Positions 1 through 47,619 of a DNA stretch of 47,619 bases are shown here, in pieces. Position 1 is the stretch's first letter. Every line of letters begins with the position of its first letter. The translations under genes were made by a program, and so were the position numbers. The notes below the pieces were generated by a model. That model was given only the letters and a program-made list of their open reading frames with translations, did not search any database and was not told the origin of the DNA. The DNA comes from Bacilli bacterium (lineage in GTDB: Bacteria > Bacillota_I > Bacilli_A > RF39 > UBA660), in contig JAFURC010000032.1 in the NCBI GenBank assembly GCA_017472015.1, positions 1 to 47,619 of the forward strand, given 5' to 3'.

Positions 1-96
1 CGTGAACAAAAGAATTTGTTTGAAAAATTAGATAGTACGAATTTAGAAAACTCAACATATGAAAAATTTACTAAATTTGTCAAAAAAAACAAATAG
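1..96 (+). CDS. 3' end of an unidentified gene (partial)
   Basis: The window opens inside a reading frame that runs 31 codons to a TAG stop. The visible tail is lysine-rich and hydrophilic (ending KFVKKNK) and has no recognisable motif. A hairpin with a T-rich tail follows at once, consistent with a real gene end. The product cannot be named from this fragment. Confidence 0.5.
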   Translation, partial: REQKNLFEKLDSTNLENSTYEKFTKFVKKNK

Positions 97-122
97 AATA
101 GCCTAAAAAACTATTCTTTTTC
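95..122 (+). terminator. Rho-independent terminator
   Basis: Arms AGAATAG (95-101) and CTATTCT (111-117) form a perfect 7-bp stem with a 9-nt loop, followed by a T-rich run. It overlaps the stop codon of the upstream partial gene. The stem is AT-rich, so efficiency is uncertain. Confidence 0.55.
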
Positions 123-167
123 TTAATTTTTGTTGTATAATATACAAGGCAAAAAGGGGATGATTAG

Positions 168-857
168 ATGATTTATATCACTGGTGATACGCATGGAGAT
201 TTTAGTCGTATCGAAAAATTTTGTCATGATTTTAAAACAACCAAAGAAGATTATTTAATAATATTAGGTGATGCTGGTATTAATTACTGGGGAGAATCTG
301 ATAAAAAACTAAAACAAAAACTAACTAATTTACCAATTACTTTTTTACTTGTCTATGGTAATCACGAAGAAAGACCTGAAAATATTAAAAATTACCAAGA
401 AGAAAAAATGTTTTCTGGAACAATATATAAAGAAGTTGATTATCCAAATTTAATATTTTTAAAAGACTCAGAAATTTATAACATCAATAACCAAAAAGTC
501 TTAGTCCTTGGAGGAGCCTTTACAATTAATAAAGACCAAATGATAAATTTAGGTTATCCTTGGTTTAAAGATGAACAACCAAATGATTTGATAAAAAGTA
601 AAACTTTAAGAAATTTAGAAAAATTAAACCATCAAGTTGATATAATTTTAACCCATACATGTCCATTTAAATATCTTCCTCATGAAATGTTTCACATAGG
701 AGTTAACCAAAAGACAGTTGATCAAAGTCTTGAACATTTCCTAGACAAAATCGAAGAAAAAACAACTTATAATAAATGGTATTGTGGTCATTTTCACACT
801 GATAAAATAATTGATAAAATGGTTTTTATGTTTGAAGGAATTAAAGAAATTAATTAG
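168..857 (+). CDS. Calcineurin-like metallophosphoesterase
   Basis: 229-aa cytosolic protein of the calcineurin-like phosphoesterase superfamily. The dimetal site motifs occur in the expected order: GDTHGDF near residue 6 (DxH), LGDAG near 34 (GD), YGNHEE near 63 (GNH), THTCPF near 164 and GHFHTD near 209 (GHxH). These predict a phosphomono- or diesterase, but the substrate is not evident and no extra domain or signal peptide is present. A TATAAT lies at 136-141, and the start has a GGGGATGATT-like ribosome site. It is a single gene between a terminator and the xer promoter. Confidence 0.85.
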   Translation: MIYITGDTHGDFSRIEKFCHDFKTTKEDYLIILGDAGINYWGESDKKLKQKLTNLPITFLLVYGNHEERPENIKNYQEEKMFSGTIYKEVDYPNLIFLKDSEIYNINNQKVLVLGGAFTINKDQMINLGYPWFKDEQPNDLIKSKTLRNLEKLNHQVDIILTHTCPFKYLPHEMFHIGVNQKTVDQSLEHFLDKIEEKTTYNKWYCGHFHTDKIIDKMVFMFEGIKEIN

Positions 858-863
858 ATTTTC

Positions 864-892
864 TTGTCTTATTTATTATCTTTTTATATAAT
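864..892 (+). promoter_or_regulatory. Sigma-A promoter of the xer gene
   Basis: TTGTCT (864-869), 17-bp spacer, TATAAT (887-892). The -10 ends only 15 nt before the chosen ATG at 908, implying an 8-9 nt leader that contains little besides GTGATT, a truncated form of the GGTGAT ribosome site used by many genes here. Confidence 0.7.
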
Positions 893-907
893 TAATATGT
901 GATTAAT

Positions 908-1783
908 ATGGAAATAATAAAAAAGTATTTAGATTACTTACAATATAATAAAAATTATAGTTTAAAAACAATTCAAAATTATGAACTTGATTTAAGAGAT
1001 TATTTTACCTTTTTAAAACAAGAAGGACTTAATTATAAAACTATTAAATATGAAGATTTAAGATATTTATTTGAACACTTTGAAAAAAATAAATTATCTA
1101 ATAAAAGTGTAAGAAGACATATTAGTAGTTTAAAAAGTTTTTATAAATATTTAAATTTAGAAGAAATAATAAATTATAATCCTTTTAATTATGTATCTTT
1201 ACCTAAAAAAGAAACCAAGTTACCAAGATATTTAACATATGATGAGTTACTTCTAATATTTCATAGTTTAGATATTAAAACTAATTATGATTTACGTGAT
1301 AGGTTAATACTTGAACTTATGTATGCAACAGGTATTCGGGTATCCGAACTTATTAGTATAAAAATACATGATCTGGATTTTAATAATCAAAGTATCAAAG
1401 TTTTAGGTAAAGGTGATAAAGAAAGAATAGTTTATTATAATGATGTTGTTAAAAACTTATTAAAAGAATATTTAGAAATATATGATACTTTAAATAAAAA
1501 GAAAAGTAACTATTTAATTTTAAATCAAAAAGGAGAAAAACTAACAACCGCAGGAATTAGTTATATACTTAATAAAGTAATTCAAAAAATAAGTTTTAAA
1601 AAACACATAACACCCCATATGCTAAGACATTCATTTGCAACCCATTTACTTAATAATGGTTGCGATATTCTAACGGTTCAAGAATTATTAGGACACGCAT
1701 CAATTTCAACAACCGGAATTTATACCCATGTAACCCTTGATCAAATAAAAGATGTATATTATAAATGTCATCCAAGAAGGTAG
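908..1783 (+). CDS. xerD: Tyrosine recombinase XerC/XerD type
   Basis: 291-aa tyrosine recombinase, expected to resolve chromosome dimers at dif with a partner recombinase. The N-terminal SAM-like core-binding domain covers about residues 1-85. The catalytic domain shows Arg in TGIRVSE, Lys in GKGDKER, HMLRH, GHASISTT and the nucleophile Tyr in GIYTHV. The C-terminus (DVYYKCHPRR) resembles XerD tails more than integrases, but XerC cannot be excluded. The longest ORF starts at GTG 899. I chose ATG 908 because the GTG belongs to the ribosome site and lies at or next to the predicted transcription start. No attachment site or phage gene is nearby, so a housekeeping role is likely. Confidence 0.88.
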   Translation: MEIIKKYLDYLQYNKNYSLKTIQNYELDLRDYFTFLKQEGLNYKTIKYEDLRYLFEHFEKNKLSNKSVRRHISSLKSFYKYLNLEEIINYNPFNYVSLPKKETKLPRYLTYDELLLIFHSLDIKTNYDLRDRLILELMYATGIRVSELISIKIHDLDFNNQSIKVLGKGDKERIVYYNDVVKNLLKEYLEIYDTLNKKKSNYLILNQKGEKLTTAGISYILNKVIQKISFKKHITPHMLRHSFATHLLNNGCDILTVQELLGHASISTTGIYTHVTLDQIKDVYYKCHPRR

Positions 1784-1792
1784 GTAATAAAA

Positions 1793-3577
1793 ATGATAAA
1801 TAAAGAAGAAATATTAAATTTAACTTATGAAGAATTTATAAATTACTTGAAACAATTAACTCGAGAAGACCAATTAAATTTATTAAAAGATAAAGAAATA
1901 TTAAATAAAGTATTTGTTTTAGATGAAAAAGAAAAAGATATTTGGAAATTTGAAAAAATATTAGAAGTTTATTCTTTCAGTGATTTATATTTCTATATAG
2001 ATTCAAATTTAATTAAAAGAATAAAAAATAAATATAAAAACAATCAATATGTACACATAGATTGCTTTATAGCTAAAAATAAAGATCAATTTATGGAAAA
2101 TATTTTAAACAATAAAGATTTACTAATTTTTTTCATAGAACAATCCAAATGGTTTTACTTTGATTTCGATTTCGATTATGAATTTGTTTATAAATTATTT
2201 AAATATATTGAAGAAAATTCCTTTGATTATCGAGAACTATTTACAAAATCAATTATTGAATTTAAAAATAATTTTTTAAATCAAAATATAGAAATTCCTT
2301 ATAAAAAAGAATTACTATTAATAATTTCTAATACAGTTCAAGATATAATCGACACTAAAAAAACATTTAATGATATAACGAATATAAAAAACTTTATTAT
2401 TAATTTATGGAATACAAATTTAGATTTATTAATTAATGAAAAAAAACTCACTAACTTAACTTTAAAAGATGAAAACTTTTTAAATTATCAAAAACTTTTT
2501 CTTAATGAATTAATTACTTTTTTAACAAATATTGATAACAAATTATTAAATATTCAAAATAATAGTCTTGAATACAGCGAAAGTTTTATTTTTAGTGTTG
2601 CTAGTATTTCTCTTAAAGATAAAGAAAAACAAGAGAAAATTTTAAAAGAAGATTTATCTAATAGAACCAAGAGAGTACTTTTAAGAGGATTTTCAAGAGA
2701 TGTCATTGAGGAATATATAAAAAATAATGTAATCCCTTTGAATAATAATGATATTTCTCGATATTTATATAGTTATGGGTTAGATTTAAATCCTTCTGAA
2801 TATGAAAATAAAGAATTTTTTATTCAATCAGTTTTATCAATTGATCTAACTAAAATGCGTGATAATCTTGAAAAAATCGAGAAAAATAATAATGCTGATT
2901 ACTTTTATAAATTAGAAGATGAGCTGTTTTTAAAAATAATTAGTTTATATGATTCAAATACTAAAACTTTAAGTTATTATAATCAAAATAATCCAAAAGA
3001 TAGTAAAGAACCTTATGAAATATTTTTAAATAAATATAAATTGGCATTTCCTGATAAAAATAATCAAGATCTAACTAGAAAAATCTTAGCCAATATTATA
3101 ATTGATAAATTATTTAAGGATAATATAAAAAATGTTTGTATGAATATTTCAGAAATATTATCTTACAATGCTTCTTTAGAAAAACCTTTATTAGATAAAG
3201 AAAAAATTAAATTTTATCAAACAATTTTAAATTTATTTGATTTAAATAGTGATAGTTTATTAGAAATTTATTTTAAATATAAAGATCAAGATATTGTTTC
3301 TAATTTTTATGATGATATTAATAGATTAAAGAAAAATGCTTATCAAGAAATAAAAGCTTCTTGTATTAAAATTGATGAAATAAAAGACTTAAAAAATAAT
3401 TTATTATCTTCTCGATATAATGTTGATGTATATGAATATAATGGAGAGCCATTTAAAGCATTAGTTAGTTGTTTAAATTCGGTTCAAGTTGATCTAAACA
3501 TTTTTGAAAGAAATTGCTATAGTTTAATTTCTGATAAAAATATGAATGTTTATTTAGAAAATGAAATCATTGAATGA
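1793..3577 (+). CDS. Unknown large protein, 5' part of an apparently split gene
   Basis: 594 residues, Lys/Asn/Ile-rich, hydrophilic and probably largely helical. No signal peptide, membrane segment or enzyme motif could be recognised. It starts 9 nt after xer (GGTAATAAAA before ATG) and so is probably cotranscribed with it. The frame ends at a TGA lying inside a 13-bp tandem duplication. Removing one copy joins it to the following 97-aa frame as a 682-aa protein. The tail (about 545-592) and the next frame together resemble the C-terminal part of long uncharacterised proteins of gut Firmicutes, but this is from memory and gives no function. Confidence 0.6.
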   Translation: MINKEEILNLTYEEFINYLKQLTREDQLNLLKDKEILNKVFVLDEKEKDIWKFEKILEVYSFSDLYFYIDSNLIKRIKNKYKNNQYVHIDCFIAKNKDQFMENILNNKDLLIFFIEQSKWFYFDFDFDYEFVYKLFKYIEENSFDYRELFTKSIIEFKNNFLNQNIEIPYKKELLLIISNTVQDIIDTKKTFNDITNIKNFIINLWNTNLDLLINEKKLTNLTLKDENFLNYQKLFLNELITFLTNIDNKLLNIQNNSLEYSESFIFSVASISLKDKEKQEKILKEDLSNRTKRVLLRGFSRDVIEEYIKNNVIPLNNNDISRYLYSYGLDLNPSEYENKEFFIQSVLSIDLTKMRDNLEKIEKNNNADYFYKLEDELFLKIISLYDSNTKTLSYYNQNNPKDSKEPYEIFLNKYKLAFPDKNNQDLTRKILANIIIDKLFKDNIKNVCMNISEILSYNASLEKPLLDKEKIKFYQTILNLFDLNSDSLLEIYFKYKDQDIVSNFYDDINRLKKNAYQEIKASCIKIDEIKDLKNNLLSSRYNVDVYEYNGEPFKALVSCLNSVQVDLNIFERNCYSLISDKNMNVYLENEIIE

Positions 3578-3581
3578 AATC
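3560..3581 (+). repeat. 13-bp tandem duplication at a frame break
   Basis: AATGAAATC occurs at 3560-3568 and again at 3573-3581, a repeat unit of 13 bp (9 bp identical plus ATTG). Because 13 is not a multiple of 3 it shifts the reading frame by one. Deleting 3569-3581 makes codon ATC (3566) read straight into CAA (3582), fusing the 594-aa and 97-aa frames without a stop. Confidence 0.75.
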
Positions 3582-3854
3582 CAAATAGTAAATGATTATA
3601 AGGGAATGAATGATGATAGTAAGATGTATCAAAGAATATCTCCATCATATGTAGTTTGTTTTGATGAAATAGATGAAAGATCTATAAATGCTGCTAAAAT
3701 ATTAAATATTCCAATTATAAAAATTAATAAACAAATGTATAAAAATGAAGTAGTAGAAGAACATTATTTAGAAGGTGGAGAAAAAGAAAGTTATTATGTT
3801 CCTCCATATACACATGATGACTCGGAAGATGTTTTTCGAGGAAAAAGTTTATAA
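3561..3854 (+). CDS. Unknown, 3' part of the split gene
   Basis: 97-aa frame overlapping the preceding one by 17 bp. It could start at ATG 3561, but no good ribosome site precedes it and an in-frame TAG lies directly upstream (3555). Its sequence is a domain tail, not a stand-alone start: SPSYVVCFDEI, then AAKILNIPIIKIN, a beta-alpha-beta-like pattern that suits the C-terminus of a larger protein. I read it as the continuation of the upstream frame after a duplication-induced frameshift. A separate, translationally coupled small protein is the alternative. Confidence 0.55.
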   Translation: MKSLNEIQIVNDYKGMNDDSKMYQRISPSYVVCFDEIDERSINAAKILNIPIIKINKQMYKNEVVEEHYLEGGEKESYYVPPYTHDDSEDVFRGKSL

Positions 3855-3862
3855 AAAAAGAA

Positions 3863-5005
3863 TTAATAATCTTTGATAGGAATAGATTTTAATTCTTCTT
3901 TTATTAAATCAGGTCTTTTAATAATATTCAAATATAAAATAGTTATTTTAAGTTCAAATTTCAAAACAAAGTCATCACTATCTTTATAGTTAGTAACAAT
4001 CGGAATATTAAGTTTTTCTTTAATAGTTTTTAAATAAAGTCTTCCTTTTTGATTAAATCCAAGTACTCTTAAATAATTAATACTAACTTTATTATCAACT
4101 TTTTTTAAATTCATTAAAATATGTAAAAACATTCGATTTAATCGATTATAAGTATATCTTTTAGTTTTAATTTTCTCAAGTAATTCCTGGTAACTATCAA
4201 TATCAAGAATTACTTTTTTAATACGCTTATCAATTCCTTCCGTGACATCTAAATATTTATCAAGTTCATTTATCTCATTTACTAATTTATATTTTAATAA
4301 GTAAAAATAATTATCTAAATAATTTTTATTGATATTTAATAATTCAAATGTTTCTTTGGGAATATAATTTTTAATATTTTCATTATTCAAATAGGCAAGT
4401 CTAATACTAGTAGCACTAGAAATATTCGTAGTTAATTCTTGATTTAAATAAGAATTAGTTCTTTTTATTGTTAAAGGTTTAATTTTATAATCATTCATGA
4501 TGATGGTTTTAACATAACTAAGTCCAAGTAAATCATTGGAATTACTAATTTTAACACCAGTTAAATTGTATAATGCTTTAGAAATACTACTTGGATAATT
4601 ATTACCAAGATCTAAATAACTTTTAACCAGTTCATCATATTTATTATTATAAAGAATAGTACTTGCTAAATTTTTTAAAGTATCAACATCATCTGATTCT
4701 GATCCAAAAACTAAATAATCCATATCAAGGTATTCTAAAATGCTAACCGCATAATAAGCAAAATTATCTGATGATTGAGTTGCAAAGATAAAAGGGAGTT
4801 CAATAATAAGATCAACTTGATATTTAAGAGCAATTCTTGTTTTATCCCATTTAGTTAAAAAAGAAAATTCGCCACGTTCTGTGAAACTTGAACTTAAAAC
4901 AAGCGTTATAAAACTATCGGGAAACATCTTTTTTATCTTTTCTAAATGATAAATATGCCCATTATGAAAAGGATTATACTCACAAATTATTCCAATTTTA
5001 TCCAT
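3863..5005 (-). CDS. tmcAL: tRNA(Met) cytidine acetate ligase TmcAL
   Basis: 380-aa protein of the TmcAL (YlbM) family, which activates acetate with ATP to acetylate C34 of elongator tRNA-Met. The N-terminal nucleotidyltransferase-like motif GIICEYNPFHNGH (residues 3-15) is diagnostic, followed by SSFTERGE and ELPFIFATQ. The longest ORF begins 15 codons upstream (ATG at 5050). I chose ATG 5003-5005 because it follows GGTGATTTT and starts exactly where the family starts; the extra residues MFLGDF are translation of that ribosome site. It is convergent with the split gene, with only 8 bp between, and is monocistronic. Confidence 0.92.
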   Translation of the reverse strand: MDKIGIICEYNPFHNGHIYHLEKIKKMFPDSFITLVLSSSFTERGEFSFLTKWDKTRIALKYQVDLIIELPFIFATQSSDNFAYYAVSILEYLDMDYLVFGSESDDVDTLKNLASTILYNNKYDELVKSYLDLGNNYPSSISKALYNLTGVKISNSNDLLGLSYVKTIIMNDYKIKPLTIKRTNSYLNQELTTNISSATSIRLAYLNNENIKNYIPKETFELLNINKNYLDNYFYLLKYKLVNEINELDKYLDVTEGIDKRIKKVILDIDSYQELLEKIKTKRYTYNRLNRMFLHILMNLKKVDNKVSINYLRVLGFNQKGRLYLKTIKEKLNIPIVTNYKDSDDFVLKFELKITILYLNIIKRPDLIKEELKSIPIKDY

Positions 5006-5021
5006 AAAATCACCTAAAAAC

Positions 5022-5050
5022 ATTATACAATATCTTATAATTTTATTCAA
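5022..5050 (-). promoter_or_regulatory. Sigma-A promoter of tmcAL
   Basis: On the minus strand TTGAAT (5050-5045), 17-bp spacer, TATAAT (5027-5022). The -10 ends 16 nt before the ATG, so the predicted leader is about 10 nt and carries just the GGTGAT ribosome site. Confidence 0.75.
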
Positions 5051-5076
5051 ATCATTTAAATCGCATGAAAAAACTC

Positions 5077-5105
5077 TTGTAAAACTAATATTTATTTGCT
5101 ATAAT
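5077..5105 (+). promoter_or_regulatory. Sigma-A promoter of rpmG-efp
   Basis: TTGTAA (5077-5082), 17-bp spacer, TATAAT (5100-5105) with extended -10 TGC immediately before it. It lies 29 nt before the rpmG ATG, next to a strong AAGGAGGAG ribosome site. Confidence 0.85.
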
Positions 5106-5134
5106 ACAAGGGAATATCAAAAGGAGGAGTGGAA

Positions 5135-5299
5135 ATGGCTAAACTTGGTAACAGACAAAGAAAAACCTTAGTATGTACAGAATGTAATGAAGAAAATTAT
5201 CGTACAGAAAAAAATATTAAAAATACTACTGATCGTTTAGAATTAAGTAAATTTTGTAAACGTTGCGCTAAACATACTGTTCATAAAGAAAAGAAATAA
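5135..5299 (+). CDS. rpmG: 50S ribosomal protein L33, zinc-ribbon form
   Basis: 54-aa ribosomal protein, shorter than a usual ORF cutoff. The start [10 protein letters not shown] and the spacing of two CxxC pairs (C14/C17 and C41/C44) identify the zinc-binding L33. The start is fixed by AAGGAGGAG 7-9 nt upstream. It lies between a consensus promoter and efp, 24 nt from the next start, so L33 and EF-P are probably made from one transcript. Confidence 0.92.
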
Positions 5300-5323
5300 T
5301 AATATAATAAGTTAGGTGGAAAT

Positions 5324-5881
5324 ATGATAAATGTAAATGATTTTAAAGTAGGAATGACTATTCAACATGAAGGAAATATTTATTCAGTTTTAGATTTTCA
5401 ACACGTAAAACCAGGTAAAGGTGCTGCAATTGTTAAAGCAAAACTTAAAAATTTAAGAACTGGATCAATTGCTGAATATACATTTAATGCTGGTGTTAAA
5501 GTTGAAGCAGCTAGAATTGAAAAGAAACCAATGCAATTTTTATACGCTATGAACGATTTATATTATTTCATGAATATGAACGATTATGAACAAATTGAAC
5601 TTTCTAAAAGTGTAATTGGAGACGATGTTAAACTTTTAAAAGAAAATTTAGATGTTGATATTATGTTTTTTGAAGGTGAAATGTTAGGTATGAATTTACC
5701 TGATAAAATTGATATGAAAGTTGTTCACACTGAACCAGGTGTTAAAGGAAATACAACTTCAACTGCTATGAAAGATGCAGAACTTGAAAGTGGTTTAGTT
5801 ATTAAAGTTCCTATGTTTATAGACCAAGATGAAATGGTTTTAATATCAAGTAAAGATGGAAAGTATGTTTCTCGTGCATAG
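5324..5881 (+). CDS. efp: Elongation factor P
   Basis: 185-aa EF-P, which enters the ribosomal E site to relieve stalling at polyproline. Domain I carries the loop KPGKGAAIVK (about residues 29-38) with Lys32 at the position modified in many bacteria. Domains II and III follow, ending in the signature region GNTTSTAMKDAELESG (about 146-161). Length matches the family. ATG is preceded by AGGTGGAAAT. No adjacent modification enzyme is seen. Confidence 0.96.
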   Translation: MINVNDFKVGMTIQHEGNIYSVLDFQHVKPGKGAAIVKAKLKNLRTGSIAEYTFNAGVKVEAARIEKKPMQFLYAMNDLYYFMNMNDYEQIELSKSVIGDDVKLLKENLDVDIMFFEGEMLGMNLPDKIDMKVVHTEPGVKGNTTSTAMKDAELESGLVIKVPMFIDQDEMVLISSKDGKYVSRA

Positions 5882-5969
5882 TTTCTTTTTTTATTAAAAG
5901 TTTTTCTAATTTTTCACAATTCGACAAAATTCTAAGTATAAATTTTATAAACTAACTTTGGTGATTTAA

Positions 5970-6398
5970 ATGAGAAGATTTTATATTTTTAATATTCGTG
6001 AAGAATTAATGAGTTTATACAAAGAAAGTCCAAGTAATCTATATAAAATATTAAATGGAATTTATTCAATGAAAGAAAATGAATTAACTTATGCTTATAA
6101 TTTATTTAAACAAATTTGTATTAGTATGGATACTTTAGTACTTAATAACAAATTATATTTAAAAATGCATAATGACTTAGTATATACAAAAATCGATAAT
6201 GAACATATCATTAATAACTTATATAAAGATGAAGTAAGTGTTTTAAAAATAAAAAAAAGTCATCTAGTTTTAGATTGCAATAATTCTTATTCAACTTTCT
6301 TTAATTTTTTAAATAAATATGATTCGAATTTCTTTGTATGTGACTTTAAAACTGGAGATTATTTCTTTTTAAGTGAAATTGAACTTGTTGTTAAATAA
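5970..6398 (+). CDS. sirA: SirA-like sporulation inhibitor of replication
   Basis: 142 aa, close to the length of Bacillus SirA (about 148), which binds DnaA domain I to block re-initiation during sporulation. Similarity recalled without alignment: an N-terminus of the pattern MRRFYIFNIREEL, a middle helical region, and a C-terminal SVLKIKKSHLVLDCN...FFNFLNKYDSNFFVCDFKTGDYFFL that tracks the SirA tail. It is transcribed alone, 88 bp after efp, from GGTGATTTAA-ATG. The same window holds spoIVA and sspI, which supports the call. A divergent unknown protein remains possible. Confidence 0.6.
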   Translation: MRRFYIFNIREELMSLYKESPSNLYKILNGIYSMKENELTYAYNLFKQICISMDTLVLNNKLYLKMHNDLVYTKIDNEHIINNLYKDEVSVLKIKKSHLVLDCNNSYSTFFNFLNKYDSNFFVCDFKTGDYFFLSEIELVVK

Positions 6399-6479
6399 TT
6401 ATTAGTTAAAATATGGCTAAAAATAGTCAAATTATGATTATTTTTCTCTTTTTGTGATATAATTACCTAGTGGTGTAGT

Positions 6480-6683
6480 ATGAATGAAGTAGAAAAAATA
6501 AAACTGGAAGAAAAGAAAAAGATCTTAATGGCTATCAGAACAACTCTTGGAAGTCTTGGTCTTGAATGTAATAGCGGTATAGAACAATCTGATATAACTG
6601 ATGAGAATATTGAAAAAATTTATCAAAAAATCATCGAAAATTGTTGTATGAATGCAGATTGTAATAATATTTATAGGAGGTAA
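6480..6683 (+). CDS. Candidate FicA-type antitoxin
   Basis: 67-aa helical protein ending one base before the fic start, so the two are translationally coupled. Class I Fic antitoxins are small helical proteins with the inhibitory motif [S/T]xxxE[G/N]. Here SLGLEC (S25 to E29) has the Ser-Glu spacing but Cys instead of Gly/Asn. The Glu would compete for the ATP gamma-phosphate site of the toxin. GTGGTGTAG precedes the ATG and TATAAT lies at 6458-6463. The assignment rests on size, position and this partial motif. Confidence 0.5.
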   Translation: MNEVEKIKLEEKKKILMAIRTTLGSLGLECNSGIEQSDITDENIEKIYQKIIENCCMNADCNNIYRR

Positions 6684-6684
6684 A

Positions 6685-7272
6685 ATGGTTGAATTTGCAA
6701 AATATGTAATCCCAGGAACCAATATTCTAAAAAATAAATTTGGAATAACTGATCCGAAGGAATTGATAAAAAAGGAAGAAGAAATAATTCTTTCGAAAAT
6801 GAAAGAATTAGCGTTAAAAACAAATTTTGGTAATTATGACTCTAAACATTTATGTGACTTACATAGATATTTATTTAAAGACTTGTATGATTTTGCTGGA
6901 AATTATCGCGATGTTGTTATGTATAAAGGGAGAACTTATTATCTTCCACCTCAAGAAATTCCTAAAAAGCTAGAAGAAGTTTTGACTAAGTATAGAAATT
7001 TAGAAGTTAATCCTAATCCTTCGTTTGATTTAGCAAATCACTTAGCCAATTTTTATTGGGAAATAATAAGGGTTCATCCGTTTCGTGATGGAAATAGTCG
7101 AACTACAAGAGAATTTCTAAGAGAATATACTTTAGAAAGATTTAATTATCACTTAGATTATTCAAAAATTAACAAGGAAGATTTTAAGCAAGCTCTAGTT
7201 GAAGGTTATCCAGGTCTTTTAGCGATGGAGTTTTATAAAGCTTTAGGTTTTGATGATATTAAAAAATTATAA
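6685..7272 (+). CDS. Fic-domain AMP-transferase (probable toxin)
   Basis: 195-aa Fic protein. The active-site loop HPFRDGNSRTTR (residues 131-142) keeps the catalytic His131, the acidic metal ligand Asp135, and the Gly/Asn/Arg residues, with Ser in place of the third Gly as in many bacterial Fic proteins. The flap region MYKGRTYYLPP (about 79-89) is typical. The family usually transfers AMP to a protein target. I chose ATG 6685 and not the longer frame at 6652 because AGGAGG ends 5 nt upstream and overlaps the stop of the partner ORF. No inhibitory motif is seen in this protein itself, fitting control by the upstream ORF. Confidence 0.85.
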   Translation: MVEFAKYVIPGTNILKNKFGITDPKELIKKEEEIILSKMKELALKTNFGNYDSKHLCDLHRYLFKDLYDFAGNYRDVVMYKGRTYYLPPQEIPKKLEEVLTKYRNLEVNPNPSFDLANHLANFYWEIIRVHPFRDGNSRTTREFLREYTLERFNYHLDYSKINKEDFKQALVEGYPGLLAMEFYKALGFDDIKKL

Positions 7273-7301
7273 AGATAATAAAATAAAAATTATCTTTTTT
7301 T
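7271..7301 (+). terminator. Terminator of the Fic pair
   Basis: AAAGATAAT (7271-7279) pairs perfectly with ATTATCTTT (7289-7297), with a 9-nt loop and a T tract. It begins at the fic stop codon. Confidence 0.75.
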
Positions 7302-7355
7302 GTTCTACTTTAACCTAAAATACATATTCTTTATTGAATGGAAAGGTAAGTGTTT

Positions 7356-8831
7356 ATGGATAAAAAAGAAATTATTAAAAATTTAGCTATGCGATCTGGT
7401 GGAGATGTTTATTTAGGAGTAGTAGGAGGGGTTCGAACTGGGAAAAGTACCTTTATCAAAAAAGTTGTGGAAACTTTAATTGTTCCAAATATAAATGATG
7501 AATATGAGAAAAAAAGATGTTTAGATGAAATTCCTCAAAGTGCAGCCGGTAAGACTGTAATGACAACCGAGCCCAAATTTGTTCCTAATAATGCAGTTGA
7601 TATTAATATAGATGATTTTTCTTGTAAAATTCGGTTAATTGATTGTGTTGGTTATATTATCGAAAATGCCAAAGGAATAGAAGATGAAAATGGACCAAGA
7701 ATGGTAAAAACTCCGTGGTATGATGAAATGATTCCCTTCTCCGAAGCAGCAGAAATTGGAACAGAGAAAGTTATTAAAGAACATTCAAGCATCGGAATTG
7801 TTGTGACAACTGATGGTTCAATTGGAGAATTTCAAAGAAGTGATTATGAAAATGCTGAAGAAAGAGTTATTACAGAATTAAAAGAAATCAATAAACCATT
7901 TATAGTTCTATTAAATTCAACACATCCAATGTTGCCAGATACAATTCGTCAAGCAGAATCAATTCATGAAAAATACAACGTTCCAGTCATGCCAATTTCA
8001 ATTGAAACAATGACTGAAAAAGATATGTACGATATTTTGAGAGAAGCCTTATATGAATTTCCAATTTTAGAAGTAAAAATAAAAATGCCAGATTGGATAG
8101 CTGTTTTAAAACCAAATCATCCTATAAAAAAACTATATATAGAAAAAATTAAAGAAAGTGTAATTGAAATAGATAAACTAAGAGATGTTGAACATATAAC
8201 TAAACATTTTACAGAAACTAAAGAAATTGAAAAAGCCTACTTATCAGAAGTATCACCAGCAACTGGAGAAGTAATTGTAACCCTTGAAGCACCAGATTAT
8301 TTATATAATCAAGTTTTAAATGAAATCATCAGTATTGATATAACCAATAAAAAAGAATTATTAAAATTATTTCAAGAATACTCTATTGCTAAAGAAGAAT
8401 ATGATCAAATTAAATATGCTCTTAAAATGGTTAAACAAACAGGATATGGTGTTGCAACTCCAACATTAAAGGATATGAAATTAACAACCCCTGAAATTAC
8501 TAAACAAGGAACACGTTTTGGTGTTAAATTAAAAGCAACAGCCCCATCAATTCACATGATAAGAGTAGATGTTAATTCAACTTTTGAACCAATTATAGGA
8601 AGCGAAATGCAAAGTAAAGAATTAATAAATCACTTGATGAAAGATTACGAAAACGATCCAACTAACATTTGGAAAAGCGAAATCTTTGGACGTAGTCTTG
8701 ATGTAATTGTCCAAGAAGGTATTCAATCTAAAATAAGTCTAATGCCAGAAAACATCCGGTTTAAACTTCAACAAACTTTAACAAAGATAGTTAATCGTGG
8801 TTCTGGAAATTTAATTGCTATTGTCTTATAG
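7356..8831 (+). CDS. spoIVA: Stage IV sporulation protein A
   Basis: 491-aa SpoIVA, the ATPase that polymerises on the forespore outer membrane as the base of the spore coat. The N-terminus NLAMRSGGDVYLGVVGG is followed by Walker A GGVRTGKST (about 24-32), QSAAGKTVMTTEPKFVPN, DCVGY, and ENGPRMVKTPW, all close to Bacillus SpoIVA. The middle and C-terminal domains are complete, ending in the conserved GSGNLIAIVL. ATG 7356 was preferred to GTG 7350: GGAAAGG sits 9 nt upstream. There is no frameshift or truncation, so the gene looks functional. It lies alone between two Fic-family genes; its mother-cell partners (spoVM, spoVID) are not in the window. Confidence 0.95.
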   Translation: MDKKEIIKNLAMRSGGDVYLGVVGGVRTGKSTFIKKVVETLIVPNINDEYEKKRCLDEIPQSAAGKTVMTTEPKFVPNNAVDINIDDFSCKIRLIDCVGYIIENAKGIEDENGPRMVKTPWYDEMIPFSEAAEIGTEKVIKEHSSIGIVVTTDGSIGEFQRSDYENAEERVITELKEINKPFIVLLNSTHPMLPDTIRQAESIHEKYNVPVMPISIETMTEKDMYDILREALYEFPILEVKIKMPDWIAVLKPNHPIKKLYIEKIKESVIEIDKLRDVEHITKHFTETKEIEKAYLSEVSPATGEVIVTLEAPDYLYNQVLNEIISIDITNKKELLKLFQEYSIAKEEYDQIKYALKMVKQTGYGVATPTLKDMKLTTPEITKQGTRFGVKLKATAPSIHMIRVDVNSTFEPIIGSEMQSKELINHLMKDYENDPTNIWKSEIFGRSLDVIVQEGIQSKISLMPENIRFKLQQTLTKIVNRGSGNLIAIVL

Positions 8832-8876
8832 CAATTTTTTATATATTAAAAATAGTTAAATAATTTACACTTAAAA

Positions 8877-8903
8877 TTGACAAAGGACTCTCTTTTATAT
8901 AAT
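8877..8903 (+). promoter_or_regulatory. Promoter of the second Fic-fold gene
   Basis: Perfect TTGACA (8877-8882) followed by TATAAT (8898-8903) at a short 15-bp spacing. A slightly shifted TAATAA gives 17 bp. Confidence 0.6.
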
Positions 8904-8925
8904 AATTTATGTAGAGGGAATTATT

Positions 8926-9816
8926 ATGAACATAAAAGAATTAATACAAAAACAAATGGAGGAAATTTATTTAAGTGGTAACTATAAAGTAGTTGATTTA
9001 AATTTTATTGACAATATTAAAAATTTAGAATTTTCAAAAGAAGTTTTAGAAGTTCAAAAATACTTTTTAGAAACTTATCGTGAGTATTTAGAAAATATAA
9101 AAACATTACCAGAAGAATTACAACCTTTATTTCTAAAAGCCTTAAAACATGATGAAATAGTTGCTAATCATACTTTAGAAAAAGTTAATCCTTTTACAAT
9201 TTCTATGTACATGCTTGCTAAATCAAAACCAGCACTAGATAAATTACTCGAAAAAAAAGAACCACTTGATAGCTTAGATTTCCAAAAAATTCATCAAAGA
9301 TTACTTGATAAAACAACTAGTAGTGAAAATGATCTTGAATATCGAATCGAAAATACAACTTTTGTTGGAAGTTTCTATAAAGGAGAAAGACAAATTGAAT
9401 ATTTACCAATTGATTATAAATTTATACCTGAAGCAGTAGATAGATTACTTGAAATATATAATCAAAACGATGATGATATGGAGTTAGCATTTTTAAAACC
9501 TTTGAAAATTCATGGTCTTGTAGCTGGTTTACAAATATTTAAAGATGGAAATACAAGATTTGCTAGAATGCTTCAATATGTATCCCTTTATAATAGTACA
9601 AAGAAATATATTGATGAAAATTTAGCATCTCCAGCCTTATATGCTTCAAAAACATATTATCCTATGAGAGAAAAATACCGAACTTTAATTAGAGAATTAG
9701 TTCTTAATAATACTCAAGAAAATTGGAATAAATGGTTTATTTTTAATTATCATCGATTTGAAGATCAAATCATGGTAAATGAAGAAAATATTAAATCTCT
9801 AAAAATGATTTTATAA
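8926..9816 (+). CDS. Fic-fold protein with catalytic His replaced
   Basis: 296 aa. The Fic core is visible at residues 196-214: HGLVAGL then QIFKDGNTRFAR. Aligned to HxFx[D/E]GNGRxxR the catalytic His is Gln203, while Phe205, Asp207, Gly208, Asn209, Arg211 and Arg214 are kept. An N-terminal ANHTLEKVNPF (80-90) sits where class II Fic proteins have their inhibitory [S/T]xxxE[G/N], again degenerate. Such Gln-containing proteins may be a conserved Firmicutes subgroup without AMP-transferase activity, perhaps binding nucleotide or acting as regulators. It has its own promoter and GAGGG ribosome site. Confidence 0.7.
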   Translation: MNIKELIQKQMEEIYLSGNYKVVDLNFIDNIKNLEFSKEVLEVQKYFLETYREYLENIKTLPEELQPLFLKALKHDEIVANHTLEKVNPFTISMYMLAKSKPALDKLLEKKEPLDSLDFQKIHQRLLDKTTSSENDLEYRIENTTFVGSFYKGERQIEYLPIDYKFIPEAVDRLLEIYNQNDDDMELAFLKPLKIHGLVAGLQIFKDGNTRFARMLQYVSLYNSTKKYIDENLASPALYASKTYYPMREKYRTLIRELVLNNTQENWNKWFIFNYHRFEDQIMVNEENIKSLKMIL

Positions 9817-9820
9817 AAAT

Positions 9821-9855
9821 TTCTAAATTCAATTGACAAAAGTCAAAATTTAGAA
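9821..9855. repeat. Interrupted inverted repeat over a -35 element
   Basis: Outer arms TTCTAAATT (9821-9829) and AATTTAGAA (9847-9855) enclose inner arms TTGAC (9833-9837) and GTCAA (9842-9846), with a 3-nt bulge on one side. The inner left arm is the -35 TTGACA of the following T-box promoter. No T tract follows, so it is not a standard terminator. Confidence 0.6.
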
Positions 9856-9861
9856 TAAGAT
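9833..9861 (+). promoter_or_regulatory. Promoter of the aspS T-box leader
   Basis: TTGACA (9833-9838), 17-bp spacer, TAAGAT (9856-9861). The -10 is weak, as is common upstream of attenuated leaders. Confidence 0.5.
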
Positions 9862-9871
9862 AATAGCATAT

Positions 9872-10072
9872 TTGTTGATTTAAAGGAGTAGTTATTGATT
9901 TCTTTAAAGAGAGTTAGTGGAAGGTGAAAACTAACAAGAATAAATAATGAAGACATTAAATCAAAACAAACCGGAGAGATCCGTTAAAAACTAGAAAGTT
10001 GCATAACTCTATGAAATAAGGTGGTACCGCTGAAAGTTTAGTCTTTTAGTCCTTATGAAATAGAGTTTTTTT
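9872..10072 (+). promoter_or_regulatory. T-box riboswitch upstream of aspS
   Basis: Transcription-attenuating T-box leader. The stem I base pairs TTGATTTA (from about 9874) with TAAATCAA (9957-9964). GGAGTAG gives the loop-E strand, and AGAGAG then GTTAG/CTAAC forms the distal arm. The T-box AGGTGGTACCGC is at 10019-10030. The terminator pairs AACTCTA (10005-10011) with TAGAGTT (10061-10067) and ATAAGG (10016-10021) with CCTTAT (10051-10056), then T6. The specifier reads either GAC (9952-9954, Asp, directly after GAA) or AAT (9946-9948, Asn); I slightly prefer GAC. Confidence 0.9.
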
Positions 10073-10084
10073 ATAGGAGGAAGA

Positions 10085-11407
10085 ATGAAAAACTTATATG
10101 TAAAAAATTTAAAAGAAAAATTAGGAGAGGAAATTGAATTTCAAGGCTTTGTTGATACTATAAGAGATAAAAAATGGGTTCAATTTGTTGTAATTCGTGA
10201 TAACACTGGAAAAGCACAAATGACAATTGAAAAATCCCTTGAAGAAAATCAACAAATGGTTGAGTTAATTAGCAAATTACCTCTTGAAAGTACTATTAAA
10301 GTTAAAGGAAAAGTTATTGAAAATGAAGCTGTTAAATTAAATGGATTTGAAATAATTCCAAGTTCCATTACTGTAACAAGTGAACGAATTGGACTTGAAT
10401 TACCATTTAACTTCAATGATTTAGCGAATGTTAATTTAGATACAAGACTAGATAACCGTTTTATCGATCTTCGTAATGAAAAAAATATGAAAATTTTTCA
10501 AATTCAAAGTACATTAGTAAGATATATGCGAGAATTTTTATATAACAACGAATTTACAGAAATCCACACACCAAAATTTATTGGAGCAGCAAGTGAAAGT
10601 GGATCCGAAGTTTTTGAAGTAAAATATTTTGATCAGAAAGCCTATCTTGCTCAAAGTCCCCAATTTTATAAACAAATGGCTATGTCATCAGGTTTCAACA
10701 GAGTATTTGAAGTAGCTCCATGTTTTAGAGCTGAAAATTCAAATACTTCACGTCATGCAACTGAATTCACTAGTTTTGATGTTGAAATGAGTTATATCGA
10801 TTCTTATGAAGATGTCATGGATTTTGAGGCGGAAATGTTAACATACGCTCTAACTAAAACGAAAGAAATATACGGAGATACTGTAAAAGAATTATTTGGT
10901 GTTGAAATAGAAATCCCTACATTGCCATTTCCTAAAATGACTTTAAAAGAAATATATAAAGAATTAAAAGAAAGATACGGCTATGAAATACCTGAATCTG
11001 AACAAATTGATTTAACAACAGAAGCTGAAAAACTTGTATATAAACTTGCAAAAGATAAATTCAACCACGAATTTATGTTTGTTGTTGACTTCCCAGCTGA
11101 TAAACGTGCCTTCTACCATATGCGAGATGAAAATGGTAAATTACTTGGATACGATCTAATCTGGAGAGGTGTTGAAATAACAACTGGTGCTCAAAGAGAA
11201 CATCGTTATGAAAATTTATGTAAAGTTGCTGAAGAGAAAGGATTAGGAGAAGACGTTAAATTCTATTTAGATTTCTTTAAATATGGTTGCCCACCACATG
11301 GAGGATTTGCAATCGGGGTTGATAGATTAACAATGTTACTTCTAGGTGTTAATAATGTCAAAGAATCAATGTTCTTATTCCGTGGCCCAACAAGACTTAA
11401 TCCATAA
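10085..11407 (+). CDS. aspS: Archaeal-type (probably non-discriminating) aspartyl-tRNA synthetase
   Basis: 440-aa class IIb synthetase. The N-terminal OB fold (about 1-110) is followed by DTRLDNRFIDLR, the motif 2 region FRAENSNTSRH, RGVEITTGAQREHR and motif 3 PPHGGFAIGVDRL, ending in RGPTRLNP. Length and sequence match the archaeal/clostridial AspRS2 form, not the roughly 590-aa bacterial AspRS with its GAD insertion, and are less like AsnRS. In the family this form often charges both tRNA-Asp and tRNA-Asn, with GatCAB finishing Asn-tRNA. The gene is controlled by the upstream T-box. Its 3' end overlaps the convergent LexA-like gene by 11 bp. Confidence 0.85.
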   Translation: MKNLYVKNLKEKLGEEIEFQGFVDTIRDKKWVQFVVIRDNTGKAQMTIEKSLEENQQMVELISKLPLESTIKVKGKVIENEAVKLNGFEIIPSSITVTSERIGLELPFNFNDLANVNLDTRLDNRFIDLRNEKNMKIFQIQSTLVRYMREFLYNNEFTEIHTPKFIGAASESGSEVFEVKYFDQKAYLAQSPQFYKQMAMSSGFNRVFEVAPCFRAENSNTSRHATEFTSFDVEMSYIDSYEDVMDFEAEMLTYALTKTKEIYGDTVKELFGVEIEIPTLPFPKMTLKEIYKELKERYGYEIPESEQIDLTTEAEKLVYKLAKDKFNHEFMFVVDFPADKRAFYHMRDENGKLLGYDLIWRGVEITTGAQREHRYENLCKVAEEKGLGEDVKFYLDFFKYGCPPHGGFAIGVDRLTMLLLGVNNVKESMFLFRGPTRLNP

Positions 11408-11951
11408 TATCGCGAATCATATAAACACATTTACCAATAATTACCTCATGCGATAGAATAATTAAATTAATATCATTTTTAAGATGGATAAAACCATCTT
11501 TTTTAATATATTTAAAGATTTGATATTTATTATTTTTTAAAACTAAAACAAATTTATTATTTAATTTTTTCTCATTTTTTTCAAATATTAAAATATCGTT
11601 TGGTTTTAATAAGTAACTATTTAATTTATTATTTGTAAGACGAAAAGCAATGTATTCTCGATCGCTTTTAAATTTATCATTAGAAATAGTTACAAAGCGA
11701 TTGTCATTTATAATCGGAATACTTAGAAATTGATTATTTTCTAAACAACCCTTAATATAAATAACTTTAATCCTTTTTTCATCTAATTTTATATATTCCT
11801 TCTTTTCAAGTTGTTCTAAATACTTATAAATTGTATTATAAGATTTATAATTACTATTCTTCTTTAAAAAACCAATAGTCGGTAATTCTTGAGTCATCTT
11901 ATAACAAGTAATAATAAAATCCAAAAATATTTGCTGTTTTTTTGTTAACAT
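11397..11951 (-). CDS. LexA-like transcriptional regulator without the catalytic Ser
   Basis: 184 aa. The N-terminal winged helix (LTKKQQIFLDFI ... NTIYKYLEQLEKKEYI, residues 2-54) is clearly LexA-like. The C-terminal half follows the LexA/S24 fold pattern up to VIIGKCVYMIRDI. The Ala-Gly cleavage site is missing and the GDSM serine motif reads NNKLN, whereas a Lys in YQIFKYI sits where the general base lies. RecA-stimulated self-cleavage is therefore unlikely. GGAGGAG precedes the start. It diverges from the bacteriocin cassette across 160 bp carrying a perfect palindrome over its own -35, suggesting an autorepressor that also controls the cassette. Confidence 0.75.
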   Translation of the reverse strand: MLTKKQQIFLDFIITCYKMTQELPTIGFLKKNSNYKSYNTIYKYLEQLEKKEYIKLDEKRIKVIYIKGCLENNQFLSIPIINDNRFVTISNDKFKSDREYIAFRLTNNKLNSYLLKPNDILIFEKNEKKLNNKFVLVLKNNKYQIFKYIKKDGFIHLKNDINLIILSHEVIIGKCVYMIRDIMD

Positions 11952-11971
11952 AACTCCTCCAATCTGTGCTT

Positions 11972-12000
11972 ATTATATCACAAAAACCTAAAAGGTGAAC
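11972..12000 (-). promoter_or_regulatory. Promoter of the LexA-like gene
   Basis: On the minus strand TATAAT lies at 11977-11972. The position 17 bp upstream is GTTCAC, a poor -35 that is part of the palindrome 11990-12014. Binding there would block transcription of the regulator itself. Confidence 0.55.
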
Positions 12001-12014
12001 AATGTTCACCTTTT
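11990..12014. promoter_or_regulatory. Perfect palindromic operator candidate
   Basis: Arms AAAAGGTGAAC (11990-12000) and GTTCACCTTTT (12004-12014) are perfectly complementary around a 3-nt centre AAT. The core GAAC-N3-GTTC resembles, but is one base shorter than, the Gram-positive LexA box GAAC-N4-GTTC. It lies between two divergent gene starts, so an operator is more plausible than a terminator. Confidence 0.7.
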
Positions 12015-12114
12015 GACCTCTCTAAACCCTTGAAAAATAAGGAAAAAAATTTTTTTCACTTTTTAGACAAAAATGCTAAAAAGACGTTTATATTATTATT
12101 GGAGGTTGTGATTG

Positions 12115-14184
12115 ATGAAAATTATGTATATCAAACAAACAGATTTAAAAGATTGTGGCGTCTCTTGTCTAATGGCTCTAGTAAGATATTATAAAGGCTA
12201 TGTAACAAGAGAATATCTACGTGAAATAACAAATACTACCAAAGAAGGAGTATCAGTTTATTCTTTAGTTGAAGCAGGTGAAAAATTAGGATTTGAATCT
12301 AAAGCAATAAAAGGAGAATTAAATGAATTACAAGACAAATTACCGGTTATAGCTCATGTAATTATTAATAAAAGTTATGGTCACTTTGTTGTCATTACCA
12401 AAATAACTGAAAAAGAAATCACCATTATGGATCCTAATGGAGGTTTCAAAAAGTTATCATATAATGACTGGATGAAAATAACAACCAAAGTTTATTTGCT
12501 TTATAAACCCAAAAACGAGATTTTAAAACAAAATAAAGAGAAAAGTTTTTCTAAACTCCTTTTTCCTTTATTAAAAGAGTACAAGATAACATTAATAATT
12601 TTATTAATATTTTCGGTAATATACACACTTTGTAATATTTTATTATCTTACCAATTCCAATTTTTCATCCCTTTAATTTCAAATAACAATAAAGAAACAA
12701 TTAAATTAATCTTTTACCTATTAATATTAGTCATCATTCTAAAAGAATTAACAAATTTATTTCGAAATATCCTAGTAAATTACGTTAATCATAAATTAGA
12801 TAAGACTTTAATAAGTGAAGTATACAATCACATTATCAAACTTCCATATCTATATTTTAAAAATCGCACCAAAGGAGATGTTATAACTAGAATTCAAGAT
12901 ATTTTTAAAATACGCGAAGTTATTAGTAAACTATTTATCACAGTAACCCTTGATTTAGTATTAATTGTTATTACTTTAATATTCATGTTTAAAATAAGTT
13001 TAAAACTAAGTTGCATTACTTTAATAATGACTATATTTTACCTCCTTATCATTATTTCATTTAATACTTTAATTACTAAAAAAATTAAAATACTAAAAGA
13101 AAAAGAAACTATTGTTAATAATCACTTAATAGAAACTATTAGTTCAATTAATACTATTAAAGGAATGCAAATTGAAAGCGAAGTAGCCAATAAATTAGAT
13201 TTTAAATATTCTGATTTTCAAAGCGAAAGTTTTGATTTAAATAAAACATATTATCAAGAGTTATTCTTCAAAGAATTAATCTATGGACTAGGTCTTTTAA
13301 TAATTATTTTTCTTGGAGTAGGAGAAGTTATAAATAATAATTTAACTCTTGGGAGACTACTAGTATTTAATAGTTTATTAGGTTATTATATAAATCCTAT
13401 TCAAGATATTTGTAATTTGCAATTATTATTTAAAGAAGGTAGTATATCTTTAATAAGAATAAAAGAATTATTAAATATTGAATGTGAAAAATTAAATCTC
13501 GATAAACGAAGCCTTAGTAAGCATTTAAAAGGAAATATAAAAATTAATAACTTAAATTATTCTTATAATGGAATAAATACTATTCTAAACTGCCAAAAAT
13601 TAGAAATCAAAGAAAAAGAACACGTTCTTTTCTATGGTGAGAGTGGTGGAGGCAAAAGTACTTTAATGAAATTAATTTGTAAGTATTTTCAAGATTATGA
13701 AGGTGATATTCTAATCGATAACCGAGATTTAAACACTTATAATTTACTTGATATCCGTGAAAAAATTACTTATATGTCCCAGGATGAAATAATTTATACT
13801 GATACACTCTACAATAATATTGTCTTGAAAAATAATATTTCCTATGAAAAGTATCTGGAAATTATTAAATTAACTGGAGTTGATAAAATAATAAACCGAA
13901 GTATTTTAAAAGACGAAATGTTACTCGATAATAACGGAAGTTTCTTGTCAGGAGGGGAAAAACAAAGAATACTTCTTGCTAGATGTTTAGCTAAAAATAG
14001 TGATATTTATATCTTCGATGAAGCAACCAGTGCCATAGACATTAAAAACGAACGAAAACTATTAAAAAATATTTTTGATTATTTAAAAAATAAAACTGTA
14101 ATCGTTATCAGTCACCGATTCAACAATCGTGATTTATATCAAAGATTCGTTTTAATTGAAAAAGGAGTTATATATGAATACTAA
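12115..14184 (+). CDS. Peptidase-containing ABC exporter (PCAT) for double-glycine peptides
   Basis: 689-aa membrane ABC transporter that trims leader peptides and exports the mature bacteriocin. The N-terminal C39 peptidase carries the Cys in DLKDCGVSC (about residue 14), His in GHFVVI and Asp in MDPNGG. The membrane domain with about six helices spans roughly 150-430. The NBD has Walker A GESGGGKST, signature LSGGEKQR and Walker B IYIFDEATS. Length matches the family. ATG 12115 follows GGAGGTTGTGATTG; the TTG one codon earlier was rejected. TAGACA (12064) and TATATT (12089) form a possible promoter. The 3' end overlaps the accessory gene by 11 bp. Confidence 0.93.
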   Translation: MKIMYIKQTDLKDCGVSCLMALVRYYKGYVTREYLREITNTTKEGVSVYSLVEAGEKLGFESKAIKGELNELQDKLPVIAHVIINKSYGHFVVITKITEKEITIMDPNGGFKKLSYNDWMKITTKVYLLYKPKNEILKQNKEKSFSKLLFPLLKEYKITLIILLIFSVIYTLCNILLSYQFQFFIPLISNNNKETIKLIFYLLILVIILKELTNLFRNILVNYVNHKLDKTLISEVYNHIIKLPYLYFKNRTKGDVITRIQDIFKIREVISKLFITVTLDLVLIVITLIFMFKISLKLSCITLIMTIFYLLIIISFNTLITKKIKILKEKETIVNNHLIETISSINTIKGMQIESEVANKLDFKYSDFQSESFDLNKTYYQELFFKELIYGLGLLIIIFLGVGEVINNNLTLGRLLVFNSLLGYYINPIQDICNLQLLFKEGSISLIRIKELLNIECEKLNLDKRSLSKHLKGNIKINNLNYSYNGINTILNCQKLEIKEKEHVLFYGESGGGKSTLMKLICKYFQDYEGDILIDNRDLNTYNLLDIREKITYMSQDEIIYTDTLYNNIVLKNNISYEKYLEIIKLTGVDKIINRSILKDEMLLDNNGSFLSGGEKQRILLARCLAKNSDIYIFDEATSAIDIKNERKLLKNIFDYLKNKTVIVISHRFNNRDLYQRFVLIEKGVIYEY

Positions 14185-14578
14185 TTCATTAGATAAATTT
14201 AGTTTAAAAATAAATAGCAAACAATTCTTAGCTGCATTTTTAATTATAATTTTAACTTTAATTATTATTTTTCTATCATTTCGCTGGAAAAACAAAGTAA
14301 CCTTCGAATATGAAGGAAAAGTTTTAAATAATAATATTTTAGAAATAACCAACTTAAGTTATTTAGATGTAAAAACTATTATAGATAGCAAATTAAAAAT
14401 TTTAGATAGAAAAATAACCAAAGATAATATTGCAATAGAAAAAATTCAAGATAAATATCAAATTTTAATTAATTTAGAGCAATTTTCTATTCCAGGAGAC
14501 AAGTTAAAACTTAATTGTATATATCTTGAAGAAAGTCTATTTCAATTTATCAAAAATACTATGAAAGGAGAAATTTAA
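14174..14578 (+). CDS. Short single-pass membrane accessory protein of bacteriocin export
   Basis: 134 aa: a short cytosolic N-terminus, one strong transmembrane segment (about 21-41, AAFLIIILTLIIIFLSF), and an extracytoplasmic domain of about 90 residues. Position directly after the exporter matches the HlyD/LcnD-type adaptor, but those are usually about 400 aa with coiled-coil hairpins. Here only something like a terminal beta domain remains. ATG 14174 follows AAAGGAG, lies inside the exporter's 3' end, and is preferred to the longer frame at 14156. The function as exporter partner is inferred from context. Confidence 0.65.
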   Translation: MNTNSLDKFSLKINSKQFLAAFLIIILTLIIIFLSFRWKNKVTFEYEGKVLNNNILEITNLSYLDVKTIIDSKLKILDRKITKDNIAIEKIQDKYQILINLEQFSIPGDKLKLNCIYLEESLFQFIKNTMKGEI

Positions 14579-14716
14579 ATGACTTTAGAAAAAAAAGAAA
14601 TGTTAAATATTACTGGTGGAGGAATTTCTCCATGGGTAATCTTCGGTATAGGTGCTGTTGTAACATTTTTAGCCGGAGTTTTTGATGGCTTTGTAAGACC
14701 ACCATCATGCAAATAA
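14579..14716 (+). CDS. Double-glycine bacteriocin peptide, component A
   Basis: 45-aa precursor starting directly after the accessory gene stop, with AAAGGAG 8 nt upstream. The leader MTLEKKEMLNITGG fits the double-glycine consensus at every key position: Leu -12, Glu -8, Met -7, Ile -4, Gly-Gly -2/-1. The mature peptide would be 31 aa, mostly hydrophobic, with small-residue motifs (GIGAV, GVFDG, a GxxxG) and a C-terminal PPSCK holding its only Cys. This pattern fits a class IIb two-peptide bacteriocin chain. The C39 exporter immediately upstream supplies processing and export. Confidence 0.85.
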   Translation: MTLEKKEMLNITGGGISPWVIFGIGAVVTFLAGVFDGFVRPPSCK

Positions 14717-14740
14717 AAAAATAAAGAAAGGAGAAACAAT

Positions 14741-14911
14741 ATGTTAGAAATAAAAAATGAAGAAATGAAAAAGATAATTGGAGGAGGAATTAATTTTACT
14801 GGAGCAATTATTAGTGCTTTAAAAGGTTTTATTTCCCCAATTTTTGAAATAGGTCAAGCTGTTGGAGGCGCTATTAGAAGAGTTTCAAGTGGTAATTTAT
14901 GCAACTTCTAA
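14741..14911 (+). CDS. Double-glycine bacteriocin peptide, component B
   Basis: 56-aa precursor 24 bp after component A, with AAAGGAG upstream. The leader MLEIKNEEMKKIIGG has Ile -12, Glu -8, Met -7, Ile -4 and Gly-Gly. The predicted 41-aa mature peptide is amphipathic and cationic, with a GxxxG motif (GQAVG) followed by GAIRR and a C-terminal LCNF holding its only Cys. The matched architecture with component A (GxxxG, single C-terminal Cys) suggests that the two chains act together. It overlaps the next ORF by 13 bp. Confidence 0.85.
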   Translation: MLEIKNEEMKKIIGGGINFTGAIISALKGFISPIFEIGQAVGGAIRRVSSGNLCNF

Positions 14912-15057
14912 GAGAAAATAAAATACTTATGAATTATGTTTTTCCTATCATAAGTATACCAATTATTATTATATTAATCAATTTTATTTTCCACTTAGGA
15001 AAATATTATGGTACGTTTATTCGCGCATTATATGAATTAGTTTTAAAAAATATTTAA
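14899..15057 (+). CDS. Small hydrophobic protein, candidate bacteriocin immunity
   Basis: 52 aa in a different frame, overlapping the 3' end of component B. It has one strong membrane helix (about residues 14-32, VFPIISIPIIIILINFIFH) and a short basic tail with GKYYGTFIRALYELV. Small one-helix proteins at the end of class II bacteriocin operons commonly give self-immunity, and position here fits. The start is uncertain: ATG 14899 or ATG 14929 (42 aa). No homologue is claimed. Confidence 0.6.
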   Translation: MQLLRENKILMNYVFPIISIPIIIILINFIFHLGKYYGTFIRALYELVLKNI

Positions 15058-15067
15058 TAAAAAAATA

Positions 15068-15153
15068 AGTACGGTGTCGCCCACCGGAATTTGGTCTATG
15101 GAGGAGAAATCTTATGAAGTAGAAAGCGAAAGTTATACCGTCTCTTGCTACTA
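15068..15153 (+). ncRNA. Unidentified structured-RNA candidate
   Basis: This 86-bp block is about 45% GC in surroundings near 25-30% and encodes no convincing protein. ACGGTGT (15071-15077) can pair with ATACCGT (15135-15141), closed further by AGTA/TACT at the ends. An alternative is the local hairpin CGGTG/CACCG (15072-15086). It contains GGAGGAG (15100-15106) before ATG-AAG-TAG (15114-15122), a two-codon ORF. It matches no riboswitch, SRP or tmRNA consensus that I can recall. It lies 10 bp after the bacteriocin cassette and about 140 bp before rpsU. Either strand could be the functional one. Confidence 0.35.
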
Positions 15154-15230
15154 AAAACACAAAAAAACGTTGCCTAATTCACACTAGTTTAAAAAAAACA
15201 TAGAATATTTTATAAAAAATGTCGATTTTT

Positions 15231-15260
15231 GTTGAATTTTTTCAACAACTTTGATATAAT
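15231..15260 (+). promoter_or_regulatory. Promoter of rpsU with inverted repeat at the -35
   Basis: TTGAAT (15232-15237), 17-bp spacer, TATAAT (15255-15260) with extended -10 TGA. The -35 lies inside GTTGAA (15231-15236), TTTT, TTCAAC (15241-15246), a perfect 6-bp inverted repeat that could be an operator. Confidence 0.8.
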
Positions 15261-15295
15261 TTATTTGATTTTATGACGAAGGGAGGGAATAAAAA

Positions 15296-15490
15296 ATGAC
15301 ACATGTTGCTGTTAGGAACGGTAATCTTGACGGAGCTTTAAGAAAATTTAAACAAAAAGTTGCTCGAGATGGCATCCCTTCTGAATTCAAAAAAAGAGAA
15401 GCTTATGACAAACCTGGTGTAAAGAGACGTGAAGCTAAAAAAGCTGGTATCAAAAACGCTCGTAAACGTGAAAAAAACAATAGAGACTAA
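15296..15490 (+). CDS. rpsU: 30S ribosomal protein S21
   Basis: 64-aa S21 with the typical beginning VAVRNGNLDGALRKFKQKV and a very basic tail (KRREAKKAGIKNARKREK). S21 binds late to the 30S platform near the anti-Shine-Dalgarno region and helps mRNA initiation. Start set by GGGAGGG. It has its own promoter and terminator, so it is separately transcribed from the yqeY cluster. Confidence 0.96.
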   Translation: MTHVAVRNGNLDGALRKFKQKVARDGIPSEFKKREAYDKPGVKRREAKKAGIKNARKREKNNRD

Positions 15491-15514
15491 TCACAATGGT
15501 GATAGTCTTTTTTC
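15484..15514 (+). terminator. rpsU terminator
   Basis: AGACTA (15484-15489) pairs with TAGTCT (15503-15508) and TCAC with GTGA, with one bulged A and a 4-nt loop, followed by TTTTTT. It starts within the last codons of rpsU. Confidence 0.85.
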
Positions 15515-15634
15515 TTTTAATTTATGAAAATATTATTTTATAGCATTAAAACATCAAGAAACAATTAAAAATTCTTGGTTTTTGTATACTTTTTTTAATA
15601 TTTAATATATAATTAACTATGGATGGTGATTAAA

Positions 15635-16078
15635 ATGTATGATAAAATAAAACAAGATATTGTAACAAGTATGAAAGAAAAAGATACTTTAAAAATTCAA
15701 ACTTTAAGAGGAGTAAAAGGAGAAATTGACCTAGAACACATCAATAAAAAAGTTGAAATAACTGATGAACTTACAATTGATGTTTTAGCACGTCAAATAA
15801 AAACAAGAAAAGAATCGATTGAAGAATTTAAAAAAGGAAATCGTCTTGACTTAATAGAAAAAACAACTAAAGAAATTGAACTTTTAAAAAACTATTTACC
15901 AAAACAATTAACAACTGATGAATTAAACCAAATAATTGATGAAGTATTTCTAAGTGTTAATCCAACATCAAGTAAAGAAATGGGACTTATCATGAAAGAA
16001 TTAACTCCACTTGTAAAAGGTAAATGTGATATGAAAGAAGTAAGTGTTATCATCAAAGATAAACTAAGTAATTTATAA
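15635..16078 (+). CDS. yqeY: GatB/YqeY-domain protein
   Basis: 147-aa YqeY family protein, related to the tail domain of GatB and possibly tRNA-binding, with no defined reaction. Typical features are [18 protein letters not shown] near the start and [26 protein letters not shown] near the end. ATG 15635 was chosen over ATG 15623 because GGATGGTGATT sits just before it. TATAAT at 15608-15613 is 21 nt away. It often follows rpsU in Firmicutes, as here. The stop overlaps the rnhB ATG by one base. Confidence 0.92.
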
Positions 16079-16704
16079 TGGAAGATTTATATGTATATGA
16101 AAGATCTTTAATAAATGAAGGTATTAAATTAATTGGGGGAGTAGATGAAGTAGGAAGAGGTCCACTTGTTGGTCCTGTTGTTGCTTCGTGTGTGATTCTT
16201 CCAATTAATTATCAATTAGAAGGTCTAACAGATTCAAAGAAATTAAGTGAAAAAAAACGCGAAAAATTTTACGATATTTTAAAACGCGATGCTTTAGCAA
16301 TTGGAGTAGGAATTATTTCTGAAGAAGTAATTGATGAAATAAATATCTATGAAGCAGCTAAAAAGGCTATGCTTCAAGCAATTAATAATTTAAAAATTCA
16401 GCCAGAACATTTACTAATCGATGCTATGAAACTAGATATAAATATTCCATCTACTTCAATTATAAAAGGCGATGCTAAAAGTTTAAGCATTGCTGCTGCC
16501 AGTGTCATAGCCAAAGTAGAAAGAGATAGAATGTTAATTGAACTCGATAATAAATATCCAATGTATGATTTTAAAAATAATAAAGGATATCCAACTAAAA
16601 AACACCTAGAAGCAATACAAGAATATGGAATAATCAAAGAACACAGAAAGTCATATGGACCAGTAAAAGAATACTTAAATCAAAAAGAAGGGATTAAACT
16701 ATGA
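16078..16704 (+). CDS. rnhB: Ribonuclease HII
   Basis: 208-aa RNase HII, which removes single ribonucleotides and RNA from DNA hybrids. The metal site shows [14 protein letters not shown] (Asp/Glu, about 20-33), LIDAMKLD and the [15 protein letters not shown] helix, with GYPTKKH near the end. It is read from TAATG coupled to yqeY and overlaps cdd by 4 bp. A paralogous RNase HIII is encoded near 42 kb on the other strand, so both are present. Confidence 0.95.
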
Positions 16705-17081
16705 AAGAAAAATTAGAAAAATTATTAGAAAATAGTTATGCACCTTATTCTAATTTCAAGGTTAGTTGTATCATTAAAACAAATGATAACCAAGAATTTT
16801 TAGGAGTAAACGTTGAAAATGCTTCCTATGGTGCAACTATTTGTGCTGAAAGAAATGCTCTTTTAAATGCGATTACCAACGGTTTTAAAAAAGGTGATTT
16901 TAAAGAAATCCATATCATGAATTCGTCTAGTAAAATTGCTTTTCCATGTTTCATGTGTAGACAAGTCCTAATAGAATTTTTAAATCCTGATACTAAAGTA
17001 TATTTATACACAAAAGATAAAATGGAAGAATATTCACTAGAAGAATTAACTCCCCATGTTTTTAATGAGGAAAATCTATGA
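16701..17081 (+). CDS. cdd: Cytidine deaminase
   Basis: 126-aa homotetrameric-type deaminase converting cytidine/deoxycytidine to uridine forms in pyrimidine salvage. Substrate-binding YAPYSNFKV is at 14-22. The zinc centre uses TICAERNAL (Cys, catalytic Glu) and PCFMCRQ (two Cys). It overlaps rnhB and era by 4 bp each and is part of the tight yqeY-rnhB-cdd-era run. In Bacilli cdd commonly precedes era. Confidence 0.95.
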
Positions 17082-17974
17082 GAACAGGATTTGTAAGCAT
17101 AGTCGGACGACCAAATGTTGGTAAATCAACGCTATTAAATAATATTTTAAAACGTCACATAGCAATTACCTCAGATAAATCCGGAACAACAAGAAATATC
17201 ATTCAAGGAGTTTACAACGATAATGATTCCCAAATTATTTTTGTTGACACCCCAGGAATTCATAAACCAAAACATAAACTAGGAACTATTTTAAATAAAA
17301 AGGCCTATGCCATGACCAATGACATTGATCTAATTTTATTCTTAGTTGATATCAAAGAAGGCTTTGGAAAAGGGGATCAATTTATTCTTGAAAAATTAAA
17401 ACAAGAAAACAAAGATGTAATTTTACTATTAACTAAAATTGATAAAATACCAAACAAAGAAATTCTTTTAAAAGAAATCGATAAATTAAAAAATCTATAT
17501 GACTTTAAAGAAATAATTCCCATTTCATCAATAAAAAATATCAACATTGACTCCTTATTAAAAACAATTAAAAAATATTTACATGATGATATAACTTACT
17601 ATGATGAAAATTATATAACCAATCAACCAACTTCTATGATAATAACTGAACTTGTTCGTGAAAAAATCCTTCGGGAAACCAATGATGAAGTACCACATTC
17701 AGTTACATGTTATTTAGAAGAATACGAAGAAGAAGAAAATATAATCAATATGGGTGTTTTAATCATTGTTGATCGGGACAACCTAAAAAAAATTATCATC
17801 GGTAAAAATGGCGATATGCTAAAAAAAATCGGAACAAGTGCAAGACTTGATTTAGAAGAATACTTTAATAAAAAAGTTTACTTATCTTTATATGTTAAAA
17901 CGATCAAGAATTGGCGTGATCGTGAAAAGTATTTACAAGAATTAGGTTTAAAAGATGATTTAGATTTTGAATAA
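17078..17974 (+). CDS. era: GTPase Era
   Basis: 298-aa Era, a 30S assembly GTPase that binds the 16S 3' end. G1 GRPNVGKST (about 10-18), G2 with SGTTRN, G3 DTPGIHKPKH and G4 LTKID are present. The C-terminal KH domain includes IIIGKNGDMLKKIG. The KH domain binds GAUCACCUCC, the same 16S tail that pairs with the GGTGAT start sites common here. ATG overlaps the cdd stop. Confidence 0.96.
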   Translation: MRTGFVSIVGRPNVGKSTLLNNILKRHIAITSDKSGTTRNIIQGVYNDNDSQIIFVDTPGIHKPKHKLGTILNKKAYAMTNDIDLILFLVDIKEGFGKGDQFILEKLKQENKDVILLLTKIDKIPNKEILLKEIDKLKNLYDFKEIIPISSIKNINIDSLLKTIKKYLHDDITYYDENYITNQPTSMIITELVREKILRETNDEVPHSVTCYLEEYEEEENIINMGVLIIVDRDNLKKIIIGKNGDMLKKIGTSARLDLEEYFNKKVYLSLYVKTIKNWRDREKYLQELGLKDDLDFE

Positions 17975-18012
17975 AATTTAAAAAACTTAACATTATATAA
18001 ATGGTGATACAA

Positions 18013-18132
18013 ATGGAAAATTTATTATGGAATTTATTTAAAAAAACTGGCAATATCAAATATTATCTTTTATATAATGAATACAAAGGAATAAATAATG
18101 AAAGAAACAATCGAGGGAATAATTCTAAATGA
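18013..18132 (+). CDS. yqzL: YqzL-like small protein
   Basis: 39 aa, beginning MENLLWNLFKKTGNIKYYLL, which matches the short YqzL proteins found just before recO in Bacilli (pattern W-LF--TG-I--YLL). Function unknown. ATG 18013 follows GGTGATACAA; ATG 18001 belongs to the ribosome site. It ends in TGA and overlaps recO by 35 bp in another frame, so recO is probably coupled to it. Confidence 0.75.
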   Translation: MENLLWNLFKKTGNIKYYLLYNEYKGINNERNNRGNNSK

Positions 18133-18823
18133 AACAAACTACGGAGAAACTAGTAAAATTTTAAATATTTTAACTAAAGAACATGGTTATATTTCAGTTA
18201 TCGCGAAAGGATCAAGAACCTTAAAAAGTAAATTGCGAGGAGTTAGTATGAAACTAATTTTTGCTAACTTCACAATTACTTATAAAGAATCAGGGATATC
18301 TAATTTAATTGAAGCAACCCCCATTAATTCTTTAAAAAATATTTTAACAGATTTAAAGAAAATGAACTATGCAACCTATTTATTAGATATCACCAAAAGT
18401 CTTTTAAAAGAGACTAGTGATAAAGAAATCTATGAAATAGTAAAAAATACTTTACTAAAAATAAATGACAATTTTGATCCAGAAATTCTTTTAAACATCG
18501 TAGAAATTAAATATTTAAAATATTTAGGAGTAAAACCTAATTTTTCCGAATGTTTTAATTGCAATTCCAAAGATATTTTAACTTATGATTTAAAATTGGG
18601 TGGAGTAGTTTGTAATAAATGTTATCAAGATGGTTATCTATTTTCCATAAATACTATGAAACTTTTAAAACTTTTTCAAGAAATTGATATAAGAAAAATT
18701 GATAAATTAAAGATAACTTCTCAAAAAACCAAAGAAGAATTAAACATGTTTATTCAAGAATATTATGAAACCTATACAGGAGTTTACTTGAAAAAGAAAG
18801 AAAAATTAAAACTATTTATTTAG
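18098..18823 (+). CDS. recO: DNA repair protein RecO
   Basis: 241-aa RecO, which loads RecA with RecR in gap repair. It has an N-terminal OB fold starting TIEGIILNETNYGETSKIL, the basic patch AKGSRTLKSKLRG, and a four-Cys zinc knuckle CFNCNS...VVCNKC at about 152-173. Length is usual. The ribosome site AAAGGAATAA lies within yqzL. It closes the era cluster and is followed by a T-rich hairpin. Confidence 0.94.
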   Translation: MKETIEGIILNETNYGETSKILNILTKEHGYISVIAKGSRTLKSKLRGVSMKLIFANFTITYKESGISNLIEATPINSLKNILTDLKKMNYATYLLDITKSLLKETSDKEIYEIVKNTLLKINDNFDPEILLNIVEIKYLKYLGVKPNFSECFNCNSKDILTYDLKLGGVVCNKCYQDGYLFSINTMKLLKLFQEIDIRKIDKLKITSQKTKEELNMFIQEYYETYTGVYLKKKEKLKLFI

Positions 18824-18851
18824 TTGTATACAAAATGTAAAATAAAAAAAT

Positions 18852-18878
18852 AGACTGTCAAAAATTGTCTTTTTTTTA
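18852..18878 (+). terminator. Terminator after recO
   Basis: AGAC (18852-18855) and GTCT (18867-18870) with a long AT-rich loop, followed by eight T. The stem is short; the T tract is the main support. Confidence 0.5.
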
Positions 18879-18885
18879 TCTTTTC

Positions 18886-18915
18886 TTGCTAATTAAATAT
18901 TAAATAATATATAAT
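18886..18915 (+). promoter_or_regulatory. Promoter of deoB
   Basis: TTGCTA (18886-18891), 18-bp spacer, TATAAT (18910-18915), 17 nt before a TTTGGAGGA ribosome-site region and ATG 18933. Confidence 0.7.
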
Positions 18916-18932
18916 AAATTTGGAGGATATGT

Positions 18933-20099
18933 ATGTATAAAAAATATAAAAGAATATTCTTGATAGTTTTAGATTCAGTAGGTATAGGCAAGAGTTTAGA
19001 TTCAGAAAAATATGGAGATTATAATGTTAATACTCTTTTACATACTTTAGAAGAAACAAAAGGAACTCTTCCTAATTTAGAAAAAATGGGACTTATCAAT
19101 TTAATAAAAAATCAAAGAAATAAAAGTGATTCATATTATACAAGAGCCAATTGTATAAGTCTTGGTAAAGATACTTTAACAGGACATCTTGAACTAATGG
19201 GCGTAAAAACTGAAAAACCTTTAAAAACATTCACGGAAACTGGTTTTCCAGAGGAATTAATTAAAGAACTAGAATTAAAAACAGGTAGAAAAGTAATTGG
19301 AAATATAAGTGCCAGTGGTACTAAAATAATTGAAGATTTAGGCGAAGAACACATAAAAACTGGAAATATCATTGTTTACACATCCGCAGATTCAGTTTTA
19401 CAAATTGCATCTCATGAAAAAGTTATACCACTTGATGAATTATATAAAATATGTGAAATAGCCAGAAACATAACTTTAAAAGAAGAATGGAAAGTAGGGC
19501 GTATTATAGCAAGACCATTTATAGGTGAACCAGGTAACTTTGAAAGAACAAGTAATCGTCATGACTATGCTCTAAATCCCCCAGAAGAGACGATACTTGA
19601 TACTCTAAAAGAAAATAAACTAGATGTAATTGCCATTGGAAAAATAAGCGATATCTTCAATAACCAAGGTATAACAAAATCAATTAAAACAAAAGATAAC
19701 ACAGATGGAATAGAAAAAATCAAAGATGCATTAAAAGAAGATTTTACAGGACTTTGCTTTGCTAATTTAAATGACTTTGATTCAAAATATGGTCACAGAC
19801 GTGATCCAATTGGTTATATGAAGGCTTTAAAAGAAGTTGATGATAACATAAATCAAATAAAAGACCTTCTAAATGATGATGATTTACTAATAATAACCGC
19901 TGATCACGGAAATGATCCAACATACACAGGAACTGATCACACAAGAGAAATGACCCCAGTTCTAATTTATAATAAAAACTTCAAAAACCCAACTAGGCTA
20001 AGTGATTTAGAAACATTTGCATCAATTGGTTCAACAATAGCTGATAATTTTAATTTAGAATCAAAATTAGGAACAAGTTTTTTGGAGAATTTACAGTGA
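18933..20099 (+). CDS. deoB: Phosphopentomutase
   Basis: 388-aa alkaline-phosphatase-superfamily mutase interconverting (deoxy)ribose 1- and 5-phosphates for nucleoside salvage. Metal site residues occur in IVLDSVGIG (Asp14), the nucleophile Thr in GKDTLTGHLE, and C-terminal ITADHGNDPT plus TDHTREMTP. The regulatory cap covers about 100-220. It is transcribed from its own promoter and ends in TGA overlapping the GTG start of the next gene. The salvage role fits with cdd and a nucleotidase elsewhere in the window. Confidence 0.96.
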   Translation: MYKKYKRIFLIVLDSVGIGKSLDSEKYGDYNVNTLLHTLEETKGTLPNLEKMGLINLIKNQRNKSDSYYTRANCISLGKDTLTGHLELMGVKTEKPLKTFTETGFPEELIKELELKTGRKVIGNISASGTKIIEDLGEEHIKTGNIIVYTSADSVLQIASHEKVIPLDELYKICEIARNITLKEEWKVGRIIARPFIGEPGNFERTSNRHDYALNPPEETILDTLKENKLDVIAIGKISDIFNNQGITKSIKTKDNTDGIEKIKDALKEDFTGLCFANLNDFDSKYGHRRDPIGYMKALKEVDDNINQIKDLLNDDDLLIITADHGNDPTYTGTDHTREMTPVLIYNKNFKNPTRLSDLETFASIGSTIADNFNLESKLGTSFLENLQ

Positions 20100-20824
20100 A
20101 CTTTGAAGGTAGTTGGAACAAAGAAAAATATCAAGAATTTTTAAATTACTTGATAACTCTTGAAGATTTAAAATACAAAGATTTTCATAAAAAAATCATT
20201 ACATCAGATAATTTAATTGGAATAAGAACCAATGAGTTAAAAAAAATAGCCAAAGAAATTAATAATAATAATTATCAAGAATTTATTAAATTAAATGATT
20301 CCAATTTATATGAACCCATCATGATTGAAGGATTTATCTATAGTTATTTAAAAATTCCCTTTGATGAATTAACAAATTACTTAAATGAGTACTTAAAAAA
20401 AATAAATAACTGGGCTCATGTTGATTTATTAGTTTCAAATTTAAAAATATTTAATAAAAACCAAGAACAAGGATTTAAATATGCAAAAAAACTAATTCAT
20501 TCAAAGAATCATTGGATTAAAAGATGTGGAATTATTATTATGCTAAATTATTATTTACATGATATTTATATTGATAAAACTTTAGAAATTATTTCTAAAA
20601 TCAAAACCGATGATTATTATGTTAAAATGGCAATTGCTTGGTTAATGTCTATTTCTTATATTAAATATAAAGAAAAAACTTTAATTTACTTAGTAAATAT
20701 AGAAGATAATTTTATTTATAATAAAACTTTATCAAAAATAGTAGATTCTAAACGAATATCAGAAGAGGAAAAGAAATTTATAAAATCACTTAAACGAAGT
20801 AAAAAAGAAAAAATTGGCGTTTAA
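20096..20824 (+). CDS. AlkD-like DNA alkylation repair protein
   Basis: 242-aa all-helical HEAT-like repeat protein of the AlkC/AlkD type, a glycosylase family that removes bulky or cationic alkylated purines. Supporting features are IGIRTNELKKIAKEI near 42, NNWAHVDLLVSNL near 102 (the family's W-x-x-D patch) and NHWIKRCGIIIML near 138. The start is GTG in a GTGA overlap with the deoB stop, so expression is coupled. The link to nucleoside metabolism is probably only positional. Confidence 0.8.
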   Translation: MNFEGSWNKEKYQEFLNYLITLEDLKYKDFHKKIITSDNLIGIRTNELKKIAKEINNNNYQEFIKLNDSNLYEPIMIEGFIYSYLKIPFDELTNYLNEYLKKINNWAHVDLLVSNLKIFNKNQEQGFKYAKKLIHSKNHWIKRCGIIIMLNYYLHDIYIDKTLEIISKIKTDDYYVKMAIAWLMSISYIKYKEKTLIYLVNIEDNFIYNKTLSKIVDSKRISEEEKKFIKSLKRSKKEKIGV

Positions 20825-20836
20825 ACCAATTTTTTT
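20808..20836. terminator. Bidirectional terminator between alkD-like gene and ferredoxin
   Basis: AAAATTGG (20810-20817) pairs perfectly with CCAATTTT (20826-20833) around an 8-nt loop. T tracts lie on both strands, serving the two convergent genes. Confidence 0.85.
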
Positions 20837-21024
20837 TAATCTTCTTTTTTAATTGCTTCAGTTGGGCAACTTTCAACGGCTTCAATAACATCATCTTTTA
20901 ATTCATCATCAATAGTTTCTACAACGACACTACTAAGTCCATCATCAATTTCAAATACATCAGGACAAATTGCTTGACAAGCACCACAACCGATACATAA
21001 ATCTTTTTCTACTTTAACTTTCAT
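20836..21024 (-). CDS. fer: 4Fe-4S ferredoxin
   Basis: 62-aa single-cluster ferredoxin, a small electron carrier. LCIGCGACQAICPDVF (residues 9-24) gives C10, C13, C16 and C20, and ESCPTEA gives the distal Cys. C10, C13, C16 and the distal Cys ligate the cluster, while C20 may form a disulphide as in Thermotoga-type ferredoxins. The start MKVKVEKD follows GGAGGTAATC; the longer frame upstream (to 21120) reads through the promoter and was rejected. The electron partner is not in the window. Confidence 0.93.
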   Translation of the reverse strand: MKVKVEKDLCIGCGACQAICPDVFEIDDGLSSVVVETIDDELKDDVIEAVESCPTEAIKKED

Positions 21025-21040
21025 GATTACCTCCAATTTA

Positions 21041-21069
21041 ATTATATTAAGGAATAAAAAAATAAGCAA
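21041..21069 (-). promoter_or_regulatory. Promoter of the ferredoxin gene
   Basis: Minus strand TTGCTT (21069-21064), 17-bp spacer, TATAAT (21046-21041). Confidence 0.65.
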
Positions 21070-21109
21070 GTAATTAAAGAAAAATTTTACTAAAATATTT
21101 TTTATATTC

Positions 21110-21157
21110 TTGACATACACTTACTGTCGGTATACCATATAATTAAGGAATATGGTA
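21110..21157 (+). promoter_or_regulatory. Promoter and inverted-repeat operator of the metal ATPase
   Basis: TTGACA (21110-21115) is followed by TATACC (21131, 15-bp spacing) and TATAAT (21138-21143). A perfect inverted repeat TACCATAT (21133-21140), 9 bp, ATATGGTA (21150-21157) covers the -10/start region, and GGTATACC overlaps it. This layout suits repression by a metal sensor, but no regulator gene is adjacent and the exact -10 is unclear. Confidence 0.55.
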
Positions 21158-21234
21158 AAATTGAAAAGGGAAAGAGTAAAACAAGATATTTAAAATTTTT
21201 AAATAAAAATAAACATAGATTAAAGGAGGTCAAT

Positions 21235-23241
21235 ATGAAGTATATTTATAAAATAAAAGGACTTGATTGTCCAAATTGTGCAGCAAAAATTGAAAAAACT
21301 TTAAATGACCACAAAGATTTTCATAATGTTACTCTAAACTTTGCTACTTTAAAAATTAGTTATGAAACAAATATTAAAGATTCTTTTAAAGTTATAAATA
21401 AAATTATTAAAGAAATCGAACCTAATGTAAGACTTATAGAAAACGAAGAAAATATTCGCGAATATCATTTTAGTATTTTAATAAATTCGGTTATCTTTGG
21501 AATAATTGGTTGTCTTAATTTTAAGTTTCATGAAATATTTCTTTATGTATCATATATTTTACTTTTATATAAACCATTTAAAAAAGCCATTAATATGTTA
21601 ATTAAAAGTAAAACTATCAATGAAAATATGTTAATTACAATTTCTTGTATTGGAGCATTTTTAGTAGGAGAATCCATAGAAGGTATGATGGTTGCCACTT
21701 TATATATGCTTGGGAAAATTTTAGAAGAAAAGGCAATTAATAAAACTAGAAATTCGGTAAGTGATTTACTTGAAATTAAACAAGATTATGCCAATTTAAA
21801 AGTAGGCGAAAAAATCAAAAAAGTTAAAGTAAGTGATGTAAAAATAGATGATATTTTATGTATTAAAAAAGGTGAAAAAGTACCAGTTGATGGAATAGTT
21901 ATTTCGGGAAAAACTAAATTTGATACCAGTGCTTTAACCGGGGAAAGTGAACTATTAGAAGCAAGTGTTGATACGAAGGTTTTATCAGGCTTTGTAAACT
22001 TAGATGAGGTTATCTATATTAAAGTTTTAAATTTATATAAAGATTCAATGGTTTCGAAGATTTTAGAATTAGTTGAAAGTGCCGGAGATAAAAAAGCCAA
22101 AGTTGAAACAACTGTCAGCAAATTAAGTAAAATTTACACGCCAACGGTTTTATTACTTGCTATTTTAACAGCTTTACTTTTACCAGTTTTTGCAAATATT
22201 ACTTATTCAGAAAGTATCTACAGAGCTTTAACATTTTTAGTAATTGCTTGTCCATGTGCAATTGCCATATCCATTCCTTTATCATATTTTACAGGAATTG
22301 GAGTTGCTAGTAAAAAGGGTATTTTAATAAAAGGAAGTAATTACTTAGATAATTTACGTAATCTAAATAAAATAATCTTTGATAAAACCGGAACGATTAC
22401 AACAGGAACCTTTAAAGTTTTAAAAATTGATGTTTTAGATGATGTTTATTCTCGTGATGAGATAATTGAAATATTAAGACATGGAGAATCTTTATCCAAT
22501 CATCCAATTGCAAAGTCAATTATGAAATTATCAGATAAAGAAATTGATAATTCAAAAGTAACTGATTACGAAGAAATTACAGGATTTGGAATTCGTTTTA
22601 AATATAATAAAAAAACAATTGAATTTGGTTCCTCTTCAAATAAAACATCCTTAGATTTAAAAATTAATTCCAAGTTAATTGCCTCGATTTATATAGATGA
22701 TGGAATAAAAGAAAATGCAAGTCGAGTAATTAAAGAACTTCATGATTTAAATATTAAAACTTATATGTTCACAGGTGATAAAAAAGAAGTTGCTAAGTCA
22801 ATTGCTGAGTCTTTAGAAATTGATTCAGTTTATTCTGAAATGCTTCCAACAGATAAATATAAAATGTATGAGAAAATTGAAGAAGAAGGTGAGATAGTTG
22901 CTTTTGTTGGTGATGGTATCAATGATTCCCCAGTTATAAAAAGAGCAGGTATTGGTATTAGTATGGGAGGAATTGGGGCAGATTCTACAATTTTAGCCAG
23001 TGATATCGTTATCATGAATGATGATTTGGAAAAAATTATACAAGGAATTAAAATAAGTCAATATACAAATAAAATTATTAAGGAAAATTTAATAGGAGCA
23101 ATAAGCGTTAAAGCATTAATATTACTACTTAGTATCTTTGGTCTTTCATCAATGTGGTTTGCGGTATTTGCAGACACTGGTCTAACCGTTTTAACCATTT
23201 TAAATACCCTAAGAATAATGTTTCATTTTAAAAAGAAATAG
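21235..23241 (+). CDS. cadA: Heavy-metal P1B-type ATPase, probably Zn/Cd/Pb exporter
   Basis: 668-aa membrane ATPase. It has an N-terminal HMA domain with GLDCPNCAAK (residues 9-18, CxxC), membrane helices at about 80-150, and an actuator loop with SALTGESELLEAS. The metal-binding CPC lies in VIACPCAIAISIP, with phosphorylation site FDKTGTIT, HP motif SNHPIAKS and hinge GDGINDSP. The GISMGGIGADSTILASDIVIM stretch resembles the ZntA/CadA group more than copper pumps. AAAGGAGGT precedes ATG after a leader of about 85 nt. Metal specificity is inferred. Confidence 0.88.
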   Translation: MKYIYKIKGLDCPNCAAKIEKTLNDHKDFHNVTLNFATLKISYETNIKDSFKVINKIIKEIEPNVRLIENEENIREYHFSILINSVIFGIIGCLNFKFHEIFLYVSYILLLYKPFKKAINMLIKSKTINENMLITISCIGAFLVGESIEGMMVATLYMLGKILEEKAINKTRNSVSDLLEIKQDYANLKVGEKIKKVKVSDVKIDDILCIKKGEKVPVDGIVISGKTKFDTSALTGESELLEASVDTKVLSGFVNLDEVIYIKVLNLYKDSMVSKILELVESAGDKKAKVETTVSKLSKIYTPTVLLLAILTALLLPVFANITYSESIYRALTFLVIACPCAIAISIPLSYFTGIGVASKKGILIKGSNYLDNLRNLNKIIFDKTGTITTGTFKVLKIDVLDDVYSRDEIIEILRHGESLSNHPIAKSIMKLSDKEIDNSKVTDYEEITGFGIRFKYNKKTIEFGSSSNKTSLDLKINSKLIASIYIDDGIKENASRVIKELHDLNIKTYMFTGDKKEVAKSIAESLEIDSVYSEMLPTDKYKMYEKIEEEGEIVAFVGDGINDSPVIKRAGIGISMGGIGADSTILASDIVIMNDDLEKIIQGIKISQYTNKIIKENLIGAISVKALILLLSIFGLSSMWFAVFADTGLTVLTILNTLRIMFHFKKK

Positions 23242-23242
23242 G

Positions 23243-24094
23243 TTACTTATCTATTTCTTTTATAATATCTAAAGCAATTTTTAAAGTTTTATCATCTTTA
23301 TCGTTTAAAGGATTGTATTCAACTAAATCAAATGATTTAATCAAATCTTTCTTACTATTTAAATAATTAATTATTTCTTTTACCTCATTTTTATTAATTC
23401 CATCTCTTTCAGGAACAGATACTCCAGGGGCAATATGTGGATCAATTACATCAAGATCAAAACTCACATGAAGACCATTTGTCTTATTACCAACAATTTT
23501 AAATGCTTCATCAAAGATACGCTTAATTCCAAATTCTTTTAAGTCATTAGTTGTATAAACAGTTACTCCCATAGTTTTAATATTTTCAATTTCTTGAGTT
23601 GCATTTTCTTCAAAAGCTCGGTAACCTATAACAACCGTTTTTCTAGGATCGAAATAATTTCCTTCGTGAAATTTGCTTAATTCTTGATTTAGCCCATTTA
23701 AACAAGCAAGAGGAAGTCCGTGTAAATTACCGGTTATAGTTGTTTTAAATGTATTATAATCAAGGTGAGAATCAATCCAAATTAAACCTAAATTATCGTG
23801 TTTTTCTATACTTGCAAGGCTTGATGCTATACTAATACTGTGATCTCCTCCAATAGTTAAACAAGAATTATCTTCATTTTTTATAATTTTATATAACTCT
23901 TTATTAAATTTATTTAATTCATCTAAATTCTTACGTAAATCATTTTTATCTTGACTTTTTTTTATATTTTTATCTTGTTCAAGTAAGATATTTTCTTTAT
24001 TTAATTTATCTAAAATAACTTTTGGACCAAGTTTAGCACCATCTACATGAACACCTAAATCTGATCCTGCCCCAATTAATGTATATTTTTTCAT
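23243..24094 (-). CDS. rocF: Arginase-family ureohydrolase
   Basis: 283-aa ureohydrolase, most likely arginase (arginine to ornithine plus urea). Mn-binding motifs: GGDHSISIA, WIDSHLDYNT (D-x-H-x-D), GNLHGLPLA and SFDLDVIDP, with VSVPERDG. Agmatinase or formimidoglutamase is less likely by length and spacing but not excluded. The longest ORF starts at 24115; I use ATG 24092-24094 because AGAGGTAAAAAG immediately precedes it and the protein then begins MKKYTLIGAGSD. It is convergent with the ATPase, the stops being 1 bp apart. Confidence 0.85.
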   Translation of the reverse strand: MKKYTLIGAGSDLGVHVDGAKLGPKVILDKLNKENILLEQDKNIKKSQDKNDLRKNLDELNKFNKELYKIIKNEDNSCLTIGGDHSISIASSLASIEKHDNLGLIWIDSHLDYNTFKTTITGNLHGLPLACLNGLNQELSKFHEGNYFDPRKTVVIGYRAFEENATQEIENIKTMGVTVYTTNDLKEFGIKRIFDEAFKIVGNKTNGLHVSFDLDVIDPHIAPGVSVPERDGINKNEVKEIINYLNSKKDLIKSFDLVEYNPLNDKDDKTLKIALDIIKEIDK

Positions 24095-24169
24095 CTTTTT
24101 ACCTCTTTTTTTCATTTAACTATATTATTTTATCACAAAATAAGTTATAATGAAAGAGTTGGTGATAGA

Positions 24170-25600
24170 ATGAAGAAATTAAGTGAATTATTTGAAACAA
24201 AAGAAAATGTATTAGTTAAAAGTATAAAAATCAATTCAAAAGAAATTGAAAAAGGTGACATGTTTGTTTGTATTAAAGGAGTAAATACTGATAGACATGA
24301 TTTTATAGATGAAGCCATTAAAAATGGAGCGAGTTGTATTGTTGGTGAGAAAGACATAGAATGTAGTGTTCCTTATATAAAAGTCAAGAATACTAATAAA
24401 ATTTTACCAGATTTATGTCGGAAATTTTATAATTTTGATAATTTAAATTTAAAAATAATTGGTATAACTGGAACAGATGGGAAAACCACAACCGCAACTA
24501 GTATTCAATATTTAATTGGAAGTGATAGGTGTGGTTATATTGGAACTAATGGTTGCAGTTGCAAAAAATTTACTAAAGACTCTCCAAATTCAACTCCAGA
24601 TCCTACAGTTTTATATCGTTATTTTTATGAATTTGCGGAAGCCGGATGTGAATATGTTGTTATGGAAGCAAGTAGTGAAGGTTTCTTTAGAGATCGACTT
24701 TTAGGTCTTGAATTTGCAGCCGGCGCGTATACTAATATTACTTGGGAACATATAAATATCCATGGAACTTTTGAAAACTATGTAAAATCTAAAGTAAAAC
24801 TTGCAAGTCAAACAAATGGAAAATTTATAGTTAATTTGAATGATAAATTTCATGAAAAATTTAGTGAGGCTAGTTTAAATAGTTTAAGTTATGGAGAAGA
24901 TCCTAAAAGTGATTTATATATAAAAGATTACTCAATTACTCCAAGATATACAATTGTAACATTTGTTTATCAAAAGAAAGAATATACATTTACTTCTCCT
25001 TTACTTGGTCAGTTTAATGTTTATAATTTAGCGTGTGCCTTTTTAGTTTGCTTATCTCTTGGTTTTGATATTCATGACTTAATTGATAATGCCATTAATA
25101 TTGATGTATCAGGACGACTTGAAATGATTGATATGGGCCAAAATTTCCAAGTAATGGTCGATTATGCGCATACTCCTAATGGAATTCAATCTATTCTAGA
25201 GTTTGTTCGTGTTTTAAATGTTAATCGGGCAATTGTTGTAATTGGATCAGCCGGAGAACGCGATTATAAAAAACGTCCAATTATGGGGCGTACTGTTTTA
25301 GAATATGCCGACTATGCTATTTTTACCTATGAAGATCCTCGATCAGAAGATCCAAGAGACATCATAAATCAAATGGTATCCGAAGTTAAAGATACAAATA
25401 AATTTGAAATTGTAATTGATAGAAGTCTTGCTATTAAAAGAGCCATTGATATAGCAGAAGAAAATGATATTGTTTTAGTCCTTGGAAAAGGTAATGAAAC
25501 TTATGAGAAATTAAAAGACAAAGTAATTTATTTTAATGACATTGAAGAATCTAAAAAATGGCTTTCTGAAAGAGTTCAAAGAGAAAGCGTTTTAGAATAA
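24170..25600 (+). CDS. murE: UDP-MurNAc-tripeptide synthetase MurE
   Basis: 476-aa Mur ligase adding the third residue to the peptidoglycan stem peptide. It shows ATP-binding TGTDGKTTTA, STPDPTVLY, MEASSEGF, NLACAF, DYAHTPNGI and GSAGERDYKKRP. The selectivity motif reads EDPRSEDP where meso-DAP enzymes have DNPRxE and Lys enzymes usually lack the Arg, so meso-DAP is favoured. GGTGATAGA-ATG with TATAAT 18 nt upstream (24146-24151) implies a leader of about 12 nt. It stands outside the dcw cluster found at 36 kb. Confidence 0.93.
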   Translation: MKKLSELFETKENVLVKSIKINSKEIEKGDMFVCIKGVNTDRHDFIDEAIKNGASCIVGEKDIECSVPYIKVKNTNKILPDLCRKFYNFDNLNLKIIGITGTDGKTTTATSIQYLIGSDRCGYIGTNGCSCKKFTKDSPNSTPDPTVLYRYFYEFAEAGCEYVVMEASSEGFFRDRLLGLEFAAGAYTNITWEHINIHGTFENYVKSKVKLASQTNGKFIVNLNDKFHEKFSEASLNSLSYGEDPKSDLYIKDYSITPRYTIVTFVYQKKEYTFTSPLLGQFNVYNLACAFLVCLSLGFDIHDLIDNAINIDVSGRLEMIDMGQNFQVMVDYAHTPNGIQSILEFVRVLNVNRAIVVIGSAGERDYKKRPIMGRTVLEYADYAIFTYEDPRSEDPRDIINQMVSEVKDTNKFEIVIDRSLAIKRAIDIAEENDIVLVLGKGNETYEKLKDKVIYFNDIEESKKWLSERVQRESVLE

Positions 25601-25618
25601 AATAAGAATAAAAAAGTG

Positions 25619-25647
25619 TTGAAAAGTCCGAAAATATAAGATATAAT
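25619..25647 (+). promoter_or_regulatory. Promoter of tig
   Basis: TTGAAA (25619-25624), 17-bp spacer, TATAAT (25642-25647), followed by a GATGGAGGA ribosome site. Confidence 0.85.
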
Positions 25648-25675
25648 ATGGACTTGATGGAGGAAATTATATATT

Positions 25676-26947
25676 ATGGAAAAGAAAAATGATAAAAATA
25701 AACATGAAGTAGTTATTAAATTTGATGGTGAAACATGGAAAAAAGCATTAGAAGAATCATATAAAAAAAATAATAAAAATGCAAAAATTGATGGTTTTAG
25801 ACCAGGAAAAGCACCTTATGATATTTTTGTAAAACATTATGGGGTTGAATCTTTATTTATGGATGCAGCTGATGGGTTATTACAAGAAGCTTATATGAAA
25901 GCGTTAGAGAATAGTAAATTAATCCCAGTTGTAAAACCAATTTTTGATATTAAAGAAGTAAATGAAGAAGCAATTGAATTTGTTTTCACTATTACAACAA
26001 AACCAGAATTAAAAATTAAAAAATACAAAGATTTAAAAATTAAAAAAGATGAATTAGTTGTAACTGATGAAGAAATCGATCATGAAGTAGGACATTTACT
26101 AGAACATTATGCAGAATTAGTTGTTAAAGATGGAAAAGTAGAAAACGGTGATATTGTTATTATTGATTATGAAGGATCAGTTGATGGTGTACCATTTGAA
26201 GGAGGCAAAGCAGAAAACGCTGACCTTGAAATTGGAAGTGGAACATTTATTCCAGGATTTGAAGAACAATTAATCGGAATGGAAAAAGAAAGTGAAAAAG
26301 ATATTGCTGTAACTTTCCCAGAAGATTATCATGCCGAAAATTTAAAAGGAAAAGAAGCAGTATTTAAAATCAAACTTCATGAAATTAAAACAAAACAAAA
26401 TCGTGAATTAGATGAAGAATTCTTTGAAGACCTTGGAATGGAAGGAGTAAACTCTTTAGAAACTTTAAAAGAAAGTATTAAAGAACACATTGAGACTCAT
26501 AAAAAAGTTGATATTGAAAACAAATTTATTGATGAATTAATGGATGCAATTGCTAAAAATACAGAAGTTGATATTCCTGAAGAAATGGTTGAAGAAGAGA
26601 TTGATCATTTAATGGAAAGAGCTGAAGAAAATTTCAAACATCAAGGAGTAAATCTTGAATTTTACTATTCAATGACTAAAACAACAGAAAAAGATTTAAG
26701 AGAACAATTTGAAAAAGAAGCATTTAAAAATGTTTTATATCGTTTAATTTTAGAAGAAGTTATGACTCTTGAAGAAATTAAAGTAGAAGATAAAGATATC
26801 GATGAATATTTAGAAGAAACTGCTAAAACTTATAATGCAACAAAAGAAGAAATTGAAAAAGAATTTGGTGGTCGTGAATTTGTTGGATATGATCTAGCCG
26901 TTCGTCGTACTTTTGAAAAACTTACAGAATACAATGAGGTTAAGTAA
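25676..26947 (+). CDS. tig: Trigger factor
   Basis: 423-aa ribosome-associated chaperone. The N-terminal ribosome-binding signature is GFRPGKAP (about 41-48). The FKBP-type PPIase domain includes GDIVIIDYEGSVDGVPFEGG and FIPGFEEQLIGM (about 155-205), and a long helical C-terminal arm domain follows. Length is typical. It is monocistronic with a near-consensus promoter. The usual neighbour clpX is not adjacent. Confidence 0.97.
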   Translation: MEKKNDKNKHEVVIKFDGETWKKALEESYKKNNKNAKIDGFRPGKAPYDIFVKHYGVESLFMDAADGLLQEAYMKALENSKLIPVVKPIFDIKEVNEEAIEFVFTITTKPELKIKKYKDLKIKKDELVVTDEEIDHEVGHLLEHYAELVVKDGKVENGDIVIIDYEGSVDGVPFEGGKAENADLEIGSGTFIPGFEEQLIGMEKESEKDIAVTFPEDYHAENLKGKEAVFKIKLHEIKTKQNRELDEEFFEDLGMEGVNSLETLKESIKEHIETHKKVDIENKFIDELMDAIAKNTEVDIPEEMVEEEIDHLMERAEENFKHQGVNLEFYYSMTKTTEKDLREQFEKEAFKNVLYRLILEEVMTLEEIKVEDKDIDEYLEETAKTYNATKEEIEKEFGGREFVGYDLAVRRTFEKLTEYNEVK

Positions 26948-27058
26948 ATCTTAATCTCTTTTATATATTCTAAAAAATCGAAAATTAAAAAAAATCCAAA
27001 ATCTCTATTAATTATTTATAAATTATGATAAGATATTATTGATAGTAGGTGATTAATA

Positions 27059-27724
27059 ATGCGAATGGATCGTTATGAGAATATAGAAAATAATAATGAA
27101 ACTAAGCAAACAAGAACAAATAAAAATCAAGAATTATATACAGATGTTTATTTAAACAATGTTTATGTTGATATTAATAGTTTAAAAGATGTTGTTAAAA
27201 GTGATGTTGAAGAAAAAGTTGAAGAAACTAAACCGGTTAATTCTATTAAAGAAGTAAATTATAATTATGAAGATAAAAACTATGATATTAATTCCTTAAT
27301 CGAAGAAGTTATTAAAAATAAAAAAGATGACAAATTAAAAAGAAGTTTAGATATAGGAGTTAATAATTTAGAAATTGACAGTTTAATTGAAAGTATTAAT
27401 GAAAATCAAAATAAAGAACAAAAAAATGATAAAGAAAATGAAATTTTATTATCTGATTTATTACCTAGTGATGACAATACAAAAGTTATCCCACCTCTTG
27501 CAGAACCTATTTTAGATACTAAATTAATTGATAAAAACATTTTAGAAAAAGAGGATGAAGAAGAAAGTCGAGATTTAGAGGATTCGAGTATGCAAGATAT
27601 TCAAAGTGATACTAGTTTTGTTGAAGAGAAAAATTCTAAATTAAAAGTTATTTTGATTATTATATTTATTTTGATAGTAGTTTTAATAGTTGCTTTTATC
27701 TTAATAAAAAAAGATATTATTTAA
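27059..27724 (+). CDS. Acidic tail-anchored membrane protein of unknown function
   Basis: 221 aa. Residues 1-195 are highly charged (Asn/Asp/Glu/Lys) and likely disordered, with repeated short INSL/IDSLIE-type motifs (ISSL-like at 37, 78, 106). Residues about 196-216 form a single C-terminal membrane helix (VILIIIFILIVVLIVAFILI), followed by KKDII. The long part would therefore face the cytosol. GGTGATTAATA precedes ATG. No domain was recognised. It lies alone between tig and the rimP operon and may be a scaffold, but nothing shows this directly. Confidence 0.7.
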   Translation: MRMDRYENIENNNETKQTRTNKNQELYTDVYLNNVYVDINSLKDVVKSDVEEKVEETKPVNSIKEVNYNYEDKNYDINSLIEEVIKNKKDDKLKRSLDIGVNNLEIDSLIESINENQNKEQKNDKENEILLSDLLPSDDNTKVIPPLAEPILDTKLIDKNILEKEDEEESRDLEDSSMQDIQSDTSFVEEKNSKLKVILIIIFILIVVLIVAFILIKKDII

Positions 27725-27765
27725 TAATAAATTAGATGTGATTTCTAAAAAAATGCAAGTTTTTC

Positions 27766-27793
27766 TTGAATTAAAAAGAAACTATGGTATAAT
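27766..27793 (+). promoter_or_regulatory. Promoter of the rimP-nusA-infB operon
   Basis: TTGAAT (27766-27771), 16-bp spacer, TATAAT (27788-27793) with extended -10 TGG. Confidence 0.85.
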
Positions 27794-27803
27794 GTTATTA
27801 GTT

Positions 27804-27823
27804 GAGTGGGAGAGATCCTGCTC
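27804..27823 (+). promoter_or_regulatory. GNRA-capped leader hairpin before rimP
   Basis: GAGTGGGA (27804-27811) pairs with TCCTGCTC (27816-27823), 8 bp including two G-U pairs, closing a GAGA tetraloop. It begins within a few nt of the predicted transcription start and lies 21 nt before the ATG. There is no T tract after it of terminator strength. Similar GAGTGGG hairpins precede rimP in Firmicutes, as far as I recall. Confidence 0.6.
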
Positions 27824-27844
27824 TTTAATTTAATAAGGAGGAGT

Positions 27845-28111
27845 ATGGAAGATAAGGTTAAAGAATTACTAGATGGTAAACTTGATGAATTGAATATGGT
27901 AGTTGATAGTGTTGTCTTAGAAAAAGAAGGAAGTCAAACTTTCTTAAGAATTTGTCTTGATTCCGAGGATATTATTGATCTTGATAAGGTGGTACTAGCA
28001 ACTAAAATAATTGATCCAATTATTGAAAATGCAGATTTAATTAATGAACAGTATATTTTAGAAGTATATGGTAAAAGTAAGGGGAGTAATTTAGATGAGA
28101 AGAAAAATTAA
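27845..28111 (+). CDS. rimP: Ribosome maturation factor RimP, N-terminal domain only
   Basis: 88 aa against about 150 usual. The N-terminal domain is recognisable (VDSVVLEKEGSQTFLRICLDS near 20-40 and IDLDKVVLATKIIDPII near 42-58), reaching YILEVYGKSKG where the family has YxLEVSSPG. The C-terminal SH3-like domain that binds S12 is absent, since the frame ends 12 residues later and nusA begins inside it. ATG 27845 follows AAGGAGGAG; the frame upstream (27806) covers the leader hairpin. Placement before nusA confirms identity. Whether one domain suffices for 30S maturation is unknown. Confidence 0.8.
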   Translation: MEDKVKELLDGKLDELNMVVDSVVLEKEGSQTFLRICLDSEDIIDLDKVVLATKIIDPIIENADLINEQYILEVYGKSKGSNLDEKKN

Positions 28112-29234
28112 AGAAGAAACAAGTAATGAAATGAATCCAAAAGAATTTTTAAAAGCTGTTGAAAATATTGTAAGTGAAAAAAATATTGATAAAGAAATTG
28201 TTTTTGAAGCAATGGAAACTGCTTTAACAACAGCGTTTAAAAAGAATTATGGAAAAAGTAATAGTAAAGTTTTAATTAATCGTGAAACTGGAAGTATTAA
28301 AGTTTATTCATATTTAACAGTTATTAGTGATGAACTTGAAGGTGTTGATGAAGAGGGGAATGCTTTTGTTAAAGAAGTTAATCCAGAACTTGAAATTACT
28401 TTAAGCGAAGCAAGAAAAATTAATCGAACTTTAGAAATTGGTGATACAATTGACACGGAAATTACACCAAAATCAGATTTTTCAAGGGTTGCAACATCTA
28501 CTGCTAAACAAGTAGTTATTCAAAAAATTCGTGAAGCTGAAAGAAGTAGCATTATTGCTGACTTCGAAGATAAAGAAGGCGAAATGTTACTTGGAACAGT
28601 TGCTCTTGAAGATAGTGATAACTATTATATTGATCTTGGAAGAAGTAATGGGGTTTTACCTAAAAAAGAAATTATTCCAGGTGAAAAAATTGAAATGGGA
28701 TCAAGTATTCGGGTTTATGTTGTAAAAATTGATAACACAGGACGTAATTTATTAATTAAATTAAGTCGTAGTCATTATGGATTTGTAAGACGTTTATTTG
28801 AACATGAAATTCCAGAATTTGCAGATGGAACAGTTTTAATGCACTCTGTAAGTCGTGAAGCTGGAGTTCGTAGTAAAGTAGCTGTATATTCAGAAAATGC
28901 AAACTTTGATCCAATTGGAGCTTGTATTGGCGAAAAAGGATCAAGAATTGCTAACATAATCAAGGAATTAAAGGGTGAAAAAATCGATTTAATTAGATAT
29001 GATAAAGATCCTAAAATATTCATTGAAAATGCATTAGCACCAGCTAAAAATGTAACTGTATTAATAACTGATCCTAAGAAAAATGAGGCAATTGTTGTTG
29101 CCGATAATGAAAATTTCTCACTTGCAATTGGTAAAAAAGGTATCAACGCTAAACTTGCGAGTCGTCTAACAAGATATAAACTTGATATAAAAAAAGAAGA
29201 AGATGCCAAAGAATTAGGAATTAAAATTCAATAG
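28095..29234 (+). CDS. nusA: Transcription termination/antitermination factor NusA
   Basis: 379-aa NusA: RNAP-binding N-terminal domain (about 13-140, MNPKEFLKAVENI...), S1 domain (GEMLLGTVALED..., about 155-220) and two KH domains (GACIGEKGSRI and AIGKKGINAKLA). There is no acidic C-terminal repeat, as usual in Gram-positives. ATG 28095 has GGGGAGTAA upstream and overlaps rimP by 17 bp. A Met at residue 13 matches the usual family start but lacks a ribosome site. Confidence 0.96.
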   Translation: MRRKIKEETSNEMNPKEFLKAVENIVSEKNIDKEIVFEAMETALTTAFKKNYGKSNSKVLINRETGSIKVYSYLTVISDELEGVDEEGNAFVKEVNPELEITLSEARKINRTLEIGDTIDTEITPKSDFSRVATSTAKQVVIQKIREAERSSIIADFEDKEGEMLLGTVALEDSDNYYIDLGRSNGVLPKKEIIPGEKIEMGSSIRVYVVKIDNTGRNLLIKLSRSHYGFVRRLFEHEIPEFADGTVLMHSVSREAGVRSKVAVYSENANFDPIGACIGEKGSRIANIIKELKGEKIDLIRYDKDPKIFIENALAPAKNVTVLITDPKKNEAIVVADNENFSLAIGKKGINAKLASRLTRYKLDIKKEEDAKELGIKIQ

Positions 29235-29241
29235 GTGGCTT

Positions 29242-29511
29242 ATGAAAGTTAAAAAAATACCTATGAGAACCTGTGTAGTTACACATGAAAAATTAGAAAA
29301 ACGTTCTCTTCTTCGAATTGTAAGAACCCCTGAAGGTGTTGTAGAGGCGGATTTAACTGGTAAAAAAAATGGGCGAGGCGCATATATTAAAAGTGATTTA
29401 GAAACTTTAGAAAAAGCCCGTAAAACTAAAGTTTTAGAACGTCACTTAGAAACAACTATAAGTGACACGGTATATGAAAATATAAAAGAAGTAATAATAA
29501 ATAATAAATAA
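29242..29511 (+). CDS. rnpM: YlxR/RnpM family RNA-binding protein
   Basis: 89-aa DUF448 protein. Core motifs are RTCVVTHEKLEKRSLLRIVR and GKKNGRGAYI. In B. subtilis the family modulates RNase P and is annotated RnpM/YlxR. It starts 8 bp after nusA. The L7Ae-like YlxQ normally found between ylxR and infB is absent; the next gene is infB. Confidence 0.9.
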   Translation: MKVKKIPMRTCVVTHEKLEKRSLLRIVRTPEGVVEADLTGKKNGRGAYIKSDLETLEKARKTKVLERHLETTISDTVYENIKEVIINNK

Positions 29512-29534
29512 TAAATAAAAGAAAGAGGTGTTGT

Positions 29535-31646
29535 ATGAGTATTTTAGAGTATGCATTAGATGTTAATAAAGAAGTATCAGAAATTATTAATTTGTGTGAA
29601 ATCTTAAATATTAAAAAAAATAATGAAGATGATATTTTAACTGATGATGAAATAATTCTTTTAGATAATGAACTTGATTCTTTAAAAGAAAATGAAAATC
29701 CTGATTATGAAATAGATGAGGAATTAGAAAGTAAAGTTGATAATTTAATTAGTAAAATTGATATTAACTTAGATAATATAACTTCTAAAAAAGAAAAAGT
29801 AAAAAGTAAAGTTGATAACAAAAATGATGCGAAAGTTAAATTTCAAAAAGGAAGAAAAGAAATTTATAAACATCGTGATAAATTGATGGATAACAAAGAA
29901 AGTGATGATGTTATTGTTTATCATGAAAAAATGACTCCAGCAAGTCTTGCAAGTTTATTAAAAGTTCCTGCTAATGAAATTATAAAGAAGTTATTTAATT
30001 TAGGTATCATGGCTAATTTAAATCAAAATTTAACTTTTGATACAGTTGAACTTGTACTTCTTGATTATTCGAAAAAATTAAAAAATGAGGAAAGTGTTGA
30101 TAAATCAAATTTTGAACATTATGAAATAGTTGATAGTGAATCAGACTTAGAATCTCGTCCTCCAGTAATAACTATTATGGGGCATGTTGATCATGGAAAA
30201 ACTACTTTACTAGATACAATTAGAAAGACAAGTGTTGCAAGTGGAGAGGCTGGAGGAATTACTCAAGCAATTGGGGCTTATCAAGTTGATGTTAATGGTA
30301 AAAAAGTAACATTCATTGATACTCCAGGACATGAAGCATTTACTCATATGCGTTCTCGTGGGGCTAGTGTAACTGATATTGTTGTTTTAATCGTAGCTGC
30401 AAATGACGGTGTGATGCCACAAACTAAAGAAGCGATCGATCATGCAAAAGCTGCTGGTGTACCAATTGTTGTAGCTGTTAATAAAGTTGATTTACCTGAA
30501 GCTAATGTTGATCGCGTATTAACAGAATTAACTGAATACGGACTTGTTCCTGAAAAATTCGGTGGAGATATTATCACATGTAATATTTCAGCTAAAAAAG
30601 GAGAAGGAGTCTCTGAACTTTTGGAAACCCTTTTACTTGTAAGTGAAATGGCAGAACTTAAAGCAAATCCTAATCGTTATGCAACCGGAACCGTACTTGA
30701 AGCACGAAATGATCAAAAAGTTGGAAGTATTGTATCACTTCTTGTTCAAAGTGGAACTCTTCGTCTTGGAGATCCGGTTGTAATTGGAACAAGTTATGGG
30801 AAAATTAGAACTTTAAGAGATGATCGTGGAAATAATATAACAACGGCTCTACCATCAACACCTGTTGAAATAACTGGTATAAATGACTTACCTCTTGCTG
30901 GAGATAAATTCATGGCTTTTGAAACTGAAAAAGAAGCTCGTTCAATTTCTCTTGAAAGACAAACAAGAAGTCGAGAAGCTGACACCAATAAAGCTGGAAT
31001 GAGTTTAGATGATTTGTTCAGTATGGTTGAAGCTGGAGAAAAAGAAATAAACGTTGTTTTAAAATGTGATGTTAAAGGTAGTGAAGAAGCAGTTAAACAA
31101 TCTCTAGCAAAAATAAACATTGATGGAGTTTGGGTAAATGTAATTAGAAGTGGAGTAGGTGCTGTAACTGAAAGTGATATAATCCTAGCCGATGCATCAA
31201 ATGCCTTAATCATTGGTTTTAATGTTCGTCCAAATAGTAAAATTTTAGATTTTGCTAAAGAAAAAAATGTTGATATTAGACTTTACAATATCATTTATAA
31301 AGTTGTTGAAGATATGGAAGATGCCATTAAAGGAATGCTTGATCCAGAATATGAGGAAGTAATTCTTGGTGAAGCGGAAGTAAGACAAATATTTAAGTTT
31401 TCAAAAATTGGTAATATTGCTGGGTCTCACGTAACAAAAGGAACTATTAAAAATCAAAGTAATGCTCGTGTTATTCGTGATGGTGTAGTTGTTTACACAG
31501 GAAAAATCGGATCACTTCAACGTGAAAAAGATAGCGTTAAAGAAGTTAAAAACGGTTATGACTGTGGTATTACAATTGATTCTTATCAAGATATAAAAGA
31601 AGGCGATATTATAGAAACATTTGAAAACAAAGAGGTAAAAAAATAA
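29535..31646 (+). CDS. infB: Translation initiation factor IF-2
   Basis: 703-aa IF-2. An acidic lysine-rich N-terminal linker (about 1-140) is followed by the IF2N domain (MTPASLASLLKVPANEIIKKL) and the GTPase with GHVDHGKTTLLD, DTPGHEAFTHMR and NKVDLPEA. Domains II-IV follow, to the C-terminal fMet-tRNA-binding region. ATG is preceded by AAAGAGGTGTTGT. It is coupled to rbfA by a one-base overlap (TAATG). Confidence 0.97.
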   Translation: MSILEYALDVNKEVSEIINLCEILNIKKNNEDDILTDDEIILLDNELDSLKENENPDYEIDEELESKVDNLISKIDINLDNITSKKEKVKSKVDNKNDAKVKFQKGRKEIYKHRDKLMDNKESDDVIVYHEKMTPASLASLLKVPANEIIKKLFNLGIMANLNQNLTFDTVELVLLDYSKKLKNEESVDKSNFEHYEIVDSESDLESRPPVITIMGHVDHGKTTLLDTIRKTSVASGEAGGITQAIGAYQVDVNGKKVTFIDTPGHEAFTHMRSRGASVTDIVVLIVAANDGVMPQTKEAIDHAKAAGVPIVVAVNKVDLPEANVDRVLTELTEYGLVPEKFGGDIITCNISAKKGEGVSELLETLLLVSEMAELKANPNRYATGTVLEARNDQKVGSIVSLLVQSGTLRLGDPVVIGTSYGKIRTLRDDRGNNITTALPSTPVEITGINDLPLAGDKFMAFETEKEARSISLERQTRSREADTNKAGMSLDDLFSMVEAGEKEINVVLKCDVKGSEEAVKQSLAKINIDGVWVNVIRSGVGAVTESDIILADASNALIIGFNVRPNSKILDFAKEKNVDIRLYNIIYKVVEDMEDAIKGMLDPEYEEVILGEAEVRQIFKFSKIGNIAGSHVTKGTIKNQSNARVIRDGVVVYTGKIGSLQREKDSVKEVKNGYDCGITIDSYQDIKEGDIIETFENKEVKK

Positions 31647-31984
31647 TGCAAAATCATAAATTAGAACGTCTTAATAATGCTTTTATGGAACAACTTAATA
31701 TAATATTTGGAACTGAAGTTAAAAACCAAATATTAAAAAGTGTTGTTGTAACAGGAGTTAATATTACCAATGATTTAAGTTATGCTAAAGTTTATTTCAC
31801 ATGTTTCAATGAAGATCAAAATCTCGTTTTAAAAGAATTAAAAGAAAGTGCTTCATATTTAAGAGGTGAAGTATCTAAAAGAGTTGAGATACGTCATACG
31901 CCAGTCTTAACTTTTGAATATGATACATCTTTAGAATATGCAAAAAGAATTGAAGCCAAAATTAAAGAAATAAATGAAGAATAA
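31646..31984 (+). CDS. rbfA: Ribosome-binding factor A
   Basis: 112-aa KH-like factor for 30S maturation. Recognised by HKLERLNNAFMEQLNIIF at the start, VNITNDLSYAKVYFTCF (about 34-50) and ASYLRGEVSKRVEIRHTPVLTFEYD. ATG overlaps the infB stop. It ends the rimP operon at a hairpin. Confidence 0.95.
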   Translation: MQNHKLERLNNAFMEQLNIIFGTEVKNQILKSVVVTGVNITNDLSYAKVYFTCFNEDQNLVLKELKESASYLRGEVSKRVEIRHTPVLTFEYDTSLEYAKRIEAKIKEINEE

Positions 31985-32017
31985 AAATCTATCGGTTTTC
32001 CCTTTAGATTTTTTTAT
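31983..32017 (+). terminator. Terminator after rbfA
   Basis: AAAAATCTA (31983-31991) pairs perfectly with TAGATTTTT (32005-32013), 13-nt loop, T tract. The next gene starts 12 bp later with no visible promoter, so partial read-through is likely. Confidence 0.75.
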
Positions 32018-32026
32018 AGGAGAAAT

Positions 32027-32611
32027 ATGCAAAATAAAATAATCGGAATTGATTTAGATGATACCATTACAGATATTCGTGATTCAATGCATGAAAGTGC
32101 TTTTAAATTTGCTAAAGAAAAGGGATTAAAAATAATCGATGAAACGAAATATTTAGTAGGCGAAAAATATGGTCTTACAAAGGATGAGTTAGATGAATTT
32201 TTTAAAAATTATCGAATTAAAATAGTTGAAAATGCTAAAGTTAGAAGTGATGCCAGAGAAGTTTTAACAAAACTTATTGATTTAGGCTATAAAATTATTA
32301 TTATTACTGCAAGAAGTTCTAAAAATTATGATAATCCATATGAATTTACAAAAAAATGGTTAGATTCAAATCAAATTCCTTATACAAAATTGGTTGTTAA
32401 TGGAAAAGATAAAAAAGTAATTTGTGAGAAAGAAAATGTATCTATTTTTATTGATGATATGCCAAGTAATTGTTTAGATGTAGCAGAACTTAGTAATGTT
32501 AAAGTCTATATTATGGATAATGTTGATAATTATCTTCAGAATAATAGAATTAAAAGAATATATAATTTCAAGGAATTATATGAGGATTTAAATTTGCTAA
32601 GTCAAAAATAA
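32027..32611 (+). CDS. HAD-family 5'-nucleotidase-like protein
   Basis: 194-aa HAD hydrolase related to 5'(3')-deoxyribonucleotidases and YqfW. HAD motif I is GIDLDDTITDI (7-17, nucleophile and general acid Asp), motif II IIIITARSS, and motif IV FIDDMPSNC. The cap region lies at 25-75. It probably dephosphorylates nucleotides, but the substrate is inferred from family resemblance only. AUAGGAG precedes the start, immediately after the rbfA terminator, so expression by read-through is likely. Confidence 0.8.
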   Translation: MQNKIIGIDLDDTITDIRDSMHESAFKFAKEKGLKIIDETKYLVGEKYGLTKDELDEFFKNYRIKIVENAKVRSDAREVLTKLIDLGYKIIIITARSSKNYDNPYEFTKKWLDSNQIPYTKLVVNGKDKKVICEKENVSIFIDDMPSNCLDVAELSNVKVYIMDNVDNYLQNNRIKRIYNFKELYEDLNLLSQK

Positions 32612-32633
32612 AGTAAAAAATAGTTAAAAGTAC

Positions 32634-32662
32634 TTGTCAAATAAAAAAATAGACTATATAAT
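32634..32662 (+). promoter_or_regulatory. Promoter of the glyS leader
   Basis: TTGTCA (32634-32639), 17-bp spacer, TATAAT (32657-32662). Confidence 0.8.
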
Positions 32663-32668
32663 AATAGT

Positions 32669-32790
32669 AATTAAAACGAAGACGGGCTTGGAAACCTATC
32701 AGTTATATAAATAAAGGGATTCTTTTGAATAAGTAAAGTGGAACCGCGGGTAATACTCGTCTTTACAAGTAAAAAGAATTCCTTTTTTAT
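32669..32790 (+). promoter_or_regulatory. Short T-box leader upstream of glyS
   Basis: The T-box AGTGGAACCGCGGG lies at about 32737-32750. The A after GTGG fits the U discriminator of tRNA-Gly. The terminator pairs AAGGGATTCTTTT (32714-32726) with AAAAGAATTCCTT (32772-32784) including a G-U, then T6. Only about 45 nt separate the predicted transcription start from the terminator stem, far less than a canonical stem I. Within them AGACG (32680-32684) can pair with CGTCT (32758-32762). No specifier loop could be placed with confidence. Confidence 0.75.
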
Positions 32791-32814
32791 TTTTTAATTA
32801 AGGAGGAAGAAAAT

Positions 32815-34176
32815 ATGAAAATGGAAGATTTAGTTAATTACTGTAAACAATATGGATTTATATTCCAAGGAAGTGAAATTTATGGAGGACTTGCAAATAC
32901 TTGGGACTATGGACCACTTGGATCAAGGCTTAAAAATAATGTTAAAGATGCTTGGAGAAAAAGATTTATTCAAGAACGTCCTAATGCTTATGAAGTAGAT
33001 GCTGATATTTTAATGCATCCACGTGTTTGGGAAGCGTCTGGTCATGTTGAATCATTTGCAGATCCATTAACTGATTGTAGAAGTTGTAAAACAAGACATC
33101 GTGCTGATAATCTAATCAATGATTATACAAATTCAAGTATTGGAGATAAGATGTCAAATGATGAGTTACTTGCTTATATTAAGGAAAACAATGTTCCTTG
33201 TCCAAAATGTGGTAAATGTGATTTCACAGAAATTCGTCAATTTAAACTTATGTTTGAAACCTATAGAGGAGTAACAAAGGATTCTAAAAGTGTAGTTTAC
33301 TTAAGACCAGAAAATGCTCAAGGTGAGTATGTAAACTATTTAAATGTTCAAAGAAGTATGCGAGCAAAATTACCTTTTTCAATTGGACAAATCGGAAAAG
33401 CATTTAGAAATGAAATTACACCTGGTAACTTTACTTTTAGAACAATTGAATTTGAACAAATGGAATATCAAACTTTCTGTAAGGAAGGGGAAGACACAGA
33501 ATTATATGAATATTTTAAAGAATATGGAAAAAAATTCTATATAGATTTAGGATTACCAGAAGAGAAACTTCGTTTCCATGATCATGAAAAACTTGCTCAT
33601 TATGCAAAATCTGCCTGTGATATTGAATATAAATTTCCATTTGGTTGGGGGGAAATAAATGGAACGCATAACCGTACTGATTTCGATTTAACCCGTCATC
33701 AAGAATACAGTGGTGAATCAATGATGTATCTTGATCCTACAACAAACGAAAAATATATCCCATATATAATTGAATCAACATATGGACTTGATAGAACTGT
33801 ATTAGCCTTATTATTTGAAGCATATCAAAAAGAAGTTCTTGCAGATGGGGCAGAAAGAGAAGTATTAAAATTATCTCCATACCTTGCTCCATATAAAGTA
33901 TGTGTACTTCCGTTAATTAAGAAAAATCATAGTGAAAAGGCTTTAGAAATATATAAGGAATTATCAAATCACTTTATGACAAGTTACGATGAATCAGCTA
34001 ATATTGGTAAACGTTATAGAAGAGCAGATGCAATTGGAACTCCATATTGTATAACAATAGATGATGAAACATTAAATAACAACACAGTTACTTTAAGAAA
34101 TCGTGATACAATGGAACAAATTACATTAAATGTCGATGAAGTTGTTAAATACGTAGAAGAGCGAATAAAATTTTAA
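32815..34176 (+). CDS. glyS: Glycyl-tRNA synthetase (dimeric type)
   Basis: 453-aa class II GlyRS of the alpha-2 type. Features are FIFQGSEIYGG...DYGPLGSRLKNN at the N-terminus, HPRVWEASGHVESFADPL, a zinc knuckle (CRSC...CPKCGKC, about 93-138), motif 2 FRNEITPGNFTFR, motif 3 around ESTYGLDRTV, and the C-terminal anticodon-binding domain from about 350. AAGGAGGAAG precedes ATG. It is regulated by the upstream T-box and followed by a strong terminator. Confidence 0.97.
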   Translation: MKMEDLVNYCKQYGFIFQGSEIYGGLANTWDYGPLGSRLKNNVKDAWRKRFIQERPNAYEVDADILMHPRVWEASGHVESFADPLTDCRSCKTRHRADNLINDYTNSSIGDKMSNDELLAYIKENNVPCPKCGKCDFTEIRQFKLMFETYRGVTKDSKSVVYLRPENAQGEYVNYLNVQRSMRAKLPFSIGQIGKAFRNEITPGNFTFRTIEFEQMEYQTFCKEGEDTELYEYFKEYGKKFYIDLGLPEEKLRFHDHEKLAHYAKSACDIEYKFPFGWGEINGTHNRTDFDLTRHQEYSGESMMYLDPTTNEKYIPYIIESTYGLDRTVLALLFEAYQKEVLADGAEREVLKLSPYLAPYKVCVLPLIKKNHSEKALEIYKELSNHFMTSYDESANIGKRYRRADAIGTPYCITIDDETLNNNTVTLRNRDTMEQITLNVDEVVKYVEERIKF

Positions 34177-34181
34177 TAAAG

Positions 34182-34214
34182 AAAATAGTTTAGAAAAAAA
34201 TAAACTATTTTTTC
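34182..34214 (+). terminator. glyS terminator
   Basis: AAAATAGTTTA (34182-34192) pairs perfectly with TAAACTATTTT (34201-34211), 8-nt loop, T tract. Confidence 0.9.
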
Positions 34215-34242
34215 TTGCAATTTTGTGATTATTTGATAAAAT
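34215..34242 (+). promoter_or_regulatory. Promoter of the mgtC-like gene
   Basis: TTGCAA (34215-34220), 16-bp spacer, TAAAAT (34237-34242) with extended TGA. The ATG follows after AGGAGTGG. Confidence 0.65.
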
Positions 34243-34265
34243 TAAATCATAATAGGAGTGGTTAT

Positions 34266-34970
34266 ATGAATTATGAATTTTTATTTAATTTATCAATTTG
34301 TTTTTTACTTAGTTTTTTTATTGGATTTGAGAGGCAATATCGAAAAAGAATAATTGGACTTCGAACAACTATATTAGTTAGTCTTGGAGCATTTTTATTT
34401 GTAACATTCTCATTTTCAGTTGGTTCAACAGATATTTCAAGAATTGCTAGTCAAGTAGTAACCGGAATTGGTTTTCTTGGAGCTGGAGTAATTTTAAAAG
34501 ATGGTAAAAAAATTCGTGGCTTAACAACCGCAGCAACTTTATGGTGTGATGCCGCCATTGGGGTTTTATGTGCCGGAGGGGCTATAAGTGAAGCAATCCT
34601 TGGAACTTTTATAATTTTATTTGCAAATATTATCTTAAGATATATCAATAAACTAATAAATAATCTAAGTGATAATAAAAACTCAAAAATTAATTATCAA
34701 TTAATTATTACGGGAATTAATAAAGATATTAAAATCATAAAAAAAGAAATCAATGAATTTTTGATTTCTAATGATACAGAAATTAATAATACCAATATTC
34801 GCAATAATTTAAAAGAAACAACTTTAAATATCAATTTCTTAATCCAAAAAGAAGACTTAAAAAAATTAGATACTTTTATTGAAATAATTCTTGATAAATA
34901 TAAATTAAAAAATATTGAACTTAAAAAATTAAATGAAATTAAACCTGAAGACTTTGATGATGAATTATAA
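34266..34970 (+). CDS. MgtC/SapB-family membrane protein
   Basis: 234 aa. The N-terminal half has about four membrane helices with the family motifs GFERQYRKRIIGLRTTILVSLGA (about 18-40), VVTGIGFLGAGVI and RGLTTAATLWCDAAIGVL. The C-terminal half is a cytosolic ACT-like domain (about 145-234). MgtC proteins are linked to Mg limitation and control of F-type ATPase in some bacteria; the role here is unknown. ATG 34266 chosen because AGGAGTGG precedes it; the longer frame from 34215 runs through the promoter. The stop overlaps the convergent gene by 6 bp. Confidence 0.88.
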   Translation: MNYEFLFNLSICFLLSFFIGFERQYRKRIIGLRTTILVSLGAFLFVTFSFSVGSTDISRIASQVVTGIGFLGAGVILKDGKKIRGLTTAATLWCDAAIGVLCAGGAISEAILGTFIILFANIILRYINKLINNLSDNKNSKINYQLIITGINKDIKIIKKEINEFLISNDTEINNTNIRNNLKETTLNINFLIQKEDLKKLDTFIEIILDKYKLKNIELKKLNEIKPEDFDDEL

Positions 34971-35894
34971 ATTTTTTTCAATTTCTTGATTTCTTAAAAG
35001 ATTAAAAATAAAGAAATTAACAGCAGTTAGAGCATTGTCTTTAGTAATTGGAGCAGAGATAAAATATATCTCTTTTTTTAATAATTTATCCATTAAAGAT
35101 TCAAGAAAAGTTTTAAAACGACGGGCTAGTTCTAAACTGTTTTTAGTCATATTCTTTTGATTTTCCGGAGTTAAAACAACATTTTCGTATTCAAGAGCAA
35201 TATTTTTAAATTCTTCGGAAAAATTATATGCTTCATTAAAGATATCGATGTAAACTGGATCAATTTCTCCTCTTATAAATGTAGAAATACCATATAAGAA
35301 AGAATTTGACCAGTATTCTAAATCACTTACAAAACTAGGATTCAAACCACTTTTTTGATTTAATCTTTCAAGATTATATATATATACTTTAATTTCTTCA
35401 ATCATATAATTATTTAAACTTTTATAGTAAAAAGCAAATAATTCTTGATCTTTCATGTCCGTAGATATATTTGTTGCAAATTCAACAAAATCATTTGCTA
35501 AAGTTATTATTTCTCGGTTTATATTTTCAATTTCTAAAACAACTTCTTCTGTTGGAGTATTACTTCCTGGTTTGATATTTAATTCTTCACGAGTTAAATC
35601 AGTATTAATATCGATATCAAATAATTTTTCTGTTAAAAGTTCAGCTTCAAGAGTATAAGGAGTTGTAAAAATACCACTTTCTAAAATAGATTCTGGAATA
35701 TATCCATCACTTAAATTAATTAAACGAGAACCTATACTTTCACATCTTTTAGCAAGTTCTTCACTTTTTTTTCGGTACTCCTCAAATTTTAAAGGAAAAG
35801 AAACTTGAATTCTTGCACAGTATTCTCTAAGGGTTCTTAAATAATATAAATTAGTTATTAAAGATTCTTGAACAAATTCTTGGTCATTTAACAT
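34965..35894 (-). CDS. DUF2935-like protein
   Basis: 309-aa helical protein. Two similar halves (NLYYLRTLREYCARIQVSF near 15-33 and LEYWSNSFLYGISTFIRGEIDP near 187-208) suggest a duplicated four-helix bundle, like the DUF2935 (ferritin/hemerythrin-like) family of spore-forming Firmicutes. Clear metal-ligand His residues are not visible, so any metal binding is doubtful. Start follows AGGTGATAAT. It is downstream of sspI on the same strand, separated by a hairpin. Family call from memory of pattern. Confidence 0.5.
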   Translation of the reverse strand: MLNDQEFVQESLITNLYYLRTLREYCARIQVSFPLKFEEYRKKSEELAKRCESIGSRLINLSDGYIPESILESGIFTTPYTLEAELLTEKLFDIDINTDLTREELNIKPGSNTPTEEVVLEIENINREIITLANDFVEFATNISTDMKDQELFAFYYKSLNNYMIEEIKVYIYNLERLNQKSGLNPSFVSDLEYWSNSFLYGISTFIRGEIDPVYIDIFNEAYNFSEEFKNIALEYENVVLTPENQKNMTKNSLELARRFKTFLESLMDKLLKKEIYFISAPITKDNALTAVNFFIFNLLRNQEIEKNL

Positions 35895-35947
35895 ATTATC
35901 ACCTAATTAAAACTTATTCAAAATAAATTTAAATATTAAAATATAAT

Positions 35948-35979
35948 AAAAAAAAGTTAAAATTAATCAACTTTTTTTT
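35948..35979 (-). terminator. Hairpin at the sspI 3' end
   Basis: AAAAAAAAGTT (35948-35958) is complementary to AACTTTTTTTT (35969-35979) with a 10-nt loop. On the minus strand the sspI stop codon lies in the loop and a T run follows. Mostly A-T pairs. Confidence 0.55.
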
Positions 35980-36184
35980 GAAAACGATTTTTAAGTTTTT
36001 TTAATATTTTCTCTTTTTCATCTTCATTTGAATCATTCCAGATGATTTCAAAGAATACTCCCATACCTGGCAAGGTTACTTCATCTTGTTCTTTGATACT
36101 TTCTTCAATTGCTCTTTTAATAGTGTCACAATCATCATCTTTAAAATTATTAATTATATAATCTCTTATTTTTATATCGTCCAT
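35963..36184 (-). CDS. sspI: Small acid-soluble spore protein SspI
   Basis: 73-aa minor SASP, matching Bacillus SspI (71 aa) in layout: IRDYIINNF near 6, an IEESI helix with EQDEVTLPGMGVFFEIIWND (residues 32-51, compare LPGLGVLFEVIW), then a lysine-rich end. SspI is a forespore-made protein of the spore core. GAAAGGATGATAAA precedes ATG. The upstream sequence has a good match to a sigma-G promoter and no obvious sigma-A promoter. Confidence 0.9.
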   Translation of the reverse strand: MDDIKIRDYIINNFKDDDCDTIKRAIEESIKEQDEVTLPGMGVFFEIIWNDSNEDEKEKILKKLKNRFQKKVD

Positions 36185-36203
36185 TTTATCATCCTTTCAA
36201 ATA

Positions 36204-36232
36204 TATTATGATATCTTTTACAGAAATTATGT
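36204..36232 (-). promoter_or_regulatory. Candidate sigma-G promoter of sspI
   Basis: On the minus strand ACATA (36232-36228), 17-bp spacer, CATAATA (36210-36204). The sigma-G consensus in Bacillus is GHATR, 17-18 bp, CATNHTA; this matches 4/5 and 7/7. The -10 ends 19 nt before the ATG. Confidence 0.55.
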
Positions 36233-36261
36233 AAAATTTTTTTAGAAAATAAGTATTTTTA

Positions 36262-36290
36262 TTTACAAATAAAAGAAATTTTACTATAAT
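36262..36290 (+). promoter_or_regulatory. Promoter of the mraZ operon
   Basis: TTTACA (36262-36267), 17-bp spacer, TATAAT (36285-36290). Confidence 0.85.
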
Positions 36291-36309
36291 TAATACTGAA
36301 GTAGGCACG

Positions 36310-36335
36310 AAGTGGGGAAAAGTGGTGAATAAGTA
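36310..36335 (+). promoter_or_regulatory. Candidate MraZ-binding repeats
   Basis: AAGTGG units at 36310 and 36320 and a weaker AAGTAT at 36331 recur at about 10 bp between the promoter and the mraZ start. MraZ binds direct repeats with about 10-bp period rich in TGG just before its own gene, so autoregulation is likely. Confidence 0.55.
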
Positions 36336-36763
36336 TGTTAATGGGTGAGTATCATAACAACATTGATTTAAAAGGAAGAGTTGTTATTCCTTCAAAGTTT
36401 AGAGATTTACTTGGAGAGAAAATTGTTCTAACTAGAGGACTAGATAGTTCTTTATTTGTTTATCCTTATGAAACTTTTTTAAATTTAACTAAAGAGTTAA
36501 ATACTTTACCATTTACAGAAAAAGAATCACGTAATTTTATAAGATTTATGTTATCTGGTGCTACTACTTTGGAATTTGATAAACAGGGTCGCATAATTAT
36601 TCCGTCGTTTTTAAAAGAATATGCAAGTCTTCAAAAAGAAGTAGTTTTAGTAGGGGTTTTAAATAGAGTAGAGATTTGGTCAAAAGACAATTGGAATAAT
36701 TTTATGGACTTAAATTTTCGTGATTTATCAGAAATTTCAGTAAATTTATTTAATTCGAATTAG
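36335..36763 (+). CDS. mraZ: Transcriptional regulator MraZ
   Basis: 142-aa MraZ with two AbrB-like repeats: GEYHNNIDLKGRVVIPSKFR (about 4-23) and GATTLEFDKQGRIIIPSFLK (about 73-92). It forms ring oligomers and regulates the division/cell-wall cluster, including itself. Start at ATG 36335 (MLMGEY, comparable to the family's MFMGEY) after GGTGAATAAGT; ATG 36341 is possible. First gene of mraZ-rsmH-ftsL-pbp. Confidence 0.95.
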   Translation: MLMGEYHNNIDLKGRVVIPSKFRDLLGEKIVLTRGLDSSLFVYPYETFLNLTKELNTLPFTEKESRNFIRFMLSGATTLEFDKQGRIIIPSFLKEYASLQKEVVLVGVLNRVEIWSKDNWNNFMDLNFRDLSEISVNLFNSN

Positions 36764-36772
36764 GAGGAAGTT

Positions 36773-37696
36773 ATGCATTATAGTGTTATGTTAAAAGAGG
36801 TTATAAATTATCTTAATTTGAAGGATACGGGAACTTATGTAGATTGTACAATGGGTTATGCAGGACATACCAGTGAAATTTTAAAGCGAGTTAAAAGGGG
36901 TTTTATATTCGCCTTCGATCAAGATATCAATGCTATTAATTATAGTATTGATAAACTTAGTCAAATAGGAAGTAATTTTGAAGTAATCAAGAGTAATTTT
37001 TTATACATGAAAGATGAACTTATAAAAAGAGATATTAAGGGTGTTGATGGAATCTTATTTGATCTTGGAGTAAGTTCACCACAACTTGATAATAAAGATA
37101 GAGGATTTAGTTATAGATTTGATTCACGTCTTGATATGCGAATGGATTTAGATAACAAACTATCTGCTTATGAAGTTGTAAATGAATACAGTGAAAAAGA
37201 TTTAGCAAAAATAATTTTTACTTATGGAGAAGAAAAATTTGCAAAAAATATTGCTAAAAATATTGTCAAAGAAAGACAAAACAAAAAAATTGAAACAACA
37301 TTTGAACTTTTGGAAATAATTAAAAAAAGTATTCCTTTAAAAAAACAATTTGAAAAAAATCCGGCAACGAAAACTTTTCAAGCAATTAGAATTGAAGTTA
37401 ATCATGAATTAGCAATTCTTGAAGAAAGTTTAAAAAATGCTTTAGATATGTTAAGTATTGGAGGTCGTGTTGTTGTTATTACTTTTCACTCTTTAGAAGA
37501 TAGAATTGTTAAAAATGTTTTTAAAGAAGTAACTCAAGTTGATAAATTAGTTAAAGGGTTACCTGAAATACCAGATGAGTATTTACCTAAATTTAAACTT
37601 GTAAATGAAAAAGTAATTTTACCAAGTGATGAGGAATTAAAGGAAAACACAAGAAGTCACTCGAGTAAACTAAGAGTAATAGAAAGAATAAGATAG
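36773..37696 (+). CDS. rsmH: 16S rRNA m4C1402 methyltransferase RsmH
   Basis: 307-aa SAM-dependent methyltransferase (MraW). HYSVMLKEVINYL at the N-terminus, the SAM site VDCTMGYAGHTSEIL (about 19-33), DGILFDLGVSSPQLD, FQAIRIEVNHEL and ITFHSLEDRIVK are all family signatures. AGGAGGAAGTT precedes ATG, 9 bp after mraZ. Confidence 0.97.
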   Translation: MHYSVMLKEVINYLNLKDTGTYVDCTMGYAGHTSEILKRVKRGFIFAFDQDINAINYSIDKLSQIGSNFEVIKSNFLYMKDELIKRDIKGVDGILFDLGVSSPQLDNKDRGFSYRFDSRLDMRMDLDNKLSAYEVVNEYSEKDLAKIIFTYGEEKFAKNIAKNIVKERQNKKIETTFELLEIIKKSIPLKKQFEKNPATKTFQAIRIEVNHELAILEESLKNALDMLSIGGRVVVITFHSLEDRIVKNVFKEVTQVDKLVKGLPEIPDEYLPKFKLVNEKVILPSDEELKENTRSHSSKLRVIERIR

Positions 37697-37703
37697 GAGA
37701 ATC

Positions 37704-37991
37704 ATGAAAAAAAAGAAAAAAGTTAAGATATCTCACTTTGAAAAATTTTTATATACTATTACTATTTTATTAATTTGTGTTTCTCCTTTAATTGTTGTTT
37801 TTGAAAAGTCTACTTTATCAAAGATGAATTATGAAGTTGAAAAACTTAAAAATAAAATTTCAACTCAAGAAAAAGAAAATGAAAGTTTACAAATGAAAAT
37901 AAATGAACTTGCTAGTTTAGAAAATATTCAAAAAGTAATTCAAGAAGAAGGATTAATTTATGATAATGATAGTATAAAAAATATTAATTAG
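37704..37991 (+). CDS. ftsL: Cell division protein FtsL
   Basis: 95-aa bitopic protein: basic cytosolic N-terminus, one membrane helix (about 17-33, TITILLICVSPLIVVF), then a coiled coil (about 42-80). Weak sequence but exact FtsL size, topology and position between rsmH and the division PBP. It would bridge FtsQ/DivIB-DivIC to the FtsW-PBP synthase. Confidence 0.88.
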   Translation: MKKKKKVKISHFEKFLYTITILLICVSPLIVVFEKSTLSKMNYEVEKLKNKISTQEKENESLQMKINELASLENIQKVIQEEGLIYDNDSIKNIN

Positions 37992-37999
37992 GAGGAGCT

Positions 38000-40162
38000 A
38001 TGAAAAAAGAGAATAAAGTTAAAATTAGTAATCTATTTTTAATAACAGCTCTTTTTTTATTTTTAATTTTAATTGTAAGAGTCTCATACATTGCTATATC
38101 ACCAACTGTTGATAATATAGATATTCAAGCACTTGCAAATAAAAGAACGACGAAAACCACTATTTTAAAAGCTAATAGAGGAACAATATTTGATAACTCA
38201 AGTAATATTTTAGCCCAAGATGTATCAAGTTATACTTTAATTGCTTATTTAGATCCTAAAAGAACTACCGATCCTGATAATCCACAACATGTAGTTGATA
38301 AAGAAAAAACGGCTTTAGTGTTGTCAGCACTTCTTAAAATGGAATATCAAACAGTTTTAGATTATTTAAATAAGGAAGGTAAATATCAAGTTGAATTTGG
38401 TCCTAAAGGAAAAGGGTTAACTGAACTTGAAAAAGATACTATTTTAGCAACTAATTTACCAGGAATAGATTTTTTGGAGGCAACTAAAAGATATTATCCA
38501 TATGGAGAATTTTTATCATATTTAATTGGCTATGCTAAATTAGATGAAGATGAAAATATGCAAGGTGAGTTAGGAATAGAAAAATCATATAATAAAGATT
38601 TAACAGGAATTGATGGAAAAACCATTTATCAAAAGGATTTAAAAGGTTATAAAATATCTGGAACGAAAGAATTAACCGAAGAAAAAACAGATGGTGTGGA
38701 TATTCATTTAACCATTGATAACAATGTTCAATTCTTTGTTGAAGAAGCGATTAATAAAGTAAGTCAAAAGTATGAATTTGATGAATTGGATATTATAGTT
38801 GCAAATGCGAAAACGGGAGAAATTTTAGGATATGCATCAACTCCTAGTTTTGATCCAAATATAAGAGATATAACAAATTATATGGATCCTAATTCTAGTA
38901 TTCCTTTTGAACCAGGTAGCACTATGAAAATTTATACTTATATGGCAGCTCTTGAAGAAGGAGTATATAAAGGAAATGATACTTATAAGTCCGGTAGTTT
39001 TGAGGCTCGTGATAAAACGGTTATTAAAGACTGGAATAAAGTTGGATGGGGAAGAATTACTTATGATCAAGGATTTATTTATTCAAGTAATACAGCCGTA
39101 GTTAATATAATGGATAAATATTTAAAAAGTGATTCTTTAAAAAATTATTTAAAAAAATTAGGATTTGGCAAACGAACTAATATATATGTACCAATTAATT
39201 TAGATTCAAATAAATTAAGTGAAAAAGAGATTCAAACTTTAACAACGGAAGCCAAAGGAAAAATTGAATTTAAATATGAAACCGAAGTTTTTAATGCTGC
39301 ATTCGGTCAAGGTATTACAACAACGCCAATTCAACATATTAAAGCCTTAACATCTATTAGTAATGATGGAGAATTATTAAATCCTTATATTGTTAAAAAA
39401 ATAATTCAAAGTGATGGATCGGTAATTGAAAATCAAAGAACTGTTGAATCACGTGTTGCTAAAAGTGAAACTATTGAATATATGAAAAATTTAATGTGGC
39501 ATACTATAAATGATCAAGACGGAGCCGGACATGCTTTCTATTTAGAAGGCTATGATATAATTGGTAAAACCGGAACCGCCCAAATAGCCTCAACTGATGG
39601 GAAAGGTTATTTAAGTGGGGATAAAGAAGTTATAAGAAGTATCTCTTTAATGTTTCCAAAAGATGAACCAGAAATAATAATATATGGAGCTGTAAAACGC
39701 TCAACATCAGTTAATCCTTTATCAGAAGCTGTTAAAGAAATAATAAAAAATGTTTCTAAATATTATAATATCTACTTTGAACAACAAGAAACTCAAGAAG
39801 ATACTATAGAAATCAAAAGTTATTTAAATACTAACTTAGAAGAAACAAAGACTGAATTAAATAATAAAAATATAACTCCAGTAATTCTAGGAGATGGGGA
39901 TACTATAATAAATCAATATCCAATTAATACAACCATTACTAAGGAAACTAAATTATTTTTAGTAACTAATTCAAGTAATTTAACTTTACCTGATTTAACA
40001 GGTTATTCAAGAAGTGATTTAGAAGTTTTATTTAAATATTTAAATATTTCTTATCTAATTAAAGGAAATGGATATGTAATTAGCCAAAGTATTCCAAAAG
40101 GAACACCTATAACTGATAATTTAAACCTAGAAATTATACTAGATTCGAAAATAAAAAAATAA
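38000..40162 (+). CDS. ftsI: Class B penicillin-binding protein with PASTA domains (FtsI/PBP2B type)
   Basis: 720-aa division transpeptidase. One N-terminal membrane anchor (about 11-31) is followed by the dimerisation region RGTIFDNSSNILAQD. The transpeptidase has SxxK in PGSTMKIYT, SxN in YSSNTAV and KTGTAQ. The C-terminus (from about 600) has two PASTA-like repeats, the second TLPDLTGYSRSDLEVLF. SpoVD in sporulating Bacilli has the same design, so a sporulation role cannot be excluded, but position in the dcw cluster favours septation. Other dcw genes (mraY, murD, ftsW, ftsZ) do not follow. Confidence 0.93.
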   Translation: MKKENKVKISNLFLITALFLFLILIVRVSYIAISPTVDNIDIQALANKRTTKTTILKANRGTIFDNSSNILAQDVSSYTLIAYLDPKRTTDPDNPQHVVDKEKTALVLSALLKMEYQTVLDYLNKEGKYQVEFGPKGKGLTELEKDTILATNLPGIDFLEATKRYYPYGEFLSYLIGYAKLDEDENMQGELGIEKSYNKDLTGIDGKTIYQKDLKGYKISGTKELTEEKTDGVDIHLTIDNNVQFFVEEAINKVSQKYEFDELDIIVANAKTGEILGYASTPSFDPNIRDITNYMDPNSSIPFEPGSTMKIYTYMAALEEGVYKGNDTYKSGSFEARDKTVIKDWNKVGWGRITYDQGFIYSSNTAVVNIMDKYLKSDSLKNYLKKLGFGKRTNIYVPINLDSNKLSEKEIQTLTTEAKGKIEFKYETEVFNAAFGQGITTTPIQHIKALTSISNDGELLNPYIVKKIIQSDGSVIENQRTVESRVAKSETIEYMKNLMWHTINDQDGAGHAFYLEGYDIIGKTGTAQIASTDGKGYLSGDKEVIRSISLMFPKDEPEIIIYGAVKRSTSVNPLSEAVKEIIKNVSKYYNIYFEQQETQEDTIEIKSYLNTNLEETKTELNNKNITPVILGDGDTIINQYPINTTITKETKLFLVTNSSNLTLPDLTGYSRSDLEVLFKYLNISYLIKGNGYVISQSIPKGTPITDNLNLEIILDSKIKK

Positions 40163-40176
40163 TAAATTAAAAAAAC

Positions 40177-40216
40177 GAGAATTGATCGACTCAATGAGTT
40201 ATCATCTCATTTTTTA
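40177..40216. terminator. Terminator between the PBP and HerA-like genes
   Basis: GAGA...TGAT (40177-40186) pairs with ATCATCTC (40201-40208), with an inner hairpin ACTC/GAGT, followed by T6. It lies between two convergent stop codons. Confidence 0.75.
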
Positions 40217-41980
40217 TTATTGATTATTTATATTTATATACCAAGTACTTGAAATATCAACGTTGTTACTTTCTGGAGTTGGATTAGGTTTATCAAGTCT
40301 TATCATGGTTGGCAACTTAAATGCTGGTCCAAATCCATAACAAAAGCCTGGTTTAATCATTTGAAGTCGTTTACTAATTTCTAAAGTCATGAAAGGTATT
40401 AATCTTTTTATATAATCCATATCTTTTGGATGGACCATTTTAAATACTAAGAAGTTATTACATTGAGAGAGCGCGGTTTCTGATAATTCACTTGGTCTTT
40501 GCGAAATAAGTCCTAAAAGAATTCCATATTTCCTTCCTTCTTTACTAATTCGTTCGAAGATATTGTAACCTAAAAGGTTAACATCATTATCATTTATTAC
40601 ATAACGATGGGCTTCTTCTAAGATAATATGAAATGGTAAACTTGCTCGTGGTTTTAAATTTTTTAAAACATCAAATAACATTTTAGTAATTATTTTAACA
40701 ATTGTTTTTGCGAATCGATCATCAACATAGTTTATGTTAAAATTAATAATTTCGGCTTTTCTATTATTTTTATTGATTAGTTCATTGACATAGTTTTCTT
40801 TTGTTAAATAGTGTTCATATTCAAAGTAAGTTTTGTATTCACCAGTTACTAAACTATGAATTCTAACCTTTAACATATTATTTTCATCATATACTTTTTC
40901 ACTTTTTAAAATTCCTTCACTGATAAGTGCGAAGTCAATAGCATTTTCTAAATCTTCTAAACTATAAATAATTTGTTTAGTATCATCAAATTCTTTGTTT
41001 TCTAGTAAAAAACTTGTAAAGAAATCAGTTAAAAGTTCCATTTCTCTTAGTTTACCATCAGCATCTATTATTAAACAATTTTTAAGAGAACGGTTATAAC
41101 CTGGTTGATACAAAATGGTATCAAGGTTTAATTCACTAGTTTTATAAAAAGATAAAATTGAGAATACTTGATCTCTTATTTGAACTGAAGGTCTTCCACT
41201 TAATAAAATATCTAAAACTGATCTGGCGATGATATCATTTTTTATTTTTAAAACATCACTTTCTTCACTTGCAAATATTTTTACTAAATATAAAGCTTTT
41301 TCAATTATTTGTAATTGATTAGGAGTTGTAGCATTTAAAAGAATTGCTAAATCATCAACACCTAAAAGGTAAGGGGGAATTCTTAATATTTCCTCATCAC
41401 TTTCTAAATTAGTTGTATAAGTTTTAACTGAAATATAAGGGTTTTGATGTTCAATTCCTAAGAAAGCATTTTGATATTCTCCATAAGTATCAAATATAAA
41501 TAAACTAGCATTATAAGGGATATAAGTTTTATTTTTAAATATATTTTGAATAATACTAGCAACTCCCCAGGATTTACCAGATCCGGTTCCTCCTAAAATA
41601 GCAAAGTGGGAATTAAAGAATTTATTAATATCTATATGAATTTTAATGTTATCATAAATGGGACTATATCCAAGTAATAAACTTTTAGTTTCAACCTCTG
41701 GATTACTTATAATAAAAGGAACATTTTTTTCACTTAATAAACCAACACTAGCATTCAAACTAGGTTTTTTAGTAATTCCAAAAGAAAATTCATTATTAAT
41801 TATTTCTCCTAATAATTCAATTATTAAGTTATTTTCTTTTAAACTAATTATTTCTCCAATTATTTGTTTTTTATCTTGAATAACTACATAATTATTAATT
41901 ATATTATCAAGATTTACAATGTTACTTTGTAATTTAACTATTACATTATTTTCTATAATTTCAATAATATTTCCTAACAT
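40217..41980 (-). CDS. HerA-like DUF87 ATPase
   Basis: 587-aa FtsK/HerA-type ATPase. The N-terminal beta-barrel HAS-like domain covers about 1-90, with Walker A ILGGTGSGKSWG (about 128-139), FIFDTYGEYQN, Walker B with ILEEAHRYV and sensor region LISQRPSELSETALSQCNNFLVFK. HerA hexamers translocate dsDNA and in archaea work with the nuclease NurA, but no NurA-like gene is adjacent here. Bacterial homologues also occur as parts of defence systems and as lone genes. GGAGATAGAT precedes the start. Its substrate and partner are unknown. Confidence 0.82.
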   Translation of the reverse strand: MLGNIIEIIENNVIVKLQSNIVNLDNIINNYVVIQDKKQIIGEIISLKENNLIIELLGEIINNEFSFGITKKPSLNASVGLLSEKNVPFIISNPEVETKSLLLGYSPIYDNIKIHIDINKFFNSHFAILGGTGSGKSWGVASIIQNIFKNKTYIPYNASLFIFDTYGEYQNAFLGIEHQNPYISVKTYTTNLESDEEILRIPPYLLGVDDLAILLNATTPNQLQIIEKALYLVKIFASEESDVLKIKNDIIARSVLDILLSGRPSVQIRDQVFSILSFYKTSELNLDTILYQPGYNRSLKNCLIIDADGKLREMELLTDFFTSFLLENKEFDDTKQIIYSLEDLENAIDFALISEGILKSEKVYDENNMLKVRIHSLVTGEYKTYFEYEHYLTKENYVNELINKNNRKAEIINFNINYVDDRFAKTIVKIITKMLFDVLKNLKPRASLPFHIILEEAHRYVINDNDVNLLGYNIFERISKEGRKYGILLGLISQRPSELSETALSQCNNFLVFKMVHPKDMDYIKRLIPFMTLEISKRLQMIKPGFCYGFGPAFKLPTMIRLDKPNPTPESNNVDISSTWYININNQ

Positions 41981-42026
41981 ATCTATCTCCTTAGTTTAAT
42001 ATTATCACAAAAGTTAAAAAAAATCA

Positions 42027-42968
42027 TTAGTTATTAATGATTCTTTCTGTATTTTTAAAATTATATTTACTAATTTCTTTTAATTTCTCGATTCCAAACT
42101 TGTTTATTATTTCACGTCCTACTTTATCTACTTCTTGACTTGCTCCTTTAGGTAAAGTCATATTTAAATTTTTTTCAAGACTCATATATTCTTTTAAAAA
42201 AAGATATCTACTTATAATACTACTACAAGCAACAGCTAGGTTTTTATCTTCAGCTTTAGTTGTAAAAGTAATTCCTCTTTGAATATATTTTGCTTCTTTT
42301 AAATAAGAGTAATAAGTACTTTCTTTAGCAAATTCATCAATTATAATATAATCAACTTTGGGTTTCTCTTGCATGATTTCATATAAAACTTTATTATGCA
42401 TGATTGCTTTAACTTTATTCATATTATATTCTTTATGATAAGTATTATAATCTTTATTACTTAAAATAAGAGATTTATATTTAATTTGTTTACTTATTTT
42501 AGGTGCAATTTCTAAAATTTTATCATCGGTTAATTTTTTAGAGTCAGCAACACCTAATTCTTTTAAATAAGGAATATCTTCTAGTTTTACATATGATGCT
42601 GTTACAACAATAGGACCAAAGTAATCTCCAGTTCCAACTTCATCAGATCCTACTGAATTTACATGCATATAATCTTTTTCAAAAGGATTTTTTTCTTTTT
42701 TATCTTTCTTATCATTTTTCTTGTCTTCTGAATTAGTAACATTTGCATACCCTGAGTTAATTTTTTCTGTTTGAATCCAATAGTCACTTGCAAGGTCAGC
42801 GTCTTTTCCTTGAAAAACCACTTTCCCACTTGTATAAAGAGTTACTACTGTATCCCCATCTACTGCCTGAAATATAGCATATTGTGGAGTTTTTTCTCTC
42901 TTTAAGTCTTCATAAAATTCAAGCATCATATCTCTTGTTTTTTCACACGTTTTTAAAGTTATAGTCAT
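42027..42968 (-). CDS. rnhC: Ribonuclease HIII
   Basis: 313-aa RNase HIII. An N-terminal TBP-like substrate-binding domain (about 1-75, ending GYANVTNS) is joined by a lysine-rich linker to the catalytic domain. There GSDEVGTGDYFGP (about 107-119) provides Asp/Glu, with VADSKKL and IIDEFAKEST giving further acidic residues. RNase HIII removes RNA-DNA hybrids longer than single ribonucleotides, complementing RnhB at 16 kb. ATG follows GGTGATTTGAA. Overlap and role with the neighbouring HerA-like gene is not evident. Confidence 0.95.
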   Translation of the reverse strand: MTITLKTCEKTRDMMLEFYEDLKREKTPQYAIFQAVDGDTVVTLYTSGKVVFQGKDADLASDYWIQTEKINSGYANVTNSEDKKNDKKDKKEKNPFEKDYMHVNSVGSDEVGTGDYFGPIVVTASYVKLEDIPYLKELGVADSKKLTDDKILEIAPKISKQIKYKSLILSNKDYNTYHKEYNMNKVKAIMHNKVLYEIMQEKPKVDYIIIDEFAKESTYYSYLKEAKYIQRGITFTTKAEDKNLAVACSSIISRYLFLKEYMSLEKNLNMTLPKGASQEVDKVGREIINKFGIEKLKEISKYNFKNTERIINN

Positions 42969-42985
42969 TTCAAATCACCGACTTA

Positions 42986-43014
42986 ATTATATATTATAAA
43001 GTTTAATAAATCAA
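42986..43014 (-). promoter_or_regulatory. Promoter of rnhC
   Basis: Minus strand TTGATT (43014-43009), 17-bp spacer, TATAAT (42991-42986), 17 nt before the ATG. Short leader with GGTGAT ribosome site. Confidence 0.75.
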
Positions 43015-43072
43015 GCTGTAGTTTTTTTAATTAGAAATAAATGAAGTGATTTTAAATAACTTAATTTAATCG

Positions 43073-43339
43073 CTATTTTAAATAACTTTTAAATTTATTT
43101 CTGTATTCCATAAATAAATTACAGATCTTTTGGTAGTTATCACTTGTTAAGTAATTCTTACCTTCGTTAAAAATAATTTGATAATTATCACTTAATAAAA
43201 CTTTATAATTCTTTTTTATTGTTTTATAAACATAATCAAGTTCTAAATCATTTAAACAAATATTATTTTTTAAAGCAAAATAAACAATATCATCTTTACT
43301 TAAATTATTTATATAATTTACTATAATTAATTCATACAT
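43073..43339 (-). CDS. YqfT/DUF2624-like small protein
   Basis: 88 aa, helical, no membrane segment. The pattern INNLSKDDIVYFALKNNI, then LDYVYKTIKKNYKVLLSD and a closing YQKICNLFMEYRNKF resembles Bacillus YqfT (DUF2624), itself of unknown function. GGTGATATT-ATG gives the start. It diverges from the downstream PBP. Recognised by pattern only. Confidence 0.5.
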   Translation of the reverse strand: MYELIIVNYINNLSKDDIVYFALKNNICLNDLELDYVYKTIKKNYKVLLSDNYQIIFNEGKNYLTSDNYQKICNLFMEYRNKFKSYLK

Positions 43340-43404
43340 AATATCACCTAATGAAATATATTCATAAAATTGTTTAAAATACCAATAATATAAATGGTGA
43401 TTAT

Positions 43405-45354
43405 ATGTTAAAAAAGGTAAATATCTTAAATATTTTCATGTATTTAGTATTTATAATTATTTTAGGAAGACTTTATTATTTACAAGTAATAAATCATGAT
43501 TATTATCTTAATAAACTTGATTCTTTAAATAGTAAAGAAGTCTTAGGTGATTCGATGCCAAGAGGGAAGATATATGATACAAATGGAGTTTTATTAGTTG
43601 ATAATACTTTAGTAAATACAATTTATTATAAAAAAATAGATGGAATAACTACCAAGGAAGAAATAGATTTGGCTTATTTAGTTAAAGATTATCTTGATCT
43701 TGATTATTCTAAATTAACTAAATCATATTTAAAAGATTTTTATATCTTAACTCATGAAGAAGAAATTAATAAAAGAATAACGGATATAGAATATGATAGT
43801 TATAAAAGACGAAAAATAACTTTTAATGAATATTATAAAATAAAAAAGAATAAGGTAACAGATGAAGATTTAAGTATTTATACAGAAGAAGATAAAAAAG
43901 CCATTTATTTGTATTACTTGATGAATAATGGTTATTCCTATGATGATAAAATTATAAAAGAATATGCAACAGATTTAGAATTTGCTTTTTTCTCTGAAAG
44001 TAATTTTAAATTATCCGGATTTAATACTAAATATACTTATGATAGACTTTACTTATATGACGATACTTTAAAAAGTGTATTTGGAAAAACCGGAAGCATT
44101 ACTAGTGAAAATAAAGATTATTATTTAGATAAAGGGTATAGTTTAAATGATACTGTTGGTCTTACGAATTTAGAATATATATATGATGATTATTTAAAAG
44201 GAGAGAAAGAAGTTTATAAAGTTTTAAATGATGAGAAAATTTTAGTTAAAGATGGAAAAGTAGGAAATGATTTATATTTATCAATTGATATTAATATTCA
44301 AAAAATGGTTGATGAAATTTTAGAAAAAGAGATAAAACTTGCTAAAAAAAGTATAAATACAAAGTATTTTGACAGGAGTTATGTAACTATTTCTGATCCT
44401 AATAATGGAGGTGTTTTAGCAATATCAGGGAAGATGTATCAAGAGGGTGGAGTATATGATTATAATGTTGGGGCTATAACTGATACGATGGTAAGTGGAA
44501 GTGTTGTTAAAGGAGCAAGTATTTTAGTAGGTTACAATGAAGGAGTTTTAAAAATAGGGGAGTTTACGATGGATGAATGTATCAAACTAAAAGCTACTCC
44601 TAAGAAATGTTCAATTTACAACATGGGTTATATAAATGACTTGGATGCTCTTAAAAAAAGTAGCAATGTTTACCAGTTTAAAATTGCTTTAAAAGTTGGA
44701 GGAGTTAATTACCGATACGATCAAGCGGCCTATATAAATGATACGGCATTTAAAACTTACAGAGATTACTTTGCTAAATTTGGTTTAGGAGTAAAAACTG
44801 GGATTGATTTACAAAATGAAAGTAGTGGTTATAAAGGTAGTGGTGAAGATGCCGGTTTACTTATGAATCTTTCTATTGGTCAATATGATACATATACAAA
44901 TATTGAGTTAAATCAATATATAGCAACACTTGCTAATGGAAAAAATAGGTATAAATTAAATTTAGTTCGAGAAATAAAAAATAAAGATGAAGTAATAAAT
45001 ACCTATGAACCAGTTATTTTAAATACTTTAGATATTGATTCTAAATATATTGATCGAGTTAAGAAAGGTTTAAAACTAGTAATAACTGAAGGAACTGGAT
45101 ATGGTTATATTGATTTAAGTAAGAATGCTAGTGGTAAAACGGGAACAAGTGAAACTTTTGTTGATTCTAATCAAGATGGAGTTTATGAAACGGAATCCAT
45201 ATCAACGGCTTTTGTTGCTTATTATCCGAGTGATAATCCTAAATATGCATTAAGTATTTCAACTCCTAATATTAGTTATGTCAATAACTCTAGTAGTTAT
45301 ATTTATCCTTTTAATAAATTAGTAATAAGAAAAATAACTGATAATCTTAATTAG
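43405..45354 (+). CDS. Class B penicillin-binding protein, second paralogue
   Basis: 649-aa transpeptidase with one N-terminal membrane helix (about 6-25) and the pedestal motif MPRGKIYDTNGVLL (about 51-64). The active site has SxxK in SGSVVKGAS, SxN in KSSNVYQ and KTGTSE near the end. It has no PASTA domains, in contrast to the dcw-linked enzyme, so an elongation (PBP2/PbpA) or specialised role is plausible. The region between about 100 and 220 is unusually long and charged. GGTGATTAT-ATG sets the start, with a TATAAA just upstream. Confidence 0.88.
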   Translation: MLKKVNILNIFMYLVFIIILGRLYYLQVINHDYYLNKLDSLNSKEVLGDSMPRGKIYDTNGVLLVDNTLVNTIYYKKIDGITTKEEIDLAYLVKDYLDLDYSKLTKSYLKDFYILTHEEEINKRITDIEYDSYKRRKITFNEYYKIKKNKVTDEDLSIYTEEDKKAIYLYYLMNNGYSYDDKIIKEYATDLEFAFFSESNFKLSGFNTKYTYDRLYLYDDTLKSVFGKTGSITSENKDYYLDKGYSLNDTVGLTNLEYIYDDYLKGEKEVYKVLNDEKILVKDGKVGNDLYLSIDINIQKMVDEILEKEIKLAKKSINTKYFDRSYVTISDPNNGGVLAISGKMYQEGGVYDYNVGAITDTMVSGSVVKGASILVGYNEGVLKIGEFTMDECIKLKATPKKCSIYNMGYINDLDALKKSSNVYQFKIALKVGGVNYRYDQAAYINDTAFKTYRDYFAKFGLGVKTGIDLQNESSGYKGSGEDAGLLMNLSIGQYDTYTNIELNQYIATLANGKNRYKLNLVREIKNKDEVINTYEPVILNTLDIDSKYIDRVKKGLKLVITEGTGYGYIDLSKNASGKTGTSETFVDSNQDGVYETESISTAFVAYYPSDNPKYALSISTPNISYVNNSSSYIYPFNKLVIRKITDNLN

Positions 45355-45425
45355 TTATTTTTTATATTAGATTTGTTTTTTTTAGGATTTTATGATATTA
45401 TATTTCGAAAAAAAGGGGGAAAATT

Positions 45426-46547
45426 ATGAAAATTTTTATTTTAGATGAAAATAGTTGTAATTTAAATTATCAACATAATTATATATATCAAAATTTAGCA
45501 AAGGATTTTGATATAACTGATAGTATTAATGAAGCGGATTTAATTATAATTGCTGAAACATGTTGTTGTACAGAATATAATATCTTAAGGACTGTTGGTT
45601 ATATCAAATCAATTATTGAAAATAAAAAAGATGGTGCAAAAATTTATTTAACTGGTTGCATAACTCGAAAATTTAAAGATAATCCTTTTTTAAAGAAAAT
45701 AGAAGATTGGTTAAAAGATAATGTTGATTACATTGTCCCTCAAAATCAACCTAATTTATTATTACAATTAATTTCCAAAAATAAATACTTTGATAAAGAT
45801 ATAAATGATTTTGGAACTATTAATATATATTCAAAAGAAGAAGCGGATATTTATATAGCAAATGGTTGTCTAAATAATTGCTCTTTTTGTAAAATTACAT
45901 TTCAAAAATATCCTTTAAAAAGTGTGGATTTAAACGAAGTAAAGGATGCTATAAATATTTTAAATGAAGAGAAAATCTCCCAAATTTATTTAAAGGCTAC
46001 AAATATTTGTCAATATGGATTAGATCTTTATCATGAATACATGCTCCCAGAAATAATAAGTTATTTAGATAAGAAAGAAAACATTAAAAATGTTTCGTTA
46101 GTAGGTTTTTCATTTAAAGATGCAATCCAAAATAATTTTGAAGAAGTTTTAAGAAATAGCCAAAAAATTACAAAATTATGTGGTTCTTTAGAATCAGGTA
46201 GTGATAGATTATTAGCAATGATTAGAAAAGGATTTACAAGTGACGAAATAATAAATTTTGTAGCAAAAATCAGACAATTATATTTTAAAAAATTAAGATT
46301 AAATATTATTTCAGGTTTTCCAACTGAAACTTTAGATGATGTATATAAAACCTTAGAAGTATTAAAACAATTAAGTCCAGATACTGTTGATATATGTAGA
46401 TATACAAATTCTTCTTTTGTTGATTCTAGTCAATATGAACAATTAACAACAGCAGAAATACAAGAACATGCTAGAATTTATTCAAAAGTATTAAAGAAAA
46501 GAAATATAGAAGCAAATGTTGTTTGTGAAGGTTATAAATATAATTAA
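45426..46547 (+). CDS. MiaB/RimO-like radical SAM protein lacking TRAM
   Basis: 373 aa. The N-terminal UPF0004-like domain has Cys in ENSCNLN, ETCCCTE and LTGCITR. The radical SAM cluster motif is NGCLNNCSFCKI (CxxxCxxC, about 150-161), with GSLESGSDRLLAMIRKG and NIISGFPTET further on. Methylthiotransferases (MiaB, MtaB, RimO) are about 430-450 aa with a C-terminal TRAM domain; here the protein ends just after the SAM barrel. It may modify tRNA or a protein without TRAM, or be another branch. AAGGGGGAAAATT precedes ATG. Confidence 0.78.
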   Translation: MKIFILDENSCNLNYQHNYIYQNLAKDFDITDSINEADLIIIAETCCCTEYNILRTVGYIKSIIENKKDGAKIYLTGCITRKFKDNPFLKKIEDWLKDNVDYIVPQNQPNLLLQLISKNKYFDKDINDFGTINIYSKEEADIYIANGCLNNCSFCKITFQKYPLKSVDLNEVKDAINILNEEKISQIYLKATNICQYGLDLYHEYMLPEIISYLDKKENIKNVSLVGFSFKDAIQNNFEEVLRNSQKITKLCGSLESGSDRLLAMIRKGFTSDEIINFVAKIRQLYFKKLRLNIISGFPTETLDDVYKTLEVLKQLSPDTVDICRYTNSSFVDSSQYEQLTTAEIQEHARIYSKVLKKRNIEANVVCEGYKYN

Positions 46548-46655
46548 TTTTTATAAAAAATTCATTTGTAAAAATTAGTAAATTTCTGTTCTTTTAAAAT
46601 CTATAGAAACTCGCCCTATCTATTTTAAAAAAATAAAGAAAAAATGTAGACAACA

Positions 46656-46940
46656 TTATTTAACTTTATCATAGTGCGTCCACATTCTAATTATATGAAT
46701 TTCTTTTTTTTCTTCATCGGCCTCATATACAATTCTATGTTGCCTGTTAATTCGTTTTGAATACAATCCATCTAAATCTCCATTTAATTTTTCAAATGTT
46801 GGTGGATAGCAAAATGGATTTACTTGCATTAAGTCTAAAATATTTTTACAATTTTTATCTAAATTTGAACTCTTTAATTTTAATTTATCTTTTTCTGCTT
46901 GTTTAGAAAATTTAATAGTATAATTTTTACCATTCTTCAT
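46656..46940 (-). CDS. yoeB: YoeB-type mRNA interferase toxin
   Basis: 94-aa RelE-superfamily ribosome-dependent mRNA endonuclease. The family pattern is clear: NYTIKFSKQAEKDKLKLK, KLNGDLDGLYSKRINRQHRIVYE and a C-terminal IHIIRMWTHYD containing the catalytic His-Tyr. I start at ATG 46938-46940 (MKNGKN), with AAGGAG upstream inside the antitoxin gene and a 14-bp overlap with its end; the longer frame to 46991 has no support. Translationally coupled to the antitoxin. Confidence 0.92.
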   Translation of the reverse strand: MKNGKNYTIKFSKQAEKDKLKLKSSNLDKNCKNILDLMQVNPFCYPPTFEKLNGDLDGLYSKRINRQHRIVYEADEEKKEIHIIRMWTHYDKVK

Positions 46941-47184
46941 TTGGATCGTACTCCTTTGCCGAGGTCCAATCTTCATTTTTTCTAATTTCATTTATATTTT
47001 CAACAAGACCAGGTATACTTGATAGAAAAAGAGTCTCTTCAATTCCTTTCCATTCATCTTCTGAAATTAAAACTGCATTTTTGCCTTTATTATTTACAAT
47101 TGTAATCGGATTAAAACCAATATTTACATCAGCTACTAACTGAAATAAATTTTGTCTTGCATTTGTAATATTTATAGTATTCAC
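46927..47184 (-). CDS. yefM: YefM/Phd-family antitoxin
   Basis: 85-aa antitoxin. The N-terminal Phd/YefM DNA-binding domain (INITNARQNLFQLVADVN, then PITIVNNKGKNAVLISEDEW) is followed by a toxin-binding tail (LVENINEIRKNEDW). It starts at GTG (47184-47182) 3 nt after GGTGAT, the position expected from the protein's N-terminus. It neutralises YoeB and represses the operon through the upstream GTAC repeats. Confidence 0.92.
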   Translation of the reverse strand: MNTINITNARQNLFQLVADVNIGFNPITIVNNKGKNAVLISEDEWKGIEETLFLSSIPGLVENINEIRKNEDWTSAKEYDPNEEW

Positions 47185-47205
47185 ATAATCACCTCACTTA
47201 TCTAT

Positions 47206-47234
47206 ATTATAACGTACTTTTTTATGTACGTCAA
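47206..47234 (-). promoter_or_regulatory. TA promoter with operator inside the spacer
   Basis: Minus strand TTGACG (47234-47229), 17-bp spacer, TATAAT (47211-47206). ACGTAC (47212-47217) and GTACGT (47226-47231) form an inverted repeat whose GTAC cores are 12 bp apart, the spacing of TGTACA boxes in the E. coli yefM-yoeB operator. Antitoxin bound here would occlude the promoter. Confidence 0.75.
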
Positions 47235-47479
47235 GTATTTCTAATAATATTATATACATTTATTTTTATATAATGTATTTAAAAGAACATATACTCTTTC
47301 TAATAGTTTAGTAGAAACTTTCTTATCTTTTTTTTAAATATCATTTAGTTTATAATTTTTAATTAATTCTTTAATATAATTATCTCTTGAAATTTATTAT
47401 AAAGAAATTTTGATTATTTAATAAGAACTTTTTAAATAACAACTAAAAAACTATGATATAATTAAAAAGAGGATGTGCT
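47235..47479. other. AT-rich intergenic region
   Basis: About 245 bp without a supported gene. It holds a weak inverted repeat (ATACATT/AATGTAT near 47255-47280) and poly-T stretches near 47330. TATAAT at 47457-47462 with extended TGA is the likely promoter of the gene that starts at 47480. Nothing else was seen. Confidence 0.5.
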
Positions 47480-47619
47480 ATGGAAAAATTAATTGGAAAA
47501 GTAATCGAAGTTTTTATTCCTATAGAATATAAAAATAATATTTTAATAAATGAAATGGATTCTAATAAAATTGGTTTTAAAATAGAAATAGATGAAAATA
47601 TAATGGAAATAATAGAGGA
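47480..47619 (+). CDS. 5' end of an unidentified gene (partial)
   Basis: Open frame of 46 codons running off the window, starting MEKLIGKVIEVFIPIEYKN. GAGGATGTGCT precedes ATG and a TATAAT lies 17 nt upstream. The visible part alternates hydrophobic and charged residues, as in a small beta domain. It could be the start of a nucleic-acid-binding or structural protein, but no family is recognised. Confidence 0.5.
   Translation, partial: MEKLIGKVIEVFIPIEYKNNILINEMDSNKIGFKIEIDENIMEIIE

Follow-up and report, generated by a model that had tools for sequence, protein, structure and literature searches.

An internal deletion as the probable cause of a broken reading frame at the xerD-tmcAL locus of an uncultured Bacilli bacterium

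The window analysed here, a stretch of 47,619 nucleotides (contig JAFURC010000032.1 of assembly GCA_017472015.1), carries between a xerD and a tmcAL-like gene two overlapping reading frames that appear to be the halves of one gene, and the question which this locus raises is what broke that gene. A previous, sequence-only reading attributed the break to a 13-bp tandem duplication at the point where the two frames meet. The host is an uncultured, AT-rich gut-type bacterium, and its genome is a draft of 49 contigs that is 92.5% complete and 5.05% contaminated. The features of the locus, in window positions, are as follows.

899 to 1783, forward strand: XerD-type tyrosine recombinase, the upstream locus anchor (Pfam Phage_integrase, E 2e-46; genus orthologues 69-76% identical)
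1793 to 3577, forward strand: 5' part of the broken gene, a 594-aa ORF with a helical N-terminal region and the first half of a conserved C-terminal domain
3560 to 3568, forward strand: first AATGAAATC, encoding the 'NEI' of a variable NEII, directly before the breakpoint
3561 to 3854, forward strand: 3' part of the broken gene, a 97-aa ORF, now in the +1 frame
3569 to 3572, no strand: putative deletion junction (ATTG), with approximately 137 nt fewer than in homologues and a block absent
3573 to 3581, forward strand: second AATGAAATC, encoding the 'NEI' of a conserved NEIQI, after the missing block
3863 to 5050, reverse strand: tmcAL-like nucleotidyltransferase, the downstream locus anchor (Pfam HIGH_NTase1, E 9e-112; orthologues in 16 of 16 congeners)

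The overlapping frames are present as previously described, and they differ by +1. The first starts at an ATG (1793) with a good ribosome-binding site (AAGGTAGG) ahead of it and ends at a premature TGA (3575-3577), while no ribosome-binding site was found upstream of the ATG at 3561. The view of the second frame as a domain tail was borne out, as in homologues this tail is read in frame with the remainder of the protein. Two separate overlapping genes are therefore unsupported, given the lack of start signals for the second frame and the in-frame position of the tail in aligned relatives. Reading the TGA as Trp was discarded, since the first frame then reaches a TAA eight codons later without joining the tail. 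Programmed ribosomal frameshifting likewise finds no support, because homologues are single-frame at this point and display no conserved frame transition.

Close relatives of both halves were identified in three congeners (G002, G011 and G015) in a search of 57 other genomes. In each, both halves lie within one open frame of 564-605 codons, and the gene order is that of the window (xerD, gene, tmcAL); this shared site indicates that the three genes are positional orthologues. A scan of contigs using the window piece returned no match, and a scan using the alignment recovered the three known relatives alone, all in assemblies of uncultured bacteria. Of 291 family genomes scanned with a profile of the three homologues, 36 contained relatives, the genome of the window included, and an alignment of 27 other family members showed all of them to be unbroken across the position of the window's break and through the block. 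The gene is thus continuous in the three congeners and in more distant relatives, as expected where one gene was split by mutation, and the pattern that would have spoken against such a split, i.e. homologues always encoding two proteins with the same overlap, was seen in no homologue. The broken gene shares 38-40% identity with its counterpart in G002, compared to 76-80% for the neighbouring genes, and thus evolves fast. A second tmcAL-like gene, 37% identical, is present in the window's genome (G000:C41:3714-4835; L038, L083) and could be a paralogue or a product of the 5% contamination; of the other 16 congeners, G009 alone shows multiple tmcAL-like matches, which are two pieces.

Comparison with the three homologues revealed what is missing at the break. 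Upstream, the window is colinear with them through RNCYSLISDKNMNVYLENEII, and downstream from NEIQIVND. Between these flanks the homologues carry 46-47 residues (e.g. FGYTNIPIDHIMHVFENDACSDSLIGGSNYINRIRALDFLLRDKKM in L015); no more than the final base of this segment is retained in the window. RNCYS and NEIQ are separated by 64 nt in the window, by 201 nt in L015 and L017, and by 204 nt in L016, such that the window lacks 137-140 nt (2 mod 3), or a block of 45-47 residues, a length derived from protein-level homologues of which the nearest is about 40% identical in this gene. A loss of approximately 137 nt would explain the shift in frame and the absent sequence at once, without inserted bases. 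None of the 13 residues of the block that are invariant among the homologues is present in the window. Across 25 diverse members the domain has five invariant and five nearly invariant columns; the near-invariant H141 and the invariant D146 (A2 numbering) fall within the missing block, while N175/E176 open the tail, and the match of the A2 profile to the window runs as far as position 134 and resumes at 175, the interval being unmatched. A profile search of the window's genome found no other copy of the domain, and a search of that genome with the missing block alone gave one match only (E 0.1). The sequence on either side of the break is well preserved: of the residues invariant in the three homologues, 20 of 27 are retained by the tail and 58 of 70 by the upstream core, and the tail is 35-44% identical to the homologues, which are 41-51% identical among themselves. 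Conservation of the tail thus comes close to that of intact homologues, which suggests a young break.

The proposal of a 13-bp tandem duplication, i.e. a recent insertion or a phase-variable slippage site at which loss of one unit restores a working gene, draws on a 9-bp match at a spacing of 13 and on the fusion of the two frames when 13 bp are removed. A true 13-bp duplication would leave 26 bp with a period of 13; here only nine of 13 bases repeat, the two copies of AATGAAATC being followed by ATTG and CAAA, respectively, and preceded by differing bases. The broken gene is 81% AT and contains six direct repeats of at least 9 bp at offsets 4-30, against means of 3.0 in dinucleotide shuffles and 3.1 in codon shuffles, with at least one such repeat in 98% of the dinucleotide shuffles, although at exactly offset 13 the shuffle mean is only 0.1 per gene. 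Given this composition and these counts, the 9-bp repeat alone is unremarkable and provides no evidence for a mechanism. It appears to be a coincidental likeness of the 'NEI(I)' before the block and the 'NEI(Q)' after it, two sequences which the deletion would have joined. The arithmetic of the earlier claim holds, as 2062 minus 13 gives 2049 nt, or 682 codons and a stop, yet the resulting frame would not be the ancestral protein, the conserved block of the homologues being still missing. The same result tells against a reversible 13-bp slippage site: phase-variable coding repeats (contingency loci) likewise place a short repeat within the reading frame at the break, but they would call for a true multi-unit tandem repeat beyond chance and for a change in unit number that restores the ancestral gene, whereas the window has 1.7 copies of an imperfect unit and a one-unit change leaves that gene unrestored. 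We thus regard a duplication as extremely unlikely; that one gene was split by mutation stands, with a deletion of approximately 137 nt in the place of the duplication as its probable cause.

It is also conceivable that the organism has the block and that the contig joins the wrong bases through an assembly or binning artefact, for which the draft and partly contaminated state of the genome, together with the little or no decay in the tail, may be cited. Usual assembly k-mers are much longer than 9 bp, and reads with the junction should therefore exist; moreover, the flanks form one syntenic locus. This explanation is rather unlikely, and we infer that the deletion occurred in the organism rather than in the assembly. 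The retention of invariant residues on both sides of the break could alternatively reflect a functional rearrangement, with a continued role for the short first protein or for a +1 frameshift product, and the upstream part could make a working shorter protein. Such a rearrangement is highly unlikely, considering that the GAA TGA context lacks the usual +1 slippery motif (by eye), that the split occurs in no homologue, that no frame contains the block that carries the invariant Asp, and that the tail has no ribosome-binding site.

The gene is, with high probability, a young pseudogene, or at least a truncated allele, derived from a dispensable accessory gene through one internal deletion, at a locus where orthologues at the same site have one continuous frame and where the conserved sequence lost at the break is not a multiple of three in length. 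When intact, the gene makes a single protein of some 550-600 aa. The deletion of approximately 137 nt (45 codons and 2 nt) would have removed a block of the C-terminal domain and shifted the frame, so that translation from 1793 would halt at the TGA at 3575 and yield a protein that lacks both block and tail, a truncated product that is probably inactive. This is an ordinary gene-decay event. Young frameshift and deletion pseudogenes of bacteria (Kuo and Ochman 2010; PMC2916853) are alike in having a single disrupting indel with the frame otherwise well preserved and in the absence of the gene from many relatives, with no difference in kind from the present case; in Salmonella, young pseudogenes are known to be removed quickly (PMC2916853).

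Among the 16 congeners compared, 13 lack the gene between xerD and tmcAL, where the spacing is 22-43 bp. In a tree of the two neighbouring genes, carriers are mixed with the non-carriers G008, G016 and G001, and these all fall within the same half of the genus tree (midpoint-rooted). This pattern fits an old gene that was lost several times, and could also have arisen by repeated gain at the xerD-tmcAL site. G016 has a related gene at another genome position. The occurrence of intact, broken and absent versions at the same site might suggest selection for repeated loss, the deletion then being an on/off variant that occurs naturally at the population level in a fast-evolving accessory protein; this is improbable, and the species of the window's gene is represented by one genome.

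The gene belongs to a protein family (A1 profile, E 3e-83) whose C-terminal domain follows the pattern Y..L.GE.F...S.SLI...GF...H....DS.S...YNEI...P.Y...FD. The window copy differs from this uncharacterised family in lacking the H....D block and in being frameshifted. No significant match to the two window pieces was found in Pfam or NCBIfam, no consistent match to the domain alignment in Pfam, PADLOC, PHROGs or PDB, and no family members in phage records and viral contigs. AlphaFold, applied to three sequences, predicted the N-terminal part of an intact homologue (L015/L084) to be helical (residues 13-366), mostly with confidence, while the C-terminal domain was of low confidence (blocks mostly 25-61 pLDDT; mean 44 for the domain alone) and Foldseek against PDB returned nothing at E <= 0.001. 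The three syntenic homologues lack approximately 110 residues that the broken gene has in its N-terminal helical region (window ~2240-2600; residues ~150-270 of the 594-aa ORF). A portion of the family's C-terminal domain also matches within much larger proteins in G014, G013 and G015 (L096, L097 and L099, respectively; open frames of 1128-2226 codons).

Elsewhere in the window, two Fic-domain genes (6480-7272 and 8926-9816; Pfam E 7e-18 and 4e-08) flank a gene at 7350-8831 which we take to be SpoIVA-like, and an overlapping 67-aa ORF that could encode an antitoxin precedes the first of them. A YoeB-type toxin gene of a bacterial toxin-antitoxin system is located at 46656-46991 on the reverse strand (Pfam E 9e-09). 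The region 12112-14578 holds a peptidase-C39 ABC exporter of the bacteriocin type and, overlapping it on the downstream side, a 140-aa ORF that contains a hydrophobic stretch and has no match in Pfam.

The main value of these results lies in the corrected cause: a repeat at a frame break resembles slippage, while homologues reveal a larger deletion. The locus furthermore points to a fast-evolving protein family, without a name in the libraries searched, whose gene is repeatedly missing from one position on the chromosome.
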